Source: Verrucomicrobiota bacterium (lineage in GTDB: Bacteria > Verrucomicrobiota > Verrucomicrobiia > Verrucomicrobiales > DEV007). From it: a stretch of 64,000 bases of DNA. Location: NCBI GenBank assembly GCA_018970725.1, contig JAGWVU010000008.1, positions 62,001 to 126,000 of the forward strand. Direction: 5' to 3'. This document shows positions 1-64,000 of this stretch, in pieces (position 1 is the stretch's first letter; each line of letters starts with the position of its first letter). Below the pieces are notes generated by a model, which saw nothing but the letters and a program-made list of their open reading frames with translations, searched no databases and was not told the origin of the DNA. The position numbers were made by a program, and so were the translations under genes.

Positions 1-68
1 TGGGGTTGTGATTCCGCTTACACGCGGCAGAGCGGCCCTGCATTACCCAATTTGCGCAAAAAAGGATC

Positions 69-98
69 TTGCACGCCTGATAGAAGCGCGAATAGTCT
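69..98 (+). promoter_or_regulatory. Possible sigma-70 promoter of the small secreted protein gene
   Basis: TTGCAC (69-74) and TAGTCT (93-98) are separated by 18 bases. They match the -35 box at 4-5 of 6 positions and the -10 box at 4 of 6. The predicted start near 104 would place the hairpin at 109-132 at the very 5' end of the transcript. This is pattern matching only, and the spacing fits better than the -10 sequence does. Confidence 0.28.
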
Positions 99-108
99 GG
101 CGTGTCGG

Positions 109-132
109 GGTTGGGAGGCTTTTCAGCCAACC
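109..132 (+). promoter_or_regulatory. 5' leader hairpin
   Basis: GGTTGG (109-114) pairs with CCAACC (127-132) across a 12-base loop in the leader of the gene at 169. A hairpin at the 5' end could stabilise the mRNA. The remaining leader is A/C-rich and has no Shine-Dalgarno sequence. The role is inference. Confidence 0.3.
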
Positions 133-168
133 GCTCTCCAAACAAAACGACATTCCATCAAACATCCC

Positions 169-450
169 ATGAAAAAAATCCTCGCGATCTTCGCTTCTCT
201 CGCCATCGCCGGTGCCGCTCACGCGGGCTGCGGCAAAACCGTTGAAAACAAGGGCAGCCTGAGCAAGTATGACGCCGCCGCCAAGACCATCGTCGTGAAG
301 GACGGCAGCAAGGAAGCCACCCTCACGCTGACCCCGACCTCCACCGTGTCCGGCAAGGACGGCAAGCCCGTCGCCATCGAGTCCCTCGAAGGCAAGGACG
401 TCGTGGTCGTCAGCGAGCACAACAAGATCCAGAGCGTCAAGGCTTCCTGA
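169..450 (+). CDS. Small secreted protein, unknown function
   Basis: This encodes 93 residues with a clear Sec signal peptide: MKK, a hydrophobic core, then AHA at about residues 19-21 before the predicted cleavage site. The mature part, about 72 residues, begins GCGKT. It is rich in Lys, Val and Thr and looks like alternating beta strands (KTIVVKDG, ATLTLTPTST, KDVVVVSEHN). I chose the ATG at 169 over an upstream in-frame ATG at 52 because only 169 begins a signal peptide and the upstream part looks non-coding. No catalytic motif is visible. A single Cys right after the cleavage site might suggest a lipoprotein, but the preceding residues AHAG do not form a good lipobox. It is a single-gene unit closed by a strong terminator, so it is probably an independently expressed periplasmic protein. 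Confidence 0.85.
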   Translation: MKKILAIFASLAIAGAAHAGCGKTVENKGSLSKYDAAAKTIVVKDGSKEATLTLTPTSTVSGKDGKPVAIESLEGKDVVVVSEHNKIQSVKAS

Positions 451-479
451 GCCGCGATCCGCATCTTTGATTCTTTCGG

Positions 480-509
480 CCCGGGGAGGTTTCTCCCCGG
501 GTTTTTTTT
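480..509 (+). terminator. Rho-independent terminator
   Basis: A perfect 9-bp GC-rich stem (480-488 with 493-501) has a GTTT loop and is followed directly by eight T residues (502-509). It lies 30 bases after the stop codon of the small secreted protein gene. This is the clearest intrinsic terminator in the window. Confidence 0.95.
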
Positions 510-561
510 GTGCCTTTTTCTCGCAAGTTCCCGCTCGCGGAGTCGGTGATCATGGGGTCGC

Positions 562-3546
562 ATGCCCGCTCGATTTGTTTCCCTTGCCATCTTGCTGGCG
601 TCCGCCTCCGCCGCGGAGATTGATTTCCAAGGGGAGGTCCAGCCGATTTTTGCCGAGTATTGTCTGGAGTGCCACGGGCCGAACCAAGCGAAAGGCGGGC
701 TGAACCTGACGACCCGGGAGGGTTTCCTCAAAGCCCTGAAGAGCGGGGCGCATGCCGTCGTCCCCGGTCGTCCGGAGGCGAGCGCGATGCTCGGGCGGAT
801 GCGTGCGACGGATCCCGACGAGGTCATGCCGCCGGCGTCCAAGGCGAAGCGGCCCTCGGAGCCGGAGATGGAGATCCTCCGGCGTTGGATTGAGCAGGGG
901 GCCGCTTGGGAACCGCATTGGGCGTATCGTGCCATCGTCCGTCCCGATTTGCCGGCCGGTCCGGAGACGCATCCGGTGGATCGGTTTGTCGGGGCGAAGC
1001 GGAGAAAAATCGGGCTGGAGCCCTCGCCCGAAGCGGACCGGGCGACCTTGGTGAAGCGGGTCTATGCCGATCTGCTCGGACTGCCGCCTAGTCCGGAAGA
1101 GGTGGAGGCCTTTCTGCGGGATGCTTCGCCGGGGGCCTACGAGTCCTTGGTGGAACGGGCGCTCGCCTCGCCGCATTTCGGGGAGCGTTGGGGACGCCAC
1201 TGGCTCGACCAGGCCCGATACGCGGACAGTGACGGTTACGAGAAAGACCGGCCGCGTCCCGATGCCTGGCGTTACCGGGACTGGGTCATCGAGGCCTGCA
1301 ACTCGGATCTTCCGATCGACCGATTCACCATCGAGCAACTGGCCGGCGACCTCCTTCCCGAACCGCGACCCGAGCAAATCCTGGCCACGGCGTTTCATCG
1401 GCAGACCCTGACGAACACCGAGGGCGGGGTCGATCAGGAACAATACCGGGTGGAGGCGGTGTTCGACCGGACGGAGACGACCGGAACGGTGTGGCTGGCG
1501 CACACGGTGGGATGTGCGCGGTGCCACACGCACAAGTATGACCAGATCTCGCATCGCGAATATTTCGGGTTGTATGCCTTCTTCAACAACGCGGACGAGG
1601 CCAACGCGCGGGTGGGGACTTCCGCCGGAGCCTTGGCGACCTTCGAGCGGGAGAATGCCGTCCATGCGGGCCGGTTGAGGGCGCTGGAGAAGAAGTTGCG
1701 CGCCGCCCGCGCCGGACTCTCGGAGCAGTTTCCCTCATGGGAGAAGGAGACGGCGGCCCGGATGGCGACCTTGGAGGGGCGGCAGCCGGAAGCCGTCCCC
1801 CTGGCCTTGACCGGGGTCAAGGCCCGGAGCGGTGCCCAGTTCAGCGGGCAGGCGGACGGTTCCTGGCTGGTGTCCGGCGCGGAGGCGGACACGGAGGTGG
1901 TCACGTTTGCGGTCGAATTGCCGCCCGGGCCGATCGGCGGGATGCGGTTGGAGGTGATCCCGGATGCCTCGTTGCCCGCGCAAGGGCCGGGCCGCAGTCC
2001 GGGAGGGAATTTCGTGCTCAGCGAGATCGAAGTCCGGACCGGGCCGGGCGGAGAGTTGCAGCGATTTCATTCCGCCAAGGCGGACTTCAGTCAAAGCGGA
2101 TGGGCCGTTGCGGGGGCGATCGACGGGAGAACCGATACCGGTTGGGGAATCGGTGGGGGGATCGGCAAGCCTCACCAAGCCACCTTTTTCTTCGTGCGTC
2201 CGGTCGATGGGCGCCGGCAGCGCGAGCTGACGATTTCCCTGGTTCAGGCGCACCGGGGGCGGCACGGGATCGGACGCTTCCGGATGGTGGCCTTGGCCGG
2301 GGAAACGGTCGAGAGCGCCCTGCCCGCGGAGGTGGCGCGTCTGGTGTCGATCGGTTCGGAGAAATGGACAAACGAAGGGCGTGAGATCATTCTGGATTGG
2401 CTGGCGAGGTTGGACCCGGTCGTTTCCGGGCTGACGGACGAATTTGCGGGATTGGAGGCTGCGGGACCGAAGCCTCCGTTGATGGAGGTGCGCGTTTTGG
2501 CGGAGCGTGCCAAGCCGCGCGACACCCGGTTGTTGCATCGTGGGGAGTTTCTTTCGCCGCGGGAGCCGGTGGGACCGGGGACGCCGGCAGTGCTGCCGCC
2601 GTTGCGACCCCGTGGGGAGACGGAGGGGCGCCCGGACCGGTTGGACTTGGCGAACTGGTTGATGGCGCCGGAGAATCCTCTGCCGGCGCGGGTGATGGCG
2701 AATCAAATCTGGATGCACCTGTTCGGTGAGGGGATCGTGCGCACGCCGTCTGACTTCGGGGTGCGCGGGGAGCGGCCCTCTCATCCGGAGTTGCTCGATT
2801 GGCTGGCCAGTGAGCTGGTGGCGCACGGGTGGAGCCGGAAGCATTTGATCCGGGTCATCCTGATGTCCGCGACTTACCGGCAGGCATCGGGTTTCCGGCC
2901 TGACTTGCAGCAGGCGGATCCGCGCAACGTTTTTCTGGCGCGCCAGAACCGGCTCCGCGCGGAGGGAGAGATCGTCCGGGATCTTCATCTGGCGGCCGCG
3001 GGACTGCTCTCGCGGAAGACCGGCGGGCCGAGCGTGTTTCCGCCGATGCCGCCCGAGGTGGCGGCGGTGAGTTACGCGAACAACTTCAAATGGACGGAGA
3101 GCAAGGGAGAGGACCGTTACCGAAGGGGCATGTATACCTTTTTCAAGCGGACCGCTCCGTATCCGGATCTGATGACCTTCGATTGTCCGGACGCGAACGT
3201 GGCCAGCGTCCGCCGGAACGTTTCCAACACGCCGTTGCAGGCGTTGACCACCTTGAACGCAGCGACGTTTGCGGAGGCGTCGCTGGCGCTGGCGAGGCGC
3301 TTGCTCGCTTCGCCGGAGGAGACCGGTGATGCGGTCCGGCTGGAGCGTGCCTTCCGCCTTTGCCTGATCCGGAGCCCGCGTCCGGACGAGATCAGCGTTC
3401 TCGAGGAGCTTTTGCACGAGGCGCGGGCCTATTACGCTGCGCATGAGGCGGAGACCGCCAAGCTGGGAGGGGAGATCGAGACCGCTGCCTGGACCGCCAC
3501 CGCCCGCATTCTTCTCAACACGGACGAATTCATCACCCGGGAATAA
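562..3546 (+). CDS. Secreted PSCyt1/DUF1549/DUF1553 protein (Planctomycete-type cytochrome c)
   Basis: This encodes 994 residues. A short signal peptide (about 1-18) is followed by a PSCyt1-type cytochrome c region with one heme-binding motif CLECH (Cys34, Cys37, His38). A DUF1549 region starts near residue 138 (HPVDRFVGAKRRK). A middle beta-rich, discoidin-like section covers about 480-590, and a DUF1553 region about 690-925 (RLDLANWLMAPENP, NVSNTPLQALTTLN). This order is typical of Planctomycetes and Verrucomicrobia, where such genes are abundant and almost always paired with a DUF1501 gene, as here: the next start is one base after this stop. The family's reaction is not established; a role in polysaccharide or sulfated glycan degradation is often suggested. 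There is no Shine-Dalgarno sequence beyond a weak GGGG before the ATG. Confidence 0.93.
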   Translation: MPARFVSLAILLASASAAEIDFQGEVQPIFAEYCLECHGPNQAKGGLNLTTREGFLKALKSGAHAVVPGRPEASAMLGRMRATDPDEVMPPASKAKRPSEPEMEILRRWIEQGAAWEPHWAYRAIVRPDLPAGPETHPVDRFVGAKRRKIGLEPSPEADRATLVKRVYADLLGLPPSPEEVEAFLRDASPGAYESLVERALASPHFGERWGRHWLDQARYADSDGYEKDRPRPDAWRYRDWVIEACNSDLPIDRFTIEQLAGDLLPEPRPEQILATAFHRQTLTNTEGGVDQEQYRVEAVFDRTETTGTVWLAHTVGCARCHTHKYDQISHREYFGLYAFFNNADEANARVGTSAGALATFERENAVHAGRLRALEKKLRAARAGLSEQFPSWEKETAARMATLEGRQPEAVPLALTGVKARSGAQFSGQADGSWLVSGAEADTEVVTFAVELPPGPIGGMRLEVIPDASLPAQGPGRSPGGNFVLSEIEVRTGPGGELQRFHSAKADFSQSGWAVAGAIDGRTDTGWGIGGGIGKPHQATFFFVRPVDGRRQRELTISLVQAHRGRHGIGRFRMVALAGETVESALPAEVARLVSIGSEKWTNEGREIILDWLARLDPVVSGLTDEFAGLEAAGPKPPLMEVRVLAERAKPRDTRLLHRGEFLSPREPVGPGTPAVLPPLRPRGETEGRPDRLDLANWLMAPENPLPARVMANQIWMHLFGEGIVRTPSDFGVRGERPSHPELLDWLASELVAHGWSRKHLIRVILMSATYRQASGFRPDLQQADPRNVFLARQNRLRAEGEIVRDLHLAAAGLLSRKTGGPSVFPPMPPEVAAVSYANNFKWTESKGEDRYRRGMYTFFKRTAPYPDLMTFDCPDANVASVRRNVSNTPLQALTTLNAATFAEASLALARRLLASPEETGDAVRLERAFRLCLIRSPRPDEISVLEELLHEARAYYAAHEAETAKLGGEIETAAWTATARILLNTDEFITRE

Positions 3547-3547
3547 G

Positions 3548-5038
3548 ATGCACCCCATCGAGCAATCCGTTTTTCTCGCCCGGCGGGAATTTTTCACCAC
3601 CACGGCCAACGGGCTCGGGGCGCTTGCCTTGGGGGCGATGCTGGGGGAGGACGGGTTGCTGGCGGCGGAATCCGCCGGGCATTCGGGGGATTCGGATCCC
3701 TTGATGCCCAAGCGCCCGCATTTTCCGGCCAAGGCGCAGAACTGCATTTTCATCTTCATGGAGGGGGCTCCGAGCCAGTTGGATTTGTATGATCCCAAGC
3801 CGAAGCTCAACGAACTCAATGGCAAGCCGCTGCCCGAGTCCCTGACCAAGAACGTCCGGTTCGCCTTCATCAAGAAAGAGTCCGCCGTGCTGATGGGATC
3901 CCCGCGCCACTTCGCGAGGCACGGGCAAAGCGGGATGGAATTCAGCGATCTCCTGCCGCACCTGGCGACCTGTGCCGACGACCTGATCCAGGTCCGTTCG
4001 ATGCATACCGACCAGTTCAACCACCATCCGGCCCAGCTGGTGCTCGCCTGCGGGCGTTCGGCATTCGGTTTGCCCACGATGGGATCGTGGCTGACCTACG
4101 GCCTTGGCAGTGAGTCGCGCAATCTTCCGGGTTACGTCGTCCTTACGGCCGGACGGGGCGGGAGTGCGGGGACGTCCATGTGGCAATCCGGCTTTCTTCC
4201 CAGTGTCTATGCCGGGGTGCCCTTCCGCAACGAGGGGGATCCGGTCCTCAATCTGCGCAATCCCGAGGGGGTGCCGATGGCCCTGCAGCGGAAAGGGCTC
4301 GACGCCTTGGCGAGGTTGAACCAGGAACGTTTTGAGGCGGTGCGGGACCCGGAAATCGCCTCCCGGATTGCGGCTTATGAATTGGCGTTCCGCATGCAAT
4401 CGACCGCCCCGGAGTTGATCGACCTTTCCGACGAGTCGCCCGCCACGCTGGCCGCCTACGGGGTGGATCGCGAGGACCTCAAGGTGAACGCGAGCCGGGC
4501 GGGTGGACCGGGGCAGTATCGGAACTACGCCCGGAATTGCCTGTTGGCCCGGCGACTGGTGGAGCGCGGCGTCCGCTTCGTCAATGTGATCCACGCTTCG
4601 TGGGATCATCACTCGAATCTCGACACCGAACTTCGTTTCAACGCGGGCATGGCCGATCAACCGATCGCCGCGTTGATCAAGGATCTGAAGGATCGTGGGC
4701 TCCTCGAGAAGACCCTCGTGGTCGTGGCCGGTGAATTCGGCCGGACTCCCCTGGGGGAAAACCGGGGCGGCAGCAAGGCGGTGACCGGCCGGGATCATCA
4801 TCCGTCCGCTTACACCATCCTGATGGCCGGTGGCGGTCTCAAGGGAGGTCTCACCTACGGGGAAACCGACGAGATCGGTTGGGGTATCACCCGGGATCCG
4901 GTGCCGATCCATGATTTCCATGCCACGATGTTGCATCTGTTTGGCATGGATCATCTCCGCCTCACCCATCGGTTTCAGGGCCGGGATTTCCGGCTGACGG
5001 ATGTCGCGGGCAAGGTGATCAACGAGTGGATCGCGTAA
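3548..5038 (+). CDS. DUF1501 protein with Tat signal
   Basis: This encodes 496 residues of the DUF1501 family, which has an alkaline-phosphatase/sulfatase-like fold. The N-terminus has a twin-arginine signal (ARREFFTTTANGLG, about 11-24), so export is probably in folded form. Family signatures include IFMEGAPSQLDLYDPKP near residues 65-81, WDHHSNLD, and VVAGEFGRTP with a later GRDHHP motif, which provide likely metal-ligand Asp and His residues. I chose the ATG at 3548 because it lies one base after the preceding stop and begins the Tat signal; the open frame extends further upstream only inside the PSCyt1 gene. The pair is almost certainly co-transcribed and translationally coupled. The substrate is unknown. 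Confidence 0.93.
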   Translation: MHPIEQSVFLARREFFTTTANGLGALALGAMLGEDGLLAAESAGHSGDSDPLMPKRPHFPAKAQNCIFIFMEGAPSQLDLYDPKPKLNELNGKPLPESLTKNVRFAFIKKESAVLMGSPRHFARHGQSGMEFSDLLPHLATCADDLIQVRSMHTDQFNHHPAQLVLACGRSAFGLPTMGSWLTYGLGSESRNLPGYVVLTAGRGGSAGTSMWQSGFLPSVYAGVPFRNEGDPVLNLRNPEGVPMALQRKGLDALARLNQERFEAVRDPEIASRIAAYELAFRMQSTAPELIDLSDESPATLAAYGVDREDLKVNASRAGGPGQYRNYARNCLLARRLVERGVRFVNVIHASWDHHSNLDTELRFNAGMADQPIAALIKDLKDRGLLEKTLVVVAGEFGRTPLGENRGGSKAVTGRDHHPSAYTILMAGGGLKGGLTYGETDEIGWGITRDPVPIHDFHATMLHLFGMDHLRLTHRFQGRDFRLTDVAGKVINEWIA

Positions 5039-5073
5039 AAGTCCGCCATTGACCCGGGTGCCTGCGCCGTGGC

Positions 5074-6030
5074 ATGGGTAAACGTGTTTCCATGCAACGC
5101 CGCCGCTTCCTGCAATCCGCTTGCGCCGCCGCCGCCACGACGTCCGTTTCCACCGACGCCACCGACGCCGCCATGTCCCAAGAAATCATCGATACGCACC
5201 AACACCTTTGGGACCCGGCAGTGATCAAGCCTCCCTGGTTGCAGTCGGCCCCCGCAAAGATCCAGGCAAAGCTCCACCTGGCGGAGTATCGGCAAGCCAC
5301 CGAAGGGTTGAAGGTGACCGCGATTTACATGGAAATCGATGTGGCGCCGGCTGATCTCGACCGGGAGGCGGAGCAGGTGATCGCCCTCTGTCAGGACCCG
5401 GCCAGTGGGACGGTGGCGGCGACGATCGGTGGACGGCCTGATGCCCCCGGGTTTTCGAATTTCGTGAAGAAGCACGCGGTCAGTGGCAAGATCCGCGGCG
5501 TCCGCCAGGTACTGCACGGAGCGGTCACCCCGGCGGGGCATTGCCTGCGGCCCGAGTTTGTCCGTGGTGTCCGTTTCCTCGGCACGCAGGGGCTGCACTT
5601 TGATCTTTGCATGCGCCCCGCCGAATTGATGGATGGCGTGGCGTTGGCGAAGCAATGCCCGTCCACCCGGTTTGTCGTGGATCATTGTGGGAACGGCGAC
5701 GTGACCGCTCCGGTCCCGGAGATGGAGCATTGGAAACGATCCATCGATGCCTTGGCCGCCCTGCCCAACACCATTTGCAAGATATCCGGGATCATCGCCC
5801 GATTGCCCGAAGGCCGGGATCCGCTCGATCTGGCTCCCATCGTGAACCATTGCCTCGACGCCTTCGGCCCGGACCGGGTGGTTTTCGGAGGGGATTGGCC
5901 GGTCTGTCTTCTCGGGGGAGCCCTGCGGACCTGGGTGGACACGCTGACGAAAATCATCAGCAATCGGCCGGCGCAGGCCCAAGCCGCCCTGTGGGCGGAA
6001 AATGCGCGGAATTTTTACCGCCTAGCCTGA
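5074..6030 (+). CDS. Tat-exported amidohydrolase (lactonase-like, amidohydrolase_2 family)
   Basis: This encodes 318 residues. A twin-arginine signal, QRRRFLQSACAAAA, lies near the N-terminus; an internal ATG at 5092 would also begin it. The mature domain starts with IDTHQHLWDP, the His-x-His metal motif of amidohydrolase_2 TIM barrels. Later come VVDHCGN and a conserved Asp in VFGGDWPV. The closest known families are L-fucono- and L-rhamnono-1,4-lactonases and related dicarboxylate-lactone hydrolases. It lies 35 bases after the DUF1501 gene on the same strand and could be in the same transcript, so it may act on sugar lactones released outside the cytoplasm. The exact substrate cannot be read from sequence. 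Confidence 0.85.
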   Translation: MGKRVSMQRRRFLQSACAAAATTSVSTDATDAAMSQEIIDTHQHLWDPAVIKPPWLQSAPAKIQAKLHLAEYRQATEGLKVTAIYMEIDVAPADLDREAEQVIALCQDPASGTVAATIGGRPDAPGFSNFVKKHAVSGKIRGVRQVLHGAVTPAGHCLRPEFVRGVRFLGTQGLHFDLCMRPAELMDGVALAKQCPSTRFVVDHCGNGDVTAPVPEMEHWKRSIDALAALPNTICKISGIIARLPEGRDPLDLAPIVNHCLDAFGPDRVVFGGDWPVCLLGGALRTWVDTLTKIISNRPAQAQAALWAENARNFYRLA

Positions 6031-6566
6031 GCGCGGCTTTTGCCCATGCGGGTCGTGTTCACTTCGAAATCCTGCTCGAAGAGGCCGCCGGAGCCTGCCT
6101 CGGGGAGGCTTGAGCCAGCGATCAAAGAACGGTCATCCCGATGGGCTTCTGCCTACCCATGACCCAGAACTTCTTTGGTTCGTGCCCATCCAGGCCCGTT
6201 GGGCCTCGGTCAAGCAGTGACGGCATGGGTGGACCTCCGCGCCACCGGATGGTTGAGAGAGTCTTCCAGCCGGGACACAGCCGTCCCGGCTGTGAGGTCA
6301 TGCGGGCGTCCCGCCTGCAAAACGAGCCTCATCCCGAGAGCCCAAATTCCTCAATCTCTCGCTGCTGCGACTTGCCCCATGGCATTCCCGCTACGTTCCG
6401 CTCGCATTCCAGAATTCACGGTATGTCGGCGTAGCGCTCATCCTGGAATCCTTCACGCGCCTTGCGGGAAAGCCACCGCGCTGCGCCTCGCGACGCGGTC
6501 CTTGAGAAGTGCGGATTGACGCCCCACCAGCGGGTTCAGGTGCGGATTCGCCATCCGACACTGGAA
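6031..6566. other. Non-coding stretch with several inverted repeats
   Basis: This 536-base gap between the amidohydrolase (+) and thiE (-) is the tail-to-tail end of two transcription units. It holds no supportable gene. It contains a short hairpin AGGCCC-GTT-GGGCCT (6192-6206), the twin-hairpin repeat at 6268-6318, and interleaved 7-base inverted repeats between 6389 and 6449. Its short open frames are rich in Arg, Ser and Pro and look like chance. Confidence 0.7.
6268..6318. repeat. Twin-hairpin intergenic repeat, copy A
   Basis: Two adjacent hairpins are visible. ACAGCCG (6277-6283) pairs with CGGCTGT (6287-6293); an alternative 9-bp stem AGCCGGGAC (6268-6276) pairs with GTCCCGGCT (6283-6291). 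The second stem is GCGGGCG (6302-6308) with CGCCTGC (6312-6318), including one G-T pair. A diverged second copy lies at 61412-61455, so this appears to be a dispersed REP-like element. Confidence 0.6.
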
Positions 6567-7217
6567 TCATTTTTCGGAAAAGCGCCGCAAGAGGGTCTCG
6601 CGGACGTCCCGGAGATAGCCCTCCAGGTCTTCTGCCTGAAGGAGTCCGGACACAATCACCGCCCGGCGGGCTCCGGTCCCGAGAACCGTCTCGAGATTTT
6701 CCCGTTTGATGCCGCCGATGCAGAAGACGGGCACCGTGGCTTCCTGTTCGACCGTCCGGATCTCCGCCTGGCCGATCGGGGGGTATTCAGGCTTGGTGGG
6801 CGTGGCAAAGATGGGGCCGAAACCGATATAGTCCACCGGCTCGGTGAACGCCGTCCGCGCTTGGGCGAGGCTGTGGGTCGACTTGCCCACGATCCGATCC
6901 GGTCCGACGAGCCGGCGAACTTCCGCGACGTGGGCGTCATCCTGACCGATGTGGACGCCGTCGGCCCCGATGGCGACCGCGACTTCGGGATGATCGTTGA
7001 TGATGAAGGGGATCCCGTTCGTGCGGGCGAGCGCGACCAAGGGGCGGGCGAGGTCGGCGATCTGGTCCGCAGCCAAACCTTTGGCCCGGAATTGCAGGAT
7101 GTCGACCCCTCCCGGGGCGGTGAGCCTGCGGGCCCTGTCCAGAAGGTTTTCCGGGGCGGTGTAGCCGAGGTCGAGAATGCCGTAAAGCCGAGCCGTATCA
7201 AGCCGGCGGTTCGTCAT
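6567..7217 (-). CDS. thiE: Thiamine-phosphate synthase
   Basis: This encodes 216 residues, the usual length for ThiE, a cytoplasmic TIM barrel. The enzyme joins HMP-pyrophosphate and thiazole phosphate to give thiamine phosphate. Visible signatures are ILQFRAKG, the diphosphate/Mg region INDHPEVAVAIGADGVHIGQ with DD just after it, GKSTHS, VDYIGFGPIFATPTK and VFCIGGIKRENL. The gene starts 10 bases after the accC stop, so it is probably the last gene of the accB-accC transcript. No other thiamine gene is in the window and no TPP riboswitch is apparent in the short spacer. The pairing of thiE with acc genes is a local arrangement with no obvious functional link. Confidence 0.95.
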   Translation of the reverse strand: MTNRRLDTARLYGILDLGYTAPENLLDRARRLTAPGGVDILQFRAKGLAADQIADLARPLVALARTNGIPFIINDHPEVAVAIGADGVHIGQDDAHVAEVRRLVGPDRIVGKSTHSLAQARTAFTEPVDYIGFGPIFATPTKPEYPPIGQAEIRTVEQEATVPVFCIGGIKRENLETVLGTGARRAVIVSGLLQAEDLEGYLRDVRETLLRRFSEK

Positions 7218-7227
7218 GACGGGCGGG

Positions 7228-8589
7228 TTAACGCTTGGAGTTCGGCTGCATGGCGAGGAATTGTTCCACCCAACCGATGTTGTAGTTCCCGCTGCGGAAA
7301 TCCGAATTCTTGATGATATCGTCTTGGAACGGAATGGTGGTTTTGATGCCTTCCACCTTGAACTCGCTGAGGGCCCGGGTCATGCGGGCGATGGCGATCT
7401 CTCTGGTGGCCCCGGTGACGATGAGCTTGGCGATCATGGAGTCGTAGTAGGGAGGCACCTCGTAACCGGTGTAGACATGGGTATCCACCCGGACGCCCCG
7501 GCCGCCGGGAGCGTAGAAGAAACTGAGCCGTCCCGGGCTGGGGGCGAAGTTGTTATAAGGATCCTCGGCGTTGATCCGGCACTCGATGGCGTGGTGCCGG
7601 GGCTGGCTGTTGAGGACGTGCTCGGAGATGGGAAGTCCGGCGGCGATGCGGATTTGTTCCTTGATGAGATCACACCCGTGGACTTCCTCCGTGATGGGAT
7701 GTTCCACCTGAATCCGGGTGTTCATCTCCATGAAATAGAAATTCCCGTCATCATCGACCAGGTATTCGATGGTGCCGCAGTTCTCATAACCAATCTCCTT
7801 GCAGAGCTGAACCGAGGCATCGCCCATGCGCTTGCGGAGTTCCGGGGTCAGGATGGGGGAGGGACACTCCTCGATGATCTTCTGGTTGCGGCGTTGCAAG
7901 GAGCAATCGCGTTCCCCGAGATGGACCACGTTTCCGTGGGAATCCGCGACGATTTGGAATTCGATGTGGTGGGGATTGACGATGAACTTTTCGATGTAGA
8001 CATCGGGGTTGCCGAAGCAGGCCTCGGCTTCGGCGCGGGCGGCGTTGAAGCCGTTTTTGAGGCTGGCTTCGTTCAAGGCGGGACGCATGCCCCGGCCGCC
8101 TCCCCCGGCGGTGGCCTTGATCATCACCGGATAACCCATTTCCTCGGCGATCTTGATGGCTTCCTTTTCCGTGCGGACGATGTCCTTGGAGCCCGGGGTG
8201 ACGGGGACTCCGGCGCGCGCGGCGGTGGCCTTGGCGGTGCTTTTGTCCCCCATCATGGCAATCACTTCCGCTGAAGGGCCGATGAATTTGATTTTGCAGC
8301 TTTCGCAGATCTTCGCGAATTTCGGGTTCTCCGAGAGGAAGCCGTAGCCAGGGTGGATCGCATCGACGTTGGCGATTTCCGCGGCGCTGATGATGGCCTC
8401 CATCTTGAGGTAGCTCTGCGAGCTCGGACCGGGACCGATACAAATGGCGCTGTTGGCCAACTGGACGTGCATGGAATCCGTATCCGCCGTCGAGTAGACC
8501 GCGACGGCCTCCACGCCGAGTTCCTTACAGGCACGGATGACACGGAGGGCGATCTCCCCCCGGTTAGCGACAAGGACTCTTTTGAACAT
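7228..8589 (-). CDS. accC: Biotin carboxylase subunit of acetyl-CoA carboxylase
   Basis: This encodes 453 residues, full length for AccC. The enzyme uses ATP and bicarbonate to carboxylate the biotin on AccB, the first half of malonyl-CoA synthesis. The N-terminal biotin-carboxylase fold ([20 protein letters not shown]) is followed by the ATP-grasp glycine-rich loop [11 protein letters not shown]. The catalytic segment [16 protein letters not shown] and the C-terminal region [17 protein letters not shown] onward are intact. It lies 24 bases downstream of accB, the standard bacterial accBC order. The carboxyltransferase genes accA and accD are not in the window. Confidence 0.97.
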
Positions 8590-8613
8590 TGAACTTTCCT
8601 TTCCGGGCTCCGC

Positions 8614-9189
8614 TCAGGCCGGCTTGATTACGAAGAGCGGATCGTCGTATTGCACCGGTTGGGCGTTCTCGACGAGAATCTTGACGATCGTGCCGCGTTT
8701 TTCGGCCTTGATCTCGTTGAAGGTTTTCATGGCCTCGATCACGCAGATCGTGGTGTTCTCATCCACCACCTGACCGACCTTGGCGTAAGGCTCGGACTCG
8801 GGGGAGGCGGCCCGGTAGAAGGTTCCGACCATCGGGGCGTTGATGGTGTCCGTGCCCGCATCCTCCCCGCCTCCAGCAGGAAGGGCCGCGCCGCCCGGAT
8901 GAGTGGCGGTCGGCAAACCGGACGGGGGCATCGGCATGGCGATGGCCGGGGCCGCGGTCCGGGCGCTGGCGAGCAATTCCTGCAGGGCCTCGGTATCCAA
9001 GCCCTTTTTCAATTCGAGGCAGAAGTCGCCCCTCTCCAAATGGAAATACGACAACTCATGTTTGTTCATGAGTTCGACGATCTGCTTGATCTCCTTGAAT
9101 TCCAAAGTCTCCTCCTCTTCCGGTTCTGGGTTCACTCGTTCTTGTAGCGCTTTGCGGGGCGCGACCAACCGTGTTTTCGGGGGAGCCAT
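8614..9189 (-). CDS. accB: Biotin carboxyl carrier protein of acetyl-CoA carboxylase
   Basis: This encodes 191 residues. The N-terminal helical section EIKQIVELMNKHELSYFHLE is followed by an Ala/Pro-rich linker (about 77-113) and a C-terminal biotinyl domain with the target lysine Lys155 in IEAMKTFNEI. The beta-thumb segment GTFYRAASPESEPYAKVGQ marks it as an AccB-type BCCP. An in-frame GTG at 9135 would remove 18 basic residues and gives a more usual N-terminus. The ATG at 9189 has a GAGGG about 12 bases upstream, so I kept it. It is upstream of accC in the same transcript and 57 bases after the aminotransferase gene. Confidence 0.95.
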   Translation of the reverse strand: MAPPKTRLVAPRKALQERVNPEPEEEETLEFKEIKQIVELMNKHELSYFHLERGDFCLELKKGLDTEALQELLASARTAAPAIAMPMPPSGLPTATHPGGAALPAGGGEDAGTDTINAPMVGTFYRAASPESEPYAKVGQVVDENTTICVIEAMKTFNEIKAEKRGTIVKILVENAQPVQYDDPLFVIKPA

Positions 9190-9246
9190 TCGTCAAGCAC
9201 GACCCTCGTGCAATTCAAGGCGTTGGCCCTTTCCCGCAGACCCCCA

Positions 9247-10413
9247 CTAGGTCCAACCATCGATCACCGCAAACATTTTTTCCAGTTCTTCCGGGGTGTT
9301 GTAGAAATGAGGACTGAACCGCAGGAGCCGGTTGCCGCCCCGGTCCTGCCGGAAACTGGCCACCACCCCCCGTTCCTTGAGCAGGCGGAAGAGTGCCTCG
9401 AGGTCGAACCCGGAATGGCGGCAGGTCGTGATCGCGTGGAGGTGGTCACCCGACCCGGGACCATGGAGGATGAAGCCGCGCTGTTCGAGACCTTGCACCA
9501 GCGTCCGTTTGAGTTCGAGCAAGCGGGCCGAAACGGCGGGCAGTCCGATCCGGCCGATCATCTCCAAGGCGGCCCGCATCCCGAAGATGCCCGCGCAATT
9601 CAAGACGCCGGGTTCATAGCGGCGCGCCCCGTTTTCAAAGGTCACGGTCTCCTGGGCGATGAAGCCCGGTGACCGCACGTTCCAGGCGCCGAGGAGAGTG
9701 GGCCGGAGTCGTTCGAAGTGCGCCTCCTTGACATAGACGATCCCGGCGGCCAACGGGCCGAGCATCCATTTGTGGGCGTCGGCGCTGAGGAAATCCACAT
9801 GATCCACCCGGGTGGGGAAAGCGCCGAGCGTTTGGATGGCGTCCAGACAGAAGAGGGCGCCGTGCTCATGGGCCAAGCGGCCGATGGCGTCGATGTCGAT
9901 CCGCCAACCGGTCAAAAAATGGGCGCTGGCGAGGGCGACGAGGCGGGTTTTCGGGGTCAGGGCCCGGGCCACGACTTCGGGGGTGATTTCCCCGGGACGT
10001 TCCGGTTGCAAGGGGACCAACCGGACGCCGCGACGTTCCAGTTCCATCCACGGGTAGACGTTGGCCGGATAATCGTCGAGGTAAGCGACCACTTCATCGC
10101 CGGGTTGCCAGGGCAATCCGTTGGCGACCAAACTCAAGCCGAGGGAGGTGGGGCCGAGCAGGGCGATTTCGCGGGCCTTGGCACCGATGAAGTCCGCGCA
10201 GAGCTGGCGGGTCTCGTTGATGCGGCGGAGGACGCCCTCGTATTCCTGGTCGTCCCGGGTGCAGGCGTCGGTGTAATCCATCACCGCGTCCGCCACGACC
10301 CGGGGCAGGGCGGTCACGGCGGCGTGAGCCAGAAAGATTTTCTCCCGGCAAACCGGGAACGCGGCGCGGCGGACTTCTTCATCCGCGAGTTGGGCCAGGG
10401 AATCGAGGTGCAT
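9247..10413 (-). CDS. Class V PLP-dependent aminotransferase / cysteine desulfurase-like
   Basis: This encodes 388 residues with the class V fold. The PLP lysine is in SADAHKWMLGPLAAG, preceded by FCLDAIQTLGAFPT, where the Asp contacts the pyridine nitrogen and the following Gln lies near PLP. The C-terminal small domain ends RFSPHFYNTPEELEKMF, common in isopenicillin-epimerase and kynureninase-like members. No conserved catalytic Cys loop of IscS/SufS is obvious, so a true desulfurase role is doubtful. It lies 57 bases after the subtilase gene on the same strand and upstream of accB. Substrate unknown. Confidence 0.85.
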   Translation of the reverse strand: MHLDSLAQLADEEVRRAAFPVCREKIFLAHAAVTALPRVVADAVMDYTDACTRDDQEYEGVLRRINETRQLCADFIGAKAREIALLGPTSLGLSLVANGLPWQPGDEVVAYLDDYPANVYPWMELERRGVRLVPLQPERPGEITPEVVARALTPKTRLVALASAHFLTGWRIDIDAIGRLAHEHGALFCLDAIQTLGAFPTRVDHVDFLSADAHKWMLGPLAAGIVYVKEAHFERLRPTLLGAWNVRSPGFIAQETVTFENGARRYEPGVLNCAGIFGMRAALEMIGRIGLPAVSARLLELKRTLVQGLEQRGFILHGPGSGDHLHAITTCRHSGFDLEALFRLLKERGVVASFRQDRGGNRLLRFSPHFYNTPEELEKMFAVIDGWT

Positions 10414-10470
10414 CGGTGGAGACGGGCCTGACCGATAAACCCGCGATGGGGCTGGGGCAAAGGAATCGGT

Positions 10471-13400
10471 TCATTGAGCCGTGAGGCGCACGAAAACGGA
10501 TGGACCGGCTCCTTGGACGACGGTGGCGGTGACCTCGATCAGATCATTGGCGGGAGCGATCGTGTCGTTGACCACGGAATCACGGAGATCGACCCGGACG
10601 CCCGCGTGGGATTCCCCGGAAGCGAACCAGGAGATCAGATCGGGGGACCATTCGTAGCGGGCGACGACGTCCGTGGCGGGGAGGTTGGACCGGGAATGGC
10701 GGAAGGAGAAGGTCGTGCCGGTGGCAGCGAGGGGAGACAAACCCGGGTTGGGAATATCGGGGCGGGAGCCGAGCCAATGTTCCAAAGCGTTGCCCAAGCC
10801 ATCCCCATCGAAATCTCCGGCCCGGCTGGTGGCAGTGCCCACATGGAAGCCACTGAGCCAGGAAGTGAAAGTCGGGCTGCCCAGCGAAAGCGTGAAGGTG
10901 TGGGACACGGTTTCGCCGAGCGAGTTGTGACGCTCGATAACGATGGGATAGGCTCCCGGAGGGTTTGTGGTCGCGACGACGCCGGAAAGCAGTCCGGTGC
11001 CGGGATCCAAGGACAGGCCGAGGGGAAGGTTCGTCCCTGCCCCGAGTCGGAAGAGGGCGGGGGAGGCGAGCAGGCCGGAGCGCAAGGCGGTCACAAACGC
11101 TTGGTTGGCCGGAGAATTGGGAGTCCCCGGGGTGACGCCGGTCAAGTTGGTGCCACCGCTTCCCCCGCCACCTCCCGAACCGTCTCCGGTCCATGCCAGC
11201 GAGAGGTTGTCGAGCGCCAAGGCGTCCCGGGATCCGCTGCCTGGCGTGGCGGACGGCGTGTAGAGCCAGCGGAGATAAACGGTGGAGGATTGATTTTCGA
11301 ACGAGCCGGGCAAGGGCAGGGAGAAGTTGGTCACGGTTCCCTCCGCGAGGGTGCCGGAGGTGTAAACCCCCGAGGCAACGTCGACAAAACCGCTGGTCGG
11401 GGAGGAGAGGCTATATTGCAATTTGAAATCGTGGGAGCGGGTGGACTCCCTGATTTTAATCACGTCATAGCTGATCCGGAAGGCGGAACAGCCGTTGGTG
11501 CCGTGGAGAGCGAGCACGAGGGAGCTGGAATCGAAACCGGAGCCAGAGCCGAGCAGGCCGATGCGGGAGCCATGGTTGTAGTTTCCTCCGGCGGTGCTGG
11601 AGTTGCTTCCCACCGTCATGACGGTGTCTTCGGTTCCGCCATTGTAGCAGGTCCAGCCGTCTGGATAGCTTGTGCCCGAAGCGCCCGGAGTCGTATCGAA
11701 GTTTTGGGTGTAGGAACCGCCGGTCAGGACCACGCCCGGCAACAGCGCCCGGACCCGTTCGGCCCGGCCGGACTGGGAGGTGGTGACGGTCCAGTTCCCT
11801 GCGACATTGGCTCCGGCATCGGAATCGCCTGTGTAATAGGCGGCCCGCCCGCTGCCGACGGCTCCAATGTTGGGGGAGGTGGCGGTGCTGCTACCGTAGG
11901 CTAGGCCATGGATCAGGTTGGATTCGGCATCGCTGAGAAAGATGGAGTCCCCCGAATTGCCCAGCGGCAGCCACACGTCCGCCAGAGGATCGAAGAAAGC
12001 CGTGTTGTCACTGCGGAGGACCATGCGTCCATCGGCCGGGTCACTGTCGTCCGCGGGAAGCAGCGAATCCTTGGCTGCGGCCGAGTTGTAGACCACGATG
12101 AGGGTTCCGGCCGGAATCGTGGCCCAGACCGGACCGTTCTGGAACAACAGCATGTTTCCGGCGGCATCGCTTAGATCCCAATACTCCAGGCTGCCTTGGC
12201 GCAAGGTCAGGAGTTCGATCCATTCCGAGAGGCCCGAGGAGCCCTGGCTGAATTCATTGATGATGGCGGTCCGGGTGGCGGTGGAGCCCGTCCCGCGCAA
12301 AACCAGTCCGCTCTGGTAGGAAAGCGAGGCGCCGGGCAAAACCGTGGTGGGGGGAGGGGTGATGAGGTTTACCGCAGCGGTCACGAAGGGGATGCTGGTT
12401 TTTTCTCCGTCGGATGCCGTGATCACGCAGCGCCATAGCTTGGCTGCGGTGGAGGCGGCGTTGAGGGTGGCCCCGGTGGCCTCCGGGTGGAGGCTGAAGG
12501 TGAGTCCGTCGGCGCTCGATTCCCATTGGTAAGAGAACGTCGGGGAAACTCCTTCCGGGTCGGAAGCTGCGACCGCCGCGACGCGCAACGGGGCGTCAGT
12601 GTAGGCGATCCCGGCGGCATTGAGCGAAGCGCTCGCGATGACCGGCGGTTGGTTGGCCACCGTGAAGGAGACGGAGGCGGATTCACCGGTGGCGCCCTCG
12701 CTGTCAGTGGCTTTGGCGACCAAGGCATGGGACCCCGGGGCGGGAGTGAGGGAAAATGTGTAAGGAGCGCTGGAATCGATGCCCAGAGAGATTCCATCCA
12801 TGAACAATTCCACCTGGTTGATCATGCCGGTGGCGCCCGACGCCGTGGCGTCGGTCGCGGTGATCTGCACAGGCACGGTGGACCCGGGACTGAAGACGGA
12901 ACCGGCGGTCGGTTGGTCGATCCTGGCCGATGGGGCGGGATTGGTGGGCGTCAGGTTGGTTCCGAAAACGGTCATCTCGGCGGCGGTGAGCGTGCCGCCA
13001 ACGGTGTTTCCGGAAAGGGAACGGTCCGCGATTCGCAGTGTCCAGGTTCCCCGTGAATCCTCGCCCCAATGCCGGACCGAAGAGAAAGTCCAGTTGGTGT
13101 AATCATCGCCCGTGTCCGGCCGGACCTCGGCGAGACGGCTCACCATGCCGCCGGGCGAGGTCAGGCTGATTTCGAGATTTCCCCGGGCGGTGTGGGTGAT
13201 GCCAAGGCGGAGGGTGACATGCTCCACCCGCAGATTGGATGCGGAGAAATCAAAACTCCGGGTGATCCCGGCCTGGTTGTTTTCCGGGATGGAGACCGAC
13301 AGGCCGGACTGCGAGGAGGTGAATTGGGCCTGCGCAGTCAAATTGGTCCATGTGGCGGCCCGGGCGACGGAGGCGGCGGCGTCAATCAGGCCGGCGCCAA

Positions 13401-15057
13401 ACTGGTGATTGAAGGAGAATCCCGCGCCGTTGGTGGTCCAGTCGGGATCCGAGGGATTGAATTTGAAGGCGGAGCGGATGAGGATTTCCTGGACATCGCG
13501 CCAGCCGAGATTCGGATTGCGTTGCAACATGAGGGCGACGATCCCCGCTGCGGTGGGGGTTGCGGAAGAGGTGCCACCGAAGTCGTTGGTGTAATCCCCG
13601 CCGTTGGACGAGGCGGCGGTGTTGTAGCCATTGGCTCCGGTGCGGTCCACGGTGGTGATGCCGAGTGCCGGGGAAGCTCCTGAAGAAGGGGCGCAGACCA
13701 CCAGGTTGGCTCCGGGCTCGGAGTAGTAGGCGCGGTTGCCAAGGCTGTCCGTGGCGCCGATCGCGATGGTTTCGATTGCGTTGGCATAACCGTCATAGTT
13801 GGAGTTGTCATTGGCGTTTCCGCCGTTTCCGCCGGCCCAGAGGAAAATCGTGCCGAGCCCTCCCCGTCCGCTGGTCACGGCGGTCCGGAAAGCGGCCTGC
13901 GCCAACGGCCCCGGCCCTTCCAGCACGGTGCCGGTGTCACTCGGTCCCCAGCTGTTGGATTTGATCTGAATGAGATCCTTGCTCCGATCCATCGCTTCCG
14001 CCTCCTGCGCATCGGTCACGGAGGCTGCAATGAGGCGCAGCCCCACCAGAGTGGCTTCCGGGGCGGTGCCAGCGCCCCCGAGACCATTGTTCCCCCTCGC
14101 TGCGGCATTTCCCGCGCAAGCCGTTCCATGGTCGTCCCCCGTCCCGGGGTTGGGATCGCTGTCCGCCCCGTTCCAGTCGTAATCGTTGATCGTGTCCACG
14201 TTGGTGACGAGGTCCGGGTGCGCTGTCTGGAGGCCATCATCGACGATCCCGATCCGGATCCCGGTTCCGGTGACGCCGCCGGAGCCGCCGTAGTTCCAGG
14301 CTCCCTCGAGATTGGCATCGGTCCGCGAGGTGGAACTGTTTTTGAGGTGCCATTGATTCGGCACCAGCGGATCATTGGGCATCGCCCGCTTGCTCCGTGA
14401 GGCGGCGAGCAATACGCTGGCGCCCGGTTCCCCGGCGGCCCGGAGCCGGTCCACCGCGTGCAGGGCTTCGAGGGGCCCGGGCGCGACCAGGATGGCCCAA
14501 CCGGGGGCGTAGCCGGGAATGGCCTTGAGGCGCAATCCGTAGGCGCCGGCGATGGCGCGGGCTCTGGCTTCCGGAACCTGGAGACGAAGTTCCGGGGTTA
14601 CGAGGCGCCGGGAATTTTCGTTCCGCGGGGCTCCCTCCAGATAGCCGACGGGAAACGCGGCACGATCCCCCGCGATTCGGGAGATCCGCTTGCTGAGGGT
14701 ATCCAAGGTGGCCGGCGGTTCGATGGGCTCAAGTTGCTCGGTGCCCCCGATTTCCCGCACCATGCACTCGTCGAGCGCGAGGTGAAATGCGGACGCTGGA
14801 TCGGACGATTCCCCGAGCCAGACCTCCTTGGAACGGCGGGGAAGACCGGCTTTGCCGAGGCCCGACCCGGGCGGCGGTGAAGATGGAGCCTGAGAGGACG
14901 CCCTGTCCCCGGGCGATTCAGCTCCCGGCGGAGCCAGTTCCGACTCCCATCTTGAAACGAGAATCACCCCGAAGATCAGGGCACCGAGGAGCAATACAAG
15001 GGTGAAGAGAAGGAGCGCGGACCGGACTTTGTCAGGGTTTGACGGACTTCGACCCAT
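10471..15057 (-). CDS. Large exported subtilisin-like (S8) protease with P domain and C-terminal beta domains
   Basis: This encodes 1528 residues. A transmembrane or signal-anchor segment lies at about 13-34, followed by a Pro/Ser-rich linker and a propeptide-like region. The S8 catalytic domain covers about 235-570, with catalytic Asp273 (IVDDGLQTAHPDL), His310 (DDHGTACAGN), the oxyanion Asn411 (AGGNGGN) and Ser497 (GGTSSATPTAAG). A proprotein-convertase P domain follows at about 600-700, as in kexin-like proteases. Next come Ig-like repeats, a lamin-tail-like segment (TAIINEFSQGSSGLSEWIEL), further beta domains, and a C-terminal calcium-loop-like motif GDFDGDGLGNALEHWLG common in verrucomicrobial exported proteins. 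All three catalytic residues are present, so it is likely active on the cell surface or outside the cell. Processing and targets are unknown. Confidence 0.9.
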   Translation of the reverse strand: MGRSPSNPDKVRSALLLFTLVLLLGALIFGVILVSRWESELAPPGAESPGDRASSQAPSSPPPGSGLGKAGLPRRSKEVWLGESSDPASAFHLALDECMVREIGGTEQLEPIEPPATLDTLSKRISRIAGDRAAFPVGYLEGAPRNENSRRLVTPELRLQVPEARARAIAGAYGLRLKAIPGYAPGWAILVAPGPLEALHAVDRLRAAGEPGASVLLAASRSKRAMPNDPLVPNQWHLKNSSTSRTDANLEGAWNYGGSGGVTGTGIRIGIVDDGLQTAHPDLVTNVDTINDYDWNGADSDPNPGTGDDHGTACAGNAAARGNNGLGGAGTAPEATLVGLRLIAASVTDAQEAEAMDRSKDLIQIKSNSWGPSDTGTVLEGPGPLAQAAFRTAVTSGRGGLGTIFLWAGGNGGNANDNSNYDGYANAIETIAIGATDSLGNRAYYSEPGANLVVCAPSSGASPALGITTVDRTGANGYNTAASSNGGDYTNDFGGTSSATPTAAGIVALMLQRNPNLGWRDVQEILIRSAFKFNPSDPDWTTNGAGFSFNHQFGAGLIDAAASVARAATWTNLTAQAQFTSSQSGLSVSIPENNQAGITRSFDFSASNLRVEHVTLRLGITHTARGNLEISLTSPGGMVSRLAEVRPDTGDDYTNWTFSSVRHWGEDSRGTWTLRIADRSLSGNTVGGTLTAAEMTVFGTNLTPTNPAPSARIDQPTAGSVFSPGSTVPVQITATDATASGATGMINQVELFMDGISLGIDSSAPYTFSLTPAPGSHALVAKATDSEGATGESASVSFTVANQPPVIASASLNAAGIAYTDAPLRVAAVAASDPEGVSPTFSYQWESSADGLTFSLHPEATGATLNAASTAAKLWRCVITASDGEKTSIPFVTAAVNLITPPPTTVLPGASLSYQSGLVLRGTGSTATRTAIINEFSQGSSGLSEWIELLTLRQGSLEYWDLSDAAGNMLLFQNGPVWATIPAGTLIVVYNSAAAKDSLLPADDSDPADGRMVLRSDNTAFFDPLADVWLPLGNSGDSIFLSDAESNLIHGLAYGSSTATSPNIGAVGSGRAAYYTGDSDAGANVAGNWTVTTSQSGRAERVRALLPGVVLTGGSYTQNFDTTPGASGTSYPDGWTCYNGGTEDTVMTVGSNSSTAGGNYNHGSRIGLLGSGSGFDSSSLVLALHGTNGCSAFRISYDVIKIRESTRSHDFKLQYSLSSPTSGFVDVASGVYTSGTLAEGTVTNFSLPLPGSFENQSSTVYLRWLYTPSATPGSGSRDALALDNLSLAWTGDGSGGGGGSGGTNLTGVTPGTPNSPANQAFVTALRSGLLASPALFRLGAGTNLPLGLSLDPGTGLLSGVVATTNPPGAYPIVIERHNSLGETVSHTFTLSLGSPTFTSWLSGFHVGTATSRAGDFDGDGLGNALEHWLGSRPDIPNPGLSPLAATGTTFSFRHSRSNLPATDVVARYEWSPDLISWFASGESHAGVRVDLRDSVVNDTIAPANDLIEVTATVVQGAGPSVFVRLTAQ

Positions 15058-15143
15058 AAAACTCCATTCATCCGACCGCCGCAGCGAACGGGCGAGGACT
15101 CAATGGTGACGGTTTCGTCAGAATGAGGGATTCCCGGCGTCCC

Positions 15144-15521
15144 TTACTCGGCCCGCGAGTTTTCGCCCTCGTCGATCAACTCCCAGAAGCCGCCGGCCCC
15201 GGAGAGGGCTTCGTCCTCGTCGTGGGTTTTCAGACCGCCCCGGAAGAGGAAGTCCCGGAAGCTGTTCTTGTGGAGCACGCGATGGACGAGGACCTTGCGA
15301 TCCTCGACCGAGAAATAGATGCGCAGGTCGTTGAACCGATAGCGATAGAGGCTGCGGCCCTCGCGTTCCAGTTTGCCGAAGCGTTCCTCGTCGAGGTTTT
15401 CGAGGTCATGGGGGGTGACCCGGAATTTGCTGAGCAAGTCGAGTTGTTGGAGGGTCGCCAAGCCGGAAATCTCGCGGGCGCTGATTTCGTTGAAGACGAT
15501 TTGCAGTCCGGGTTCACTCAT
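15144..15521 (-). CDS. RelE/ParE-like small protein coupled to the AhbAB-like gene
   Basis: This encodes 125 residues. The core LYRYRFNDLRIYFSVEDRK followed by VLVHRVLHKNSFRDFLFR matches the beta-sheet and C-terminal pattern of the RelE/ParE superfamily. It is preceded by two helices (SEPGLQIVFNEISAREI, LATLQQLDLLSKFRV) and followed by an acidic tail. The ATG overlaps the upstream stop codon (ATGA, 15518-15521), so translation is coupled to the siroheme-decarboxylase-like gene. No antitoxin-like gene lies beside it, which argues against a standard toxin-antitoxin pair. I chose this start because the longer open frame lies inside the upstream gene in another frame. Fold assignment is by pattern only. 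Confidence 0.8.
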   Translation of the reverse strand: MSEPGLQIVFNEISAREISGLATLQQLDLLSKFRVTPHDLENLDEERFGKLEREGRSLYRYRFNDLRIYFSVEDRKVLVHRVLHKNSFRDFLFRGGLKTHDEDEALSGAGGFWELIDEGENSRAE

Positions 15522-16657
15522 GATTTTGGATGGTTCACGGGTTGAGCGCCGGACCACCTTGCGTGCCATTGGCGATAGACCGCGGGATCGATTTCCGAGG
15601 GCTTGATTTCGCTGCGCCCGCCCCAGAAGACGTTGTCGTAGAGGACGGGGATGCCGACCGCGGCGAGGTGTTGGTCGATGGCGGCCTTGTGCTCCAGCAT
15701 CCAGGCCTTGTCGGTGCCGTGGACCACGCCCATGATGTTGACATTGCCGAACCGGGGCCCGCCCTCGCGCCAGTAGCAATGGGTCATAATGTGGTGGCGG
15801 CCGACCTCGCTGCCCGCCCGCTCCTGCATGCCTTCCGGGACCCGCCAGTGGAAGAGTCCGTTAAACTTGGTCACCTTCACCCCGGCGGCGGAGGGTTTCA
15901 CGTGTTCGAGAAAGGTCGAGAAGCGGCCGATGACCTGTTTTTTGTCGAGGCCTTCGGAGACGCGGCAGAAGGTTTCGAAGTCGACCCCGGCCCTGGCGGC
16001 GCGGCCCTTCCACGGGTCCGCGCAGATCTCGTCGGGAGCGAGTTCCCCTTTGAGCGCGATCAGGATGTTCCACTCTTCCGGGGTGAGTTCGGCCCCGGCG
16101 GTGGTCATCATCCGGGCCGGTTCATCGGAACGGTCACCCGGTTCCAACTCCTTGCGGCGCACGTGTCCGACGCCGAGGGCGAAGATTCCCTTGGCCGGCA
16201 TGAGGACGTATTCGTCGGCCCCGGTGAGCCGGACGAGGGCGTTGGCGTGTTCCTCGAGGGATTCGCCCTGGGGCACCTTGAGGGTGGTCCAGAGTTTGAA
16301 GCCACCTCCGGTCACATTGCGGTCGGTGGAGCGGACCACAACGTGCCCGCTGAAGGGATCCTCCCGGGACATGAAGTCGAAGGCGCGGTCGAGAAGTTCG
16401 TCCTTCACCGCCCAGGCGACGAGGGCGCCTTCAGCGAGTTTGTTGGCGAGGAGGGTCTGCCGGACGCGACGGATGACTCCGGCCTCGAGCATGGCCCGGA
16501 TGCGTTCCAAGACCGTCTCCAAGGGCAATCCGGCCTGTTCCGCGATGACTTGGAAAGGGAATCTGACGAACCCTTGGACCTTGTCCTCCGAAACCGCGAG
16601 GATTCGAGCGTTGAGGGCCTCGTTGTGTTCGGTGGGGATGGCGGCAGGGACACTCAT
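15518..16657 (-). CDS. Fused Lrp/AsnC-type protein resembling siroheme decarboxylase AhbA-AhbB
   Basis: This encodes 379 residues with two similar halves. Each half has a winged-helix region (FPFQVIAEQAGLPLETVLER; LTPEEWNILIALKGELAPD) followed by an AsnC/RAM-like ferredoxin fold. The second half carries KVTKFNGLFHWRVPEG and GRHHIMTHCYWREGGPRFGN, the segment typical of the AhbA/AhbB/NirDLGH siroheme decarboxylase family, with a His-rich core expected to hold the tetrapyrrole. In known systems AhbA and AhbB are separate chains of about 150-170 residues, so this looks like a fusion. No heme, d1 or siroheme gene is in the window, so it could instead be a heme-responsive regulator. The ATG at 16657 was preferred over an upstream extension that is basic and runs into the divergent gene. 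A four-base overlap links it to the RelE-like gene downstream. Confidence 0.82.
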   Translation of the reverse strand: MSVPAAIPTEHNEALNARILAVSEDKVQGFVRFPFQVIAEQAGLPLETVLERIRAMLEAGVIRRVRQTLLANKLAEGALVAWAVKDELLDRAFDFMSREDPFSGHVVVRSTDRNVTGGGFKLWTTLKVPQGESLEEHANALVRLTGADEYVLMPAKGIFALGVGHVRRKELEPGDRSDEPARMMTTAGAELTPEEWNILIALKGELAPDEICADPWKGRAARAGVDFETFCRVSEGLDKKQVIGRFSTFLEHVKPSAAGVKVTKFNGLFHWRVPEGMQERAGSEVGRHHIMTHCYWREGGPRFGNVNIMGVVHGTDKAWMLEHKAAIDQHLAAVGIPVLYDNVFWGGRSEIKPSEIDPAVYRQWHARWSGAQPVNHPKS

Positions 16658-16742
16658 GGAGGGCGCAAGGTCTCCGGCACCGACCCGCTTGTCAACCCGG
16701 CGCGGTGGACCGGGGCGAGAAACGACGAGTGCGAGAGCGGGT

Positions 16743-16771
16743 TTGCCACAACCCGAATCCGTGCCTATTCT
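16743..16771 (+). promoter_or_regulatory. Predicted promoter giving a leaderless transcript
   Basis: TTGCCA (16743-16748) and TATTCT (16766-16771) are separated by 17 bases. The expected start is at 16778-16779, on or next to the ATG at 16779, and no ribosome binding site lies before it. This implies a leaderless mRNA for the Dabb gene. Confidence 0.42.
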
Positions 16772-16778
16772 CCGCCGC

Positions 16779-17093
16779 ATGATGCTGCATTCCGTCTATT
16801 TCTGGCTGGACCCCGCCCTCACCGAAGCGCAACACCGGGAGTTCGAGGCCGGGCTCCGGGCCCTTTGTTCGATCGATGTGGTGGCCAACGGCCGCATCGG
16901 CACTCCGGCAGCCACTCCTTCCCGCCCGGTGACGGATCATTCCTTCCACCATGCCCTCTTTCTGGAGTTCCAATCCGTGGAACACCAAAACGCCTACCAG
17001 GTCCACCCCGATCATGACGTGTTCGTGAAGACGTTCTCCCCCTGGTTCCATACCGTCCGGGTCTACGATACCGAATTCGCCCCCGTTGTTTGA
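16779..17093 (+). CDS. Stress-responsive A/B barrel (Dabb) domain protein
   Basis: This encodes 104 residues, one Dabb domain. The family pattern is clear: MMLHSVYFWLDPALTEA at the start, a middle strand HHALFLEFQSVEHQNAY, then HPDHDVFVKTFSPWFHTVRVYD at the end (helix and last strand). Dabb proteins form dimeric alpha/beta barrels of varied or unknown function. It is the first gene of a short same-strand run with the alpha/beta hydrolase 21 bases downstream. The start is ATG at 16779 or 16782; both give nearly the same protein. The upstream promoter suggests leaderless expression. Confidence 0.9.
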   Translation: MMLHSVYFWLDPALTEAQHREFEAGLRALCSIDVVANGRIGTPAATPSRPVTDHSFHHALFLEFQSVEHQNAYQVHPDHDVFVKTFSPWFHTVRVYDTEFAPVV

Positions 17094-17114
17094 CCCAAGA
17101 AACATCCGTCTCCC

Positions 17115-17840
17115 GTGAATTCCCCCATCCGCAACTCCTACGGCGAGCGCCTCGAATATGCCTACCATGAGGCTGACGGGGCCCGGAGCCGGCGCATCGT
17201 CCTCATCGGACATGGTGTCACCGGGAACATGGACCGTCCCTGGGCCGTGGCCTTGGCCGGGGCCTGTGCCGGGGCCGGGATCGATGCCCTGCGCTTCTCC
17301 TTTGCCGGGAACGGCCGGAGCCAGGGTTTGTTCACCGATGCGACGATCACCAAGGAAGTGGGGGACCTCGGTTCCGTGATCGATGCCTTGCCGGGAGGGC
17401 GCTACGACGAAATCGTCTACGCCGGCCACAGCATGGGAGGAGCGGTGGGGGTTTTGCGGGCCGCGTTTGATCCACGCCTTTCCACCTTGATCTCGCTGGC
17501 CGGGATGGTGCACACCGCGCGCTTTGTGGAAGAGGAGTTCGGCGGGGTGGTTCCGGACGAGGGGTTGATGTGGGACAAGCCGGATTGTCTCCTCTCGTCG
17601 GCGTATCTGGCGGATCTCCGCGCGATTGGCAGCGTTCTGGACCAGGCCGCGGCAATCAAGGTGCCCTGGCTTTTCGTGCACGGCGCGGCGGACGACGTCA
17701 TTCCGATCACGGAAGGTCGCGAAATCTTCGCCGCCGCGCGCGATCCGAAACAAATGATCGAACTTCCGGACGCGGATCACGTCTTTTCTGAGGCGGCCTG
17801 TGCCGAAATGACCCGAGCCGTGACCGGTTTTCTTTCGTAA
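17115..17840 (+). CDS. Alpha/beta hydrolase (serine esterase-like)
   Basis: This encodes 241 residues of the alpha/beta hydrolase fold. The oxyanion loop is VLIGHGVTGN (about 29-38). The nucleophile elbow is GHSMGG with Ser106. The acid is in FVHGAADDVIP and the catalytic His in PDADHVF near the C-terminus. Length and motifs resemble small intracellular esterases and peptidase S9-like hydrolases. The start is GTG at 17115; no Shine-Dalgarno sequence is obvious. It sits between the Dabb gene and the M16 peptidase on the same strand. Substrate unknown. Confidence 0.9.
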   Translation: MNSPIRNSYGERLEYAYHEADGARSRRIVLIGHGVTGNMDRPWAVALAGACAGAGIDALRFSFAGNGRSQGLFTDATITKEVGDLGSVIDALPGGRYDEIVYAGHSMGGAVGVLRAAFDPRLSTLISLAGMVHTARFVEEEFGGVVPDEGLMWDKPDCLLSSAYLADLRAIGSVLDQAAAIKVPWLFVHGAADDVIPITEGREIFAAARDPKQMIELPDADHVFSEAACAEMTRAVTGFLS

Positions 17841-17859
17841 TACCACGTAAACCCCATCC

Positions 17860-20712
17860 ATGACTGCATTTTCCCGATTCCGCACCGGCCTCAGCGTGTT
17901 GGCGCTGGCCTTGGTCGCTTCCTTGCCAGCCCAGCAGACCGCCCCGGAAGCCTCGCCTCAATGGGCGCATCAAGGCACGGACCTTTCTCCCGATCCCGCC
18001 GCCGTCTGGGGAGCGTTGGAAAACGGTTTGCGTTATGTCATCCTGCCGCACGCGGAACCTCCGGGGCGGGCCAGTCTGCGCTTGTTTGTCGATGCCGGTT
18101 CCCTGATGGAAGAGGAGGACCAGCAGGGTCTCGCCCATTTCCTCGAGCACATGGCCTTCAACGGCACCCGGAATTACCCGCCCGGGGAGCTGGTGGGTTA
18201 CCTGCAACGCCTCGGGATGGGTTTTGGCTCCGACACCAATGCCCACACCTTTTTCAAGGAGACGGTCTACAAATTGGAATTGCCGAAGACCAGTCCGGAC
18301 CTGCTCGACAACGGGTTGCAGGTTCTCCGGGACTATGCGGACGGGCTTCTCTTTGAGGAGAAAGAGATCGACGATGAGCGGGGCATCATCCTTGCGGAGA
18401 AGCGGGACCGGGATTCCCCGGAATGGCGCGCGTTCGTCGACTGGACCGAATTCGCCCTCTCCGGGACCCTGGTGAGCAAGAGATTGCCCATCGGCACCGA
18501 GGAAGTCATCAAAACGGCTCCGAAAAAGCGGTTCACCGATTTCTACAACAAATGGTATACCGCCGACCGCATGGTGGTGGTCGTTGTTGGCGACGTGAAA
18601 CCGGACGCGGTGCTTCCCGCGCTCACCAAGCAGTTCCAGGACCTCCGGACCGCCTCGCCGCGCGTGCCGGACCCGGAAATGGGAACGATCCCGCGGCGCG
18701 GCCTTCTGGCGCACCATCACCCGGATTCCGAGGCCACCGAGACCGAAGTCTCCATCGAGATCACGAAACCGGCCCTCCGGGAAAAGGATTCCGTGGCGCG
18801 CCGGGCGAGGGACCTCCGGCGGCTCCTCGCGGGATGGATGGTGACCCGTCGGCTGGAGGTGCTGGGAAAACAGGAGGGCTCCCCGGTCAACCGGGCCTCG
18901 ATGCGCGTCGATGACATCTTTGACCTGAACTTCGCGGATTACGGATCGATCGATGCCTCTTGCGAGCCCGGCAAGTGGGAGGCGGCGCTCTCCGTGATTG
19001 ACCAGGAGTTGCGCCGGGTTCTCAGTTTCGGTTTCACGGTTTCCGAACTGGCGGAGGCCAAGGCGAACTTTTTGGAGCAGGCGGAGAATGGGGCCAAATC
19101 GGCGGCCACCCGCAAGTCCCGGGATCTTTCGGATCTGGTGGTGAGCCGGATTGGATCGGGCCGGGTCTTCACGCATCCGGCGGCGGACCTTGAGCGGGTC
19201 CGCCCGCTGCTGGACGGTCTTGCCCCGGAACAATGTCACGCCGAACTCAAGGAGCTTTGGGGCGATCGTTCCCAAGTCGCAGTACACGTGAGCGGAAACG
19301 TCGTGGTTCCCGGGGGCACGGAAACGATTCTGGCCGCGTATCGCAAGGCGGAGGCGATCCCGGTCGAGGCCCCGGAGAATGCGGCGTCCGCGGAATTCGC
19401 CTACGAGGTGACCGGGGAACCGGCCGCCATCACCAGCCGCAAACACGCAAAGGATCTGGACGTCACCCAGATCGTCTTTGACAACCAGGTCCGGGCCAAT
19501 TTCAAGCCGACCGACTTCCAGACAGACCAGATTCTGGTCAGCGTGCGGATCGGTTCCGGGTTGTTGACCCTGCCACCGGCCAAGCCGGGGCTCGCCGCCT
19601 TCGCCAGCGCCACGTTCCCGGACGCGGGGTTGGAAGCGCACAGCTTGGACGATCTGAAGCGCATCTTCGCCGGCAAGACGGTTTCCAGCCTGTTTCAGGT
19701 GCAGGATGACGCCTTCGAATTTTCCGGCCAGACCCGCCCGGCAGATCTCTTGCTGGAAATGCAATGGCTCGTCGCCAACATCGCCCATCCCGGATATCGG
19801 GAAGAGGCCGAGCGGCAGTTCAAGAAGAACCTCGACCCCCTTTACACCCAGTTGGCCCGGACGCCGGAGGGGATTCTCGCGGATCAGGTGGAACGCTCGA
19901 TCCACGACAACGATCCACGGTTCGGGTATCCCGCGCGCACCGATCTGGAAGCCCGCACCCTCGCCGAGGTTCGCGAATGGCTCACTCCGCATCTCCGGAA
20001 CGCCTACCTGGAGGTTTCCGTGGTGGGCGACTTCGAGCTTGAGCTGGCGATCGATGCCGTGTCCCGGACCTTCGGCAGTCTCCCTCCGCGCCAGGCAACC
20101 AAGGAGCCGATGACGGAGGCCCGGAAAGTTTCGTTCCCGGTCAAGCGGGAAACGCGCGAGATCGCCTACGCCTCGGAAATTCCGAAGGCCATGGTCGCGG
20201 TGTATTGGCCGACGGACGACATGTCCGACATCCGGCGCACCCGTCGGCTGGGCCTTCTCTCTTCGATTCTGCGGGATCGCTTGCGGGTCAAGATCCGGGA
20301 GGAACTCGGGGATGCCTACAGTCCATACGCGCGCAACGTTTCGAGCGAGACCTTCACGGGGTATGGCACGACGTTCGCCCTGGCGGAGACGTCTCCGGAA
20401 CAGGCACCCAAAATGGTGGAGGCGATCCGGCGGATCGGAGCCGCTTTGGCTGCGGAAGGGGTGAGCGAGGATGAATTGGAACGCGCCCGCAAACCGATGA
20501 TCAACATGATCGCCGAATTCCGGCGGACCAACGGTTACTGGATGAACAGCGTGCTCGCTCCGAGTCAGGAGTTCCCCCAGCGCCTCGATTGGGCCCGCAG
20601 CTTCGTGACCGATCACGAGGCGATCACCAAGGCGGACATGGATGCCCTGGCGAAGAAATACTTCGCGGCCGGAAGCGAGTCCGCCTTCCTGATTCTGCCG
20701 GCGGCCAAGTGA
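17860..20712 (+). CDS. Exported M16 zinc peptidase (pitrilysin/insulinase family)
   Basis: This encodes 950 residues. The signal peptide (LSVLALALVASLPAQQ, about 11-26) is followed by two M16 halves. The first half carries the inverted zinc motif HFLEH (His93, Glu96, His97) in GLAHFLEHMAFNGT and the third ligand Glu173 in EIDDERGIILAE, so the active site is complete. The second half, from about residue 480, lacks the zinc motif and contains EELGDAYSPYARN, the segment that usually supplies substrate-binding residues (R/Y motif). This is the standard layout of full-length M16B-type peptidases. It is probably periplasmic. The stop lies 16 bases from the convergent FG-GAP gene. Confidence 0.95.
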   Translation: MTAFSRFRTGLSVLALALVASLPAQQTAPEASPQWAHQGTDLSPDPAAVWGALENGLRYVILPHAEPPGRASLRLFVDAGSLMEEEDQQGLAHFLEHMAFNGTRNYPPGELVGYLQRLGMGFGSDTNAHTFFKETVYKLELPKTSPDLLDNGLQVLRDYADGLLFEEKEIDDERGIILAEKRDRDSPEWRAFVDWTEFALSGTLVSKRLPIGTEEVIKTAPKKRFTDFYNKWYTADRMVVVVVGDVKPDAVLPALTKQFQDLRTASPRVPDPEMGTIPRRGLLAHHHPDSEATETEVSIEITKPALREKDSVARRARDLRRLLAGWMVTRRLEVLGKQEGSPVNRASMRVDDIFDLNFADYGSIDASCEPGKWEAALSVIDQELRRVLSFGFTVSELAEAKANFLEQAENGAKSAATRKSRDLSDLVVSRIGSGRVFTHPAADLERVRPLLDGLAPEQCHAELKELWGDRSQVAVHVSGNVVVPGGTETILAAYRKAEAIPVEAPENAASAEFAYEVTGEPAAITSRKHAKDLDVTQIVFDNQVRANFKPTDFQTDQILVSVRIGSGLLTLPPAKPGLAAFASATFPDAGLEAHSLDDLKRIFAGKTVSSLFQVQDDAFEFSGQTRPADLLLEMQWLVANIAHPGYREEAERQFKKNLDPLYTQLARTPEGILADQVERSIHDNDPRFGYPARTDLEARTLAEVREWLTPHLRNAYLEVSVVGDFELELAIDAVSRTFGSLPPRQATKEPMTEARKVSFPVKRETREIAYASEIPKAMVAVYWPTDDMSDIRRTRRLGLLSSILRDRLRVKIREELGDAYSPYARNVSSETFTGYGTTFALAETSPEQAPKMVEAIRRIGAALAAEGVSEDELERARKPMINMIAEFRRTNGYWMNSVLAPSQEFPQRLDWARSFVTDHEAITKADMDALAKKYFAAGSESAFLILPAAK

Positions 20713-20728
20713 GCCAGAACCCTCCCGG

Positions 20729-23398
20729 TTACCGTTTGAGGACCACCGCTGAAGTCTCGTTGTCCGTGAAGGTCAAGACGGCGGCGGTGTTCCCGATCTC
20801 CGTCGTCATTTGGGCCAAACCGGTGACTCCGGCGCCGCTTCCATCCGTGAGGTAAGCGGGCTGAGCGATGCTTTTCACCAAGCTGGAGCCGGTCCGCTCG
20901 TAGCGATGGCCTTTGCGGGCGAGCAATCTTGGCTGGGCATGGGCCACATCGGTTGAAAGGCCCCCAGAGTCAGGCTCGTTTCTCCCGAAGAAAAGCGCCA
21001 GATTGTTCGCCGGGGTGGAATCGGTCAACGTGGCCAGCAGGGAAAAATGGCCGGACCCGGTGGGGTGCACGAGGTTGAATGTGGCGAATCTGGCACCTCC
21101 GCAACCCGGAGCCGCGTCGCCTTCCCGGAGGACAATCCAGGAGTTTCCGAGCAATCCGTATCCGAGGAGCGCTCCGTCATTGGCGGCGTTGATGCCCGGG
21201 CCGCGCAACTGGGCGTGAACGAAGACATGTCCCAAGGTGGAGATGCTGAAGTTCAAGATCCGGTGGAGCACCACGCCGATGGGTAGACCGGAAATCTGGT
21301 CTCCCTTGCGGACGACCAAAGTCACGCCGCCTCCGCCTCGATCCGACCACAAGCCCTCGTTGTTGGCCACGGTCACGCCGGGACCGCTGAGGGTGGCGCG
21401 AAAGACCGTTTCCCCGTTGGCCAAAGAATAGTCGTTGACGCTTTCCCCGATGAAGCTGCTGAAGACTTGGCCGAAACCGGTGCCCGGGGCCGCGGTTCCC
21501 CTTTGGCCCAGCAAGGCGCTATCCTTGAAGACCGCCTGATTCAAGGCGGGAGCCGTTTGCAAACCGGCGGCATAGGCGGTGTAGAGCGATCGGATGGCGG
21601 ACCGGTTGGCGATTTCACCGAGCAGCACCCCGCCCAAACCCGGGGCCGCCGAACCTTCATTGCGGTTGACGGCAAATGCGCCGTCGCCCGTGAACGCGAA
21701 CAGCCCGGAGTCCGAGGCCGGGGCAGCGTTGATCTTGGCGTTGAAGGTGATAAGACCGGTAGTGCCCATGCGGGGTTGGCCCAGTCGGGTCAACTGGGAC
21801 CCCCCAACCGTGCCTCCCTTGCGCACCATGATGGACGGGGCGCGTTGGATGGACAAGAGAATGGCTTCGTTGGTGGAAGGGGTCACGGCCGCGCCCCGGA
21901 GGACCGCCCTCACCAGGCTGCGCTCCGGCGCATTCGCGATCGGATTGAGGAAATCGATCACATTCACTCCCGCGGTGAAGGGGTCGCCCGTCCGGCCCAG
22001 GGTGAAGAGGCCGCCATCGAGATTGGTGTTGCTGCACCAAGCCGACCGGCCTCCGTTGAGCGCGGCGTCGAGGGCCAATCGGCGAGATCCCAACGTGCTG
22101 GTCGGCGCCAAGGCGAGCTGGGTGAAACCGTTGAACACGGTGCCGGGCCGGTCCGGCGTGGTTTGGCCGCGCCGGGCGGCTTCATGGTGTCCGAGAGGGC
22201 TCACGTTCTCGCTGAGCCGTGAGGCGAACGGGCCGAACCTCATCACGCTGCCCACGCTCGACCCGAGGTTGGTGCGGAACGGGATCCCCGCGACCAAGGT
22301 GTCGCCGTTGAGCGCGATGCTTGTGCCAAGGCCTTCGCCCAGGATCAAGGGAGAGGAATGGAAGCATTGCGCGACCTTGCGGAACTCGGCCGGCGCGCCC
22401 GCCGGATAGGTGCTTTCGAGGACGGTCACCATCCCTTGGCCATCCCGGGAAAGCGTCGCGGAAGGGCTGCTCACGGCAAAGAACCGGCCATGCGCCGCCA
22501 CCTTTTTGCCGAAGTTGCCCGCGCCGGTTTCGGACACCAGAATCGTGGCTGTTGCGATATCGGTCACCACCATCCGTCCGTTCGCACCTGCGCCCCCGGG
22601 AGCACCCGCGATCAACAGGCTGCCGCTCACCGCCACTGATGCACCATACTCGTCGTTCGCCACCAATCCCGCGGGATCGGGGATCGCAAAAGCATTTCCC
22701 GTCACGGCGTTGAATGCGTAAACGCGACCCGCCCTGGCGTTTTTGTAAGGGGCGCCGACCACAACGTATTGTCCGCTCACCGCCACACTTTCACCGAAGA
22801 GGTCGCCCGCCGCAGCGTCTGGAGCGAGCAGGCGGTGCAGCAGGGTCCCGGTCCGCGTTTCGAAAACGTAAACCGCTCCTTGGGCCACCCCTGCGGCATC
22901 GGTGGTGCCCGAGGCGCCCACCACCAGAAAACTTCCGGTCATCGCGACGGAGATCCCGAAATAATCACCAGGATTGACCGTGATCGGCTGGAGGAAACGG
23001 ATCAAGGCTCCCGTGGAGAGATTCACGAGGTAGGCGGCTCCGCGACCGCCAGAAAAGGGGGCCCCGATCAAAACCATGTTGCTTCCTGCCGCCATCGAAA
23101 AACCGAAACCGTCCGGGACCCCGGCCGCCAACGGAGAGCGCAGGATGCGCCGCTGCACGCCGGTCTGGGCATCGAGCACCGACACCTCCCCCCGGGGGGA
23201 GCTAAAGGGGCGTGCCGCCAGAATGTGGGTGTCCGTGAGGGCCACGCTGTTCCCGAGCAGCGCCGCGGGATTCAGAGGAGGGCAAAAGAATTCCGCGCTG
23301 GAAAAGACTTGGGACTGACCCGGTGGTGTCGATCCCAGGGACAGGAGGACGATGGCCATCCATGGGGAGAAGACGGAACAGGCGCTGCGAGGCTTCAT
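20729..23398 (-). CDS. Exported FG-GAP propeller protein with a C-terminal repeat region
   Basis: This encodes 889 residues. A signal peptide (about 1-30) leads into an N-terminal half of FG-GAP/integrin-like repeats of roughly 50-60 residues with the phrase FG.S(V/M)A..G...V.GAP (DGFGFSMAAGSNMVLIGAP, GDYFGISVAMTGSFLVVGA, GDLFGESVAVSGQYVVVGAP, NDEYGASVAVSGSLLIAGAP). These suggest a beta-propeller. From about residue 390 a different repeat of about 65-75 residues takes over, with NxxG...F.A.L phrases and VRKGG..., EGSAAPGLGG, and REGDAAPGCGG. It is known from exported PVC proteins with a variable anchor. I chose the ATG at 23398 because the longer open frame begins with TTG. Function unknown. 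Confidence 0.88.
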   Translation of the reverse strand: MKPRSACSVFSPWMAIVLLSLGSTPPGQSQVFSSAEFFCPPLNPAALLGNSVALTDTHILAARPFSSPRGEVSVLDAQTGVQRRILRSPLAAGVPDGFGFSMAAGSNMVLIGAPFSGGRGAAYLVNLSTGALIRFLQPITVNPGDYFGISVAMTGSFLVVGASGTTDAAGVAQGAVYVFETRTGTLLHRLLAPDAAAGDLFGESVAVSGQYVVVGAPYKNARAGRVYAFNAVTGNAFAIPDPAGLVANDEYGASVAVSGSLLIAGAPGGAGANGRMVVTDIATATILVSETGAGNFGKKVAAHGRFFAVSSPSATLSRDGQGMVTVLESTYPAGAPAEFRKVAQCFHSSPLILGEGLGTSIALNGDTLVAGIPFRTNLGSSVGSVMRFGPFASRLSENVSPLGHHEAARRGQTTPDRPGTVFNGFTQLALAPTSTLGSRRLALDAALNGGRSAWCSNTNLDGGLFTLGRTGDPFTAGVNVIDFLNPIANAPERSLVRAVLRGAAVTPSTNEAILLSIQRAPSIMVRKGGTVGGSQLTRLGQPRMGTTGLITFNAKINAAPASDSGLFAFTGDGAFAVNRNEGSAAPGLGGVLLGEIANRSAIRSLYTAYAAGLQTAPALNQAVFKDSALLGQRGTAAPGTGFGQVFSSFIGESVNDYSLANGETVFRATLSGPGVTVANNEGLWSDRGGGGVTLVVRKGDQISGLPIGVVLHRILNFSISTLGHVFVHAQLRGPGINAANDGALLGYGLLGNSWIVLREGDAAPGCGGARFATFNLVHPTGSGHFSLLATLTDSTPANNLALFFGRNEPDSGGLSTDVAHAQPRLLARKGHRYERTGSSLVKSIAQPAYLTDGSGAGVTGLAQMTTEIGNTAAVLTFTDNETSAVVLKR

Positions 23399-23517
23399 GA
23401 GGATCAAAGAACGTGGGCTGCGATGAGGACTGGATTTCCCGGGGAACTCGTCGGGACCGGTGGGAGTTTACGAAAACGGGGGCCGGGGGCAAGCAACATC
23501 GTGATCAGGGGAACCCC

Positions 23518-23546
23518 TTGCTTGTTTATTGTTTTCTCTGTATTAT
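23518..23546 (+). promoter_or_regulatory. Predicted promoter giving a leaderless transcript
   Basis: TTGCTT (23518-23523) and TATTAT (23541-23546) are 17 bases apart, in an unusually AT-rich island (23518-23556). The expected start is about 23552-23555, at the ATG at 23555, and no Shine-Dalgarno sequence precedes it. The -10 box matches consensus at 5 of 6 positions. Confidence 0.5.
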
Positions 23547-23554
23547 TCATAATA

Positions 23555-25570
23555 ATGGGAATCAAATGCCTCGTCTTGTTGGGCTGGCCCCTTTCCTTGG
23601 CGGGGGCCGGGTGGGAAGCGGTTCCCATGGTCTCCGAGTCGATCCGCGCCGCCGGGCATCCGGGTGGGGAAGGGTGCCAGTGGGTGCAGGCGATCGCGAT
23701 TGATTCGCAGGACGGGGCCTTTCTGTTGATGGGGACGGATGTGGGCGGCATTTACCGGAGCACCGATGGAGGGAAGCGCTGGGAGCCCTGCAACGTCGGT
23801 TACCATCCCCGGGGGAATTGTGGATTTGCGGTGGATCCGCACAACGCCGAACGGGCCTTGGCGGTCGGGGCGAACAGCAGCGCGCACCAGAGCCACGGGA
23901 TTTACCTGACCACGGACCAAGCCGCGACGTGGTCGCATGTTTGCAAGGTGGACGGTTATGCGGGATACCGCTCCTACCAGGACAAGATCGCGTTTGATCC
24001 GGGGAGCTATGATCCGGGAATCAAGGGGTCGCGAATCGCCTACTGGTCGGCGCCCGATCCCGTGGGCGGTCTCCATCGATCCGAGGACGGCGGGCGGTCC
24101 TGGAAGCGGATGCGCGGGGATTTCGGCGGGTGCGTCCTGCGGGTCGGTCCGGCCGGGGGGCGATTGTATCTGGGGAACGCGCAGGGATTCCACCGGAGCT
24201 TGGACGGGGGGAGGACCGTCGAGCGGACCTGGGCGGGGGAGGTGCGGGACCTGGCGGTGGTCCCGGGTGAACCTGACAAGGTCTGGGTGGCGACGCCCGG
24301 GAAGCTTTGGGTTTCCGGGGACGCTGGAGCGTCGTTCACGCCGGTTCGCGGGAATTGGCTTCCCGGCAATGTCGTTTCCCTTGCGGTGAGCGGGGCGGAC
24401 AGCCGTCGGATGGTGGTCTGCCAGCAGAGTGGTCCTTACGATTTCTCCATTCATCGTTCCATGGACGGCGGGTTGAATTGGAAGAAGGGTCGCTGGGACA
24501 ACCGGCAGGCGTTCATGCCGTTCAACGGGCGGACCCAGAAGTTCGCCTGGCATCCGTCGGATCCGGAACGGGTCTGGGCCTTGGGCGGGGATTGGATCTC
24601 GAGCAGCCGGGACGGGGGCGCGGTGTTTGCTTGGGACGCGAACGGGTTCACCGGGATGCTGGTGGGCGGACGCTTTGCGTTTCATCCGGAAGACCCGGAC
24701 TTGCTCTACGTCGGTTCCCAGGATTACAACGGGGCGGTGACCCGGGATGGCGGAAAGACCTGGAGTTATTGCAACGCAAGCGGTCACGGATGGGGAGGTT
24801 TCACCTACGGCGCCTATGCCGCGAGCCGCGAGGTTCTCGTCACCCAGGTGGCCGCGGAGTGGAATGCTCCGGGCGTGATCGCCATCAGCCGCAACGGGGG
24901 AAAAAACTTCTCCCGGACCCGGTTCCAATGTTCCGGGTTGCCGACCGGTCACGGCGATCCCAAGAACCCGGAAGTGATCTACCTCAGCGATTGGCGGAGC
25001 GTGGATCTGGGAGGGAACTGGGTCCGGATGGAAGGCTGCAAGGGGGTGTTGACCGCTGCGCGGGACGGAGAGCGCAAAGTCTACGGGGCGGACGGGAGTC
25101 ACGTGGTGGCCTCGGGTGATTTCGGGGCGACTTGGACCAAGGTGGCGACCTTGCCGGCCGCGGTGGTGGACGTGGCCGTGGATCCGGAAGGGGCCTTTTT
25201 CTTCATCGCCGTGGAGGGGCACAGGCTGTTCCGCTTTGGCGGGGGACGGACCGAGGAGATCACCGGGAGGCTTCCGGTGGATCAATACGGGCAGGTCAGT
25301 GTGGCGACGGTCGCCCTGGATCCGGTGGATCCCCGCCGGGTCTATGCCGCCGGTCCCCGGGATCTTTACGCCACGGACGCCTCGGTGGCCCGGTCGAGGG
25401 ACGGCGGAGAGACCTGGGAGGTCCTGACCCGCAACCCCCGGTTGGCACCGGCCGCTTCCGGGCCGGACGGAGCCCGGGAATGCTTTGCCCTGCGGGTCCA
25501 TCCCCGGACCCGTGATCTTTGGGCGGCCGGGGGCTGTTACGGACTCTGGCGATACCCGTTCGAAGAGTAG
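23555..25570 (+). CDS. Exported BNR-repeat (sialidase/GH74-like propeller) protein
   Basis: This encodes 671 residues. A hydrophobic signal segment (CLVLLGWPLSLAGAG, about 5-19) is followed by many BNR/Asp-box repeats: GIYRSTDGGKRWEP, GLHRSEDGGRSWKR, FHRSLDGGRTVER, LWVSGDAGASFTP, IHRSMDGGLNWKK, AVTRDGGKTWSY, AISRNGGKNFSR and VARSRDGGETWEV. Such repeats build six- to ten-blade propellers, as in sialidases, GH74 xyloglucanases and sortilin-like proteins. No sialidase arginine triad or clear GH74 catalytic Asp pair could be assigned, so the activity is open. The ATG at 23555 starts the signal peptide and sits on the predicted transcription start. It is divergent from the FG-GAP gene across 156 bases and convergent with the NHL-repeat gene. 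Confidence 0.88.
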   Translation: MGIKCLVLLGWPLSLAGAGWEAVPMVSESIRAAGHPGGEGCQWVQAIAIDSQDGAFLLMGTDVGGIYRSTDGGKRWEPCNVGYHPRGNCGFAVDPHNAERALAVGANSSAHQSHGIYLTTDQAATWSHVCKVDGYAGYRSYQDKIAFDPGSYDPGIKGSRIAYWSAPDPVGGLHRSEDGGRSWKRMRGDFGGCVLRVGPAGGRLYLGNAQGFHRSLDGGRTVERTWAGEVRDLAVVPGEPDKVWVATPGKLWVSGDAGASFTPVRGNWLPGNVVSLAVSGADSRRMVVCQQSGPYDFSIHRSMDGGLNWKKGRWDNRQAFMPFNGRTQKFAWHPSDPERVWALGGDWISSSRDGGAVFAWDANGFTGMLVGGRFAFHPEDPDLLYVGSQDYNGAVTRDGGKTWSYCNASGHGWGGFTYGAYAASREVLVTQVAAEWNAPGVIAISRNGGKNFSRTRFQCSGLPTGHGDPKNPEVIYLSDWRSVDLGGNWVRMEGCKGVLTAARDGERKVYGADGSHVVASGDFGATWTKVATLPAAVVDVAVDPEGAFFFIAVEGHRLFRFGGGRTEEITGRLPVDQYGQVSVATVALDPVDPRRVYAAGPRDLYATDASVARSRDGGETWEVLTRNPRLAPAASGPDGARECFALRVHPRTRDLWAAGGCYGLWRYPFEE

Positions 25571-25581
25571 GGGGCGTCAGC

Positions 25582-26631
25582 TCAACCCTGCTTGCGCACG
25601 AATTTCTGGATCCGCTTCCCGATGATGTCCCCCGCGTAGAGATCGCCTTTGGCGTCGATCGCGATCGTGTGGAGCCAGTTCACGTCGCCGGGTTTTTCCT
25701 CGCCGTCGCCACCCTTCGGCAGGGTCCAGTGTTCCAGCACCCTGCCATCGGTATTGAACTTCATGAAGAGTTGATCCTTGGGCGGGCAACCGAGCGGGGC
25801 GCCCGGGTATTTGGGATCGCTCAGCCAAGGCATGGGGGAAGAGCCGCAGATCCAGATTTCGTCTTGCGGCGTGACCCAGAAACCCCAGGGCACGAGCACG
25901 TTGGACCAAGTGTCCAGCAACTTGCCGTCGGTGTTGAAGATCTGCACGCGGACGTTGTTGCGGTCCGCCGCGTAAATCCGGCCCTTCGAGTCCGACGCGA
26001 TGGCGTGGACCACGCTGAACTGGCCGGGCCGGGTTCCCAGGGTGCCCCAGGCCTTGCGGTAGTTTCCGCTGGCGTCGAAGTGGACGATCCGTCCGTTTCC
26101 ATAACCGTCGGCGATGAAGATTTCTCCGTCCGGCGTGAAGGTGATGTCGGTCGGTGCCCAGAAATGGCTCTCGTCCTCCCCGCGTTCCCCCGGCGTCCCG
26201 AGGGTGAGGAGCAGCTTGCCGTCGGGCGAATGCTTCCGGACCACGTGGAGACCGCAATCGACGAGCCAGACGTTGCCATCGGCGTCGAATTTGAGCCCGT
26301 GCGGGACGGTCGCCGGGTTTTCCTCGCGCCAGCCCCGGAGGTAGCGGCCATCCGGCGCGTAAACCTGGACCACGGGATTGGAGCGGGTATAGATCCAGAC
26401 GTTCCCCTCACGGTCGAGGGCGATCGCGGGAACGGCGGCGGGGGTGGCCTCGGCGGGGCGTTGGGCCCAACCCGGGACCACCTCGTAGCGAGGGGAGAGG
26501 TTGACCTTCGGGTAGTCGGGCATTTTGGCGGCCTCGGCCGACCCGGCTGCCCGGGAGCCGTCGGGGGAGGTGCAGAGCAGGGCGAGACCGATGGCGGTCG
26601 GGAGCAAGGGCCGGATGGGGGCGGGATTCAT
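25582..26631 (-). CDS. Exported NHL-repeat propeller protein
   Basis: This encodes 349 residues. A signal peptide (about 1-28) is followed by five to six NHL-type repeats: AVPAIALDREGNVWIYTRS, HGLKFDADGNVWLVDCG, APTDITFTPDGEIFIADGYG, HAIASDSKGRIYAADRN and LHTIAIDAKGDLYAGDIIGK. The repeat pattern resembles the propeller of peptidyl-alpha-hydroxyglycine amidating lyase (PAL). PAL catalytic residues cannot be confirmed by eye, and many bacterial members are of unknown activity. It probably acts in the periplasm. It faces the BNR gene tail to tail with only 11 bases between stops. Confidence 0.88.
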   Translation of the reverse strand: MNPAPIRPLLPTAIGLALLCTSPDGSRAAGSAEAAKMPDYPKVNLSPRYEVVPGWAQRPAEATPAAVPAIALDREGNVWIYTRSNPVVQVYAPDGRYLRGWREENPATVPHGLKFDADGNVWLVDCGLHVVRKHSPDGKLLLTLGTPGERGEDESHFWAPTDITFTPDGEIFIADGYGNGRIVHFDASGNYRKAWGTLGTRPGQFSVVHAIASDSKGRIYAADRNNVRVQIFNTDGKLLDTWSNVLVPWGFWVTPQDEIWICGSSPMPWLSDPKYPGAPLGCPPKDQLFMKFNTDGRVLEHWTLPKGGDGEEKPGDVNWLHTIAIDAKGDLYAGDIIGKRIQKFVRKQG

Positions 26632-26751
26632 GCGGTGGGGGCAAAGGTTTTTGAAGGGTGTAAGGCGGAAGCGGGGGATCCGTCAATCCTTTGTGTCAGG
26701 GGAGGAGTGGAGTCGCTTGCCCGGGGCGGAGTCAGGCGCGAGGTTGCCGGG

Positions 26752-27078
26752 ATGTGGGACAAGATGAAGTCGACGGCGCTCCGGCAAGGATTGAACCTGA
26801 TGCTGAGAAAGGATTACGGCGAGGTCACCGAATTGGAATTCGATACCCGGGAGCGCCGCGTGAAAATGCAGTTGCTTTTGAACGGGGAAACGTCATCGAT
26901 CGAGGTTGAGGTCGCCCGGTTCGAGCCGGAATTGGAGGGTGAAGACCTCTATCTGCGCTTGACCGGGATCCGGGTTTCGCGCTCGTGGTTGCAGGAGCTG
27001 GCGCGGGCCGGCTTGGAGGGAAAACGGTTCAAGGTGCCCTCCTCGTTGGCGGGTCTGGCCAAGCTGGCCCTATCGTGA
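26752..27078 (+). CDS. Conserved-looking small protein, unknown function
   Basis: This encodes 108 residues, mainly beta strands then a C-terminal helix. It begins MWDKMKSTALRQGLNLMLR, continues EVTELEFDTRERRVKMQLLL and ends with a basic, helical section RSWLQELARAGLEGKRFKVP. There is no signal peptide or Cys. An in-frame ATG at 26764 is an alternative start. It is 127 bases upstream of nuoG on the same strand but separated by the Rex-like operator, so it is probably a separate unit. I do not recognise the family; coding is supported by codon bias and protein-like composition. Confidence 0.68.
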   Translation: MWDKMKSTALRQGLNLMLRKDYGEVTELEFDTRERRVKMQLLLNGETSSIEVEVARFEPELEGEDLYLRLTGIRVSRSWLQELARAGLEGKRFKVPSSLAGLAKLALS

Positions 27079-27130
27079 GCCCGGTTTGAAGGGGGGAAGT
27101 CGGGCCGGTCAACGGGGTCGGCGGCCTTGC

Positions 27131-27148
27131 TTGTGAAAAATTTCACAA
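27131..27148. promoter_or_regulatory. Rex-type operator upstream of nuoG
   Basis: TTGTGAAAAATTTCACAA is an 18-base inverted repeat with 8-base arms. It fits the published Rex consensus TTGTGAAWWWWTTCACAA at every position. It lies 57 bases upstream of the nuoG start. Rex is an NADH-sensing repressor that often controls nuo, cyd and fermentation genes. A CRP/FNR-like site is the alternative, but the core spacing and the redox operon downstream favour Rex. No rex gene is in the window and no clear -10 box can be placed. Confidence 0.7.
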
Positions 27149-27205
27149 ATTCACCTTGCCCGGAGATTCCCTTGTCACACTTTTCCTGCGCCCCGGGCAG
27201 TACAC

Positions 27206-28930
27206 ATGGCGGAGACGGATCCAAATCAACCGGCAGTTCCCCTGCTCAACGTCCAGATCGACGGGGAGTGGTATCAGTTCCCCAAGGGAACGAGGATGAT
27301 CGAGGCTTGCAAGCAGGTGGGCCGGGAGGTGCCGCATTACTGCTACCACCCGAAGCTTACCTCGCCGGGGAATTGCCGCATGTGCCTCGTGGAGATGGGG
27401 ATGCCGCCCCGCCCCAAGCCCGGGGAGGAAGCTCCGGTGGATGCGCAGGGCAAGCCGGTGATCCAATGGATGCCGCGTCCCGTCATCGCTTGCGCCAACA
27501 CCGTGTCGGACAACATGGGGATCCGCACGAACAGCAAGCTGACCCAGCTTTGCCGGGAGGGAGTGATGGAGTTTCTCCTCATCAACCATCCCTTGGATTG
27601 TCCGATTTGCGATCAGGCGGGCGAGTGTCGCTTGCAGGAATTCAGCGTCGAGCACGGCTCGGGGGTTTCCCGTTTCCGCGAGGAGAAGGTGAAAAAACCG
27701 AAGAACGTCGATATCGGGCCGCGGATCCGTTTGGACGACGAGCGTTGCATCATGTGCAGCCGTTGCATCCGTTTCTGCGAGGAGATCGTGGACGATCGGG
27801 TTCTCGGCTTCACGGAGCGCGGCAGCCACACCACCCTCGCGGTGCATCCCGGGAAGCGGCTGGAGAACAATTACTCGCTCAACACCGCGGACATTTGTCC
27901 GGTCGGTGCGCTCACTTCGAACGACTTCCGCTTCCAGATGCGGGTCTGGTTCCTCAAGGAAACGCCCTCGATCAACGTCGATTGCGGCACCGGGGTGAAC
28001 GTCACCATCCACAGCCGGGAAGGCAAAATCCACCGGGTCACGCCGCGGGAAAACAACGAGGTGAATTCCTGTTGGATGCCGGACTCCCACCGGCTCTCCT
28101 TTCACGCCATTGAAAGCCCGGACCGGCTTACGGATCCCTTGGTCCGCTCCGGTGCCGGCCATCGTCAGGTTCGTTGGAAGGAGGCCTTTGCCTTCATCGC
28201 GGAGTCTCTCGCCAAGCTGGATCCGATGGGGGTCGCCATCGTGGCGTCGGCCCGGATGACCAACGAGGAATTGTATCTCGCGAAGCGGCTCGCCGACCTG
28301 ATGCGGGTGAGTTCGCTCGAGGTGGTGCCCCGGGAGGGTGCGGGTGATGGTTACCTCATCGCGGCGGATCGCAATCCGAATACCAACGGTGCCAAGCTGA
28401 TCTTCGGGATGAAAACCCCGGGCTTGGAGCTGCCCGCGATCCGCGCCGCGGTGGAATCCGGTGCGATCCGGGGTTTGCTGGTCTTCGGAGAGGATCTCAC
28501 CGAAGTCCCGGGGTGGTCGGAAGAGACCTTGAAGCGTCTCACCTTGCTCGTATCGGTCGGGACCCATGCCAACCGGACGGCGGACAACGCCCATGTGGTC
28601 CTTCCAGCGGCATCCTGGGCGGAGAAGCGGGGTAGCATGATCAATGTCGCGGGTCGCTTGCAGCGGTTGAATGCGGCGGTGCCGATCCCCGGGCAGGCGC
28701 GCGACGACTGGGAGATTCTTCAGGATTTGATCCAGGGTGCCGGTGGGGCGGGCGGGGTGCAGGGGATCGACGATGTCTTCCGCGCGATGGCGGGTGCGGT
28801 CCCCGCCTTCAGCGGCTTGAGTTTGCAAAAGATTGGCAGCCAAGGGATTCCGCTTTTGGAGACGGGCGTGAAAATCCCTCTTCTGGAGCGGGAACGGGAA
28901 CGGCGGGCCAAGGGAATGATCAACGGGTGA
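27206..28930 (+). CDS. nuoG: NADH-quinone oxidoreductase subunit G
   Basis: This encodes 574 residues of the peripheral arm of complex I, which carries electrons from NuoF toward the quinone site. All N-terminal iron-sulfur ligands are visible. For [2Fe-2S] these are Cys35/46 and Cys57, Cys60, Cys96 (with YCYHPKLTSPGNCRMC). For the His-ligated cluster they are His128, Cys132, Cys135 and Cys141. For the next [4Fe-4S] they are Cys181, 184, 187 and 231 (CIMCSRC, ICPVGAL). The C-terminal molybdopterin-oxidoreductase-like domain is short; many NuoG proteins run to 680-910 residues. It is the first gene of a contiguous nuoG-H-I-J-K-L-M-N run and lies behind the Rex-type operator. The stop is 7 bases before nuoH. 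Confidence 0.96.
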   Translation: MAETDPNQPAVPLLNVQIDGEWYQFPKGTRMIEACKQVGREVPHYCYHPKLTSPGNCRMCLVEMGMPPRPKPGEEAPVDAQGKPVIQWMPRPVIACANTVSDNMGIRTNSKLTQLCREGVMEFLLINHPLDCPICDQAGECRLQEFSVEHGSGVSRFREEKVKKPKNVDIGPRIRLDDERCIMCSRCIRFCEEIVDDRVLGFTERGSHTTLAVHPGKRLENNYSLNTADICPVGALTSNDFRFQMRVWFLKETPSINVDCGTGVNVTIHSREGKIHRVTPRENNEVNSCWMPDSHRLSFHAIESPDRLTDPLVRSGAGHRQVRWKEAFAFIAESLAKLDPMGVAIVASARMTNEELYLAKRLADLMRVSSLEVVPREGAGDGYLIAADRNPNTNGAKLIFGMKTPGLELPAIRAAVESGAIRGLLVFGEDLTEVPGWSEETLKRLTLLVSVGTHANRTADNAHVVLPAASWAEKRGSMINVAGRLQRLNAAVPIPGQARDDWEILQDLIQGAGGAGGVQGIDDVFRAMAGAVPAFSGLSLQKIGSQGIPLLETGVKIPLLERERERRAKGMING

Positions 28931-28937
28931 GCAGCAG

Positions 28938-30062
28938 ATGGACTGGTTTTTGATCCTCACCACCCTCCTCAAGATTGTCGTCGTGGTTTTCCTGGCGATC
29001 CTCCCGTCCGTGGCCTACTCGGTCTACTTCGAGCGCCGCGTGAGCGCGTGGATCCAGGATCGTCTCGGGCCGAACCGGGTCGGACCGCTTGGGTTGCTCC
29101 AACCCATCGCGGACGGGTTGAAGTTCCTTCTCAAGGAAGACGTGACTCCGGGGCATGTGAACAAGTTCTATTTCTGGCTGGCCCCCGCTTTGGTCTTGGT
29201 GCCGGCGCTGGTGACCTGTGCGGTGCTCCCGTTCGGTTCGGAGATGCAACTGCCCGCCTGGCTACAGGATTTGATCGGGACCAAGGCGAATATACCGATG
29301 GTGATCGCGGATCTGGATACCGGACCGCTCTTCATCTTCGCCATCTCCTCGCTCGGGGTTTACGGGATCGTGCTGGCCGGTTGGGCTTCGAACTCCAAAT
29401 ATCCGTTCCTCGGGGGCGTTCGTTCCAGCAGCCAGATGATTTCCTACGAGATCGCGCTCGGTCTCTCCATCGTTCCCCTGCTCATGATTTATGGGGACCT
29501 TCACCTCGGCAAGATTGTCGCGGCGCAGGCGAGGGAAGGCTGGTCCCTGCTGCCGTTGTGGACGGAGGGCAAGCCGTTCGCCTTTGACGTGAAGAAGGCG
29601 GTTCTTGCGATCCCGGTGGGGATCTCCTTCATCGTGTTCATGATCGCGATCTTCGCCGAAACCAACCGCGTGCCCTTCGATCTGGCCGAGTGCGAGACCG
29701 AGTTGGTCGGTGGGTATCACACGGAATACTCCTCGATGAAGTTCGCCCTCTTCTTCCTTGGTGAGTATGCGGCGATGATCGTGGGATCCTGCTTCGCGGT
29801 GACCTTGTTCCTCGGCGGCTGGTCGCTTCCTTTCGGATTGTCTGCCGGACAACTGGGAGCGGTGGGGCCCGGGGTGGCCTTGCTTCAGTTCGCCACCCTG
29901 TTCATCAAGGTCTTTCTCTTCGTGCTGTTCTTCATCTGGGTCCGCTGGACATTGCCGCGGTTTCGCTACGACCAGCTCATGAAGCTGGGCTGGGTCTGGC
30001 TTTTTGAAATCGCCTTGGTGAACATTATTCTCACCGCCGGGCTGCTGATCGCGTTCCGCTAA
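28938..30062 (+). CDS. nuoH: NADH-quinone oxidoreductase subunit H
   Basis: This encodes 374 residues with about eight to nine transmembrane helices. NuoH links the peripheral arm to the membrane arm and lines the quinone tunnel. The family signatures are present: ERRVSAWIQDRLGPNRVGP after the first helix, EYSSMKFALFFLGEYA, and the acidic loop AETNRVPFDLAECETELVGG. The sequence is full length. The gene is spaced 7 bases from nuoG and 13 bases from nuoI. Confidence 0.97.
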   Translation: MDWFLILTTLLKIVVVVFLAILPSVAYSVYFERRVSAWIQDRLGPNRVGPLGLLQPIADGLKFLLKEDVTPGHVNKFYFWLAPALVLVPALVTCAVLPFGSEMQLPAWLQDLIGTKANIPMVIADLDTGPLFIFAISSLGVYGIVLAGWASNSKYPFLGGVRSSSQMISYEIALGLSIVPLLMIYGDLHLGKIVAAQAREGWSLLPLWTEGKPFAFDVKKAVLAIPVGISFIVFMIAIFAETNRVPFDLAECETELVGGYHTEYSSMKFALFFLGEYAAMIVGSCFAVTLFLGGWSLPFGLSAGQLGAVGPGVALLQFATLFIKVFLFVLFFIWVRWTLPRFRYDQLMKLGWVWLFEIALVNIILTAGLLIAFR

Positions 30063-30075
30063 CGTAAACGGAAAT

Positions 30076-30609
30076 ATGGCCACCAAACTCGTCGAGCGTC
30101 CCAAACTCAACTTCTTCGAGAAGATCTATCTGTCTTCCATCCTTCACGGGCTGGCGCTGACGTTCGGTCACATCGTCCGCTTGTTCCGCGGCAAGACCAA
30201 GGTCGTGATGCAGTATCCCGAGGAGAAATGGGATGCGCACCTCCCCGAATACTATCGCGGGGCGCCCGCCCTGGTCACCGACGAGCACGGGCGCGAGCGG
30301 TGTGTCGCCTGCCAGCTTTGTGAGTTCATTTGTCCGCCGCGGGCCATCACCATCACTCCCGAGGAGATCCCCAACAGTGATCCGTGGGCCAAGGTGGAGA
30401 AGCGCCCCAAGGCTTTCGAGATCGACATGATCCGGTGCATCTATTGCGGTCTCTGCGAGGAGGTTTGTCCGGAACAGGCCATTTTCCTGCGCAAGGATTA
30501 CGCCATCACCGGGGAGAGCCGGGCCGAGATGGTGCATGACAAACGACGGCTCTATGAGATCGGCGGCGTGCGCACCGGGTTGGTGAACAAGTGGAACGAT
30601 TTGAAGTGA
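30076..30609 (+). CDS. nuoI: NADH-quinone oxidoreductase subunit I (two [4Fe-4S] clusters)
   Basis: This encodes 177 residues. It carries two ferredoxin-type motifs, CVACQLCEFICP and CIYCGLCEEVCP, which bind clusters N6a and N6b that pass electrons to N2 near the quinone site. The N-terminal amphipathic segment (IYLSSILHGLALTFGHI) docks on the membrane arm. Length and motif spacing match the family. Confidence 0.97.
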   Translation: MATKLVERPKLNFFEKIYLSSILHGLALTFGHIVRLFRGKTKVVMQYPEEKWDAHLPEYYRGAPALVTDEHGRERCVACQLCEFICPPRAITITPEEIPNSDPWAKVEKRPKAFEIDMIRCIYCGLCEEVCPEQAIFLRKDYAITGESRAEMVHDKRRLYEIGGVRTGLVNKWNDLK

Positions 30610-30631
30610 ACTGAGGGAAGGAAACCGGTCG

Positions 30632-31135
30632 ATGCCCCAAGCGCTCTTTTATCTTTTTGCCGCGTTCGCCGTCCTCGGTGCGTTCGGGGTGATCGTCAAC
30701 CGGAACCCGGTCTCCAGTGCGTTCTCGCTCATCGGCTGTTTCGTTTCGATCGCGGCGTTGTTCATCGGGCTGAACGCCTATTTCATCGGGACCATCCAGG
30801 TTCTGGTCTACACCGGGGCGATCATGGTGCTGTTCCTTTTCATCATCATGCTGCTGGACCTCCGGGCGGAGGAGCGGCGCCCCCTCAACCTGGGGGCCGT
30901 GTTGGCGGGGCTCGGGACCGGGTTGACGTTCCTCGTGATGTCCTCGGTCGTCATCGGTCGTTTTCCGGAGGGCGGGCGCGGGATGCCGGAGTTGAAGGCG
31001 GTTGCGGGGAGCGATGTGCATGAATTGGGACGCGTCATCTTCACCGACTTCAATTTCCCCCTGCAGATCATCGCGGTATTGTTGGTCAGCGCCACCGTGG
31101 GGGTGGTGGTGCTCTGCAAGAAGGAGCTGCATTGA
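30632..31135 (+). CDS. nuoJ: NADH-quinone oxidoreductase subunit J
   Basis: This encodes 167 residues with about five transmembrane helices. The conserved helix-3 region with the pi-bulge is visible ([20 protein letters not shown]). NuoJ is a small membrane-arm subunit thought to couple quinone reduction to proton pumping. A good ribosome binding site (GGAAGGAAA) lies about 9 bases upstream. It is followed by nuoK after 10 bases. Confidence 0.96.
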
Positions 31136-31145
31136 GCCGAAGGTC

Positions 31146-31463
31146 ATGGTCACGCTGAACGAATACTTGTTCCTGAGCGCGCTGCTCTTCTCCATCGGAC
31201 TCACCGGGGTGATGGTGCGGAGCAATGTCATCGTCATTTTCATGTGCCTCGAGTTGATGTTGAGCGCCGCGAATCTTTCGCTCGTGGCCTTCTCCCGGTT
31301 CGGCGCCTTGAACGGCGTGCCGGTGTATTCGGCCCAGGTGCTGGTGTTTTTCATCGTGACGGTGGCGGCCGCCGAGGTGGCGGTGGGCTTGGCGATCATC
31401 GTGGCCATGTATCGGGCGCGACGTTCCACGGACGTGGGGGACATGGTCACCATGAAGAACTGA
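31146..31463 (+). CDS. nuoK: NADH-quinone oxidoreductase subunit K
   Basis: This encodes 105 residues with three transmembrane helices, the usual size. The two conserved glutamates are present: one in [13 protein letters not shown] and one in [14 protein letters not shown]; both lie on the proton path. I chose the ATG at 31146 because it gives the standard MxxLNEYLxLSAxLFSIG start; the longer open frame lies within nuoJ. Confidence 0.97.
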
Positions 31464-31491
31464 ACTGAACGGGTAGGGGACAAACGCGCAC

Positions 31492-33309
<1,818 letters not shown>

Positions 33310-33330
33310 GCCTCACGAAAGATTGCGACC

Positions 33331-34830
33331 ATGAGCCTAGGTTACCTTGAAATCCTCATTCTGATTCCGCTGCTGGCGGCCGTGGGCATTCTGTGCGGAT
33401 TGCCGGCGCGCCCGGCGGCTCTCGCGGCGGCGGCGGTCAATCTGGTCTGGGGATTGTTCGTGTGGATGAACTTCGATCCCTCCCAAGCGAAGGGTCTGGC
33501 TCCCCAAATGCCGAATCCCGAGCGCCTGATCTTTTCCGACCCGAAGATCGCCCTCTCGTTGGGGTTGGACGGGATGAGCCTCGTTCTGGTGCTGTTGACG
33601 GTGCTCGTCACGCTGGCCGCGGTCTGTCTCAGTCCCGGAAGGGCGCTTTCGGGGGCGCAAGCCCGCCTGTATTACGCGAGTCCCTTGCTCATCGGTGCTG
33701 GAGCTCTGGGAGCGTTTCTCTCCACGGATCTCTTTTTCTTTTTCGCCTTTCACGAACTGGCGCTGATCCCGACCTTCCTCATGATCGGGATGATGGGGCA
33801 TGGGGAGGACCGAGTCGGGGCGGCATGGAAAATCACGATTTACCTCAGCGTCGGCAGTCTCGTGTTGCTGGCCGGGCTCCTCGCGTTGGTCGGCGCTTCC
33901 GATACCGGCAGCTTCAGCCTGGCGGATCTTCAGGCTGCCGCGGCCAAGGGGGCTTTCGGAGCGGCGGAGCAGAAGCCGATCTACCTTACCTTGCTGATCG
34001 GTTTCGGGATTCTCATCGCCCTCTTCCCCTTCCACTCTTGGGCCGCTCCTGCTTATGCGGCGGCTCCCGCACCGGTGGCGATGATGCATGCCGGGGTGTT
34101 GAAGAAATTCGGGCTATACGGGCTGTTGCGCGTGGCGGTGCCTTTGCTGCCGCTGGGGCACCAGGCGTGGGCCCAGTGGGTCATGGTCCTGTTGCTGGGG
34201 AACATTCTCTACGTCGGATTGGTCACGATCGCGCAGGATCGGCTCGACAAGATGCTGGGCTATTCCAGCGTGATGCACATGGGGTATGTTTTCCTCGGCA
34301 TCGTCGCGGTGAACCCGATCGGGGTCAACGGGGCCGTGCTGCTGATGTTCGCCCATGGCATTTCGATCGCCCTGTTGTTCGCCTTGGCCGGGGAATTGCG
34401 GAAGGGGATTCCGTTGCTCGACATGACCATGATGGGGGGGCTGGGCAAGTCGGCTCCCGTTCTTTGCTTCCTTTTCGGCTTCGCCGCGTTTGCGTCGATC
34501 GGTTTGCCCGGGTTCGCCAACTTCGCTTCGGAAATCCTCGTGTTTTTCGGTGGGTTCAGCGGGTATCATGGCGGCCCGCTGGGATTCCTCCAGATTACCA
34601 CGGTGCTCGCGCTTTGGGGGGTGGTGATCTCCGCGGTCTACATGCTCCGGGCTTTCCGGCACATCTTCCAAGGGGAGGTGGTGGCCAGCCGGACGGTGAC
34701 CGATTTGGGCTGGAACGGCCGCCTCGCCGCCGGTCTGCTCGTGCTGGTTCTTCTGGTGGCGGGCTTGGTCCCTTCGCTCATCCTTGATGTTTTGCCGGGC
34801 TCGGTTCAGGTGATTCTGGGCCAACGATAA
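33331..34830 (+). CDS. nuoM: NADH-quinone oxidoreductase subunit M
   Basis: This encodes 499 residues, the second antiporter-like subunit. The essential Glu is in FAFHELALIPTFLMIG, the Lys helix region is present, and PFHSWAAPAYAAAPAPVAM followed by KKFGLYGLLR marks the discontinuous helix. The length matches the family. It is spaced 21 bases from nuoL and 17 bases from nuoN. Confidence 0.97.
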   Translation: MSLGYLEILILIPLLAAVGILCGLPARPAALAAAAVNLVWGLFVWMNFDPSQAKGLAPQMPNPERLIFSDPKIALSLGLDGMSLVLVLLTVLVTLAAVCLSPGRALSGAQARLYYASPLLIGAGALGAFLSTDLFFFFAFHELALIPTFLMIGMMGHGEDRVGAAWKITIYLSVGSLVLLAGLLALVGASDTGSFSLADLQAAAAKGAFGAAEQKPIYLTLLIGFGILIALFPFHSWAAPAYAAAPAPVAMMHAGVLKKFGLYGLLRVAVPLLPLGHQAWAQWVMVLLLGNILYVGLVTIAQDRLDKMLGYSSVMHMGYVFLGIVAVNPIGVNGAVLLMFAHGISIALLFALAGELRKGIPLLDMTMMGGLGKSAPVLCFLFGFAAFASIGLPGFANFASEILVFFGGFSGYHGGPLGFLQITTVLALWGVVISAVYMLRAFRHIFQGEVVASRTVTDLGWNGRLAAGLLVLVLLVAGLVPSLILDVLPGSVQVILGQR

Positions 34831-34847
34831 TTACGCTTTTCTCCGCA

Positions 34848-36353
34848 ATGCCAATCGTTCCCGCCTATTTCCTGGAAATCGCCCTGGTGGTCCTCGGCCT
34901 CGTGCTTCTGCTTGCGGATGCCTTCCGCCCCGGGCCGGACAAGCGCTGGATCGGCTGGATCGCCTTCACCGGTGTCTTGATCCTCTTCGTGCTCAACTTC
35001 TCCGCCAAGGGGGGCGAGGGAGGGTTCTGGGAGCTTTACACCTATGCCCCGGGGAGCTTCGCCGGTTTTTACAAGGGATTGGCTCTTTTGGGCACCGCCT
35101 TCTTCCTGTTGCTGGGGCTGGAGTATGTGGGGGTGGTCAAGCATTACACGGCGGCGGGATACGGGGCGGGCGAGTTTTTCGTGATCCCGCTCTTCGCCTG
35201 CGCGGGCGTGATGTGGACGGCTTCGGCGATTGATCTGACCATGATCTTCGTCTCGATCGAGCTCGTCACCATTTCCCTCTACGTGATGGTGGCGTTCCTC
35301 CGTCGCAACGTCGGTTCGCTCGAGGCCGGGGTGAAGTATCTGGTGCTCGGCGCTCTTTCCACCGGGTTCATGGTCTACGGGATCACCTGGATCTTCGGGG
35401 CCACCGGATCGACCAGTCTGGCGGTGATTGCGGAGCGGTTGGCGGCCGGCGGAGTGAACCAGACCGCCGTCCTTTTCGGCCTCGTATTGCTCCTGGTGGC
35501 GATCGGTTTCAAGGTCGGGGCGTTTCCCTTCAGCGTGTGGATTCCGGACGTTTACCAAGGGGCCCCGACCCCGGTGACCGCTTTTCTCGCGACGGTCTCC
35601 AAGGCGGCTGGCTTCATCGTCCTGCTCCGCGTCCTCGAGCCGTTCTGGCAGAAAGGGGAGATGGTGGCGGACCTCGGTCACCACGTGACGCAGGTGGTGA
35701 TGATTCTGGCGGGGGCGACGGTTCTCTTCGGCAGTCTCGCGGCGATTTCCCAGACCAACTTCAAGCGGTTGCTGGCCTATTCGGGCGTTTCCCAGGCCGG
35801 ATTCCTCCTCCTCGCGGTGGCTTGCGGTCCGCTCGTTCCCCCGGCCCCGGGATCGGTGGGAGTCGAGAACGTGGTGGCGTTCGGATTGGCCAGTTACCTT
35901 TTGATGGCCACGCTGGGCTTTGCGGCGGTCACCTTGGTGAGGGTGCAGACCGGGGGAGAGGAGTTGTCCTCCTTCCAAGGCCTGAACCAGCGGTCCCCCT
36001 TCCTTGCCTTCGCGGTCCTGGTTTCCATGGCCGGCCTGGCCGGCGTTCCGCTGACGGCGGGTTTCATCGCCAAGGCCTTCGTCCTCTGGTTCGCCGTGCA
36101 GGCCCATGCTTGGTTTCTCCTGGCAGTGGCGGTCCTATCCGGGGCGGCCGGCTTTTACTATTATTTCAAGGTGCTGCGCGCCGCCTACATGCAGGCTCCG
36201 GCGGAGGCCGATGCTCCGAAAATCGAGGTCAGGCCGACGATGCGGCTTCTGCTCGGTGGGTTGATCGCCGCGGTTCTTTATTTCGGTGTGGCTCCGGCCC
36301 CGCTCTTCAATCTGTCGGCCAAGGCGAAAACCGCTTCGGTTCAACCGCGTTGA
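34848..36353 (+). CDS. nuoN: NADH-quinone oxidoreductase subunit N
   Basis: This encodes 501 residues, the third antiporter-like subunit, and ends the nuo run. Signatures include IFVSIELVTISLYVMVAFLR, VGAFPFSVWIPDVYQGAPTP, ATVSKAAGFIVLLR, and SQTNFKRLLAYSGVSQAGF, with the proton-channel Glu and Lys residues. The length is slightly above the E. coli protein (485). The next gene begins 73 bases on and belongs to a lipid-transport set, which may be read from the same transcript. Confidence 0.96.
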   Translation: MPIVPAYFLEIALVVLGLVLLLADAFRPGPDKRWIGWIAFTGVLILFVLNFSAKGGEGGFWELYTYAPGSFAGFYKGLALLGTAFFLLLGLEYVGVVKHYTAAGYGAGEFFVIPLFACAGVMWTASAIDLTMIFVSIELVTISLYVMVAFLRRNVGSLEAGVKYLVLGALSTGFMVYGITWIFGATGSTSLAVIAERLAAGGVNQTAVLFGLVLLLVAIGFKVGAFPFSVWIPDVYQGAPTPVTAFLATVSKAAGFIVLLRVLEPFWQKGEMVADLGHHVTQVVMILAGATVLFGSLAAISQTNFKRLLAYSGVSQAGFLLLAVACGPLVPPAPGSVGVENVVAFGLASYLLMATLGFAAVTLVRVQTGGEELSSFQGLNQRSPFLAFAVLVSMAGLAGVPLTAGFIAKAFVLWFAVQAHAWFLLAVAVLSGAAGFYYYFKVLRAAYMQAPAEADAPKIEVRPTMRLLLGGLIAAVLYFGVAPAPLFNLSAKAKTASVQPR

Positions 36354-36426
36354 GCCGCCCGGTTGCGCCCATCCCTGCTTGGTGGTTGAAAATTGGCGCT
36401 TGAGGCGCGAACGGTCTTCCGGAACG

Positions 36427-37227
36427 ATGCCCCGGAGCGCTTGGTTACATTTCATGGGAGGATGGATCCTGGAGCTGTTCAGGGCTTTGGGATACCTTTC
36501 CACGATGCTCTGTGTGGCTCTTTCCATGGCGGTAAAGCCGGGGACTTGGGTGCCTCCGGTCCGGGATCGTCTTGCCAAACAAATCCTCTTCGGCGGGGTC
36601 GAGGCGATTCCGTTCACCACGGTGGTGGCCGCCTTGATGGGGGCTTCGGTCTACCTGCAGTGTTTGCTCTGGCTGGAATACACGGGCCAGGTCGATCTCT
36701 CGGGGAAGATGGTGGCCACCCTGTTGGTGCAGCTCGCGGCTCCCTTTCTTTCCACCTTCATTGTGATCGGGGCCAGTGCCTCGGCGATCACCACGGAGAT
36801 GGCCACCATGAAGACCACCGGGGAAGTGGCTTTGTTGGAGTCGTTGGGGATTGACATCTTCCATTACATGGTCGTGCCGCGGATGATCGGGCTGGCGGTC
36901 TGCGTGTTCGGCCTGAGCTTGATTTGCGTCGTGGTGGCCATGATCTCGGCGGCCCTCGGATTCATCCTGGTCAGCGGCAGCACGGTGGACGCGGGTCCGT
37001 TTTTCCGGTCGTTGCTCGGCTCGCTGTCCGCCGTCGATCTGGTCTCGATCTCGGTGCAGACCCTTCTCCCCGGGTTGGTCATGGGAGCAATCTGCTGTTA
37101 CGAGGGGTTGCGGGTCCGGGGGGCGTCCACGGAAGTGCCCCAGGCCGTGAGCCGGGCGATTTTGCGTTCGATCAGCGTCGCCGTGGGGATCACGGCTTTG
37201 GTGATGGCGGTCACCTACATCCGATGA
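36427..37227 (+). CDS. mlaE: MlaE/YrbE-type ABC permease (phospholipid transport)
   Basis: This encodes 266 residues with about five transmembrane helices. It matches the MlaE family: the N-terminal interfacial helix WILELFRALGYL, EAIPFTTVVAALMGASVYLQ, and the segment TTEMATMKTTGEVALLESLG followed by PRMIGLAVCVFGLSL. The conserved Glu before ATMKTT contacts the ATPase in known complexes. The start could be ATG 36427 or 36454. The stop overlaps the next start (ATGA), so translation of permease and ATPase-like protein is coupled. It is probably part of an inner-membrane complex with the MCE protein downstream, moving phospholipids between membranes. Confidence 0.92.
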   Translation: MPRSAWLHFMGGWILELFRALGYLSTMLCVALSMAVKPGTWVPPVRDRLAKQILFGGVEAIPFTTVVAALMGASVYLQCLLWLEYTGQVDLSGKMVATLLVQLAAPFLSTFIVIGASASAITTEMATMKTTGEVALLESLGIDIFHYMVVPRMIGLAVCVFGLSLICVVVAMISAALGFILVSGSTVDAGPFFRSLLGSLSAVDLVSISVQTLLPGLVMGAICCYEGLRVRGASTEVPQAVSRAILRSISVAVGITALVMAVTYIR

Positions 37228-37907
37228 AGGGCGGGAGCGACATTGTCTTTGCCTGTGAAGGGCTGTCCACCGGCGGAGACGCGGAGGCGGGCGGGTTCGA
37301 TCTCGCCCTGCGGGCCGGGGATTGCGTGGTGTTCGCGGGGTTGGAGGCGGAGAGTCTGCCTCATTTGGGCGATTTGTTTCTGGGATTGAAGGCTCCGGCG
37401 CGCGGGCGGGTGATGGTTTGGGGGGGGGATTGGCAAACCATGGATCCGCGGGAGGCGGAGCATCGCCGTCGCCAGATCGGCCGGGTGCTCGCGGTTCCGG
37501 GCCGGGCGGCTTGGCTAGAGAATCTGGACGTGGAAGAGAACGTTTACCTGGCGAGTCAGTTTGAGCCGATGGTGAGCCAAGTGAGTTTGCGGCAAAGGGC
37601 GCGGGATTTGTGCGGGGTCTTCGGCCTCGAAGGATTGCCCGTGACGCGCCCCTCGGAGACGTCATCCGACGTCTTGATGCTGGCGCAATGGGTGCGCGCC
37701 TTTTTGCCGGAACCATTGCGACTTCTGGTGTTGGAGGCTCCGGACCGCGGGGGAGGGAAGAACGCGCCGGGTCGATTGCGGGAACAGGTCCGGCTGGCGA
37801 GGGAGTCGGGGACCGCGGTGATTTGGATGGATCTTGGCACCGCCGCTGGCCTTGACGAAACCTTGAGGTATGATGGGGTGCCAACGGCGGTGAGCCGCCG
37901 CCACTGA
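37224..37907 (+). CDS. MlaF-position ABC ATPase homologue lacking all catalytic motifs
   Basis: This encodes 227 residues. By position and overall pattern it aligns with MlaF-type ABC ATPases, but every catalytic motif is changed. The Walker A region near 37-46 reads FAGLEAESLP instead of GxxGxGKS/T. The Q-loop Gln is missing (RVLAVPGR). The signature reads RPSETSSD instead of LSGG. Walker B ends LLVLEAP instead of hydrophobic-DEP. The H-loop His is Met (VIWMDLG). It still has the hydrophobic spacing, ALRAGD before Walker A, and a plausible helical subdomain (WLENLDVEENVYLA). The start ATG is inside the mlaE stop (ATGA) and the gene is 33 bases before the mlaD-like gene. It is an intact frame in a coupled operon, so it is probably a functional pseudo-ATPase, not a decaying gene; this is inference. 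Confidence 0.8.
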   Translation: MKGGSDIVFACEGLSTGGDAEAGGFDLALRAGDCVVFAGLEAESLPHLGDLFLGLKAPARGRVMVWGGDWQTMDPREAEHRRRQIGRVLAVPGRAAWLENLDVEENVYLASQFEPMVSQVSLRQRARDLCGVFGLEGLPVTRPSETSSDVLMLAQWVRAFLPEPLRLLVLEAPDRGGGKNAPGRLREQVRLARESGTAVIWMDLGTAAGLDETLRYDGVPTAVSRRH

Positions 37908-37940
37908 AGTTTCCCGGTCCACCCGTCACTTCCCAGTCCG

Positions 37941-39191
37941 ATGCCCGCCAAACCGTTCAAGTTCCGACACGTCAACGAAATCGCCGGGGCGTTCGCCCTG
38001 ACGGTGGTGGTTCTCTTGATCGGGCTGATTTTCCTCAGCGGTCAGCTTCAAGGATGGTTCGAGGGCAAGCGTTCCTATGATGTGGTGCTGCCGGAGAGTG
38101 GCACCCTCGGGATCCGGCCGGGGGCGGAAGTGCGCATTCTCGGAGCGAGGGCCGGGTCGGTCCGGGCCGTGGAGTTGCGGGACAAACGGACGGGGCGGCC
38201 TCCGGTGAAGCGGAACATGGACCCGAAAGAGCTGCAGCTGGTGGCGGTTTTGGAGTTGCGGGGGGATTACACCGTCTTTGTCGGTGAAGAGTCCAAGGCC
38301 ATTCTCAAGACCGGTCTCGGAGGTTTGGGGGCCGCCTATTTCGAGGTGAGCCGGGCCGACACCCCGGTGCCCGACCTGACCACTTTGCCCTTGGCGGATT
38401 CTTCGGGCGCGAACCAGAAGGACATGACCGAGATGGTGGCCGAACTCAACGGGGCCTTGGTCCCGGCGATCAATCAGATGCAGGCGACCTCGAAGGACAT
38501 CGAGTCTCTGGCCGAGACCTTGAACGATCCTCAGAAGGATTTCCAGATCGCCATCGCGGGCGTCCGGGAACTTCTCGAGCAAGTCAAAAAAGGGGAGAGC
38601 GCGGCCGGGGTTTTGCTTTGGGACGAGGAGAGCGGCAAGCAGGTGCGCGAGGCCCTGGCCAGGTTCAACGAAGCCTCCGGGTCGTTCGCCTCGGTCATGG
38701 GCCGGATTGAAAAAGGAGAGGGGGCGGCTGGCATCCTGTTGAGCGACGAAGAGGCGCAAAAACAGATCCAGCAGACCTTGGAGAATGTCTCCCGGGCCTC
38801 GAAGTCCGCAAATGACGCCGCGCTGGCCCTCACCAGAGCGGCGGGCACTTTGCCGGCCACCGTGAACGAGGCGGATGCGGCCATTCAAAGTTACGGGGAC
38901 GTCGCTTCCGCCTTGCAGGAGACGGCCCGCGAATACGAGATTGCCGCCGAGGCCCTGCAACGGCACTGGCTGCTGCGGCGTTTCGTCCGGCGCGATGAGA
39001 ATCCGGTCGCGGTGGCACGGGGACAGACTCCGCCCCGTCCGACTCCCGCCGCAGTTCCGGCTCCGGCTCCCAAGCCCCCCGCTCAAAAAATGCCGGTCAC
39101 GTTCCGCGGGTTGTTCGGCGGAAAAGAGAAGCGGGAAGAAGGCTCCGTTCCGCTGCGGAAGCCGGCCCAAGGCGCGACCGCCAAAAAGTGA
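37941..39191 (+). CDS. mlaD: MCE/MlaD family protein with long C-terminal extension
   Basis: This encodes 416 residues. One N-terminal transmembrane segment (about 16-34) is followed by an MlaD/MCE beta-barrel domain (about 40-135: SGTLGIRPGAEVRILGARAG, GLGGLGAAYFEV). Then comes a helical, coiled region (about 155-340) and a Pro/Ala-rich basic tail. Repeated phrases KKGESAAGVLLWDEESGKQV and EKGEGAAGILLSDEEAQKQI show an internal duplication of about 45 residues. MCE proteins form periplasmic hexameric rings or tubes that bind phospholipid; the helical part may form a tube like those of PqiB/YebT or Mce proteins. It belongs with mlaE and the ATPase-like gene. Confidence 0.9.
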   Translation: MPAKPFKFRHVNEIAGAFALTVVVLLIGLIFLSGQLQGWFEGKRSYDVVLPESGTLGIRPGAEVRILGARAGSVRAVELRDKRTGRPPVKRNMDPKELQLVAVLELRGDYTVFVGEESKAILKTGLGGLGAAYFEVSRADTPVPDLTTLPLADSSGANQKDMTEMVAELNGALVPAINQMQATSKDIESLAETLNDPQKDFQIAIAGVRELLEQVKKGESAAGVLLWDEESGKQVREALARFNEASGSFASVMGRIEKGEGAAGILLSDEEAQKQIQQTLENVSRASKSANDAALALTRAAGTLPATVNEADAAIQSYGDVASALQETAREYEIAAEALQRHWLLRRFVRRDENPVAVARGQTPPRPTPAAVPAPAPKPPAQKMPVTFRGLFGGKEKREEGSVPLRKPAQGATAKK

Positions 39192-39198
39192 GGCCGAT

Positions 39199-39212
39199 CC
39201 TCCCGGGGGAGG
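39199..39212. terminator. Hairpin between convergent genes, possible weak terminator
   Basis: CCTCC (39199-39203) pairs with GGAGG (39208-39212), with a CGGG loop, in the 22-base gap between the mlaD-like gene and the convergent HNH gene. It lacks a U tract on either strand, so true termination activity is uncertain. Confidence 0.3.
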
Positions 39213-39213
39213 T

Positions 39214-39834
39214 TCAGCCGCTCATTTCGACCATGGCCGGTTCGAGATCGAGGAAAAAGCGCCAGCTCGGGTAAGCCCTTCTCCGGGAACTCCGCTCGGC
39301 CAGGCACATGAAGGGGCGCCACACGGGGGCCTTCGGTTCCTTCATGGGGAACATGTTGGCCTCGGTGGGTAACTTGTTGGCTTTCCGGGTGTTGCAGCGG
39401 ATGCAGCTCGTCACGATGTTCTCCCAGGAACTCTTCCCGCCCTTGTCCCGGGGAATGACGTGATCGAGGTTCAACTCGCGCGGGTCGAACCGCTTCTGGC
39501 AATACTGGCAGACGTGGTTGTCCCGTTCGAAGACATTCTGGCGGGTGAACTTGATCTCTTTCTTGGGCAGGCGGTCGAAGATCGACAACACGATGATCTG
39601 CGGAACCCCAAAGGTCGCGTTCACCGTGCGCACCGCTTCCAGACTGGGGTCGTTGCGGCTGGAGACGATCCAGGATTGGAGATCGTGCGTGGAGAAGTTG
39701 GACTCACTGTCCTGATGGACAACCTGGGCGTGCCCGAGGCAAACCAACGAAAAAGCGCGCCGTGCGGTGCAGATGTGCACGGGTTGCCAATGCCGGTTCA
39801 GCACGAGCACAGGATTGTTCAATGACAAGATCAC
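39214..39834 (-). CDS. HNH endonuclease family protein
   Basis: This encodes 206 residues. The N-terminal part VLVLNRHWQPVHICTARRAF and LVCLGHAQVVHQD is typical of a bacterial HNH family. The nuclease centre is CQYCQKRFDPRELNLDHVIP followed by GGKSSWENIVTSCIRCNTRK: a CxxC pair, the DH catalytic dyad, the conserved Asn, and a second CxxC for structural zinc. The start is GTG. It is a stand-alone gene in many genomes, not tied to restriction genes. Here it is divergent from the coiled-coil protein gene. Its physiological role is unknown. Confidence 0.92.
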   Translation of the reverse strand: MILSLNNPVLVLNRHWQPVHICTARRAFSLVCLGHAQVVHQDSESNFSTHDLQSWIVSSRNDPSLEAVRTVNATFGVPQIIVLSIFDRLPKKEIKFTRQNVFERDNHVCQYCQKRFDPRELNLDHVIPRDKGGKSSWENIVTSCIRCNTRKANKLPTEANMFPMKEPKAPVWRPFMCLAERSSRRRAYPSWRFFLDLEPAMVEMSG

Positions 39835-39851
39835 GGCTACGGGATGCTGCG

Positions 39852-39889
39852 TTGCCGGATCACTGTATTTTCATCCTGCTATCCGGCAA
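39852..39889. repeat. Inverted repeat in a divergent intergenic region
   Basis: TTGCCGGAT (39852-39860) and ATCCGGCAA (39881-39889) form a perfect 9-bp stem with a 20-base loop, just upstream of the HNH gene start. It may be an operator or an RNA stem in the leader of the HNH gene or the divergent gene. Confidence 0.45.
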
Positions 39890-39907
39890 GGGCTTTCGGG
39901 AGGGGAA

Positions 39908-39955
39908 GCCGTCCGGGGAATCGCAAGAATGCAAAATTTTGCAGCAGACGGACGG
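39908..39955. promoter_or_regulatory. Nested palindromes in a divergent intergenic region
   Basis: A perfect 14-base palindrome, TGCAAAATTTTGCA (39930-39943), is enclosed by CCGTCC (39909-39914) and GGACGG (39950-39955). It lies between the HNH gene (-) and the coiled-coil/TPR gene (+). The symmetric core suggests a dimeric regulator site or a structured leader for the gene at 40061. The role is inference. Confidence 0.42.
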
Positions 39956-40060
39956 TGAAAAACCTGTTAATGTTGGCGTTGGCTTGCGAATAGATGGTGA
40001 ATAAGCCCGTCGGAAGCCTTGGGGTCGGTGAAGCGATCCGAAAAATTTCGCGTACCGGGA

Positions 40061-42916
40061 ATGAAATTTTGGAAGTCTGAGATTCGCCTTGGTCCGGTCG
40101 CCTTTGCCGCGATCCTGATGGGTTGTGCCGTGGCTTGGGCGCAGACCGCTCCCGCGCCGGGTGCGGAGGGAGATCCCTCGGATGTCTGGCTTCGCGGCTT
40201 CATGCTCTTCCAGCAGGCTGAGGATGCGGCGAAGGCCGATCAGGGGCTTCAGGCTCTGAGCAAGTATCGCGAATCCCAGCGCCTTTTCGACTTCATCGCG
40301 AGGACGCATCCCGGTTGGCGGCCCCAGATGGTCAATCACCGGCGGCGGGCCATTCTGGAGGCCATCGAAGGGGTGCAGAATCGGTTGCAGGAAACCGATG
40401 CCACCGCGCTCAAGGCTTGGGAGAGTCAGAACGCCGGGAACGGTCAGCCTCAGGCGGCTCCGCCCGGCAGCCGGGCTCCGGTCATCGCGATGCAGCCCCG
40501 GGAGGCGGTTGCCCTGGAGGTTCCTTCTTCGGCCGGGGTGGCGGCGACAGGTCCGGTCCCGGGTCCGCTGCCCCTTCCGGTGGTTCCTTTGCCGGCCGGG
40601 GTGACGTTGCCGCAAGCGGGTGAGATCCGGGATCTTCCGACGGAGTTCCAGACGCAGCAGGCGCGGATCGACCAGCTTACGGGAGCCAACCAACGTCTTG
40701 AGCAGACCTTGCGGCAGCACCAGGATCAGGCGAACGGGTTGCAGACCCGTTTGGCTCAGGCCCGCGACGCGGAGCAACGGCTGCAAACCCAGTTGGCCCA
40801 GACCATGGAAGAGTTGAAGCAGGCGAAGACCGCCGGCGGAGACCGAGTTTCCAAGCTGGAGTCCCAGCTCAATACGGCCGTGGCGGAGTTGAAGAAGGCG
40901 AACGCGGACAGCGACGGAATCCTCAAGGCGTTGGATGAGGCGCGGAAGCAAATCGCGGAATTGACCGCGCAGAAGGACGAGCTTTTGCGGGACCGGCAGG
41001 GGACCATGGAAGACGTTGCCAAGGTGATGGCGGAGGCCAATCAGGCGGCCACGGATCGCGACACCGCCAGGGCGGACCGGGACAAGGCCAAGGCGGAGCG
41101 GGACGAAGCCAAGCAGGCGCTCGAGGTGGCCCGGGCGGATCTGGCCAAGCTCCAGCAGATGAATGCAAACTCGGCCGACGCCGCCCGGGCCTTGGAGAAA
41201 GCGAGGGGCGAAGTGGGCGTTTGGCAGGCCAAGGTGGTCCAGCTCGAGCAAGAGTCGGCCCGGGAAGCCGCCGCGTCCCGGCAACGGGAGGATTTGATCA
41301 AGGGGTTGCGCGCGGAATTGGCGGGGAACGGCGCGATGTCGGAACAGAACGCCAAATTGCTCGCGGAGTTGGAAAAATCCCAGACCTCGATCAATCAGCT
41401 CAACGAACAGGTGCAGCAGTTGGAGAACGATCGCACCCGGCTGGAGCGGGAGAATCAGGTGCTGAGCCAGGAACGGGATTCCCTGGTGGCGCAGCGGGAC
41501 CTTCTTCAGAAGGATCTGGACCAGATGGCCATTTTGCTGAACGCGTCGGATCGGGTGAGCGGGGATATCAAGGAGATTCTGGCGGCCAACCAAAAGTGGA
41601 GACATGAATTGGACCAAGCCCGGTCCGAAATCGCGAAACTCAACGAACGGGAAGGCGGCCACTTGACGGAGATCGCCTCGCTCAAGGGCCAGCTCACCAG
41701 CATTCAGAACGAACGGAAGTCGTTGCAGGAATCCAACGCCCGCTACCAAAAGACCGTCGATGAACTCAACGGACGGCTCAAGGAGATGCTCACCCAGCTC
41801 GACGCCCGCACCGAACAGGTCACCGCCCTGACCACGGAGCGGGATGGGTTGAAGGCTTTGCTCGACAAAAAGGACGGCTTGCTGGCCCGGATCACTGGCC
41901 AATTGCAGGAATCCAAGGCCGAGTCCGCGGCCTTGGCCAATTCCAAGGAGGAGAACGAGTTGTTGCGCGGGCTCATCCGCAAGCAGCTGGTGCGTCAGGC
42001 CCGCCTTCTGGAAGCCCGCGATCTCGTGCTCGCGGAGTTGCGCAACGTCGATGTTCATTCCACCCAGTTGCTCGCCAGTCTCGATGAAATGTCCAAACCG
42101 GTGGTCCAGCTCTCGGAAAACGAGAAGGCCATGTTCAAGGAGCCAGGGGACCTCAAGCTCATCGCCATGACCGAGTCCGGTCCGGAGGTTCCTTTCTCCA
42201 CGCTGCCCGTCGCGCCTCCGTCCTCCGGAGTCAAGGTTTTTGCCAGCCCGGGGGTTAGGGCGACGCCGGCCCCGGCTGCGCCGCTGGAGAACAGCGATCT
42301 GGTGAAAAGGGTTCCCGCCCTTGCGCCCTATGCGGACGCGGTGATCCTGGCGAAGCCGCAGGTCGATCTGGCCGGTCTGGGGAGCGAGGCCAATGGCAGG
42401 TTCCGCCGGGGGGATTTTGTGGCGGCGGCCCGGGGTTACGAAGAAATCCTGCGTTGGGACCGGACCAACGAGGCGGCGCTTTGCAATCTGGCGGTGATTG
42501 CCCTGCGGTTGGGGAAATTCGATGAGGCCGAAGGGTATTTGCAGCGGGCCCGGGCCAAGAACCCGGGTTACGCGCCGGCCCATTTCCAGCAGGGGGTTCT
42601 GCATTACCGGAAAGCGGACTATGACGAGGCGCTCGTAGCGTTCGGTCAAGCCGCACAATTGGACGCCCGGAACGCGGAGGCCCACAATTACCTCGGGTTG
42701 ATCGCGAGCCGCAAAGGCTGGACCACCCGGGCGGAGTCGGAATTCAAGCGGGCCCTGTCGATCGATGCGAATCATGCGGAGGCCTGCTTCAATCTGGCGG
42801 TGCTCTATTCCGCCGCCAAACCGTCCTCCAAGGAGAAGGCGCGGGAGTATTACCAGAGGGCTTGCAAGAACGGGGCGGCGCGCGATGCCGCGATGGAGCG
42901 TTACATCAAGGATTGA
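40061..42916 (+). CDS. Exported long coiled-coil protein with C-terminal TPR domain
   Basis: This encodes 951 residues. A signal peptide (LGPVAFAAILMGCAVAWAQ, about 10-28) is followed by a helical head, an Ala/Pro-rich linker (about 125-190), then a long coiled coil (about 190-650) dense in heptads and rich in Gln, Glu, Lys and Ala. After a Pro-rich linker (about 705-760) come at least four TPRs in the last 170 residues (GDFVAAARGYEEILRWDRTN, GKFDEAEGYLQRARAKNPGY, ADYDEALVAFGQAAQLDARN and the AEAHNYLGLIA unit). I chose the ATG at 40061 because it begins the signal peptide; TTG 40019 and GTG 40028 are weaker alternatives. It is followed by a PpiD-like chaperone and another TPR gene, suggesting a role in envelope protein assembly. 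No known family was recognised. Confidence 0.85.
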   Translation: MKFWKSEIRLGPVAFAAILMGCAVAWAQTAPAPGAEGDPSDVWLRGFMLFQQAEDAAKADQGLQALSKYRESQRLFDFIARTHPGWRPQMVNHRRRAILEAIEGVQNRLQETDATALKAWESQNAGNGQPQAAPPGSRAPVIAMQPREAVALEVPSSAGVAATGPVPGPLPLPVVPLPAGVTLPQAGEIRDLPTEFQTQQARIDQLTGANQRLEQTLRQHQDQANGLQTRLAQARDAEQRLQTQLAQTMEELKQAKTAGGDRVSKLESQLNTAVAELKKANADSDGILKALDEARKQIAELTAQKDELLRDRQGTMEDVAKVMAEANQAATDRDTARADRDKAKAERDEAKQALEVARADLAKLQQMNANSADAARALEKARGEVGVWQAKVVQLEQESAREAAASRQREDLIKGLRAELAGNGAMSEQNAKLLAELEKSQTSINQLNEQVQQLENDRTRLERENQVLSQERDSLVAQRDLLQKDLDQMAILLNASDRVSGDIKEILAANQKWRHELDQARSEIAKLNEREGGHLTEIASLKGQLTSIQNERKSLQESNARYQKTVDELNGRLKEMLTQLDARTEQVTALTTERDGLKALLDKKDGLLARITGQLQESKAESAALANSKEENELLRGLIRKQLVRQARLLEARDLVLAELRNVDVHSTQLLASLDEMSKPVVQLSENEKAMFKEPGDLKLIAMTESGPEVPFSTLPVAPPSSGVKVFASPGVRATPAPAAPLENSDLVKRVPALAPYADAVILAKPQVDLAGLGSEANGRFRRGDFVAAARGYEEILRWDRTNEAALCNLAVIALRLGKFDEAEGYLQRARAKNPGYAPAHFQQGVLHYRKADYDEALVAFGQAAQLDARNAEAHNYLGLIASRKGWTTRAESEFKRALSIDANHAEACFNLAVLYSAAKPSSKEKAREYYQRACKNGAARDAAMERYIKD

Positions 42917-43028
42917 GGGCCGAAATCGGCGCCCTCCCGCCGCAGTTTCCGGTTGCTCAAGCGGACTCCTCCTCCTACGGTGACGGCCCGTCCCATGGGC
43001 TTTCACCCGCCATGGGTCGGTCCTTCTC

Positions 43029-44672
43029 ATGCTCGGTCATCTTCGAAAAGTTCAGAAGTCGGTTCTGGTCGTCCTCACGGCGGTCATCTGCATCGCGTTC
43101 GCTTACCTTTACAACCGCTACGACACCGGAGCGGAGCAAGGGCCGTCCAGCGTGGCGTTCACCCTCGGGGGCCGGGCCTACCATGGGAGCGAGGCCTACC
43201 GCCTGGCCAACTTGTTTCCCGTCGCCCTCCGGGACCTTGGCATCACCCCTCCGTTCAACGTGCAGCCCATCGGCCGGTTCGCGCTCGAGATCCTCGGGGA
43301 CGAGGGTGGCATGGCTATGTTCAACCCCAATGTGGATCGCACGGATTTCGTGATCAACCTCCTGGAGTTCCGGGAAGCGGCGAAACGGCTCGGGGTGGCC
43401 GCCACGGAGCCACAGATCCAGAAGGCGATCGAGTCGATCTCCCTGTTCCACGACGATGCGGGCAAATTCGATCCGGTCCGCTACCGCAATTACCTTCGCA
43501 ACGGGTTGAGCCGCTTCGCCCTCTACGAATTCGATCTCCGGGAGTTGATCGCCGACTTCGTCAATTATGAGACGATCAAGAAGCTGACGGGATCCGGTCT
43601 CGGCGTTTCCGGGTGGGAGGTGGACCGGGCCTACAAGTCCCGGTATGAGATGTTCACCGCGTATGAGATCTTCCTCAAGGCCGATGCTCTGGCCAAGGAT
43701 CTCAAGGTGACGGACGAGCAGATCAAGAGCTATTACGAGGAGAACAAGACCAGTTTTCTCTCGGAACCGAAACGCGCCATCCGGTATCTGAAGTTTTCCA
43801 TCGCGCCCAAAGGAGAGAAGGAGGCGGAAGACCAGTGGCAAGCGCGGCGCAACGTGGAGGCCAACCGTTTCCGGCAGGCGTTCAAGGTGGTCCGGGGCGC
43901 GATCGAGGAGGATGGAAAATCCCTCGCCGAGGCGATCGCCCTGCTGCAGTCCACCGAAGGGTTCAAGCAGTTGAAACCGGCGGAGACCGCCGCCTTCACC
44001 GCCTCCGCCCCCCCGGCCGATCTTGAAGGAGCTTCCCAGTTTGCGGATCGGATTTTCAATCTGGACGAGAAGGATCCGAACGCGTTTGATACCGTGGCCA
44101 CGGATACCGCGATTTACCTTTACTGGTTGAAGGAAGCCCCCGTGGCCGCGGCCCAGCTCTCCCTGGAGGAAGCCAAGGCCGAGGTGCGCAAACGGCTGGA
44201 AGCTCAGGAAAAGGATGCCCGGCTCACGGCGGCCGCCGGGAAAGCGCGCCAGCAGATCGCGGATGGACTGGCCAAAGGCAAGGCGATCACCGAGGCCGCG
44301 AAAGCCGCCGGGGTGACGGCCAAGGCGCTGAAGCCGTTCGATCGCAATGGAAATCCGGAAGAAAGCAGCAACGCGTCCGCGGTCAAGTCGGCGGCGCTTG
44401 AACTGGTGCCTGGTCAACTCGGGGAGCCGGGCATGCAGCCGGACGGGGCCTTGCTCGTTTATCTGGCGGCCCGGGAGGTGCCCAAGCGGGATTCGGAGCC
44501 GGAGGACCGCAAACGGCTCACCGAGGAAATGGGGAGCGCCGCCGCCGCCAACGGATTTCAGGCTTGGTTTGCGGCGAGAAGGGCCGGAGCCAAGTTGAAC
44601 CGGCCCATGGTGCAGGATCGGGATGGAAATTCGGTGCCGCTCAGCATCGAAGCCTTCGCGCCGCGGGGCTGA
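43029..44672 (+). CDS. Membrane-anchored SurA/PpiD-like chaperone (parvulin-related)
   Basis: This encodes 547 residues. One N-terminal transmembrane segment (VLVVLTAVICIAFAYLY, about 12-28) anchors a periplasmic region. A SurA_N-like chaperone part is clear: LLEFREAAKRLGVAATEPQI, then DAGKFDPVRYRNYLRNGLS. A parvulin-like stretch begins near RAIRYLKFSIAP (about 245) but is interrupted by long helical insertions, so isomerase activity is doubtful. A second helical part (about 370-500) ends in a globular tail. The layout resembles PpiD, which helps newly exported proteins at the Sec translocon. It lies between the coiled-coil/TPR gene and a small TPR gene and probably shares their transcript. 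Confidence 0.83.
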   Translation: MLGHLRKVQKSVLVVLTAVICIAFAYLYNRYDTGAEQGPSSVAFTLGGRAYHGSEAYRLANLFPVALRDLGITPPFNVQPIGRFALEILGDEGGMAMFNPNVDRTDFVINLLEFREAAKRLGVAATEPQIQKAIESISLFHDDAGKFDPVRYRNYLRNGLSRFALYEFDLRELIADFVNYETIKKLTGSGLGVSGWEVDRAYKSRYEMFTAYEIFLKADALAKDLKVTDEQIKSYYEENKTSFLSEPKRAIRYLKFSIAPKGEKEAEDQWQARRNVEANRFRQAFKVVRGAIEEDGKSLAEAIALLQSTEGFKQLKPAETAAFTASAPPADLEGASQFADRIFNLDEKDPNAFDTVATDTAIYLYWLKEAPVAAAQLSLEEAKAEVRKRLEAQEKDARLTAAAGKARQQIADGLAKGKAITEAAKAAGVTAKALKPFDRNGNPEESSNASAVKSAALELVPGQLGEPGMQPDGALLVYLAAREVPKRDSEPEDRKRLTEEMGSAAAANGFQAWFAARRAGAKLNRPMVQDRDGNSVPLSIEAFAPRG

Positions 44673-44692
44673 GACTGCGGGAGGGCCTTGCC

Positions 44693-45022
44693 GTGGAAGA
44701 GGAGCGCGACGACCTTTTTGACCAGGCCAACGGCGATCTCGCCGTTGGGGAGCTGGAAGAGGCGATCGGGAAATACCGTCGTTGCACGGAGATCGATCCC
44801 GGGTTCTTCGATGGCTGGCATGCGCTCGGCATGGCGTTGTTGAAAGCCGGCCGGATCCGCCCCGCGATTGGGGCTGCGCTGCAGGCGACCACGATCAATC
44901 CCAACGACCAGCTGGTCTGGACCGCCCTGTCCCAGATGTATGTGGCGGATGGAAAGATTGCCGAGGCCGAGGAAGCCAAGCGCAATGCCGCCGTGCTGGG
45001 GCTCGGGGGCAAGATCGGTTGA
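44693..45022 (+). CDS. Small cytoplasmic TPR protein
   Basis: This encodes 109 residues made of about three TPR helix pairs (FDQANGDLAVGELEEAIGKY, GWHALGMALLKAGRIRPAIG, VWTALSQMYVADGKIAEAEE). There is no signal peptide. I chose GTG at 44693 because GGGAGGG lies seven bases upstream and the frame before it runs inside the PpiD-like gene. TPR proteins mediate protein contacts; the partner is unknown. It is the third gene after the coiled-coil/TPR and PpiD-like genes and is 91 bases upstream of metG. Confidence 0.85.
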   Translation: MEEERDDLFDQANGDLAVGELEEAIGKYRRCTEIDPGFFDGWHALGMALLKAGRIRPAIGAALQATTINPNDQLVWTALSQMYVADGKIAEAEEAKRNAAVLGLGGKIG

Positions 45023-45113
45023 GAGTTGCGGATTGTTGGTGGATAGGTAAGGGGCGCTTTGGCGCGACCGCCCTCGCCCCCGCAACCCTCCACCCGCATT
45101 CGAACCGATTCGC

Positions 45114-47186
45114 ATGGCCGCCAAGCGCCGCATCCTCGTCACCTCCGCCCTTCCCTATGCCAACGGCCACATTCACATCGGCCATTTGGTGGAGTATCTG
45201 CAAACCGACATCTGGGTGCGTTTCCAGAGGTTGATGGGGCATCATTGCGTTTACCTCTGCGCGGACGACACCCACGGCACGGCCATCAGCCTCCGGGCCC
45301 AGGCGGAGGGGAGGAGCGAAGTGGAGGTGATCGCGGACATGAGCGAGGCCCACCAGCGCGATTTCGCGGCTTTTGGGATCGCTTTCGATCATTACGGCAG
45401 CACCAACAGTGAATCGACCCGGCACCACTGCCATGAGATTTGGCGGGCGTTGCGCGGGGCCGGTTTGGTGGCCGAGCACGAGGTGGAACAGCTTTACGAT
45501 CCCGTGAAGGGCATGTTCCTCGCGGACCGGCAAGTCCGCGGCACGTGTCCGCGATGTGGCAGCAAGAATCAACCGGGAGACAATTGCGGTCATTGCGGCG
45601 GCACCTACTCTCCGGCGGATCTGGCGGATCCGGTCAGCGTGCTCTCGGGCACGACGCCCGAGGTGCGGCGGGCCACCCATCTCTTTGTGACCTTGGAAAA
45701 GGAGCGCGCCTTCCTCGAGGAATGGACCCAGTCCGGACCGCTCCCGACGGAGAGCGCGAACTATCTGAAGAATTACTTTTTCAATGAGAGGGACGAGTCC
45801 GGCGCCCTGCGCCCCAAGGCCCTGCACGATTGGGATGTGTCCCGCCCCGCGCCTTATTTCGGGTTTGAGATTCCCGACAGCCCCGGGAACTACTGGTATG
45901 TCTGGTTCGACGCGCCGATCGGCTACATCGGGGCCACCGCCGACTGGTGTTCGCGGGTGGGCGGTTCGGTCGATGACTGGTGGCGGGACGAGAAGACGGA
46001 GATCCATCATTTCATCGGCAAGGACATCCAGTATTTCCATACCTTGTTCTGGCCGGCGATGCTCCGGGTGGGCGGATTCCGGCTGCCGACCCAAGTACAC
46101 ATCCACGGCTTCCTGACCGTGGACGGGGAGAAGATGTCGAAGTCGCGCGGGACGTTCGTCAGGGCCTCCACCTACCTGGAGTATCTCGATCCATCCTATC
46201 TCCGTTATTATTACGCCACGAAGCTCACGAGCAAGGTTGAGGATCTCGATTTGGGGCTCGATGAATTCGTGGCCAAGGTGAACGGGGATCTGGTGGGCAA
46301 GGTGGTCAACCTGGCCTCGCGCACCGCCCGGTTTGTCGCCGGAACCGGTCTCTCGACGCACTACCCCGATGACGGCGGGTTGTTCGCGGATTTCGCCGCC
46401 GCCGGGACCCAAATCGGCAAGGACTATGCCACCGGGGATTTCAGCCGGGCGATGCGGCGGATCATGGAGTTGGCGGACCGGGCCAATCCCTATGTGGAAC
46501 AGGCGGCGCCGTGGGAGCTGCGCAAGGATCCGGAGAAGGCCGCCCGGCTGCAGGAGGTTTGCACGGTGGCGCTCAATTTGTTCCGGCAGCTTTGCCTCTA
46601 TCTCGCTCCGGTTCTGCCCAAGCTGGCGTGGCAATGCGAGGAACTCCTCGGGGAGCCGCTGCGGGACTGGAAACAGGCGAAAAAGCATCTGCTCGGGACG
46701 CCGGTGGCGCCTTTCAAGCATATGATGCAACGGGTCGAACGGTCGCGGATTGAGGCGATGATCGAGGCCTGTCGCGAGGAAACCGTTCCAGAACCCGCCG
46801 CCGCCGCGCCCGTGTCCGACGACAGTGGCGTCTGGTTGGAAAAAGAACCGGTCGGGCCCGAAATCGGGATTGAGGAATTCGGCCGGGTCGATCTCCGGGT
46901 GGCCAGGGTTCTCGAGGCGCGGGAGGTGCCCGGTGCGGAGAAATTGCTGCAACTCACCGTGAGCCTTGGTGGCGACTCCCGGCGCAACATTTTCGCCGGG
47001 CTCAAGGCGGCTTATGCTCCGGAATCGCTGGTTGGGAAACTGGTCGTCATCGTGGCCAATCTCGCCCCGCGGAAAATGAAGTTCGGGGTGAGCGAGGGGA
47101 TGATCGTGGCCGCGGGTCCGGGCGGCAGGGAGGTCTTCGTCCTTTCCCCGGACAGCGGAGCGGAGCCGGGCCAACGGATCCACTGA
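45114..47186 (+). CDS. metG: Methionyl-tRNA synthetase
   Basis: This encodes 690 residues, full length with the C-terminal extension. It charges tRNA-Met with methionine using ATP. The class I HIGH-type motif is in [13 protein letters not shown] (HIGH variant HIGH), and the KMSKS loop is KMSKSRG starting at Lys340. A zinc knuckle with four Cys is visible in [18 protein letters not shown]. The last 110 residues ([19 protein letters not shown] onward) form the EMAP/ARC-like tRNA-binding and dimerisation domain. It lies just upstream of the mur cluster on the same strand, separated from murE by 125 bases in which I see no gene. Confidence 0.98.
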
Positions 47187-47311
47187 ACGAGGAGCCGGAC
47201 GCCCGGAGAGCCCGCCCGCGAATCGATTGTCATTCCAAGGTTGCGCCGGAGCCGGATCCGCCCGATCACTTCCCTCCCGTCCTTCCTGACCGGGACGGCG
47301 ACTCTCTCGAA

Positions 47312-48802
47312 ATGGATCTGCAAACCGTTTTCAAGGATGTCCCCTCCATCGAGCGATGGGGGAATCCGGGCGTGGGGATCACGTCGATCGAGTATGACTC
47401 GCGGCGGGTGAAGCCCGGGGCGCTCTTCTTCGCCTTGCCGGGGGCCAAGGTGGACGGGGGCGCGTTCATTGCCCGGGCCATCGAGGCGGGGGCGGCGGGG
47501 ATCGTGGCGGCGCGGGCTCCGGAAACGGTGCGGACGGATCTCGGCTGGGTCAGGGTGGCCGATCCCCGGGCCGTGCTGGGGCGGGTGGCGGCCAATTTTT
47601 ACGGCTGGCCCTCGCGTGATCTGAAGGTGGCAGGGGTGACCGGGACGAATGGGAAGACGACCACGGCCTTTTTGGTCCAGCATCTCAACCGGGCGGCGTT
47701 GCGCGGCTGCGGGTTGATTGGAACGGTGCGTCATGAAACGGGGGCCCGGGTCATTGACGCCGCCAACACAACGCCGGAATCGGCCGATCTCCAGTCCATG
47801 CTGGCGGAGATGCGGGACCACGGGTGCCGGGCCGCGGTGATGGAAGTTTCCTCCATCGGGCTCGACCAGCATCGGGTCAACGGAGTGGAATTCGATGTCG
47901 GAATCTTCACCAACCTGACGCGGGATCATCTCGACTACCACGGCACGATGGAAGCCTACTTCCAGGCCAAGCGGAAACTCCTGCTCCATCTCGCCGCGCA
48001 GGCGGAGGTGGCGGCCAAGAAGCCGGTCATGGTGATCAACGGGGACGATCCCTACGGCCAGCGGTTGCTCAAGGATCAGTTCGACGGAGTGAAGCTGGTC
48101 TCCTTCGGGTTCGGGGCGCGCAACGACTATCGGGCGGCGAATTTCCATCCCGGCTTCGAAGGCACCACGTTTCAATTGGAGACCGGCGGACGTCAGATTC
48201 TGGTTCGCCTGCCTTTGATCGGCCGGTTCAACGTGGCCAACGCCGTTGGCGCGCTGGCGGCGGTCCAGGCGATGGGTTTGAATTTGCGGGAGGCGGTCGC
48301 CCACCTCGCGGAGGCTCCCCAGGTGCCGGGACGGATGGAAGACGTTGGCGAGAAAATGCCGTTCCGCGTCTTCGTCGACTACGCGCACACCCCGGATGCC
48401 TTGGAGAAGGCTTGTGCCACCTTGCGGGAGTTGAAGCCGGGGCGCCTCATCACGGTGTTCGGTTGCGGCGGGGACCGGGACCGGACCAAGCGGCCTCTCA
48501 TGGCGGAGACCGCTTCGCGCTCCAGTGATCTCGTCATTCTGACGTCCGACAATCCGCGCACGGAGGATCCGGAGCGGATTCTGGACGACGCCGCCGCGGG
48601 GTTGCGAGGGGGACCTGCGGAGCGGATCACGGACCGGCGCGAGGCGATCCGCCGGGCGATCGGTTTGGCGCAACCGCGGGACATCGTGTTGATCGCGGGA
48701 AAAGGGCACGAGACCTACCAGCAAATCGGCGAGACCAAGTTCGATTTCGACGATCGGCAGGAAGCGCGATTTGCGATTCGCGATCTTCGCTACGAGATCT
48801 GA
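47312..48802 (+). CDS. murE: UDP-MurNAc-L-Ala-D-Glu:meso-DAP ligase
   Basis: This encodes 496 residues. The cytoplasmic enzyme adds the third residue of the peptidoglycan stem peptide. The ATP loop is GVTGTNGKTTTAF, and the carbamoylated-lysine region and EVSSIGLDQHRVNGVEFDVG are present. The specificity motif DNPR (Asp413-Arg416) in LTSDNPRTEDPE is the signature for meso-diaminopimelate, so the cell wall is probably DAP-type. It is the first gene of the mur run; the usual mraZ-mraW-ftsI genes do not precede it. Confidence 0.98.
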   Translation: MDLQTVFKDVPSIERWGNPGVGITSIEYDSRRVKPGALFFALPGAKVDGGAFIARAIEAGAAGIVAARAPETVRTDLGWVRVADPRAVLGRVAANFYGWPSRDLKVAGVTGTNGKTTTAFLVQHLNRAALRGCGLIGTVRHETGARVIDAANTTPESADLQSMLAEMRDHGCRAAVMEVSSIGLDQHRVNGVEFDVGIFTNLTRDHLDYHGTMEAYFQAKRKLLLHLAAQAEVAAKKPVMVINGDDPYGQRLLKDQFDGVKLVSFGFGARNDYRAANFHPGFEGTTFQLETGGRQILVRLPLIGRFNVANAVGALAAVQAMGLNLREAVAHLAEAPQVPGRMEDVGEKMPFRVFVDYAHTPDALEKACATLRELKPGRLITVFGCGGDRDRTKRPLMAETASRSSDLVILTSDNPRTEDPERILDDAAAGLRGGPAERITDRREAIRRAIGLAQPRDIVLIAGKGHETYQQIGETKFDFDDRQEARFAIRDLRYEI

Positions 48803-48812
48803 AGCACGTTTC

Positions 48813-50186
48813 ATGAAACCGCTGACTTGGAGCCAGATAGCGCGATGGTCCGGAGGCTTGCTCCTCCAAGGCACGCCTGCGGAGACCGTGGCCGCGGTCT
48901 CGACCGATACCCGGTCCTTGAAGGGCGGGGAGCTGTTCGTGGCCTTGAAAGGGGAGAGGTTCGACGCCCATGAATTTCTCGGGGAAGCCTTGCAAGCTCC
49001 GGAGCCGGTGGCGGGTCTCCTGCTTCATGATCTGCCGTTGGAGACGGAGACGTTCGGCGGGGCCATCGTGAAGGTCAAAGACACCTTGGCCGGTCTGCAA
49101 AATCTGGCCCGGCACTACCGGCGGGAGCTGGGGATCCCGGTTGTTGGGATCACCGGCAGCAGCGGCAAGACCTCGACGAAGGATCTGGTCCGCGCGGTGC
49201 TGTCCGCGCGGTATCAAGTGGTGGCGACGCGCGGGAACCTGAACAACCACATCGGCGTACCCCTGACCCTGCTTTCGTTGGATGCGTCCACCGAGGTCGG
49301 GGTGGTGGAGATGGGGATGAACCATGCGGGGGAAATCGAGGTGCTCGCGGAAATGGCGGCGCCGGACGGAGCCATTCTCACGAACGTGGGCGTGGCCCAC
49401 ATCGAGAACCTCGGCAGCCGGGATGCCATCGCCTTGGAGAAGGGCATGCTGGCGGAAGCGATCGAGCCGGGCGGATGGGTGGTCCTGCCGGCGGAAGATG
49501 ACTACACGGAGTCCATCCGCAGCCGGTGCCGTGCGGAGGTGCTGACCGGGGGCGTGGGAGCCGGGGATGTGCGGGCGAGCCGTCTGGAGATCGGCTGGGA
49601 CGGCGTGAGGTTCGATCTGGAATTCGGCGGGGAGAAGGTGGCCGCATTTCTTCCGGTGGCGGCGGAACACATGGTGCGCAATGCCACCTTGGCGGCGGCG
49701 GCGGGGCTCCGTATGGGGCTTTCCCTCGGCGAGGTGGCGGCCGGGTTGCGTGACGTGGAATTGACCGGCGGGCGGTTGCAACGGAAGATCGTGGCCGGGA
49801 TTTCCTTTTTGGACGACAGCTACAACGCGAACCCGGAGTCGATGAAAGCGGCGCTGCGCACCTTGCGGCAGTTGCCGGTCGCGGGGAAGCGGATCGCGGT
49901 GCTGGGGCGGATGGCGGAGCTGGGCGGGCACCGGCTGGAACAACACTTGCTGGTGGGGGCGTCCGTGGCGGAGAATGGCATTGACATCTTGGTGGGAATC
50001 GGTGAAGAGGGGGCGCTCTTGGTGGAGGGCGCGGCGGGCAAAGTGGAGTCCCATGTGTGTGCGGACCACAAGCAAGCGGCGGACTTGCTCCGGGAGCGGG
50101 CCGGTGCGGAGGACTTGGTTTTGCTCAAAGGAAGCCGGTCCGCCCGAATGGAGACCGTCCTGACCCATCTCAACCAAGGCATCTGA
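48813..50186 (+). CDS. murF: UDP-MurNAc-tripeptide:D-Ala-D-Ala ligase
   Basis: This encodes 457 residues. The enzyme adds D-Ala-D-Ala to complete the pentapeptide. The P-loop is GITGSSGKTSTKDLV; EMGMNHAGEIEVLAEMAAPD and DDSYNANPESMKAAL are family signatures. I chose the ATG at 48813 because it gives the standard N-terminus; the longer frame lies within murE. The stop shares a base with the mraY start. Confidence 0.97.
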   Translation: MKPLTWSQIARWSGGLLLQGTPAETVAAVSTDTRSLKGGELFVALKGERFDAHEFLGEALQAPEPVAGLLLHDLPLETETFGGAIVKVKDTLAGLQNLARHYRRELGIPVVGITGSSGKTSTKDLVRAVLSARYQVVATRGNLNNHIGVPLTLLSLDASTEVGVVEMGMNHAGEIEVLAEMAAPDGAILTNVGVAHIENLGSRDAIALEKGMLAEAIEPGGWVVLPAEDDYTESIRSRCRAEVLTGGVGAGDVRASRLEIGWDGVRFDLEFGGEKVAAFLPVAAEHMVRNATLAAAAGLRMGLSLGEVAAGLRDVELTGGRLQRKIVAGISFLDDSYNANPESMKAALRTLRQLPVAGKRIAVLGRMAELGGHRLEQHLLVGASVAENGIDILVGIGEEGALLVEGAAGKVESHVCADHKQAADLLRERAGAEDLVLLKGSRSARMETVLTHLNQGI

Positions 50187-51334
50187 TGCTCTATTATCTC
50201 TCGCAGTTCAGCGAATATTTCGGCCCGCTCCGGGTCTTGGAAAACGTGACGCCCCGGGCCGGTGGAGCCTGTCTCACCGCTTTCCTCATCAGCATGATGT
50301 TCGGCAACCGGATCATCCTGAAACTGGTTTCCCTCAAGCTCGGTCAGCCCATCCGCACGGCGGAGGAAGTGCACAAGCTCTACGAGTTGCACGAGGGAAA
50401 AAAGGGAACGCCGACCATGGGCGGCGTGCTCATCATTGCCTCGATTCTGGGCGCGGTCTTCCTCTGGGCGATTCCGACGAACCCGTTCGTCATCGCCCTG
50501 ACGGTGGTCCTGCTCGGGTTGGGGTTCCTCGGATTTTTGGATGATTACCGCAAGGTGAAGAAGCGCAATACCGCCGGGGTCAGTGCCAAGGGCAAATTGC
50601 TCTTGCAACTGCTCTTCTGCGGGGGCGCGGCCGTCTTTCTGTTGCTTCATGACGTGGAGACGCGCGACTACCTCCAGTCCATCTACGTCCCCTTCCTCAA
50701 GAACCCGTTGGTCGGCGTGGAATTGGCGGAGGTGAAACCGGTTTTCGGCGTGACCCCGCAAGTCATGTTCTGGGTGGCCCTCGGTTTTTTCCTGTTGGTC
50801 ATGGTCGGCGGTTCCAACGCGGTCAACCTGACGGACGGGTTGGACGGGCTGGCGATCGGCTGCATGATGGTGGCCGCCATGTCCTACGCGATCTTTGCCT
50901 ATGTCACCGGGAATGCGGAATTCGCCAAGTATCTCCTGCTGCCGCACCACAGCCGGGTGAGCGAAGTCACCGTCTTCTGCATGGCCACGGTCGGGGCCGG
51001 GGCGGGCTTTCTCTGGTTCAACTGCTATCCGGCCCGGGTCTTCATGGGTGATACCGGCTCCCTCTCGCTTGGAGGTTTGCTCGGGATGATGGCGATCTGC
51101 AGCCGTCAGGAGTTGCTCCTCGTCATCATCGGAGGGGTCTTTGTCATGGAAGCGATGAGCGTGATCCTTCAGGTGGGGAGTTTCAAACTTACCGGGAAAC
51201 GGATTTTCCGGATGGCACCGATCCATCACCATTTTGAGTTGATGGGTTGGAAAGAGACCAAAGTGATCACCCGTTTTTGGATTCTCGCCATCATGTTCGC
51301 CCTCGCCGGGCTCGCGACTTTGAAAATCCGTTAG
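50186..51334 (+). CDS. mraY: Phospho-MurNAc-pentapeptide-transferase
   Basis: This encodes 382 residues with about ten transmembrane helices. It transfers phospho-MurNAc-pentapeptide to undecaprenyl phosphate, giving lipid I. The conserved catalytic segments are present: the GTPTMGG loop, FLDDYRKVKKRNT, NAVNLTDGLDGLA, and the motif IHHHFELMGWKE near the C-terminus. The start overlaps the murF stop by one base (TGATG), consistent with tight coupling. Confidence 0.97.
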   Translation: MLYYLSQFSEYFGPLRVLENVTPRAGGACLTAFLISMMFGNRIILKLVSLKLGQPIRTAEEVHKLYELHEGKKGTPTMGGVLIIASILGAVFLWAIPTNPFVIALTVVLLGLGFLGFLDDYRKVKKRNTAGVSAKGKLLLQLLFCGGAAVFLLLHDVETRDYLQSIYVPFLKNPLVGVELAEVKPVFGVTPQVMFWVALGFFLLVMVGGSNAVNLTDGLDGLAIGCMMVAAMSYAIFAYVTGNAEFAKYLLLPHHSRVSEVTVFCMATVGAGAGFLWFNCYPARVFMGDTGSLSLGGLLGMMAICSRQELLLVIIGGVFVMEAMSVILQVGSFKLTGKRIFRMAPIHHHFELMGWKETKVITRFWILAIMFALAGLATLKIR

Positions 51335-51345
51335 GAAGGGGTATC

Positions 51346-52707
51346 ATGGTCGACCAGCGCGAACGGGCCGGGTGCATCGCGGTTTTGGGGGCGGGGCGCT
51401 CCGGCTTGGCGGCGGCCGCCCTTGCCTTGAAACTGGCTCCCCGGGTGGTGGTGCTCGATGGCGGGGACCCGGCGAAACTGGCGAAGCCGGCGGCTTGTTT
51501 TGCCGCGCTGGGGGCGGAGACCGTTTTCGGTCCCGGGGCGGACCGTTTTTGCGAAGCGGTGGATTATGTGGTGCAAAGCCCGGGGATTGACCCCCGTCAG
51601 CCCATCGTGCGGCAGTTTCTCGATCGCGGGATCCCGGTGATCGGGGAGATCGAGTTCGCCTCCCGCCATTTCCAAGCTCCGGTCATCGCGATCACCGGGA
51701 CCAACGGGAAGACGACGACCACGGAGATGGTCGGGGCGATGCTGCGTCAGGCGGGGTGGCGGGCGGAGTGCGCCGGGAACTACGGGGTGCCCTTTTCGGA
51801 GATCGTGCTTCGGGAGGAGGCGCAGGACGCGGTCTCGCTCGAGGTGAGCAGCTTCCAACTGGAAAGAATCGAGCGCTTCCGCCCCAAGGTCGCGATCTGG
51901 CTCAACTTTGCGCCGGATCACATGGACCGATATGAGACGCTGGAGGAATACCGGGCCGCCAAAGCCCGGATTTTCGAGAATCTGGGGCCGGAGGACCGGA
52001 TCGTCATCCAGACTCCCATCGCCTCTTACGCGGAGGGGAGGGGCGCTCCCGTGACCACCTTCAGCGCCTTTGGGGAAGGGGATTACACCTACGCCGGGGG
52101 CTGGATCCTGCGGCGCGGGGAACGGATCTTCGACTTTGCCGCGACCTGGCTGCGCGGGGTCCACAACGCGGAAAACGTGATGGCGGTGCTGGCGGCCGGC
52201 GAGGCCCTGGGCATCGGTCCGGACGTCGTCACGGAGGCGTTGCGGGACTATCGCGCCCCGGCCCATCGCTGTGAACTGGTCGGCGAGATTGCCGGTCACG
52301 AGTGCATCAACGACTCCAAGGCCACGAATCTCCACGCCTTGGAAAGCAGCTTGCGCGGGCAGTTGGAACCGGTGGTGCTCATTGCCGGTGGGAAGAACAA
52401 GGGGCTCGATTTCACGGAAATCCGGGGGGCGCTCCAGGGGAAAGTGAGCCACGCGGTGCTCATCGGGGAGACCCGGGAGCGCATTGCCCGGGACTGGGAA
52501 GGGGTGGTGCCCTGCAGCTTGGCCGACAGCTTGGGCGACGCGCTCGACGAGGCGTTGCGCCGGGCTTTGCCGCGCCAGACCATCCTTCTTTCTCCGGGCA
52601 CTTCCTCGTTCGATATGTTCACGGGCTATGAGGACCGGGGGGATTCGTTTCGACGGGAAGTGGAGGGAAGACAAACCTTTGGTGGCGCGAAGCCGGAAAT
52701 CGGTTAA
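51346..52707 (+). CDS. murD: UDP-MurNAc-L-Ala:D-Glu ligase
   Basis: This encodes 453 residues. It adds D-glutamate as the second stem residue. The N-terminal Rossmann segment IAVLGAGRSGLAAAA, the ATP loop ITGTNGKTTTTEMVG, the segment EVSSFQLERIERF and the later INDSKATNLHALESSL all fit MurD. A good ribosome binding site (AGGAAGGGG) lies before the ATG. It is followed 24 bases later by a LysM gene in the position usually held by ftsW. Confidence 0.96.
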   Translation: MVDQRERAGCIAVLGAGRSGLAAAALALKLAPRVVVLDGGDPAKLAKPAACFAALGAETVFGPGADRFCEAVDYVVQSPGIDPRQPIVRQFLDRGIPVIGEIEFASRHFQAPVIAITGTNGKTTTTEMVGAMLRQAGWRAECAGNYGVPFSEIVLREEAQDAVSLEVSSFQLERIERFRPKVAIWLNFAPDHMDRYETLEEYRAAKARIFENLGPEDRIVIQTPIASYAEGRGAPVTTFSAFGEGDYTYAGGWILRRGERIFDFAATWLRGVHNAENVMAVLAAGEALGIGPDVVTEALRDYRAPAHRCELVGEIAGHECINDSKATNLHALESSLRGQLEPVVLIAGGKNKGLDFTEIRGALQGKVSHAVLIGETRERIARDWEGVVPCSLADSLGDALDEALRRALPRQTILLSPGTSSFDMFTGYEDRGDSFRREVEGRQTFGGAKPEIG

Positions 52708-52731
52708 GATTTCTTGGTAATCGACGCGCCC

Positions 52732-53493
52732 ATGAAATCAAAGACCCGACGTCCTGTCCGTCCCGCACGTCACGTCCGATCTGAACGTCTCGCCGCCGCC
52801 ATTGCCCGGGACGATCCCTTTGAAGCGGAAGTGGAAAAAGGACCCGGTTTTGGCCGGGTGGTCTTCGTTTGCTTGATTTTGCATGCGGTCGCGATCGGCG
52901 GCTTCGCGGCTTACAAATGGATTCACCCCGATGCCGCGGACCCCGCTCCCCAAAAGGAGGAAACCGTGAAACCGGGGCCGCCGGAGAAGCGGGAGGAGAA
53001 ACCAGGGAGGATCGAGCCAATTGAGATCATTCATCCGAGCATACCCGGTTACGTCAGCCGTCGAGTGGGGACGGGCGAGACGTTGGTGGTGATCGTCCGT
53101 CAATTCGGGGCCAGCGTGGCCGAAGTGGAGAAGATCAACGAGTTGAAGCCCGGGGAACCGTTGGCGGCGGGACGCTGGATCAGTATTCCCGACAACCGGA
53201 AGCGGCCGGGGCAGGGCAAGGAGAGCGGAGAGACGATCGTCCCGACAAAGATCGGGGAGAATGGAAAAACGGAACCGGTGGTTGCCCGCCCGAAAGCGCC
53301 GGAGCCGCCCAATCCGCCCCAGCCGTCGACGCCGCCGCAGGGGAGCGAGGTCAGGACGTATCGGGTGGTCAAGGGAGACACCGCGTATTCGATCGCGCGC
53401 CGTCATGGGGTGGTTTTGCAGGAGTTGCTCGGGCTCAACGGGTTGAAGGAGCCGCGTCAGTTGCAGGTGGGGCAGGTTCTCCGCATTCCCTGA
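52732..53493 (+). CDS. Membrane-anchored protein with two LysM domains
   Basis: This encodes 253 residues. A basic N-terminus (KSKTRRPVRPARHVRSERL) leads to one transmembrane helix (VVFVCLILHAVAIGGFAAYKW, about 43-62), then a Pro/Glu/Lys-rich linker. Two LysM-type modules follow: the first around 105-150 (RRVGTGETLVVIVRQFGASV), more divergent, and the second at the C-terminus (YRVVKGDTAYSIARRHGVV with LQVGQVLRIP). LysM binds peptidoglycan glycan strands. The gene lies between murD and murG, where ftsW is usual, so it may act in septal or wall synthesis. The ATG at 52732 was chosen over an upstream TTG at 52714. Confidence 0.9.
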   Translation: MKSKTRRPVRPARHVRSERLAAAIARDDPFEAEVEKGPGFGRVVFVCLILHAVAIGGFAAYKWIHPDAADPAPQKEETVKPGPPEKREEKPGRIEPIEIIHPSIPGYVSRRVGTGETLVVIVRQFGASVAEVEKINELKPGEPLAAGRWISIPDNRKRPGQGKESGETIVPTKIGENGKTEPVVARPKAPEPPNPPQPSTPPQGSEVRTYRVVKGDTAYSIARRHGVVLQELLGLNGLKEPRQLQVGQVLRIP

Positions 53494-53654
53494 GAGACGG
53501 TGGCAAACTTCCGGGACGTCATGGCGGGCTGTTGGAGGGGAGAGAGGGTGGTTGGGAGTTTGTGTTGGCGTGTGGCCAAACCCGTGCCAATTTCGTCCGG
53601 TCCTGCGGGATGCGCCATCCGGTGATTCCGCGTCTTCCTCTCCCTTGAGCTGTC

Positions 53655-54806
53655 ATGGAGTCCTCCATTCTGCCGCCACTCAATTGCCCCGGGGTTCTGA
53701 TCGCCTGCGGAGGCACGGGAGGGCATTTTTTCCCGGGCATCGCCGTCGGGGAAGTGTTGATGCGGCGGGGGCACCAGGTGATTTTCGTGATCTCGGAGAA
53801 AGAGATCGATGCCATCGCGGCCGCGGCCTACCCGGCGTATCGGTTTGAGAAGATCCCGAGTTTCGCGATGCCCAAGCCATTCTCGGCGCAGATGGTGCCG
53901 TTTCTGATTGCCTTTTTCCGGGGGGTATGGATGTGCCGGAAATGGATCCGGGAGATCGGGGCCAAAGCGGTTTTGGGGATGGGAGGGTTCACCTCCACGG
54001 CCCCCTTGGTGGCGGCGCGGGTCAGCGGTTGTGTTTCGTTCATTCACGAGTCCAACGCCATCCCGGGCCGGGCCAATCTCTTGAACGCCCGCTTCGCGGA
54101 CCGGGTTTTGGTCGGGTGGGAGGCCTGCCGGAGCCATTTTGCCGACGGCAAGGCGGAGGTGGTGGGCACGCCGGTGCGTCCTGCGGTGGCGACCGGTGAG
54201 AGCGTGGCGGAGGCTCGGGCCTATTTCCTGCTTCATCCGGAGCGCTTCACCGTGATGGTGATGGGAGGGAGCCAGGGGGCCAAGGGGATCAATGAGGCGG
54301 TGACCGGCATGCTGGAACACTTTGATCCGGAGTTGGTCCAGTTCCTCCACCTCGCCGGTCCGGGCCACGCGGAGCAGGTGCGGGAGGCATACGATGAGGC
54401 GGGAATCCAGGCCTATGTGGCGGAGTTTTGCAGTGACATGGGCCGGGTCTATGCGGCGAGTGATTTGGGGATCACCCGGTCCGGAGCTTCCAGCCTCAAC
54501 GAGATGGCCGTGGCGGGGTTGCCGGGGATTTTGATTCCCTATCCCCACGCGGCTGATGACCACCAGACACGCAATGCCGGGGTCTTCGCCGCCTCCGGGG
54601 CCTGCCTGGTTCGTGCGCAGACGGAGTTGAATTCTCTGGACTTGGCGCATCTCGTGGCGGAGTTGGGAACCAATCCCGGGCGGATGCAGACCATGCGCGA
54701 GGCCATGCTCGCTCTGGCTCCATCCCGCTCCGCATTGACGATTGGTGACCTCATCGAGGAAGCCGCGTTGGACAAGGCCGCGGGCCCCGGGAGGGAAAAG
54801 AAGTGA
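53655..54806 (+). CDS. murG: UDP-GlcNAc:lipid I N-acetylglucosaminyltransferase
   Basis: This encodes 383 residues. It adds GlcNAc to lipid I to give lipid II on the cytoplasmic face. The glycine loop GGTGGH (19-24) is present with FFPGIAV, then GMGGFTSTAPLVAA, HESNAIPGRANLL, GGSQGAKGIN and RSGASSLNEMAVAGLP. The length is slightly above average. The 161 bases before it hold no gene but may carry a promoter, since spacing elsewhere in this cluster is much shorter. Confidence 0.97.
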   Translation: MESSILPPLNCPGVLIACGGTGGHFFPGIAVGEVLMRRGHQVIFVISEKEIDAIAAAAYPAYRFEKIPSFAMPKPFSAQMVPFLIAFFRGVWMCRKWIREIGAKAVLGMGGFTSTAPLVAARVSGCVSFIHESNAIPGRANLLNARFADRVLVGWEACRSHFADGKAEVVGTPVRPAVATGESVAEARAYFLLHPERFTVMVMGGSQGAKGINEAVTGMLEHFDPELVQFLHLAGPGHAEQVREAYDEAGIQAYVAEFCSDMGRVYAASDLGITRSGASSLNEMAVAGLPGILIPYPHAADDHQTRNAGVFAASGACLVRAQTELNSLDLAHLVAELGTNPGRMQTMREAMLALAPSRSALTIGDLIEEAALDKAAGPGREKK

Positions 54807-54822
54807 GGCACGGAAAAAGCAA

Positions 54823-57129
54823 GTGAGCGTCGAGATTCTGCAACGGCTGCGGGTCCCCGGAAGCGCCCCGCTTCGGGTTCATCTGATCGGGGTCGCGGGT
54901 TCGGGAATGAGCGGACTCGCTTCCCTCCTGATGGGGATCGGGCACGTCGTGAGCGGGTCGGACAGGGTGCGCACCGTGGAGACCGATCGCCTCGCCGGAG
55001 CCGGGCTGACCTTCTTTTCGCCGCAGGGACCCGGGGAAATCGAGGGCGTGGATTTGGTGATTTATTCCTCGGCCATCAAGCCGGGGAACGTGGCGTTCGA
55101 CGCCGCCCGGTCCGCGGGCGTGGCGATGGTGCGGCGGGCCGAAGCGTTGGCCGCGATCATGCAGCAGAAGCGCGGGATCATCGTGGCGGGCACCCACGGG
55201 AAGACGACCACGTCGTCCATGGCTTCGCATGTCTTGCGGAGCGGCGGGCTGAAGCCTTCGCACTACGTCGGCGCGGAGATTCCGTTGTTGGGCACCAACG
55301 CCCATTGGGAGCCGGGGAGCGATTACATGGTGGCGGAGGGGGACGAAAGCGACGGGACGCTGGCCCTGTTTCATCCCGAGCATGCCATCATCCTCAACAT
55401 CGAACCGGAGCACCTCGATTTTTATCGGGACCTGGACGAGATCAAACAGGTTTTCGGTCAGCTCATCCGGCAGACGGCGGGGTTCTTCATCTACTGCGGG
55501 GATGACCCCGGAAGCCATTCCGTCGGGGCACCGCACGAGCGGGCCATCTCCTACGGATGGAACCGCAGTTGCGCCTATGCGGCCGTGAACATCCGGGAGC
55601 GCCGGGGAACGTCTTCCTATCATGTCCTGCGCCGTGGCGAGGATCTCGGGGAAATCGAGCTGGGCATTCCCGGCCGCCATAACGTCCTCAATTCCCTCGC
55701 CGTGGTGGCCCTGGCCACCGAACTTGGGGTCGGCTTCCCGGTGGTGCGCGCCGCCATGGGAACCTTCCGCGGAGCCAAGCGCCGGTTCGAGGCGAGATAC
55801 CGGTCCGGCCATTGCCTGGTTTACGACGACTACGGGCATCATCCCACGGAGGTCCAGGCCACGCTGGCCACGGCGCGCTCGTTGGAGCCGGCCCGGGTCC
55901 TCTGCGTTTTCCAACCGCACCGCTACTCGCGGACCCAACTGTTGCGCGATGAGTTCGGCCGGGCCTTCGACGACGCCGATCATCTCCTGGTGACCGACGT
56001 CTACGCCGCCAGCGAACCGCCGCTCCCCGGGGTTTCCGGGGAGACCATCTGCGCGGCGGTGCGGGATTCCGGGAAGCCGCAGGTGCATTCGACTCCGCGC
56101 AAGGACGAGGCACGGTTGCTCCTGGGAAATCTCATCCGCAAGGGGGACCTCGTCATCAGCCTCGGCGCGGGTGACGTCCACGAGGTGACCGCGGGGATCG
56201 CCGCGGATCTGGAGGTGTTGGACCGTTTGCGGGCCTTCCTCGATGAAGAGGACGCCGTTTTCCGCTTGTATGAACCGATGAGCCGCCACACCACGATCCG
56301 GATTGGCGGACCGGCGCGGTATTGGGTTGAGCCCGCCACCATCGCCGGGTTCGCCCGTCTTGTTTCGGGATGCCGGGAGCTGGGCTTGCCGGTCCGGGTG
56401 GTCGGCCGGGGATCAAACCTTTTGATCCGGGACGGAGGGATCGATGGCGTGGTCATTCACCCGTCCGGCGGGGATTTCGAGAGGGTCGATGTCCGCCAGA
56501 ATCTGATCGAGGCCGGAGCCGGGGCCCGGTTCAAGAAACTGGCGTCCGCGGCCCAGAAGGCGGGGATCGCCGGTTTTGAATGGATGGAGGGGATCCCCGG
56601 GAACGTCGGGGGCGGGGTTCGGATGAACGCGGGGGCCATGGGCACGGAGACCTTCGATCAGGTCGTCAGTGTCACGTTTGTGGATGAGGAAGGGCAGCTG
56701 CGCACCAAGTCCGCCGGGGAGATTGCCCACGGATACCGCAGCGTCCCGGAGTTCACCCTGAACTACGTGGTCTCCGCGGTGTTCAAGGGCTCGCCCGGAA
56801 CGGACGAGGAGATCCGGAACCGGATGGAGGCTTCCAAACGGAAACGCAAGGACTCCCAACCCGCGGCCGCCAGCGCGGGTTGCATTTTCAAGAATCCGGA
56901 GATTTGCGGCGCCGGCAAGTTGGTGGACGAGCTGGGCCTAAAGAACACGTCCGTGGGCCGGGCCCGGGTGTCCGAGGTGCATGGAAATTTCATCGTCAAT
57001 GACGGTGGCGCGACCGCGGCGGAAGCCTTGGAACTGATCGCGCGCATCCAGGAAAAAGCCCGGAAGGAACGCGGAGTGGAATTGGAAACGGAAGTGCAGA
57101 TCCTCGGCGAAGAATCGCGGATCGGTTGA
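54823..57129 (+). CDS. murC/murB: MurC-MurB fusion: UDP-MurNAc:L-Ala ligase and UDP-GlcNAc-enolpyruvate reductase
   Basis: This encodes 768 residues. Residues about 1-465 are MurC: HLIGVAGSGMSGLASLL, the ATP loop with Lys127 (GTHGKTTTSSMASHVL), NIEPEHLDFY and YDDYGHHPTEVQATL. Residues about 475-768 are MurB: RHTTIRIGGPARYWVEP, FAD-binding GRGSNLLIRDGG and EWMEGIPGNVGGGVRMNAGA, then the catalytic region. The usual catalytic Ser (GSxFKNP) is Cys687 here (AGCIFKNPE). MurC and MurB are normally separate, adjacent chains; here one frame joins consecutive parts of the pathway order. The start is GTG at 54823, 17 bases after the murG stop with no strong Shine-Dalgarno. Confidence 0.95.
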   Translation: MSVEILQRLRVPGSAPLRVHLIGVAGSGMSGLASLLMGIGHVVSGSDRVRTVETDRLAGAGLTFFSPQGPGEIEGVDLVIYSSAIKPGNVAFDAARSAGVAMVRRAEALAAIMQQKRGIIVAGTHGKTTTSSMASHVLRSGGLKPSHYVGAEIPLLGTNAHWEPGSDYMVAEGDESDGTLALFHPEHAIILNIEPEHLDFYRDLDEIKQVFGQLIRQTAGFFIYCGDDPGSHSVGAPHERAISYGWNRSCAYAAVNIRERRGTSSYHVLRRGEDLGEIELGIPGRHNVLNSLAVVALATELGVGFPVVRAAMGTFRGAKRRFEARYRSGHCLVYDDYGHHPTEVQATLATARSLEPARVLCVFQPHRYSRTQLLRDEFGRAFDDADHLLVTDVYAASEPPLPGVSGETICAAVRDSGKPQVHSTPRKDEARLLLGNLIRKGDLVISLGAGDVHEVTAGIAADLEVLDRLRAFLDEEDAVFRLYEPMSRHTTIRIGGPARYWVEPATIAGFARLVSGCRELGLPVRVVGRGSNLLIRDGGIDGVVIHPSGGDFERVDVRQNLIEAGAGARFKKLASAAQKAGIAGFEWMEGIPGNVGGGVRMNAGAMGTETFDQVVSVTFVDEEGQLRTKSAGEIAHGYRSVPEFTLNYVVSAVFKGSPGTDEEIRNRMEASKRKRKDSQPAAASAGCIFKNPEICGAGKLVDELGLKNTSVGRARVSEVHGNFIVNDGGATAAEALELIARIQEKARKERGVELETEVQILGEESRIG

Positions 57130-57145
57130 TGAGAGGGAGATCGCA

Positions 57146-58072
57146 ATGAAGCCGTTGTCGGAAATGAAGGTGGTGGTGCTGGCGGGTGGGCCCGGGTCGG
57201 AACGGCTCGTTTCCCTCGCCTCCGGCAAGGCCGTGTCGGAAGCCCTGCGCTCCGTTTGTCCCTCGGTCGCCTTGTTGGAACTGGAGGGTCGGGAGTTTGC
57301 CTTGCCGCCGGGGACCGATCTCGTGTTCAACGTGATTCACGGAACCTTCGGTGAGGACGGGGACCTGCAGATGGAATTGGAGCGCCGCGGTGTTCCTTAC
57401 ACCGGGGCCGGGGTGGCCAGCAGCCGCCTTGCTTTCGACAAGATCGCGAGCAAGGAACGTTTTCTCGAACACGGCGTTTTGGTGGCCCGGCACGAGGTGA
57501 TTCCCGCGGATCCCGATCTCGCCCCGCCCATCGGGTTTCCCTGCGTCGTCAAACCTCCGTGCGAGGGGTCGAGCGTGGGCGTGCACATCGTGCCGGATGC
57601 GTCGGGATGGCGTGCCGCGGTCCTCGATGCCGGGCGTTACGGAGCCACCTTGATGGTGGAGGAGTATGTGAAAGGGAAGGAACTGACCGTGGGCATCCTG
57701 GGCGATCAGGCCCTGCCCGTGATCCATATCCAACCGGAACAGGGCTTCTACGACATCAACAACAAGTATCCCTGGCTGAACCAGAAAGGGGCGACTCAAT
57801 ATTTCTGTCCCGCGGACTTGCCTCCCGAGGTGGGCGAAGCCGTCCGCCGGGAAGCCTTGAAGGCCCACCAAGCCCTCGGGGTGGAGATCTATTCAAGGGT
57901 GGATTTGCTTCTGGAGGAGGCGACCGGGAGGATCGTCGTGTTGGAGGTGAACACCATCCCCGGCATGACGTCATCCAGCCTTTTGCCCAAGGCCGCCCGG
58001 GCCCAAGGCATTGAGTTCGAGCAACTTTGCAGCCGGATCGCCTTGGAATCGCTCGCTTTGCGGACCGCGTGA
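57146..58072 (+). CDS. ddl: D-alanine--D-alanine ligase
   Basis: This encodes 308 residues of the ATP-grasp fold, making the D-Ala-D-Ala used by MurF. Features visible are VIHGTFGEDGDLQMELE, PYTGAGVASSRLAFDK, CVVKPPCEGSSVGVHIV and the metal-binding end VLEVNTIPGMTSSSLLPKA. A good ribosome binding site (GAGAGGGAGA) precedes the ATG. It is the last gene of the mur run; no ftsQ, ftsA or ftsZ follows, and the next gene is convergent. Confidence 0.97.
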   Translation: MKPLSEMKVVVLAGGPGSERLVSLASGKAVSEALRSVCPSVALLELEGREFALPPGTDLVFNVIHGTFGEDGDLQMELERRGVPYTGAGVASSRLAFDKIASKERFLEHGVLVARHEVIPADPDLAPPIGFPCVVKPPCEGSSVGVHIVPDASGWRAAVLDAGRYGATLMVEEYVKGKELTVGILGDQALPVIHIQPEQGFYDINNKYPWLNQKGATQYFCPADLPPEVGEAVRREALKAHQALGVEIYSRVDLLLEEATGRIVVLEVNTIPGMTSSSLLPKAARAQGIEFEQLCSRIALESLALRTA

Positions 58073-58086
58073 AGCCAACGCCGGGC

Positions 58087-58449
58087 TCAACCGGCCGCAG
58101 CTTCCCGGATCGAGTCGAGGTGGGCCAGCACCTGGTTCGAGAGGACCACGATTTGTCTCAGGGCGGGCGTCACCACGTGGGAGGACGGCAATTCCATCAA
58201 CATCAGCTCACTCGATCCCCGCACCGCACCGATCTTGTTGCGGAAATCGTGCCGGACCTCCCGGGACTCCATGGATCTCGTCGGGTCGGCGTTCACTTCA
58301 TCCAGGAAGTGGATTGAATGCACCGCGTGTTCCCGCACGCAGGTCACGTTTTCCGGATCCAATTCCGCCGCGTAAGGAAGAAGATGTTCGCCAAGCTGGC
58401 GGATTTGCAGCAGAATCTGCCGCAAGGCGGGGATGACAGAGGCACTCAT
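58087..58449 (-). CDS. Small DHp-like (histidine-kinase dimerisation) protein without kinase domain
   Basis: This encodes 120 residues, almost all helical. The central segment SREVRHDFRNKIGAVRGSSE closely resembles the H-box of HisKA/DHp domains: a His followed by an acidic residue, Arg/Asn-x-hydrophobic, and a GxSEL turn. The helices before and after would form the dimeric four-helix bundle. No ATP-binding (HATPase) domain or sensor is present in this gene or its neighbours. It may be a stand-alone phosphotransfer protein or a dimerisation partner of another kinase. It is convergent with ddl, with 14 bases between their stops. Confidence 0.75.
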   Translation of the reverse strand: MSASVIPALRQILLQIRQLGEHLLPYAAELDPENVTCVREHAVHSIHFLDEVNADPTRSMESREVRHDFRNKIGAVRGSSELMLMELPSSHVVTPALRQIVVLSNQVLAHLDSIREAAAG

Positions 58450-58544
58450 CGGGAGGAAAAGTCGGCTCGAACCTTTCCTGACAGGGTATCCTTGTCAGGG
58501 CCGCGCGCAAATCCGATCCTCTCCAAAACGCAAATCCGCCGCCC

Positions 58545-58793
58545 ATGGACCTGCCGCCTGCCACTGAACGAAGCCCCCGACGCCCCGTGCGCGCCTGGGG
58601 CCGGATCGAATCGCTCCTTCCCGGGCATCGTTGCACCGTCCTGATGCCCAATGGATTCCGGGCGGAGGCCCATCCCGACAAATCCTGCCGGGCGGATCCA
58701 CCGGTCCTCGTCGTGGGAGACCCGGTTTATCTGGAGTTTTCCACCTATGACCTTTCCAATCCAAGGATCATTCCTCCCGACCGGGAAGAATGA
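58545..58793 (+). CDS. Divergent IF-1-like OB-fold protein
   Basis: This encodes 82 residues. The core GRIESLLPGHRCTVLMPNGF and GDPVYLEFSTYDLSNPRI follow the IF-1 OB-fold pattern (GxVxEALPxxxFRVxLxNG ... GDxVxVELSPYDLxxGRI). It differs from true IF-1 by a basic N-terminal extension and by loss of the usual HISGKMRKNYIRI section, replaced by HPDKSCRADPPV. A canonical infA is expected elsewhere, so this is probably a paralogue acting in translation or as an RNA-binding or cold-shock-like protein. The assignment is by eye. Confidence 0.72.
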   Translation: MDLPPATERSPRRPVRAWGRIESLLPGHRCTVLMPNGFRAEAHPDKSCRADPPVLVVGDPVYLEFSTYDLSNPRIIPPDREE

Positions 58794-58871
58794 TCCGACG
58801 GAGCATCCGGGCGGACCGGAACCGGAAAAAACTCTCGCATTCCGCCTTTCCCCGCCCAAGGTGGGGATTCA

Positions 58872-59729
58872 ATGAAGTTGATTCGATTCGGCGAGACAGG
58901 GGCGGAACGCCCGGGGTTGATCCTGACGGATGGTCGGATGGTGGACGCCTCCGGGTTCGGTGAGGATTGGAACGAGGCCTTTTTCGGAAATGATGGGTTG
59001 GCCAGGTTGGCCGCCTGGGCCGGAGCGAATGCCTCCACGGCTCCCTCGATTCCCGCCGGGGTCCGGCTCGGACCGGCGATCGCCCGGCCGAGCAAGCTGA
59101 TCTGCATCGGGCTGAATTTCAAGGATCACGCCGAAGAGACGGGGCAACAGGCACCGGCGGAGCCGATCATTTTTTCCAAGGCAACCAGTGCCTGGAGCGG
59201 TCCGAACGATGACGTGACCATTCCCCGCGGGAGCCAGAAGACGGATTGGGAAGTGGAACTGGCCGTGGTCATCGGCAAGCGGGCCTCCTACGTGAGTGAG
59301 GCGGAGGCGACCCGCCACATCGCAGGTTATGCCCTGCACAACGACTATTCCGAACGGGCGTTCCAGACCGAGCGGGGCGGGCAATGGGTGAAAGGGAAGA
59401 GTTGCGATACCTTCGCTCCATTCGGACCGTTTCTGGCCACCCAGGATGAAATCGCGGATGTCGACCACCTCCGGATGTGGCTCAAGGTGAACGGAGTGAT
59501 GAAGCAGGATGGCACGACCTCCAATCTCATCTTCAAGGTCCCGTTCCTCGTGAGTTACCTCAGCCAGTTCATGTCGTTGTTGCCCGGTGATGTCATTTCG
59601 ACCGGAACTCCGGCCGGGGTCGGACTCGGCTTCAAGCCCCCGCAGTTCCTCCAGCCCGGCGATGTGGTCGAACTGGGGATCGAAGGGCTCGGGGAACAAC
59701 GTCAGGTCCTGCGCGCCTGGCAGGGGTGA
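58872..59729 (+). CDS. Fumarylacetoacetate hydrolase (FAH) family protein
   Basis: This encodes 285 residues. The FAH fold signatures are clear: ICIGLNFKDHAEETG, the metal ligands in DWEVELAVVIGKR with a later Asp in ALHNDYSERAFQ, KGKSCDTFAPFGP, and DVISTGTPAGVGLG. These enzymes cleave acylpyruvates or 2,4-diketo sugar acids. The closest functional match is 2,4-diketo-3-deoxy-L-fuconate or -L-rhamnonate hydrolase, and the partner SDR one base downstream fits that pathway. The exact substrate is inferred. Confidence 0.9.
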   Translation: MKLIRFGETGAERPGLILTDGRMVDASGFGEDWNEAFFGNDGLARLAAWAGANASTAPSIPAGVRLGPAIARPSKLICIGLNFKDHAEETGQQAPAEPIIFSKATSAWSGPNDDVTIPRGSQKTDWEVELAVVIGKRASYVSEAEATRHIAGYALHNDYSERAFQTERGGQWVKGKSCDTFAPFGPFLATQDEIADVDHLRMWLKVNGVMKQDGTTSNLIFKVPFLVSYLSQFMSLLPGDVISTGTPAGVGLGFKPPQFLQPGDVVELGIEGLGEQRQVLRAWQG

Positions 59730-59730
59730 C

Positions 59731-60498
59731 ATGGACCTCGGACTTCGTGGCAAGGTCGTTTGGGTCACCGGCGGGGCCTCCGGAATCGGTGAAGCCATCG
59801 TCCGTGGCCTCGCGCAAGAAGGCGCGCTTCCGGTGGTTCTGGACCGGGACCGCGCCCGCGCCGAGGCCCTCGCCGACGCTTGCCCCGGAATCGGGGTGGA
59901 GATCTGTGATTTGACGGATGACCGGGGGCTGGAAGGCGTCGCCTCCAAATTACTGAATCACCACGGCAGGATCGATGGATTGGTCAACAATGCCGGGCTC
60001 AATGACGGCGTCGGTCCCGGCGCCTCCACGGACGCCTTCCGCTTCTCCCTGGAGCGCAATCTCGTTCCCGCCTTTTCCCTCGTCCGGATGGCGGCGGAAA
60101 GCCTGCGGACGCAGCGCGGGGCGATCGTCAACATCGCCAGCAAAGTGGCGGTGACCGGGCAGGGCGGAACTTCCGGTTACGCCGCATCCAAAGGAGCCTT
60201 GCTCGCCCTGACCCGGGAATGGGCGGTCGATTTCGCGCCATCCGGCGTCCGGGTCAACGCGGTGCTGCCGGCCGAGGTCTGGACGCCGATGTATGAGCGA
60301 TGGCTCTCGACGCAAGCCGATCCCGCGCGCAAACGGGCGGAAATCGAAAGGCGCATTCCACTGGGACAACGCATGACCACTTGCGCCGAGATCGCCGACA
60401 CCGTGGTTTTTTTGCTTTCGGAGAGGGCCGGGCACACCACCGGACAACTGCTCCATGTGGATGGGGGCTACGTGCATCTCGACCGGGCGTGTTCGTGA
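59731..60498 (+). CDS. Short-chain dehydrogenase/reductase, possible deoxy-sugar-acid dehydrogenase
   Basis: This encodes 255 residues, a classical SDR. The nucleotide-binding motif is TGGASGIG (13-20), NNAG is present, and the catalytic pair is Tyr150 and Lys154 (YAASK) with the Ser near 137. The C-terminus ends DGGYVHLDRA. Together with the FAH gene one base upstream it fits oxidation of 2-keto-3-deoxy-L-fuconate (or -rhamnonate) before hydrolysis. The ATG at 59731 gives a normal N-terminus. Confidence 0.92.
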   Translation: MDLGLRGKVVWVTGGASGIGEAIVRGLAQEGALPVVLDRDRARAEALADACPGIGVEICDLTDDRGLEGVASKLLNHHGRIDGLVNNAGLNDGVGPGASTDAFRFSLERNLVPAFSLVRMAAESLRTQRGAIVNIASKVAVTGQGGTSGYAASKGALLALTREWAVDFAPSGVRVNAVLPAEVWTPMYERWLSTQADPARKRAEIERRIPLGQRMTTCAEIADTVVFLLSERAGHTTGQLLHVDGGYVHLDRACS

Positions 60499-60554
60499 TT
60501 TTTCCTCGTCAAAGCGGGTTGTTGGCCGGGGCATCCGGGGATACGCTCGGGAGG

Positions 60555-61343
60555 ATGGCTGCTCCGCCGCGTCGCTTCTCCCTCTGCCGTGGTGCCTTGG
60601 CGGCGGTCTTGTGGCCGCTTCTCGGCCTCCTCGGTTCCGCGGCTTCCGCCCGGGCCGCGTCTGAAAGCGATGGCCCGGCCACCCAGGTTTGGTTGCTGCG
60701 CAATGGAGAAGAGTATTTCGGGAGGGCTGCCGCCTATGACTTTGGGTCCCGGGAACTCACCATCACCAAGGCGGATGGCAAGGAATTCTCCTTTCCCGCC
60801 CGTGACCTCTCGTTTTCCGGGAAGTGCCAGTTGATCGATTCCCCGGCGTTCGGGCAAGCGCTGAAGGCTTACCGGCCGCCGTTCGTTCCCGCCATCACCC
60901 TGATGATGGCCTTGATCACGGCGATTGCTTTGCCGGCCTTGATCGGACTCTGGAGCAGTGCGCATCTTTTCGGGGTCGTCGCCTCTCCGCCGGAGCATCT
61001 CGGCGCCCTGCTCAAACTGCTCGGAGTGGGCGCGGCCCAGGTCCTCCTCTGGTTCGGGGCCGCCTTCGGCTTCTCCGCCGGCCAACCCCTCTTGCCGGAT
61101 ACCAACGCGGATGTCGTCATGACCTTGACCGTCCTCGTGGTCGGCCTGTTGGCGGCCTCCCTGTTGCTGGCCTTCCACTACCACCGTTCCTTCTGGAAGG
61201 GCATGGCCATCACCTGCCTCGCCGCAGTCTTCGCCGGAATTGTGGCCACGGCCATGGCCCTGACCGGACTCTACCAAGCCACCCGGGTCGACTCTGAAAC
61301 GCTCCTGACCCGGACCGTCTTCGAGCCGTTCGCTCTCTTCTGA
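60555..61343 (+). CDS. Membrane protein with signal peptide, unknown function
   Basis: This encodes 262 residues. A signal peptide (about 7-34, ending ASARA) is followed by an extracytoplasmic beta-rich part of about 80 residues with WLLRNGEEYFGRAAAYD and KADGKEFSFPARDLSF. This resembles SLA1-homology-domain-like segments seen in PVC proteins. Four predicted transmembrane helices then fill the second half (ITLMMALITAIALPALIGLW, AAQVLLWFGAAFGFSAGQ, LTVLVVGLLAASLLLAF, MAITCLAAVFAGIVATAMAL). An alternative GTG at 60495 overlaps the SDR stop (GTGA) and could couple the two genes, but it gives a poorer signal peptide. Function unknown. Confidence 0.75.
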   Translation: MAAPPRRFSLCRGALAAVLWPLLGLLGSAASARAASESDGPATQVWLLRNGEEYFGRAAAYDFGSRELTITKADGKEFSFPARDLSFSGKCQLIDSPAFGQALKAYRPPFVPAITLMMALITAIALPALIGLWSSAHLFGVVASPPEHLGALLKLLGVGAAQVLLWFGAAFGFSAGQPLLPDTNADVVMTLTVLVVGLLAASLLLAFHYHRSFWKGMAITCLAAVFAGIVATAMALTGLYQATRVDSETLLTRTVFEPFALF

Positions 61344-61554
61344 ACCACGGCCTTTCCGGAGGATGGAGAGGCTTCACCCAACGGATCGTCCCCGGTTTCT
61401 CCGTTCCGTCATACAGCCGCCTCGGCTGCGAGCCCGCACGGGGGTTCCGCTTGCAGCTTGAACCAGTGTTTCCCCCTGCATTCTGATGGGCTCAGGTCCC
61501 CTGTTTTCCCGTGCTCTCGCTAATCATTTTGGCTTCCCCCCCGGCACGGGAATG
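61344..61554. other. Non-coding stretch before the IS remnant
   Basis: Together with the IS remnant and the following leader this is an 815-base interval without an intact gene. It contains copy B of the twin-hairpin repeat. No terminator with a U tract was seen after the membrane protein gene. Confidence 0.6.
61412..61455. repeat. Twin-hairpin intergenic repeat, copy B
   Basis: CAGCCG (61414-61419) pairs with CGGCTG (61423-61428), followed by a degenerate second stem in the segment GCACGGGGGTTCCGCTTGC. The order, spacing and central CAGCCG-n3-CGGCTG match copy A near 6277. By eye the two are roughly 70 percent identical over about 50 bases. Confidence 0.5.
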
Positions 61555-62017
61555 CTAGAATTTCCACTCGTGCTTGACCGAGCGCCAGAAGCGTTCTCCG
61601 AACACATTGTCCGGCCAGCGCCCCGCAGAGCGCGTCCAGACAGAAGCCGTTGTCCATGGTGTTGGTGATCCTTCAGTCCAAGATGACGGTCAGGTAGACA
61701 GTTCCGTTCGCCCAAGGATGGTAGGTGATGTCGGTGGGCCAGACCTCGTCGGGTCGGGTGACCGCCCGCTTGCGCAAAAGGTAAGGATACTTCGGGGTCT
61801 CGGACGCCCATGGCGGCGCCGCGGGTGGCTTCTGACGGTTCCTCGCGTTCTTGCGCTCGAAAAGAGAACTCCCGCCCTCGCGCAACTCTTTCTTCCGCGC
61901 CGCCACCTGGGTGGGATGGACCTGATTCTCCGCGGCAATCTCGTTGATGCTGCGGATGCCCTTCAGGGCCTCGACAGCCACTTTGAATTTGAACTGCGCG
62001 GCCAACGTCCGCCTCAT
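61555..62017 (-). pseudogene. Decayed IS3-family transposase
   Basis: The first 60 residues match an IS3 orfA start (MRRTLAAQFKFKVAVEALKG, INEIAAENQVHPTQV, KKELREGGSSLFE). Then, after a missing middle section, an orfB piece appears in the same frame (YPYLLRKRAVTRPDEVWPTD, ITYHPWANGTVYLTVILD, where the DD of the DDE site would begin), followed by a stop. A further orfB piece, GRWPDNVFGERFWRSVKHEW, lies in another frame at 61558-61620. The remnant is about 460 bases of an expected 1.2 kb, with an internal deletion and a frameshift, so it is inactive. No terminal inverted repeats could be assigned. It marks the accessory side of the window next to the STAND gene. Confidence 0.82.
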
Positions 62018-62145
62018 TCCAATCCGCCTGCTTCCTCACCATCGGTTCCCCGCCGTCCGGAGGGTTTTTCCGGAACCGTTACCCGCACCAGCTCCACGGA
62101 TCCATGTTCTTGGTTTGACAACCCGCTTCAGGCTCGGTGAGGATC

Positions 62146-62151
62146 AAGGAG
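62146..62151 (+). promoter_or_regulatory. Ribosome binding site fixing the STAND gene start
   Basis: AAGGAG lies seven bases before the ATG at 62159. Further upstream is a perfect -35 hexamer TTGACA (62115-62120), but no good -10 hexamer is visible at normal spacing. Confidence 0.7.
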
Positions 62152-62158
62152 CATCGCC

Positions 62159-64000
62159 ATGGACTCCACCTCCACGCCATCCTCCCAAACCATCCGCATT
62201 TTCATCTCCTCCCCGGGCGACGTGGAGGCGGAGCGGTTCAAGGCCGCGCAGGTCATCGAACAACTCGGAAAGTTTTACGGGGATACCCTTGTCCTCCAGC
62301 CGGTCCTCTGGAAACAGATGCCGCTGGAAGTGAACCAGGGCTTCCAACCCGGGATCGACGCCATCCTGTCCGCGGATCAAGGGATCGATATCGCCATCTT
62401 CATCCTCTGGTCCCGGCTCGGGACGCCGGTGACGATCGGGGACCGCACCTTTGCCTCGGGCACGGAACGGGAGTGGCACCTCATGCTGGAAGCCTTGGCC
62501 CAATCTGGCGGGGAACGTCCGGACATCCTCTTTTACCGCCGCCGGGACGAGGAAGGCTTCACTGCCGGATTGGCCGCGGTGAAACCTGAGCTGCTCCAGG
62601 ACGCGATCGATCAGAACCGCGCCGCGGAAGCTTTCATGCAGGCCCATTTCTGGGACCGGGAAGGCAAGAACATCCGGGCGTATCACGGTTTCCAGCGTCC
62701 CATCGACTTCGCCACCATCCTCAAGGTGCATCTCCGCGCCTTGATCGACCGCCGTCTCACCGACCGCGTCTGGCTGCGCGGCGCCTCGTGGACCGAGGAA
62801 CCGTATCGCGGGTTGGAACCGTTCCAGCTGGAGCACGCCCCCATCTTCTTCGGCCGGGAAGCGGAGATTTCCGAACTGGAAACGCGTCTCCGGCAGCGGG
62901 ACCACGCGCCCAAGGAACCGGCTTTCCTCGCCGTGATCGGTGCGTCCGGATCGGGCAAATCCTCCCTGGTCCGCGCTGGTCTCCGGGCCACGCTCACCAG
63001 TGAAAACCTGGACGAATCCGTGGCGGCCTGGCGTTCCATCGCCATGATCCCGGCTCAGGCGCAGGGGGATCTCTTTGGCGGCCTCGTCCGGGAATTGGCC
63101 ACCGATCCGCGTGGCCTCCCGGAGCTGCTCAGCGGTGGGCTCACCCAGGAAGACCTCCGCCTCTCCCTTCAGGAATCCGTCTCCGCCACGTTCCGCACCG
63201 TGCTCAAACCGGCCCTGGTCCGCGCCGCGACGACGGCTGGCGGCGTGGTGAAACTCCTCGTCGTGGTCGATCAGTTCGAGGAAATCTTTACCGACAAAAA
63301 GATCTCCCCGGAAAACCGGGAGCGCTTCCTCGAAGGGCTCGAACTCCTCGCCTTGTCCGGCTATTGCTGGGTCGTGGTCACGATGCGCAGTGACTTTTAT
63401 GAGCAGGCACAGACCTCGCCCGCCTTTCTCCGGCTCAAGGGCGAGCGCGGGCAATACGATCTCCTCCCGCCAGGTCCCGATGCCCTGCAACGCATCATCA
63501 CCGAGCCCGCCCGGCTCGCCGGATTGCGTTTCGAGAAACGGCCGGACGGCACCAGCCTCGTCGCCCAGATCCTCAAGGACGCCCGGGGCCAGTCCGACCT
63601 CCTTCCGCTTCTCTCCGACCTCCTCCTGGATCTCTATCAGCACCGCAAAGACAACGTCATCCCTTTCGCCGCTTACGAGGCTTATGCCGATGCCGAAAAA
63701 GAGCAGACCGGTCTGGAAGGCGTCCTTAGCACCCGGGCCGAGGCTGTCTTCCAAGGTCTCACCCCGGAAGCCCGGTCCACTTGTCCCCAAATCCTCCACG
63801 CCCTGGTCACCGTGGAAGGGGAATCCGACGTCCGGCGCCGCGCCAACAAAGCCGCGCTTCTGGACACCCCGGACAAAGCCGCCCTGGTCCAAGCCTTCAT
63901 CAAAGCCCGGCTCCTCACCACTGACGACACCGGTCAAGGCGCCCAAGTCACCCTGGCCCACGAAGCCCTCCTCCGGAAATGGGACCGCGTCGTCGCCTGG
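62159..64000 (+). CDS. DUF4062-nSTAND1 NTPase, partial (runs off the window)
   Basis: There are 614 codons with no stop before the window end. Residues about 10-100 match DUF4062: IRIFISSPGDVEAERFKAAQ, GIDIAIFILWSRLGTPV and GTEREWHLMLEAL, a Rossmann-like domain often at the N-terminus of signalling NTPases. Residues about 225-490 are an nSTAND1-type domain: YRGLEPFQLEHAPIFFGREA, the Walker A GASGSGKSS with Lys267, and the Walker B VVDQFEEIF with Asp371. Later helical segments (TMRSDFYEQAQ, LLPPGPDALQRIITEPA, LPLLSDLLLDLY, VTLAHEALLRKW) are typical of the STAND arm. Many relatives continue into WD40 or TPR repeats, which would lie outside this window. The start has a good ribosome binding site. 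Possible roles are antiviral defence (Avs-like) or other switch signalling; these are inference. Confidence 0.9.
   Translation, partial: MDSTSTPSSQTIRIFISSPGDVEAERFKAAQVIEQLGKFYGDTLVLQPVLWKQMPLEVNQGFQPGIDAILSADQGIDIAIFILWSRLGTPVTIGDRTFASGTEREWHLMLEALAQSGGERPDILFYRRRDEEGFTAGLAAVKPELLQDAIDQNRAAEAFMQAHFWDREGKNIRAYHGFQRPIDFATILKVHLRALIDRRLTDRVWLRGASWTEEPYRGLEPFQLEHAPIFFGREAEISELETRLRQRDHAPKEPAFLAVIGASGSGKSSLVRAGLRATLTSENLDESVAAWRSIAMIPAQAQGDLFGGLVRELATDPRGLPELLSGGLTQEDLRLSLQESVSATFRTVLKPALVRAATTAGGVVKLLVVVDQFEEIFTDKKISPENRERFLEGLELLALSGYCWVVVTMRSDFYEQAQTSPAFLRLKGERGQYDLLPPGPDALQRIITEPARLAGLRFEKRPDGTSLVAQILKDARGQSDLLPLLSDLLLDLYQHRKDNVIPFAAYEAYADAEKEQTGLEGVLSTRAEAVFQGLTPEARSTCPQILHALVTVEGESDVRRRANKAALLDTPDKAALVQAFIKARLLTTDDTGQGAQVTLAHEALLRKWDRVVAW

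Follow-up and report, generated by a model that had tools for sequence, protein, structure and literature searches.

A probable structural pseudo-ATPase in an MCE-type envelope lipid transporter of Verrucomicrobiota

The 64,000-nucleotide stretch of Verrucomicrobiota DNA analysed here (the window) encodes, between an MlaE-type permease and an MCE protein, a subunit with the predicted fold of an ABC ATPase in which all ATP-handling motifs are replaced. We propose that these genes specify an MCE-type lipid transporter of the envelope with a structural pseudo-ATPase, which probably (roughly 60%) works as a scaffold in an ATP-independent lipid conduit. The system is broader than the window alone showed, being present in many Verrucomicrobiota and a few Planctomycetota. 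The genes of the locus are as follows:

36427..37227, plus strand: mlaE, MlaE-type permease of 266 aa (PF02405, 131 bits, curated cut-off 22.5; clade with SH-aLRT 99 to 99.8)
37224..37907, plus strand: pseudo-ATPase subunit of 227 aa, predicted ABC fold without ATP motifs
37941..39191, plus strand: MCE protein of 416 aa (PF02470, 25.1 bits; TIGR00996, 1e-10)

The permease score is that of a PF02405 member, and its sequence places the protein in a divergent MlaE clade that accompanies degenerate ATPases. As originally predicted, the frame of the middle gene is intact from its ATG start and overlaps the mlaE stop codon as ATGA. The MCE protein has an N-terminal membrane segment, one MCE domain and a long helical region; it reaches PF02470 at exactly the cut-off (25.1 bits) and matches TIGR00996 at 1e-10, yet below the cut-off of that family. 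A profile of the MCE family found the Mce1 chain 8fed_B in the PDB (E 7e-5); the top sequence match, 8gl3_A, covers the helical region only and was not counted as a homologue. A near-invariant LQRHWLLR motif lies near the C-terminus of the MCE proteins of this group, beyond the helical region, and is possibly a tip contacting the outer membrane or a partner. Just upstream of mlaE lie nuoM- and nuoN-like genes (Proton_antipo_M, 33331-36353); they occupy this place only within the genus of the window, so a linkage to complex I was discarded as incidental. The MCE gene is directly followed by a minus-strand gene for an HNH endonuclease (39214-39834). Shortly 3' of the operon lies a gene, conserved within the genus, for a coiled-coil protein of 965 aa that has TPRs at its C-terminus and possibly a signal peptide (40019-42916).

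The loss of the ATP motifs was analysed by aligning 100 subunits linked to MlaE, including 37 canonical ATPases and 59 members of the pseudo-ATPase family, the window protein counted in. The canonical subunits all (37/37) had the Walker A Lys/Ser, the Q-loop Gln, the signature Ser-Gly-Gly, the Walker B Asp and the catalytic Glu; the H-loop His was present in 35 of them, the other 2 having gaps. At the corresponding places, the window protein and its permease carry the following segments, all placed by alignment for the subunit:

36790..36843, plus strand: MlaE coupling-helix segment TMKTTGEVALLESLGIDI, with the canonical Glu/Gln/Asp changed to Gly at residue 127
37338..37361, plus strand: Walker A place, GLEAESLP (residues 39-46) replacing GxSGxGKS
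37491..37493, plus strand: Q-loop Gln place, Ala90
37512..37544, plus strand: family-specific conserved segment W97-L-E-N-L-D-V-E-E-N-V107 (W 88%, N 96%, L 96%, E 100%, N 98% of 59)
37659..37673, plus strand: signature place, TSSDV replacing LSGGM
37689..37700, plus strand: conserved helix W156-V-R158-A159 after the signature position (W 94%, R 100%, A 96% of 59)
37722..37742, plus strand: Walker B place, LLVLEAP, with the catalytic Glu changed to Ala172
37833..37835, plus strand: H-loop His place, Leu204, with the conserved W201 (98%) three residues upstream

The elements expected of a functional MlaF (Walker A, Q-loop, signature, Walker B with its Glu, and H-loop) are thus all replaced, which bears out the original prediction that five ATP motifs had gone; where canonical subunits have the Asp-Glu pair of Walker B and catalytic residue, the window protein has Glu-Ala. 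The loss is conserved among relatives, a point that the same prediction had proposed to check. The Walker A Lys, the Q-loop Gln and the H-loop His were found in none of the 59 family members, the two signature glycines were retained in 5% and 11% of them, and 10% kept the catalytic Glu. Around Walker A the sequence varies between relatives and is partly deleted, and the Walker B Asp position carries a conserved Glu in 53/59. In profile searches, the window protein matched no Pfam family, PF00005 included (two relatives reached 22 bits, below the cut-off of 25), it was absent from the matches listed by an ABC_tran scan of its own genome, and its ABC-ATPase matches in NCBIfam were weak, with scores far short of the cut-off.

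Despite this loss, the gene has been kept, as indicated by a dN/dS of 0.17-0.19 within the genus (mlaE 0.05-0.07; MCE gene 0.09-0.11). The family has acquired near-invariant residues of its own, namely W97 (88%), N100 (96%), E105 (100%), N106 (98%), W156 (94%), R158 (100%), A159 (96%) and W201; the W97-V107 segment sits at the place that comes after the Q-loop in the canonical MlaF. The fold appears to have been retained while the ATP-handling residues went long ago. Family-wide loss, purifying selection and new conserved residues together support the pseudo-ATPase assignment made in the original prediction. Sequencing error or random decay, which that prediction had named against itself, failed as an explanation: motifs are indeed missing from the window protein, but the intact frame, the dN/dS and the shared loss with its own conserved residues in 59 family members rule out a decaying pseudogene or a misread sequence, and we consider either next to inconceivable.

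An AlphaFold2 model of the subunit, built from 23 relatives, had a pLDDT of 87.5 and a pTM of 0.88. The model predicts an ABC nucleotide-binding fold, with a RecA-like core and a helical subdomain. Compared with the PDB, it gave Z scores of 20-23.6 over about 210 residues, and all listed matches were ABC domains, E. coli MlaF among them (6xgz, Z 21.6; 6xbd, Z 21.0). The likeness to MlaF claimed originally holds for operon place, and the predicted fold matches. It does not hold for length, since the subunit has 227 aa against 266 in the canonical MlaF of the same genome and 269 in E. coli, and the C-terminal 'handshake' extension of MlaF is absent. As to descent, a tree constraining the subunit with MlaF was not rejected (p-AU 0.67), and the free tree placed it beside LolD/FtsE/MacB with a support of 23, so that on sequence the origin may be MlaF or a LolD/FtsE-like ATPase.

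The permease has changed along with its partner. MlaE touches MlaF through its coupling helix, which lies between TM2 and TM3 (PMC7790496). At one position of this helix, canonical MlaE proteins had Glu, Gln or Asp in 27/27 cases; Gly was found there in 26/30 partners of pseudo-ATPases, in 22/22 partners of a second class of degenerate subunits described below and in 0/27 canonical partners. The MlaE partners of both degenerate classes formed one clade (SH-aLRT 99.8) with the coupling-helix columns removed.

This second class was recognised in the first sample as four MlaE-linked subunits with Walker A wholly or mostly intact and the other motifs lost (L046, L049, L154 and L156; L181-L200 also belong here). 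With these four as queries, Walker-A-only subunits turned up in 58 of 286 genomes from the taxonomic class to which the window belongs. In the 20 loci read, the subunit gene always followed mlaE (20/20), the Walker A Lys was present in 18/20 and the Walker B Asp in 20/20, the signature, Gln and His were lost in 20/20, and the catalytic Glu was lost in 19/20, being mostly replaced by Asn. These subunits may bind ATP without hydrolysing it. In the ATPase tree, the pseudo-ATPases formed one clade (SH-aLRT 99-100), and the Walker-A-only and fully dead classes formed one branch with a support of 94-99 when motif columns were removed. Given this graded series of canonical, Walker-A-only and dead classes, erosion looks stepwise from the sequences, catalysis and signature being lost first and nucleotide binding later. 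One genome, G431, carries the canonical, Walker-A-only and dead types together; on its contig C56 (L155, L176), an MCE gene comes straight after mlaE, without an intervening ATPase gene.

Relatives of the subunit were present in at least 7 genomes of the taxonomic family of the window, and 20 loci came from Verrucomicrobia, Kiritimatiellae, Lentisphaerae, uncultured bacteria and one Phycisphaerales MAG. The pseudo-ATPase was carried by at least 50 of 387 sampled Verrucomicrobiota genomes (111 bits or more, the next ABC protein scoring 88) and by at least 4 of 294 genomes of Planctomycetota, the phylum of that MAG, which is itself included; these counts are lower bounds, as only some candidates per genome were scored at first pass, and many of the sampled genomes are MAGs. 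The protein had no match in a plasmid collection, and spread by plasmids was rejected on this ground. Nearly all loci with enough flank had the order mlaE, pseudo-ATPase gene, MCE gene. In two genomes of one genus (G529, L150/L173; G539, L151/L175), the pseudo-ATPase and MCE genes are together and the divergent MlaE that was found lies on another contig. A gene for a TPR protein stood directly 3' of the MCE gene in 48 loci, some of which are overlapping records of one genome. The TPR proteins read carry a lipobox and a signal peptide by eye (for example L057:2602-3639, L060:7529-8485 and L067:7603-8559). Such a gene is usual in pseudo-ATPase operons outside the family of the window, and its product is probably a fourth component of the system. 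Within that family no TPR gene follows the MCE gene; the 965-aa protein might conceivably be a stand-in.

Could a separate motor drive the divergent permease? The complete second mlaF contemplated in the original prediction does exist: in the genome of the window, contig 81 bears a second, canonical MlaE-MlaF-MCE locus, with an intact MlaF of 266 aa (C81:13252-14052) beside a canonical MlaE. This MlaF might power the divergent MlaE in trans, the pseudo-subunit being regulatory or taking part in mixed or alternating complexes. There is a precedent in MceG, which is thought to be shared between mycobacterial mce systems (PMC9882608), and the mlaE-MCE pair of G431 that has no ATPase gene would fit; the same pair also counts for an ATP-free reading. 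Nearly all holders of the pseudo-ATPase also have a canonical MlaE; a canonical system was found in every such genome searched except G462, which is fragmentary, and G529, which is in 110 contigs. This co-occurrence does not discriminate, because the few non-holder genomes searched had canonical systems as well. In a mixed dimer, however, none of the composite sites would be complete, since the pseudo-subunit has neither signature nor Walker motifs, and the MlaE coupling helix of the clade is of its own type precisely where all canonical rows have Glu, Gln or Asp. We therefore regard a shared motor as doubtful, and the pairing with a separate active ATPase put forward originally is disfavoured.

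Two further readings were considered. The former nucleotide pocket might bind another ligand or protein and so gate the MlaE/MCE channel as a sensor; the sequences offer three conserved tryptophans new to the family (W97, W156, W201), one of which, W201, adjoins the former H-loop in the alignment. A Walker A region that varies and is partly deleted in relatives is unlike a conserved binding pocket, however, and this reading seems improbable to us. It is more improbable still that the subunit is an unusual active ATPase using other residues: the Glu conserved at the Walker B Asp position is what such an enzyme might employ, but the family lacks a phosphate-binding loop and a signature, and nothing in it consistently takes the place of the catalytic base or of the His. 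A half-degenerate heterodimer was ruled out by the composition of the site, as signature and Walker motifs are both lost.

We thus return to a structural pseudo-ATPase in an ATP-independent conduit. Gene order and the coupling-helix change point to a putative complex of MlaE, pseudo-subunit and MCE protein, which would consist of an MlaE dimer, an MCE hexamer and the pseudo-ATPase as a structural part, docked on MlaE through the segment around W97-N100-E105-N106. In ABC dimers, the nucleotide links the Walker A motif of either domain to the signature of its partner (PMC5216877). Because the pseudo-subunit is without both, neither its own dimer nor a pairing with an intact MlaF should contain a complete ATP site; given this and the matching change in the coupling helix, the complex probably does not cycle ATP, and the subunit would act as a fixed clamp. 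It might hold the permease dimer in a single state, probably the lipid-accessible outward-open one. Nucleotide-free MlaE takes an outward-open state in which it forms a continuous path with the MCE pore (PMC7790496), and such continuity would allow lipid exchange along the tube. Lipids would diffuse down their gradient through the MCE tube without an ATP cycle at the complex; the cell's canonical Mla system would perform the ATP-driven work and might move lipids the opposite way. Of the two alternatives raised originally, a different drive for transport is the one we favour, and it rests on inference: assembly, passive flow, transport direction and substrate are all features that we infer.

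The system has partial counterparts. Like MlaFEDB of E. coli and relatives, it co-encodes an MlaE permease, an ABC-fold subunit of the same predicted fold and an MCE protein; it differs in lacking the ATP motifs and the C-terminal MlaF extension and in having an altered coupling helix and a longer MCE protein. The transenvelope MlaEFD system of Veillonella shares the three-gene mlaE-F-D operon and the elongated MCE protein, but has an MlaF very similar to the MlaF proteins of model diderms (PMC10665443). In the survey describing it, PVC MlaD was found without a beta-barrel, and MlaF was identified by an MlaF profile plus synteny (PMC10665443), so the pseudo-ATPase family may have been missed. 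The mycobacterial Mce1/YrbE/MceG system likewise has MlaE homologues as permease and an MCE protein whose helical region is long; its ATPase gene lies elsewhere, and the product is believed to serve several operons, whereas the window operon encodes a dead ATPase-fold subunit. PqiABC and LetAB are also MCE conduits, and the outer-membrane lipoprotein PqiC loosely resembles the TPR gene product of many pseudo-ATPase relatives. PqiA and LetA are not known to be related to MlaE, and Pqi and Let, unlike the window system, have no ABC-fold subunit. No ATPase is known for either conduit (PMC10897342, PMC12436622), and ATP-free diffusion is among the possibilities that have been raised for Pqi. Heterodimeric ABC proteins with one degenerate site, such as TM287/288 and TAP, have also lost catalytic residues in part of the dimer, but they keep one complete consensus site, whereas no partner could complete that of the pseudo-subunit. 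In the literature searched, whose coverage left out many subscription journals, we found no report of a degenerate MlaF or of inactive MCE ATPases.

Collectively, we see an even chance that an ABC lineage across PVC gave up ATP by stepwise erosion to become a pure scaffold in a passive or otherwise powered MlaE-MCE lipid bridge, once losing the subunit gene. Profile-based surveys overlook such subunits, the one in the window matching no Pfam family. It is an open question whether MCE systems depend on ATP and which way they carry lipids. A dead-motor lineage that coexists with an ATP-driven sister in the same cell, with partly eroded intermediates in other genomes, makes both testable.

What the first reader, a model, noticed from the sequence alone, without database searches (positions are those of the whole stretch)
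62159..64000. DUF4062-nSTAND1 protein: candidate defence or signalling NTPase cut by the window edge
The sequence shows a DUF4062-like N-terminus joined to a complete Walker A/B nSTAND1 domain. STAND NTPases with effector-like N-termini include Avs-type antiphage proteins and programmed-cell-death regulators. DUF4062 has no established activity as far as I know, so this pairing could be an undescribed sensor-effector. It lies beside a decayed insertion sequence, and the remaining genes of the window are mostly housekeeping, so this is the most accessory-like locus.
Basis: partly seen in the sequence, partly recalled or inferred. Interest (0 to 1): 0.8.

Follow-up and report, generated by a model that had tools for sequence, protein, structure and literature searches.

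The report
Retroelement-diversified membrane NADase–STAND receptor
The gene cut by the window edge most likely encodes a cell-suicide receptor, made of an NAD-destroying TIR-like domain, an ATP-driven STAND switch and a C-terminal binding head, and the tip of that head is hypermutated by a neighbouring retroelement, a bacterial parallel to the diversified receptors of animal immunity.

Summary
In detail: window 62159-64000 (+) is the start of a DUF4062-nSTAND1 gene. Its contig runs 2.4 kb past the window, and the extended protein (1,414 aa, still open) adds a transmembrane helix, WD40 repeats and an FGE/C-type-lectin domain. The contig breaks inside the tip of that domain.

The break is informative. 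Another contig end (C29) overlaps it by 87 nt and continues into an HRDC protein, a reverse transcriptase (RT) and a template repeat. Within the repeat, the two contig ends differ from each other, and the window gene from the template, only at template adenines. In a same-genus genome a 91%-identical FGE domain, HRDC, RT and template lie on one contig, with 12 of 12 mismatches at adenines. The window gene is therefore the target of a diversity-generating retroelement (DGR).

DUF4062 is now reported to be a TIR-like NADase (Osinski 2026 preprint). Its catalytic Glu and one active-site Arg align to invariant E105 and R86 here.

Best reading: an inner-membrane receptor whose hypermutated periplasmic head triggers STAND assembly and NAD+ depletion. 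STAND-FGE/DGR conflict systems are already described; the DUF4062 effector, WD40 and single-pass membrane layout make this a new variant. Defence function is untested.

The parts
62107..62158 (+). conserved 5' leader and left edge of the cassette; RBS AAGGAG at 62146-62151
   Evidence: nucleotide similarity to two same-genus genomes (G001, G002) begins at 62107 in both; upstream DNA differs in all three
62159..64000 (+). DUF4062-nSTAND1 part of the DGR target gene; it continues to the contig end at C20:128400 (2.4 kb beyond the window; 1,414 aa read, still open)
   Evidence: ORF and translation
62159..62773 (+). DUF4062 / TIR-like domain, residues 1-205, predicted NADase effector
   Evidence: Pfam 20.5 bits (below cut-off); profile match to TEP1 TIR 11gz, E 0.0044; AlphaFold model pLDDT 70.6 with a five-strand alternating alpha/beta order; best structural rows are plant TIR domains, Z 11.0 and 10.8, though Rab GTPases reach 9.9
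62471..62473 (+). E105, predicted catalytic Glu (aligned to TEP1 E1008)
   Evidence: invariant in 16 homologues; aligned; TEP1 numbering fixed by R908, R976 and E1008 sharing one offset
62414..62416 (+). R86, counterpart of TEP1 active-site R976
   Evidence: invariant in 16 homologues; aligned
62801..64000 (+). nSTAND1 NTPase domain, residues 215-614 in the window (to 642 in the extended protein)
   Evidence: PF20703, 283.5 bits in the window, 307.3 bits extended
62939..62962 (+). Walker A GASGSGKS (residues 261-268)
63263..63283 (+). Walker B VVDQFEE (residues 369-375)

Best explanation
The gene is the variable (target) gene of a diversity-generating retroelement. SHOWN by sequence: (1) the protein is DUF4062/TIR-like - nSTAND1 - one hydrophobic helix - WD40 - FGE/C-type-lectin; (2) its last readable part is a variable repeat that differs from a template repeat only at template adenines; (3) in a same-genus genome a 91%-identical FGE domain lies on one contig with an HRDC protein, an RT and the template repeat. 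INFERRED: the RT copies the template with random bases at adenines and the product overwrites the receptor tip, giving up to about 6e14 protein variants. The arginine-rich stretch before the single hydrophobic helix places DUF4062-nSTAND1 in the cytoplasm and WD40 plus the variable lectin-like tip in the periplasm. Binding of a foreign or non-kin ligand releases the WD40 brake; the STAND domain binds ATP and oligomerises; the clustered DUF4062 domains hydrolyse NAD+ through E105; and the cell dies or stops growing, protecting its neighbours. Rough likelihoods: DGR target 0.95; DUF4062 is an NADase effector here 0.75; periplasmic sensor 0.65; purpose is defence or non-kin recognition by cell death 0.6.
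For: Extended architecture: FGE 129.6 bits, WD40 78.1 bits, nSTAND1 307 bits; hydrophobic helix 697-715 with 7 K/R before and 2 after, and the same pattern in the C35 paralogue. DGR: window-gene repeat against the C29 template, 7 of 7 mismatches at A (hypergeometric p 1e-6); C35 paralogue 23 of 23; G001 12 of 12; V1-115 orthologue 16 of 17. The ends of C20 and C29 overlap by 87 nt with 9 differences, 8 of them at template adenines. The 3' flank of the V1-115 orthologue (L008, nSTAND1 95% identical to the window gene) matches the C29 3' flank at 96.5%. Order target - HRDC - RT - template on one contig in G001. RT motif IGALTSQ and YMDD. The closest solved structure to the FGE domain is Treponema denticola variable protein 1 (2y3c, E 1.4e-22). 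NADase: PMC13174449 with E105 and R86 invariant.
Against: No experiment on this protein. The C20-C29 join crosses a break and rests on an 87-nt overlap plus orthologues. The DUF4062 match is weak on a single sequence; TEP1 R908 is not conserved; in the preprint only TEP1 of four human DUF4062-NACHT proteins was an active NADase, so an invariant Glu does not prove activity. The fold comparison is not decisive. No defence genes adjoin. Topology rests on charge counting alone.
Confidence: 0.68

Rival explanations
1. The DGR-diversified receptor serves kin recognition or cell-cell adhesion (self/non-self discrimination between cells), not phage defence; the NADase kills on contact with non-kin.
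For: Predicted periplasmic or outward-facing sensor; no defence island; Dore et al. propose this as an alternative role for such systems.
Against: A periplasmic sensor could equally see an entering phage; bacterial DUF4062 proteins tested so far respond to a phage portal.
Confidence: 0.2
2. The STAND protein is a non-lethal regulator or signal transducer; DUF4062 is an oligomerisation or adaptor module without NADase activity.
For: In PMC13174449 NWD1, NWD2 and NPHP3 showed no NADase activity although they carry DUF4062-NACHT; TEP1 R908 is not conserved here.
Against: E105 and R86 are invariant in 16 homologues of 30-95% identity; hypervariable binding heads fit conflict better than fixed regulation.
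Confidence: 0.15
3. The C29 cassette belongs to a second target gene that shares its template with the window gene; the window gene is a trans target or a relic.
For: G005 has one template serving two repeats; C20 and C29 also differ at one base 5' of the template match.
Against: No second FGE domain of this type exists in the genome; G001 has one such target directly next to HRDC and RT; the V1-115 orthologue has the C29 3' flank. Even if true, the window gene remains a DGR target.
Confidence: 0.1
4. The C-terminal domain is an active formylglycine-generating enzyme and the gene is metabolic.
For: Pfam name FGE-sulfatase.
Against: The residue aligned with the first cysteine of the Cys pair in Streptomyces-type FGE is Ser here and in the orthologue, Ser in the C35 paralogue by reading, and variable Asn codons in the template; the closest solved structure is a DGR variable protein, not an FGE.
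Confidence: 0.02

Closest known systems
STAND NTPase-FGS conflict systems with DGR (Kaur et al. 2021, PMC8195603; Dore et al. 2024, PMC10907252; e.g. Thiohalocapsa PB-PSB1 DGR 6, EAD8-nSTAND1-FGE)
   Same: nSTAND1 or NACHT core, C-terminal FGE/C-type-lectin domain carrying the variable repeat, linked DGR RT; N-terminal NAD-processing effectors such as TIR are already listed in that class
   Different: N-terminus is DUF4062, not mentioned in those texts; one transmembrane helix and WD40 between STAND and FGE; HRDC accessory protein instead of the four-helix Avd; no paired EAD gene found
Swarozyc (DUF4062 antiphage NADase, Osinski et al. 2026 preprint, PMC13174449)
   Same: DUF4062 effector with the catalytic Glu conserved
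   Different: lacks the short winged-helix portal-binding AUX domain; has STAND, WD40 and a diversified FGE sensor instead
Human TEP1, NWD1, NWD2 (DUF4062-NACHT-WD40)
   Same: same order of effector, STAND-type NTPase and WD40
   Different: nSTAND1 rather than NACHT, a membrane helix, and a DGR-diversified C-terminal lectin-like domain; TEP1 sits in the vault
Avs antiviral STAND proteins
   Same: tripartite effector-STAND-sensor layout
   Different: no Avs model match in PADLOC; germline-fixed TPR sensors in Avs, diversified FGE here
Treponema denticola TvpA DGR variable protein (PDB 2y3c)
   Same: FGE/C-type-lectin fold with the variable repeat at the C-terminus; closest solved structure
   Different: TvpA has no STAND or NADase domains in the matched chain

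Membership tests
Diversity-generating retroelement target | variable repeat differing from a template repeat at adenines only | tested here: met
   7 of 7 (window gene), 12 of 12 (G001), 23 of 23 (C35 paralogue), 16 of 17 (V1-115); C29 has 15 at A and 2 elsewhere in the core
Diversity-generating retroelement target | linked DGR-type reverse transcriptase | tested here: met
   RVT_1 and motif IGALTSQ/YMDD; on one contig with the 91%-identical FGE target in G001; in the own genome via the 87-nt contig overlap
Diversity-generating retroelement target | accessory protein (Avd, HRDC or MSL) | tested here: met
   HRDC PF00570 68 bits in C35; homologous protein in C29 and G001
Diversity-generating retroelement target | variable repeat in a C-type-lectin-fold domain | tested here: met
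   FGE PF03781; best PDB match is the DGR variable protein 2y3c; own model of the domain too poor to use
Diversity-generating retroelement target | adenine mutagenesis actually occurring | not testable with these tools
   two haplotypes at the contig break and divergent repeats among orthologues are consistent with it; no reads available
STAND-FGS/DGR conflict systems (Kaur 2021, Dore 2024) | N-terminal effector or EAD - STAND - C-terminal FGE carrying the variable repeat | tested here: met
STAND-FGS/DGR conflict systems (Kaur 2021, Dore 2024) | conflict/defence function | not testable with these tools
   not shown experimentally for any C-type-lectin STAND protein either (PMC10907252)
DUF4062 TIR-like NADases | DUF4062 fold and family match | tested here: met
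   profile to TEP1 TIR E 0.0044; alpha/beta model, best rows TIR but not clearly above Rab GTPases; Pfam below cut-off on single sequence
DUF4062 TIR-like NADases | catalytic Glu (KpSwz E97, TEP1 E1008) | tested here: met
   E105 invariant in 16 homologues and aligned with E1008
DUF4062 TIR-like NADases | NAD+ hydrolysis | not testable with these tools
   needs protein
Swarozyc defence system | C-terminal winged-helix AUX domain that binds phage portal | tested here: not met
   C-terminus is nSTAND1-WD40-FGE
Avs | match to Avs family models | tested here: not met
   no Avs model at E <= 0.01 in PADLOC

The most novel reading that the evidence does not exclude
A compact cassette (target, HRDC, RT, template) moves between chromosomal sites and supplies an adaptive, cell-surface-facing immune receptor: a retroelement hypermutates the periplasmic head, and ligand binding is signalled across the inner membrane to a cytoplasmic DUF4062 NADase that kills the cell. 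Different cells of one population already carry different receptor variants, which is why the assembly broke there.
Probability: 0.35. Interest if true: 0.88.

Novelty: new variant of a known kind. Interest (0 to 1): 0.64.

Why it matters
Whether DGR-diversified STAND receptors are a form of adaptive immunity in bacteria has been proposed but not tested. Here the effector has a measurable output (NAD+ loss, with a point mutant known to kill it in relatives), the system is one short cassette, and two receptor variants are already in hand. That makes the idea directly testable. It also links two separate lines of work: DUF4062 NADases, including the human vault protein TEP1, and DGR-diversified sensors.

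Tried and rejected
Active FGE enzyme: rejected on the missing cysteine and on the best PDB match being a DGR variable protein. Avs and Swarozyc membership: not met. Defence island: not seen in the window. The AlphaFold model of the FGE domain was too poor to use (mean pLDDT 49.6). Foldseek on the DUF4062 model ranks a peptidoglycan O-acetyltransferase first and plant TIR second; VIA-align puts TIR first at Z 11.0 but Rab GTPases reach 9.9, so the fold search supports TIR without deciding it. TEP1's own structure does not appear among the listed rows; its absence says nothing. Viral contigs: no relative of the DUF4062 region. The Magnetococcales and Xanthomonadales DUF4062-nSTAND1-FGE genes (L011, L012) were considered as further DGR targets: no template/variable pair was found on their contigs; L011's genome has one RT match elsewhere (E 2.6e-35) and L012's none, so they are not counted.

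Full report
What is there. Window 62159-64000 (+) opens with ATG behind AAGGAG and runs off the window. The window is G000:C20:62001-126000 and the contig ends at 128401, so the gene could be read 2.4 kb further: 1,414 residues, still open at the contig end. Order of domains: DUF4062-like 1-205; nSTAND1 215-642 (307 bits); one hydrophobic helix 697-715; WD40 repeats, best stretches about 890-1087; FGE-sulfatase 1196-1411, 130 bits.

A contig that breaks in a hypervariable repeat. Contig C29, read on its minus strand, begins with the last 58 codons of an FGE gene, then an HRDC protein, an RT, and a repeat of the gene's end. The last 87 nt of C20 and the first 87 nt of C29 are the same sequence with nine differences. 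Eight fall on bases that are A in the C29 repeat copy behind the RT; one lies just 5' of the repeat. The window gene differs from that template at 7 of 12 adenines and 0 of 52 other bases; C29's own copy at 14 of 27 adenines and 2 of 86 others over the first 113 bases (15 and 2 over the 120-base match). This is the signature of a diversity-generating retroelement. The simplest account is one locus whose population carries several variants, so that the assembler stopped there. This is an inference: no reads were available.

Independent support from relatives. In same-genus genome G001 one contig (L182) holds an FGE gene end 91% identical to the window gene's, HRDC, an RT 88% identical to C29's, and a template; 12 of 12 mismatches are at adenines. 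In the same-genus MAG V1-115 (L008, nSTAND1 95% identical to the window gene) the gene end is complete; its repeat differs from the C29 template at 16 adenines and 1 other base, and its 3' flank matches C29's at 96.5%. The own genome has a second cassette on C35 (FGE gene end, HRDC, RT, template; 23 of 23 at adenines; RTs 63% identical), and C69 holds the N-terminal half of a DUF4062-nSTAND1 paralogue that probably belongs to it. V1-115 has yet another: a DUF4062-NACHT-FGE gene next to HRDC and RT (L183), so DUF4062 has been paired with DGR-linked FGE at least twice, with different NTPases. In 387 genomes of the order, 32 carry RTs of this type. Among the 28 further loci examined, most have FGE near the RT but none shows DUF4062 in the FGE gene. 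The combination therefore looks rare and restricted to this genus in the sample.

The N-terminal domain. Pfam's DUF4062 scores below cut-off on one sequence (20.5 bits). A 16-sequence profile finds one PDB chain, human TEP1 11gz, E 0.0044. In that alignment TEP1 R908, R976 and E1008 (numbering fixed by a common offset of 893) fall on G20, R86 and E105; R86 and E105 are invariant in all 16 homologues. The AlphaFold model (pLDDT 70.6) alternates strands and helices as in TIR domains; plant TIR domains lead the structural ranking at Z 11.0 and 10.8, but Rab GTPases reach 9.9, so the fold comparison supports without deciding. Osinski et al. (2026 preprint, PMC13174449) show that DUF4062 domains are TIR-like NADases, with E97 needed in Klebsiella Swarozyc and E1008 in TEP1. 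They also found no activity for NWD1, NWD2 and NPHP3, so conservation of Glu is not proof.

The C-terminal domain. The closest solved structure is the DGR variable protein of Treponema denticola (2y3c, E 1.4e-22), ahead of true FGEs. The residue at the first cysteine of the FGE cysteine pair is not Cys here, so it is a binding head rather than an enzyme. The template has 27 adenines in 17 codons, ten of them AAC; random bases there allow up to about 6e14 protein variants.

Topology. Seven Lys/Arg precede and two follow the one clear hydrophobic helix, in the window gene, its orthologue and similarly in the C35 paralogue. By the positive-inside rule the effector and NTPase are cytoplasmic, and WD40 and the variable head periplasmic. 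This is a prediction.

Mobility. Similarity among the three same-genus genomes starts 52 nt before the ATG (window 62107); the DNA beyond differs in each. At the other end C29 and G001 stay alike to roughly 200-300 nt past the template and then diverge. The cassette thus sits at different chromosomal sites within one genus.

What is known. Kaur et al. 2021 (PMC8195603) describe STAND-FGS proteins with NAD-processing N-termini, nSTAND1 or NACHT cores and DGR association. Dore et al. 2024 (PMC10907252) document DGR-diversified STAND-lectin targets in multicellular bacteria, some with TIR N-termini and some with periplasmic heads, and propose antigen sensing or kin recognition. Neither text mentions DUF4062, and the DUF4062 preprint does not mention retroelements. 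The finding joins the two: a new variant of a known kind, not a new kind.

Mechanism and certainty. DGR target: about 0.95. NADase effector: about 0.75. Periplasmic sensor: about 0.65. Defence or non-kin killing as purpose: about 0.6. Defence has not been shown experimentally for any lectin-headed STAND protein.

Noticed in passing
L182:8365-9360 (-), G001:C64: The RT of the G001 cassette reads YMDN instead of YMDD at the catalytic motif, so this copy may be inactive although its repeats differ only at adenines.
   Followed up: no
L182:10700-11790, G001:C64: About 1.1 kb lies between the target and HRDC in G001, with a partial HRDC duplication, low-complexity repeats and an opposite-strand ORF that looks like a GxxExxY-family protein.
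   Followed up: no
L183:4953-9550, G002:C109: Second DGR-linked target type in the genus: DUF4062-NACHT-FGE, HRDC, RT. No intact template was found by the scan; behind the RT there is a second variable-repeat-like copy with the gene's own 3' flank, followed by what looks like transposase sequence.
   Followed up: partly
L186:8174-9895 (-), G002:C7: Caspase (Peptidase_C14)-FGE gene beside an RT, on the opposite strand.
   Followed up: no
L227:9701-11557 (-), G038:C102: FGE gene next to HRDC and a DGR-like RT whose N-terminus reads like a caspase-type peptidase.
   Followed up: no
L112:8256-8368, G000:C29: A second, decayed copy of the RT 3' end lies 1.5 kb beyond the template, and a 40-nt piece recurs every 135 nt at 8874-9453.
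   Followed up: no
window 61524-62017 (-): Short frame-broken stretch resembling an IS transposase (HTH_28, 21.9 bits, below cut-off) directly upstream of the gene.
   Followed up: partly
G000:C20:1083-2396: A second, distant nSTAND1-like ORF (about 30% identical) lies at the other end of the same contig.
   Followed up: no
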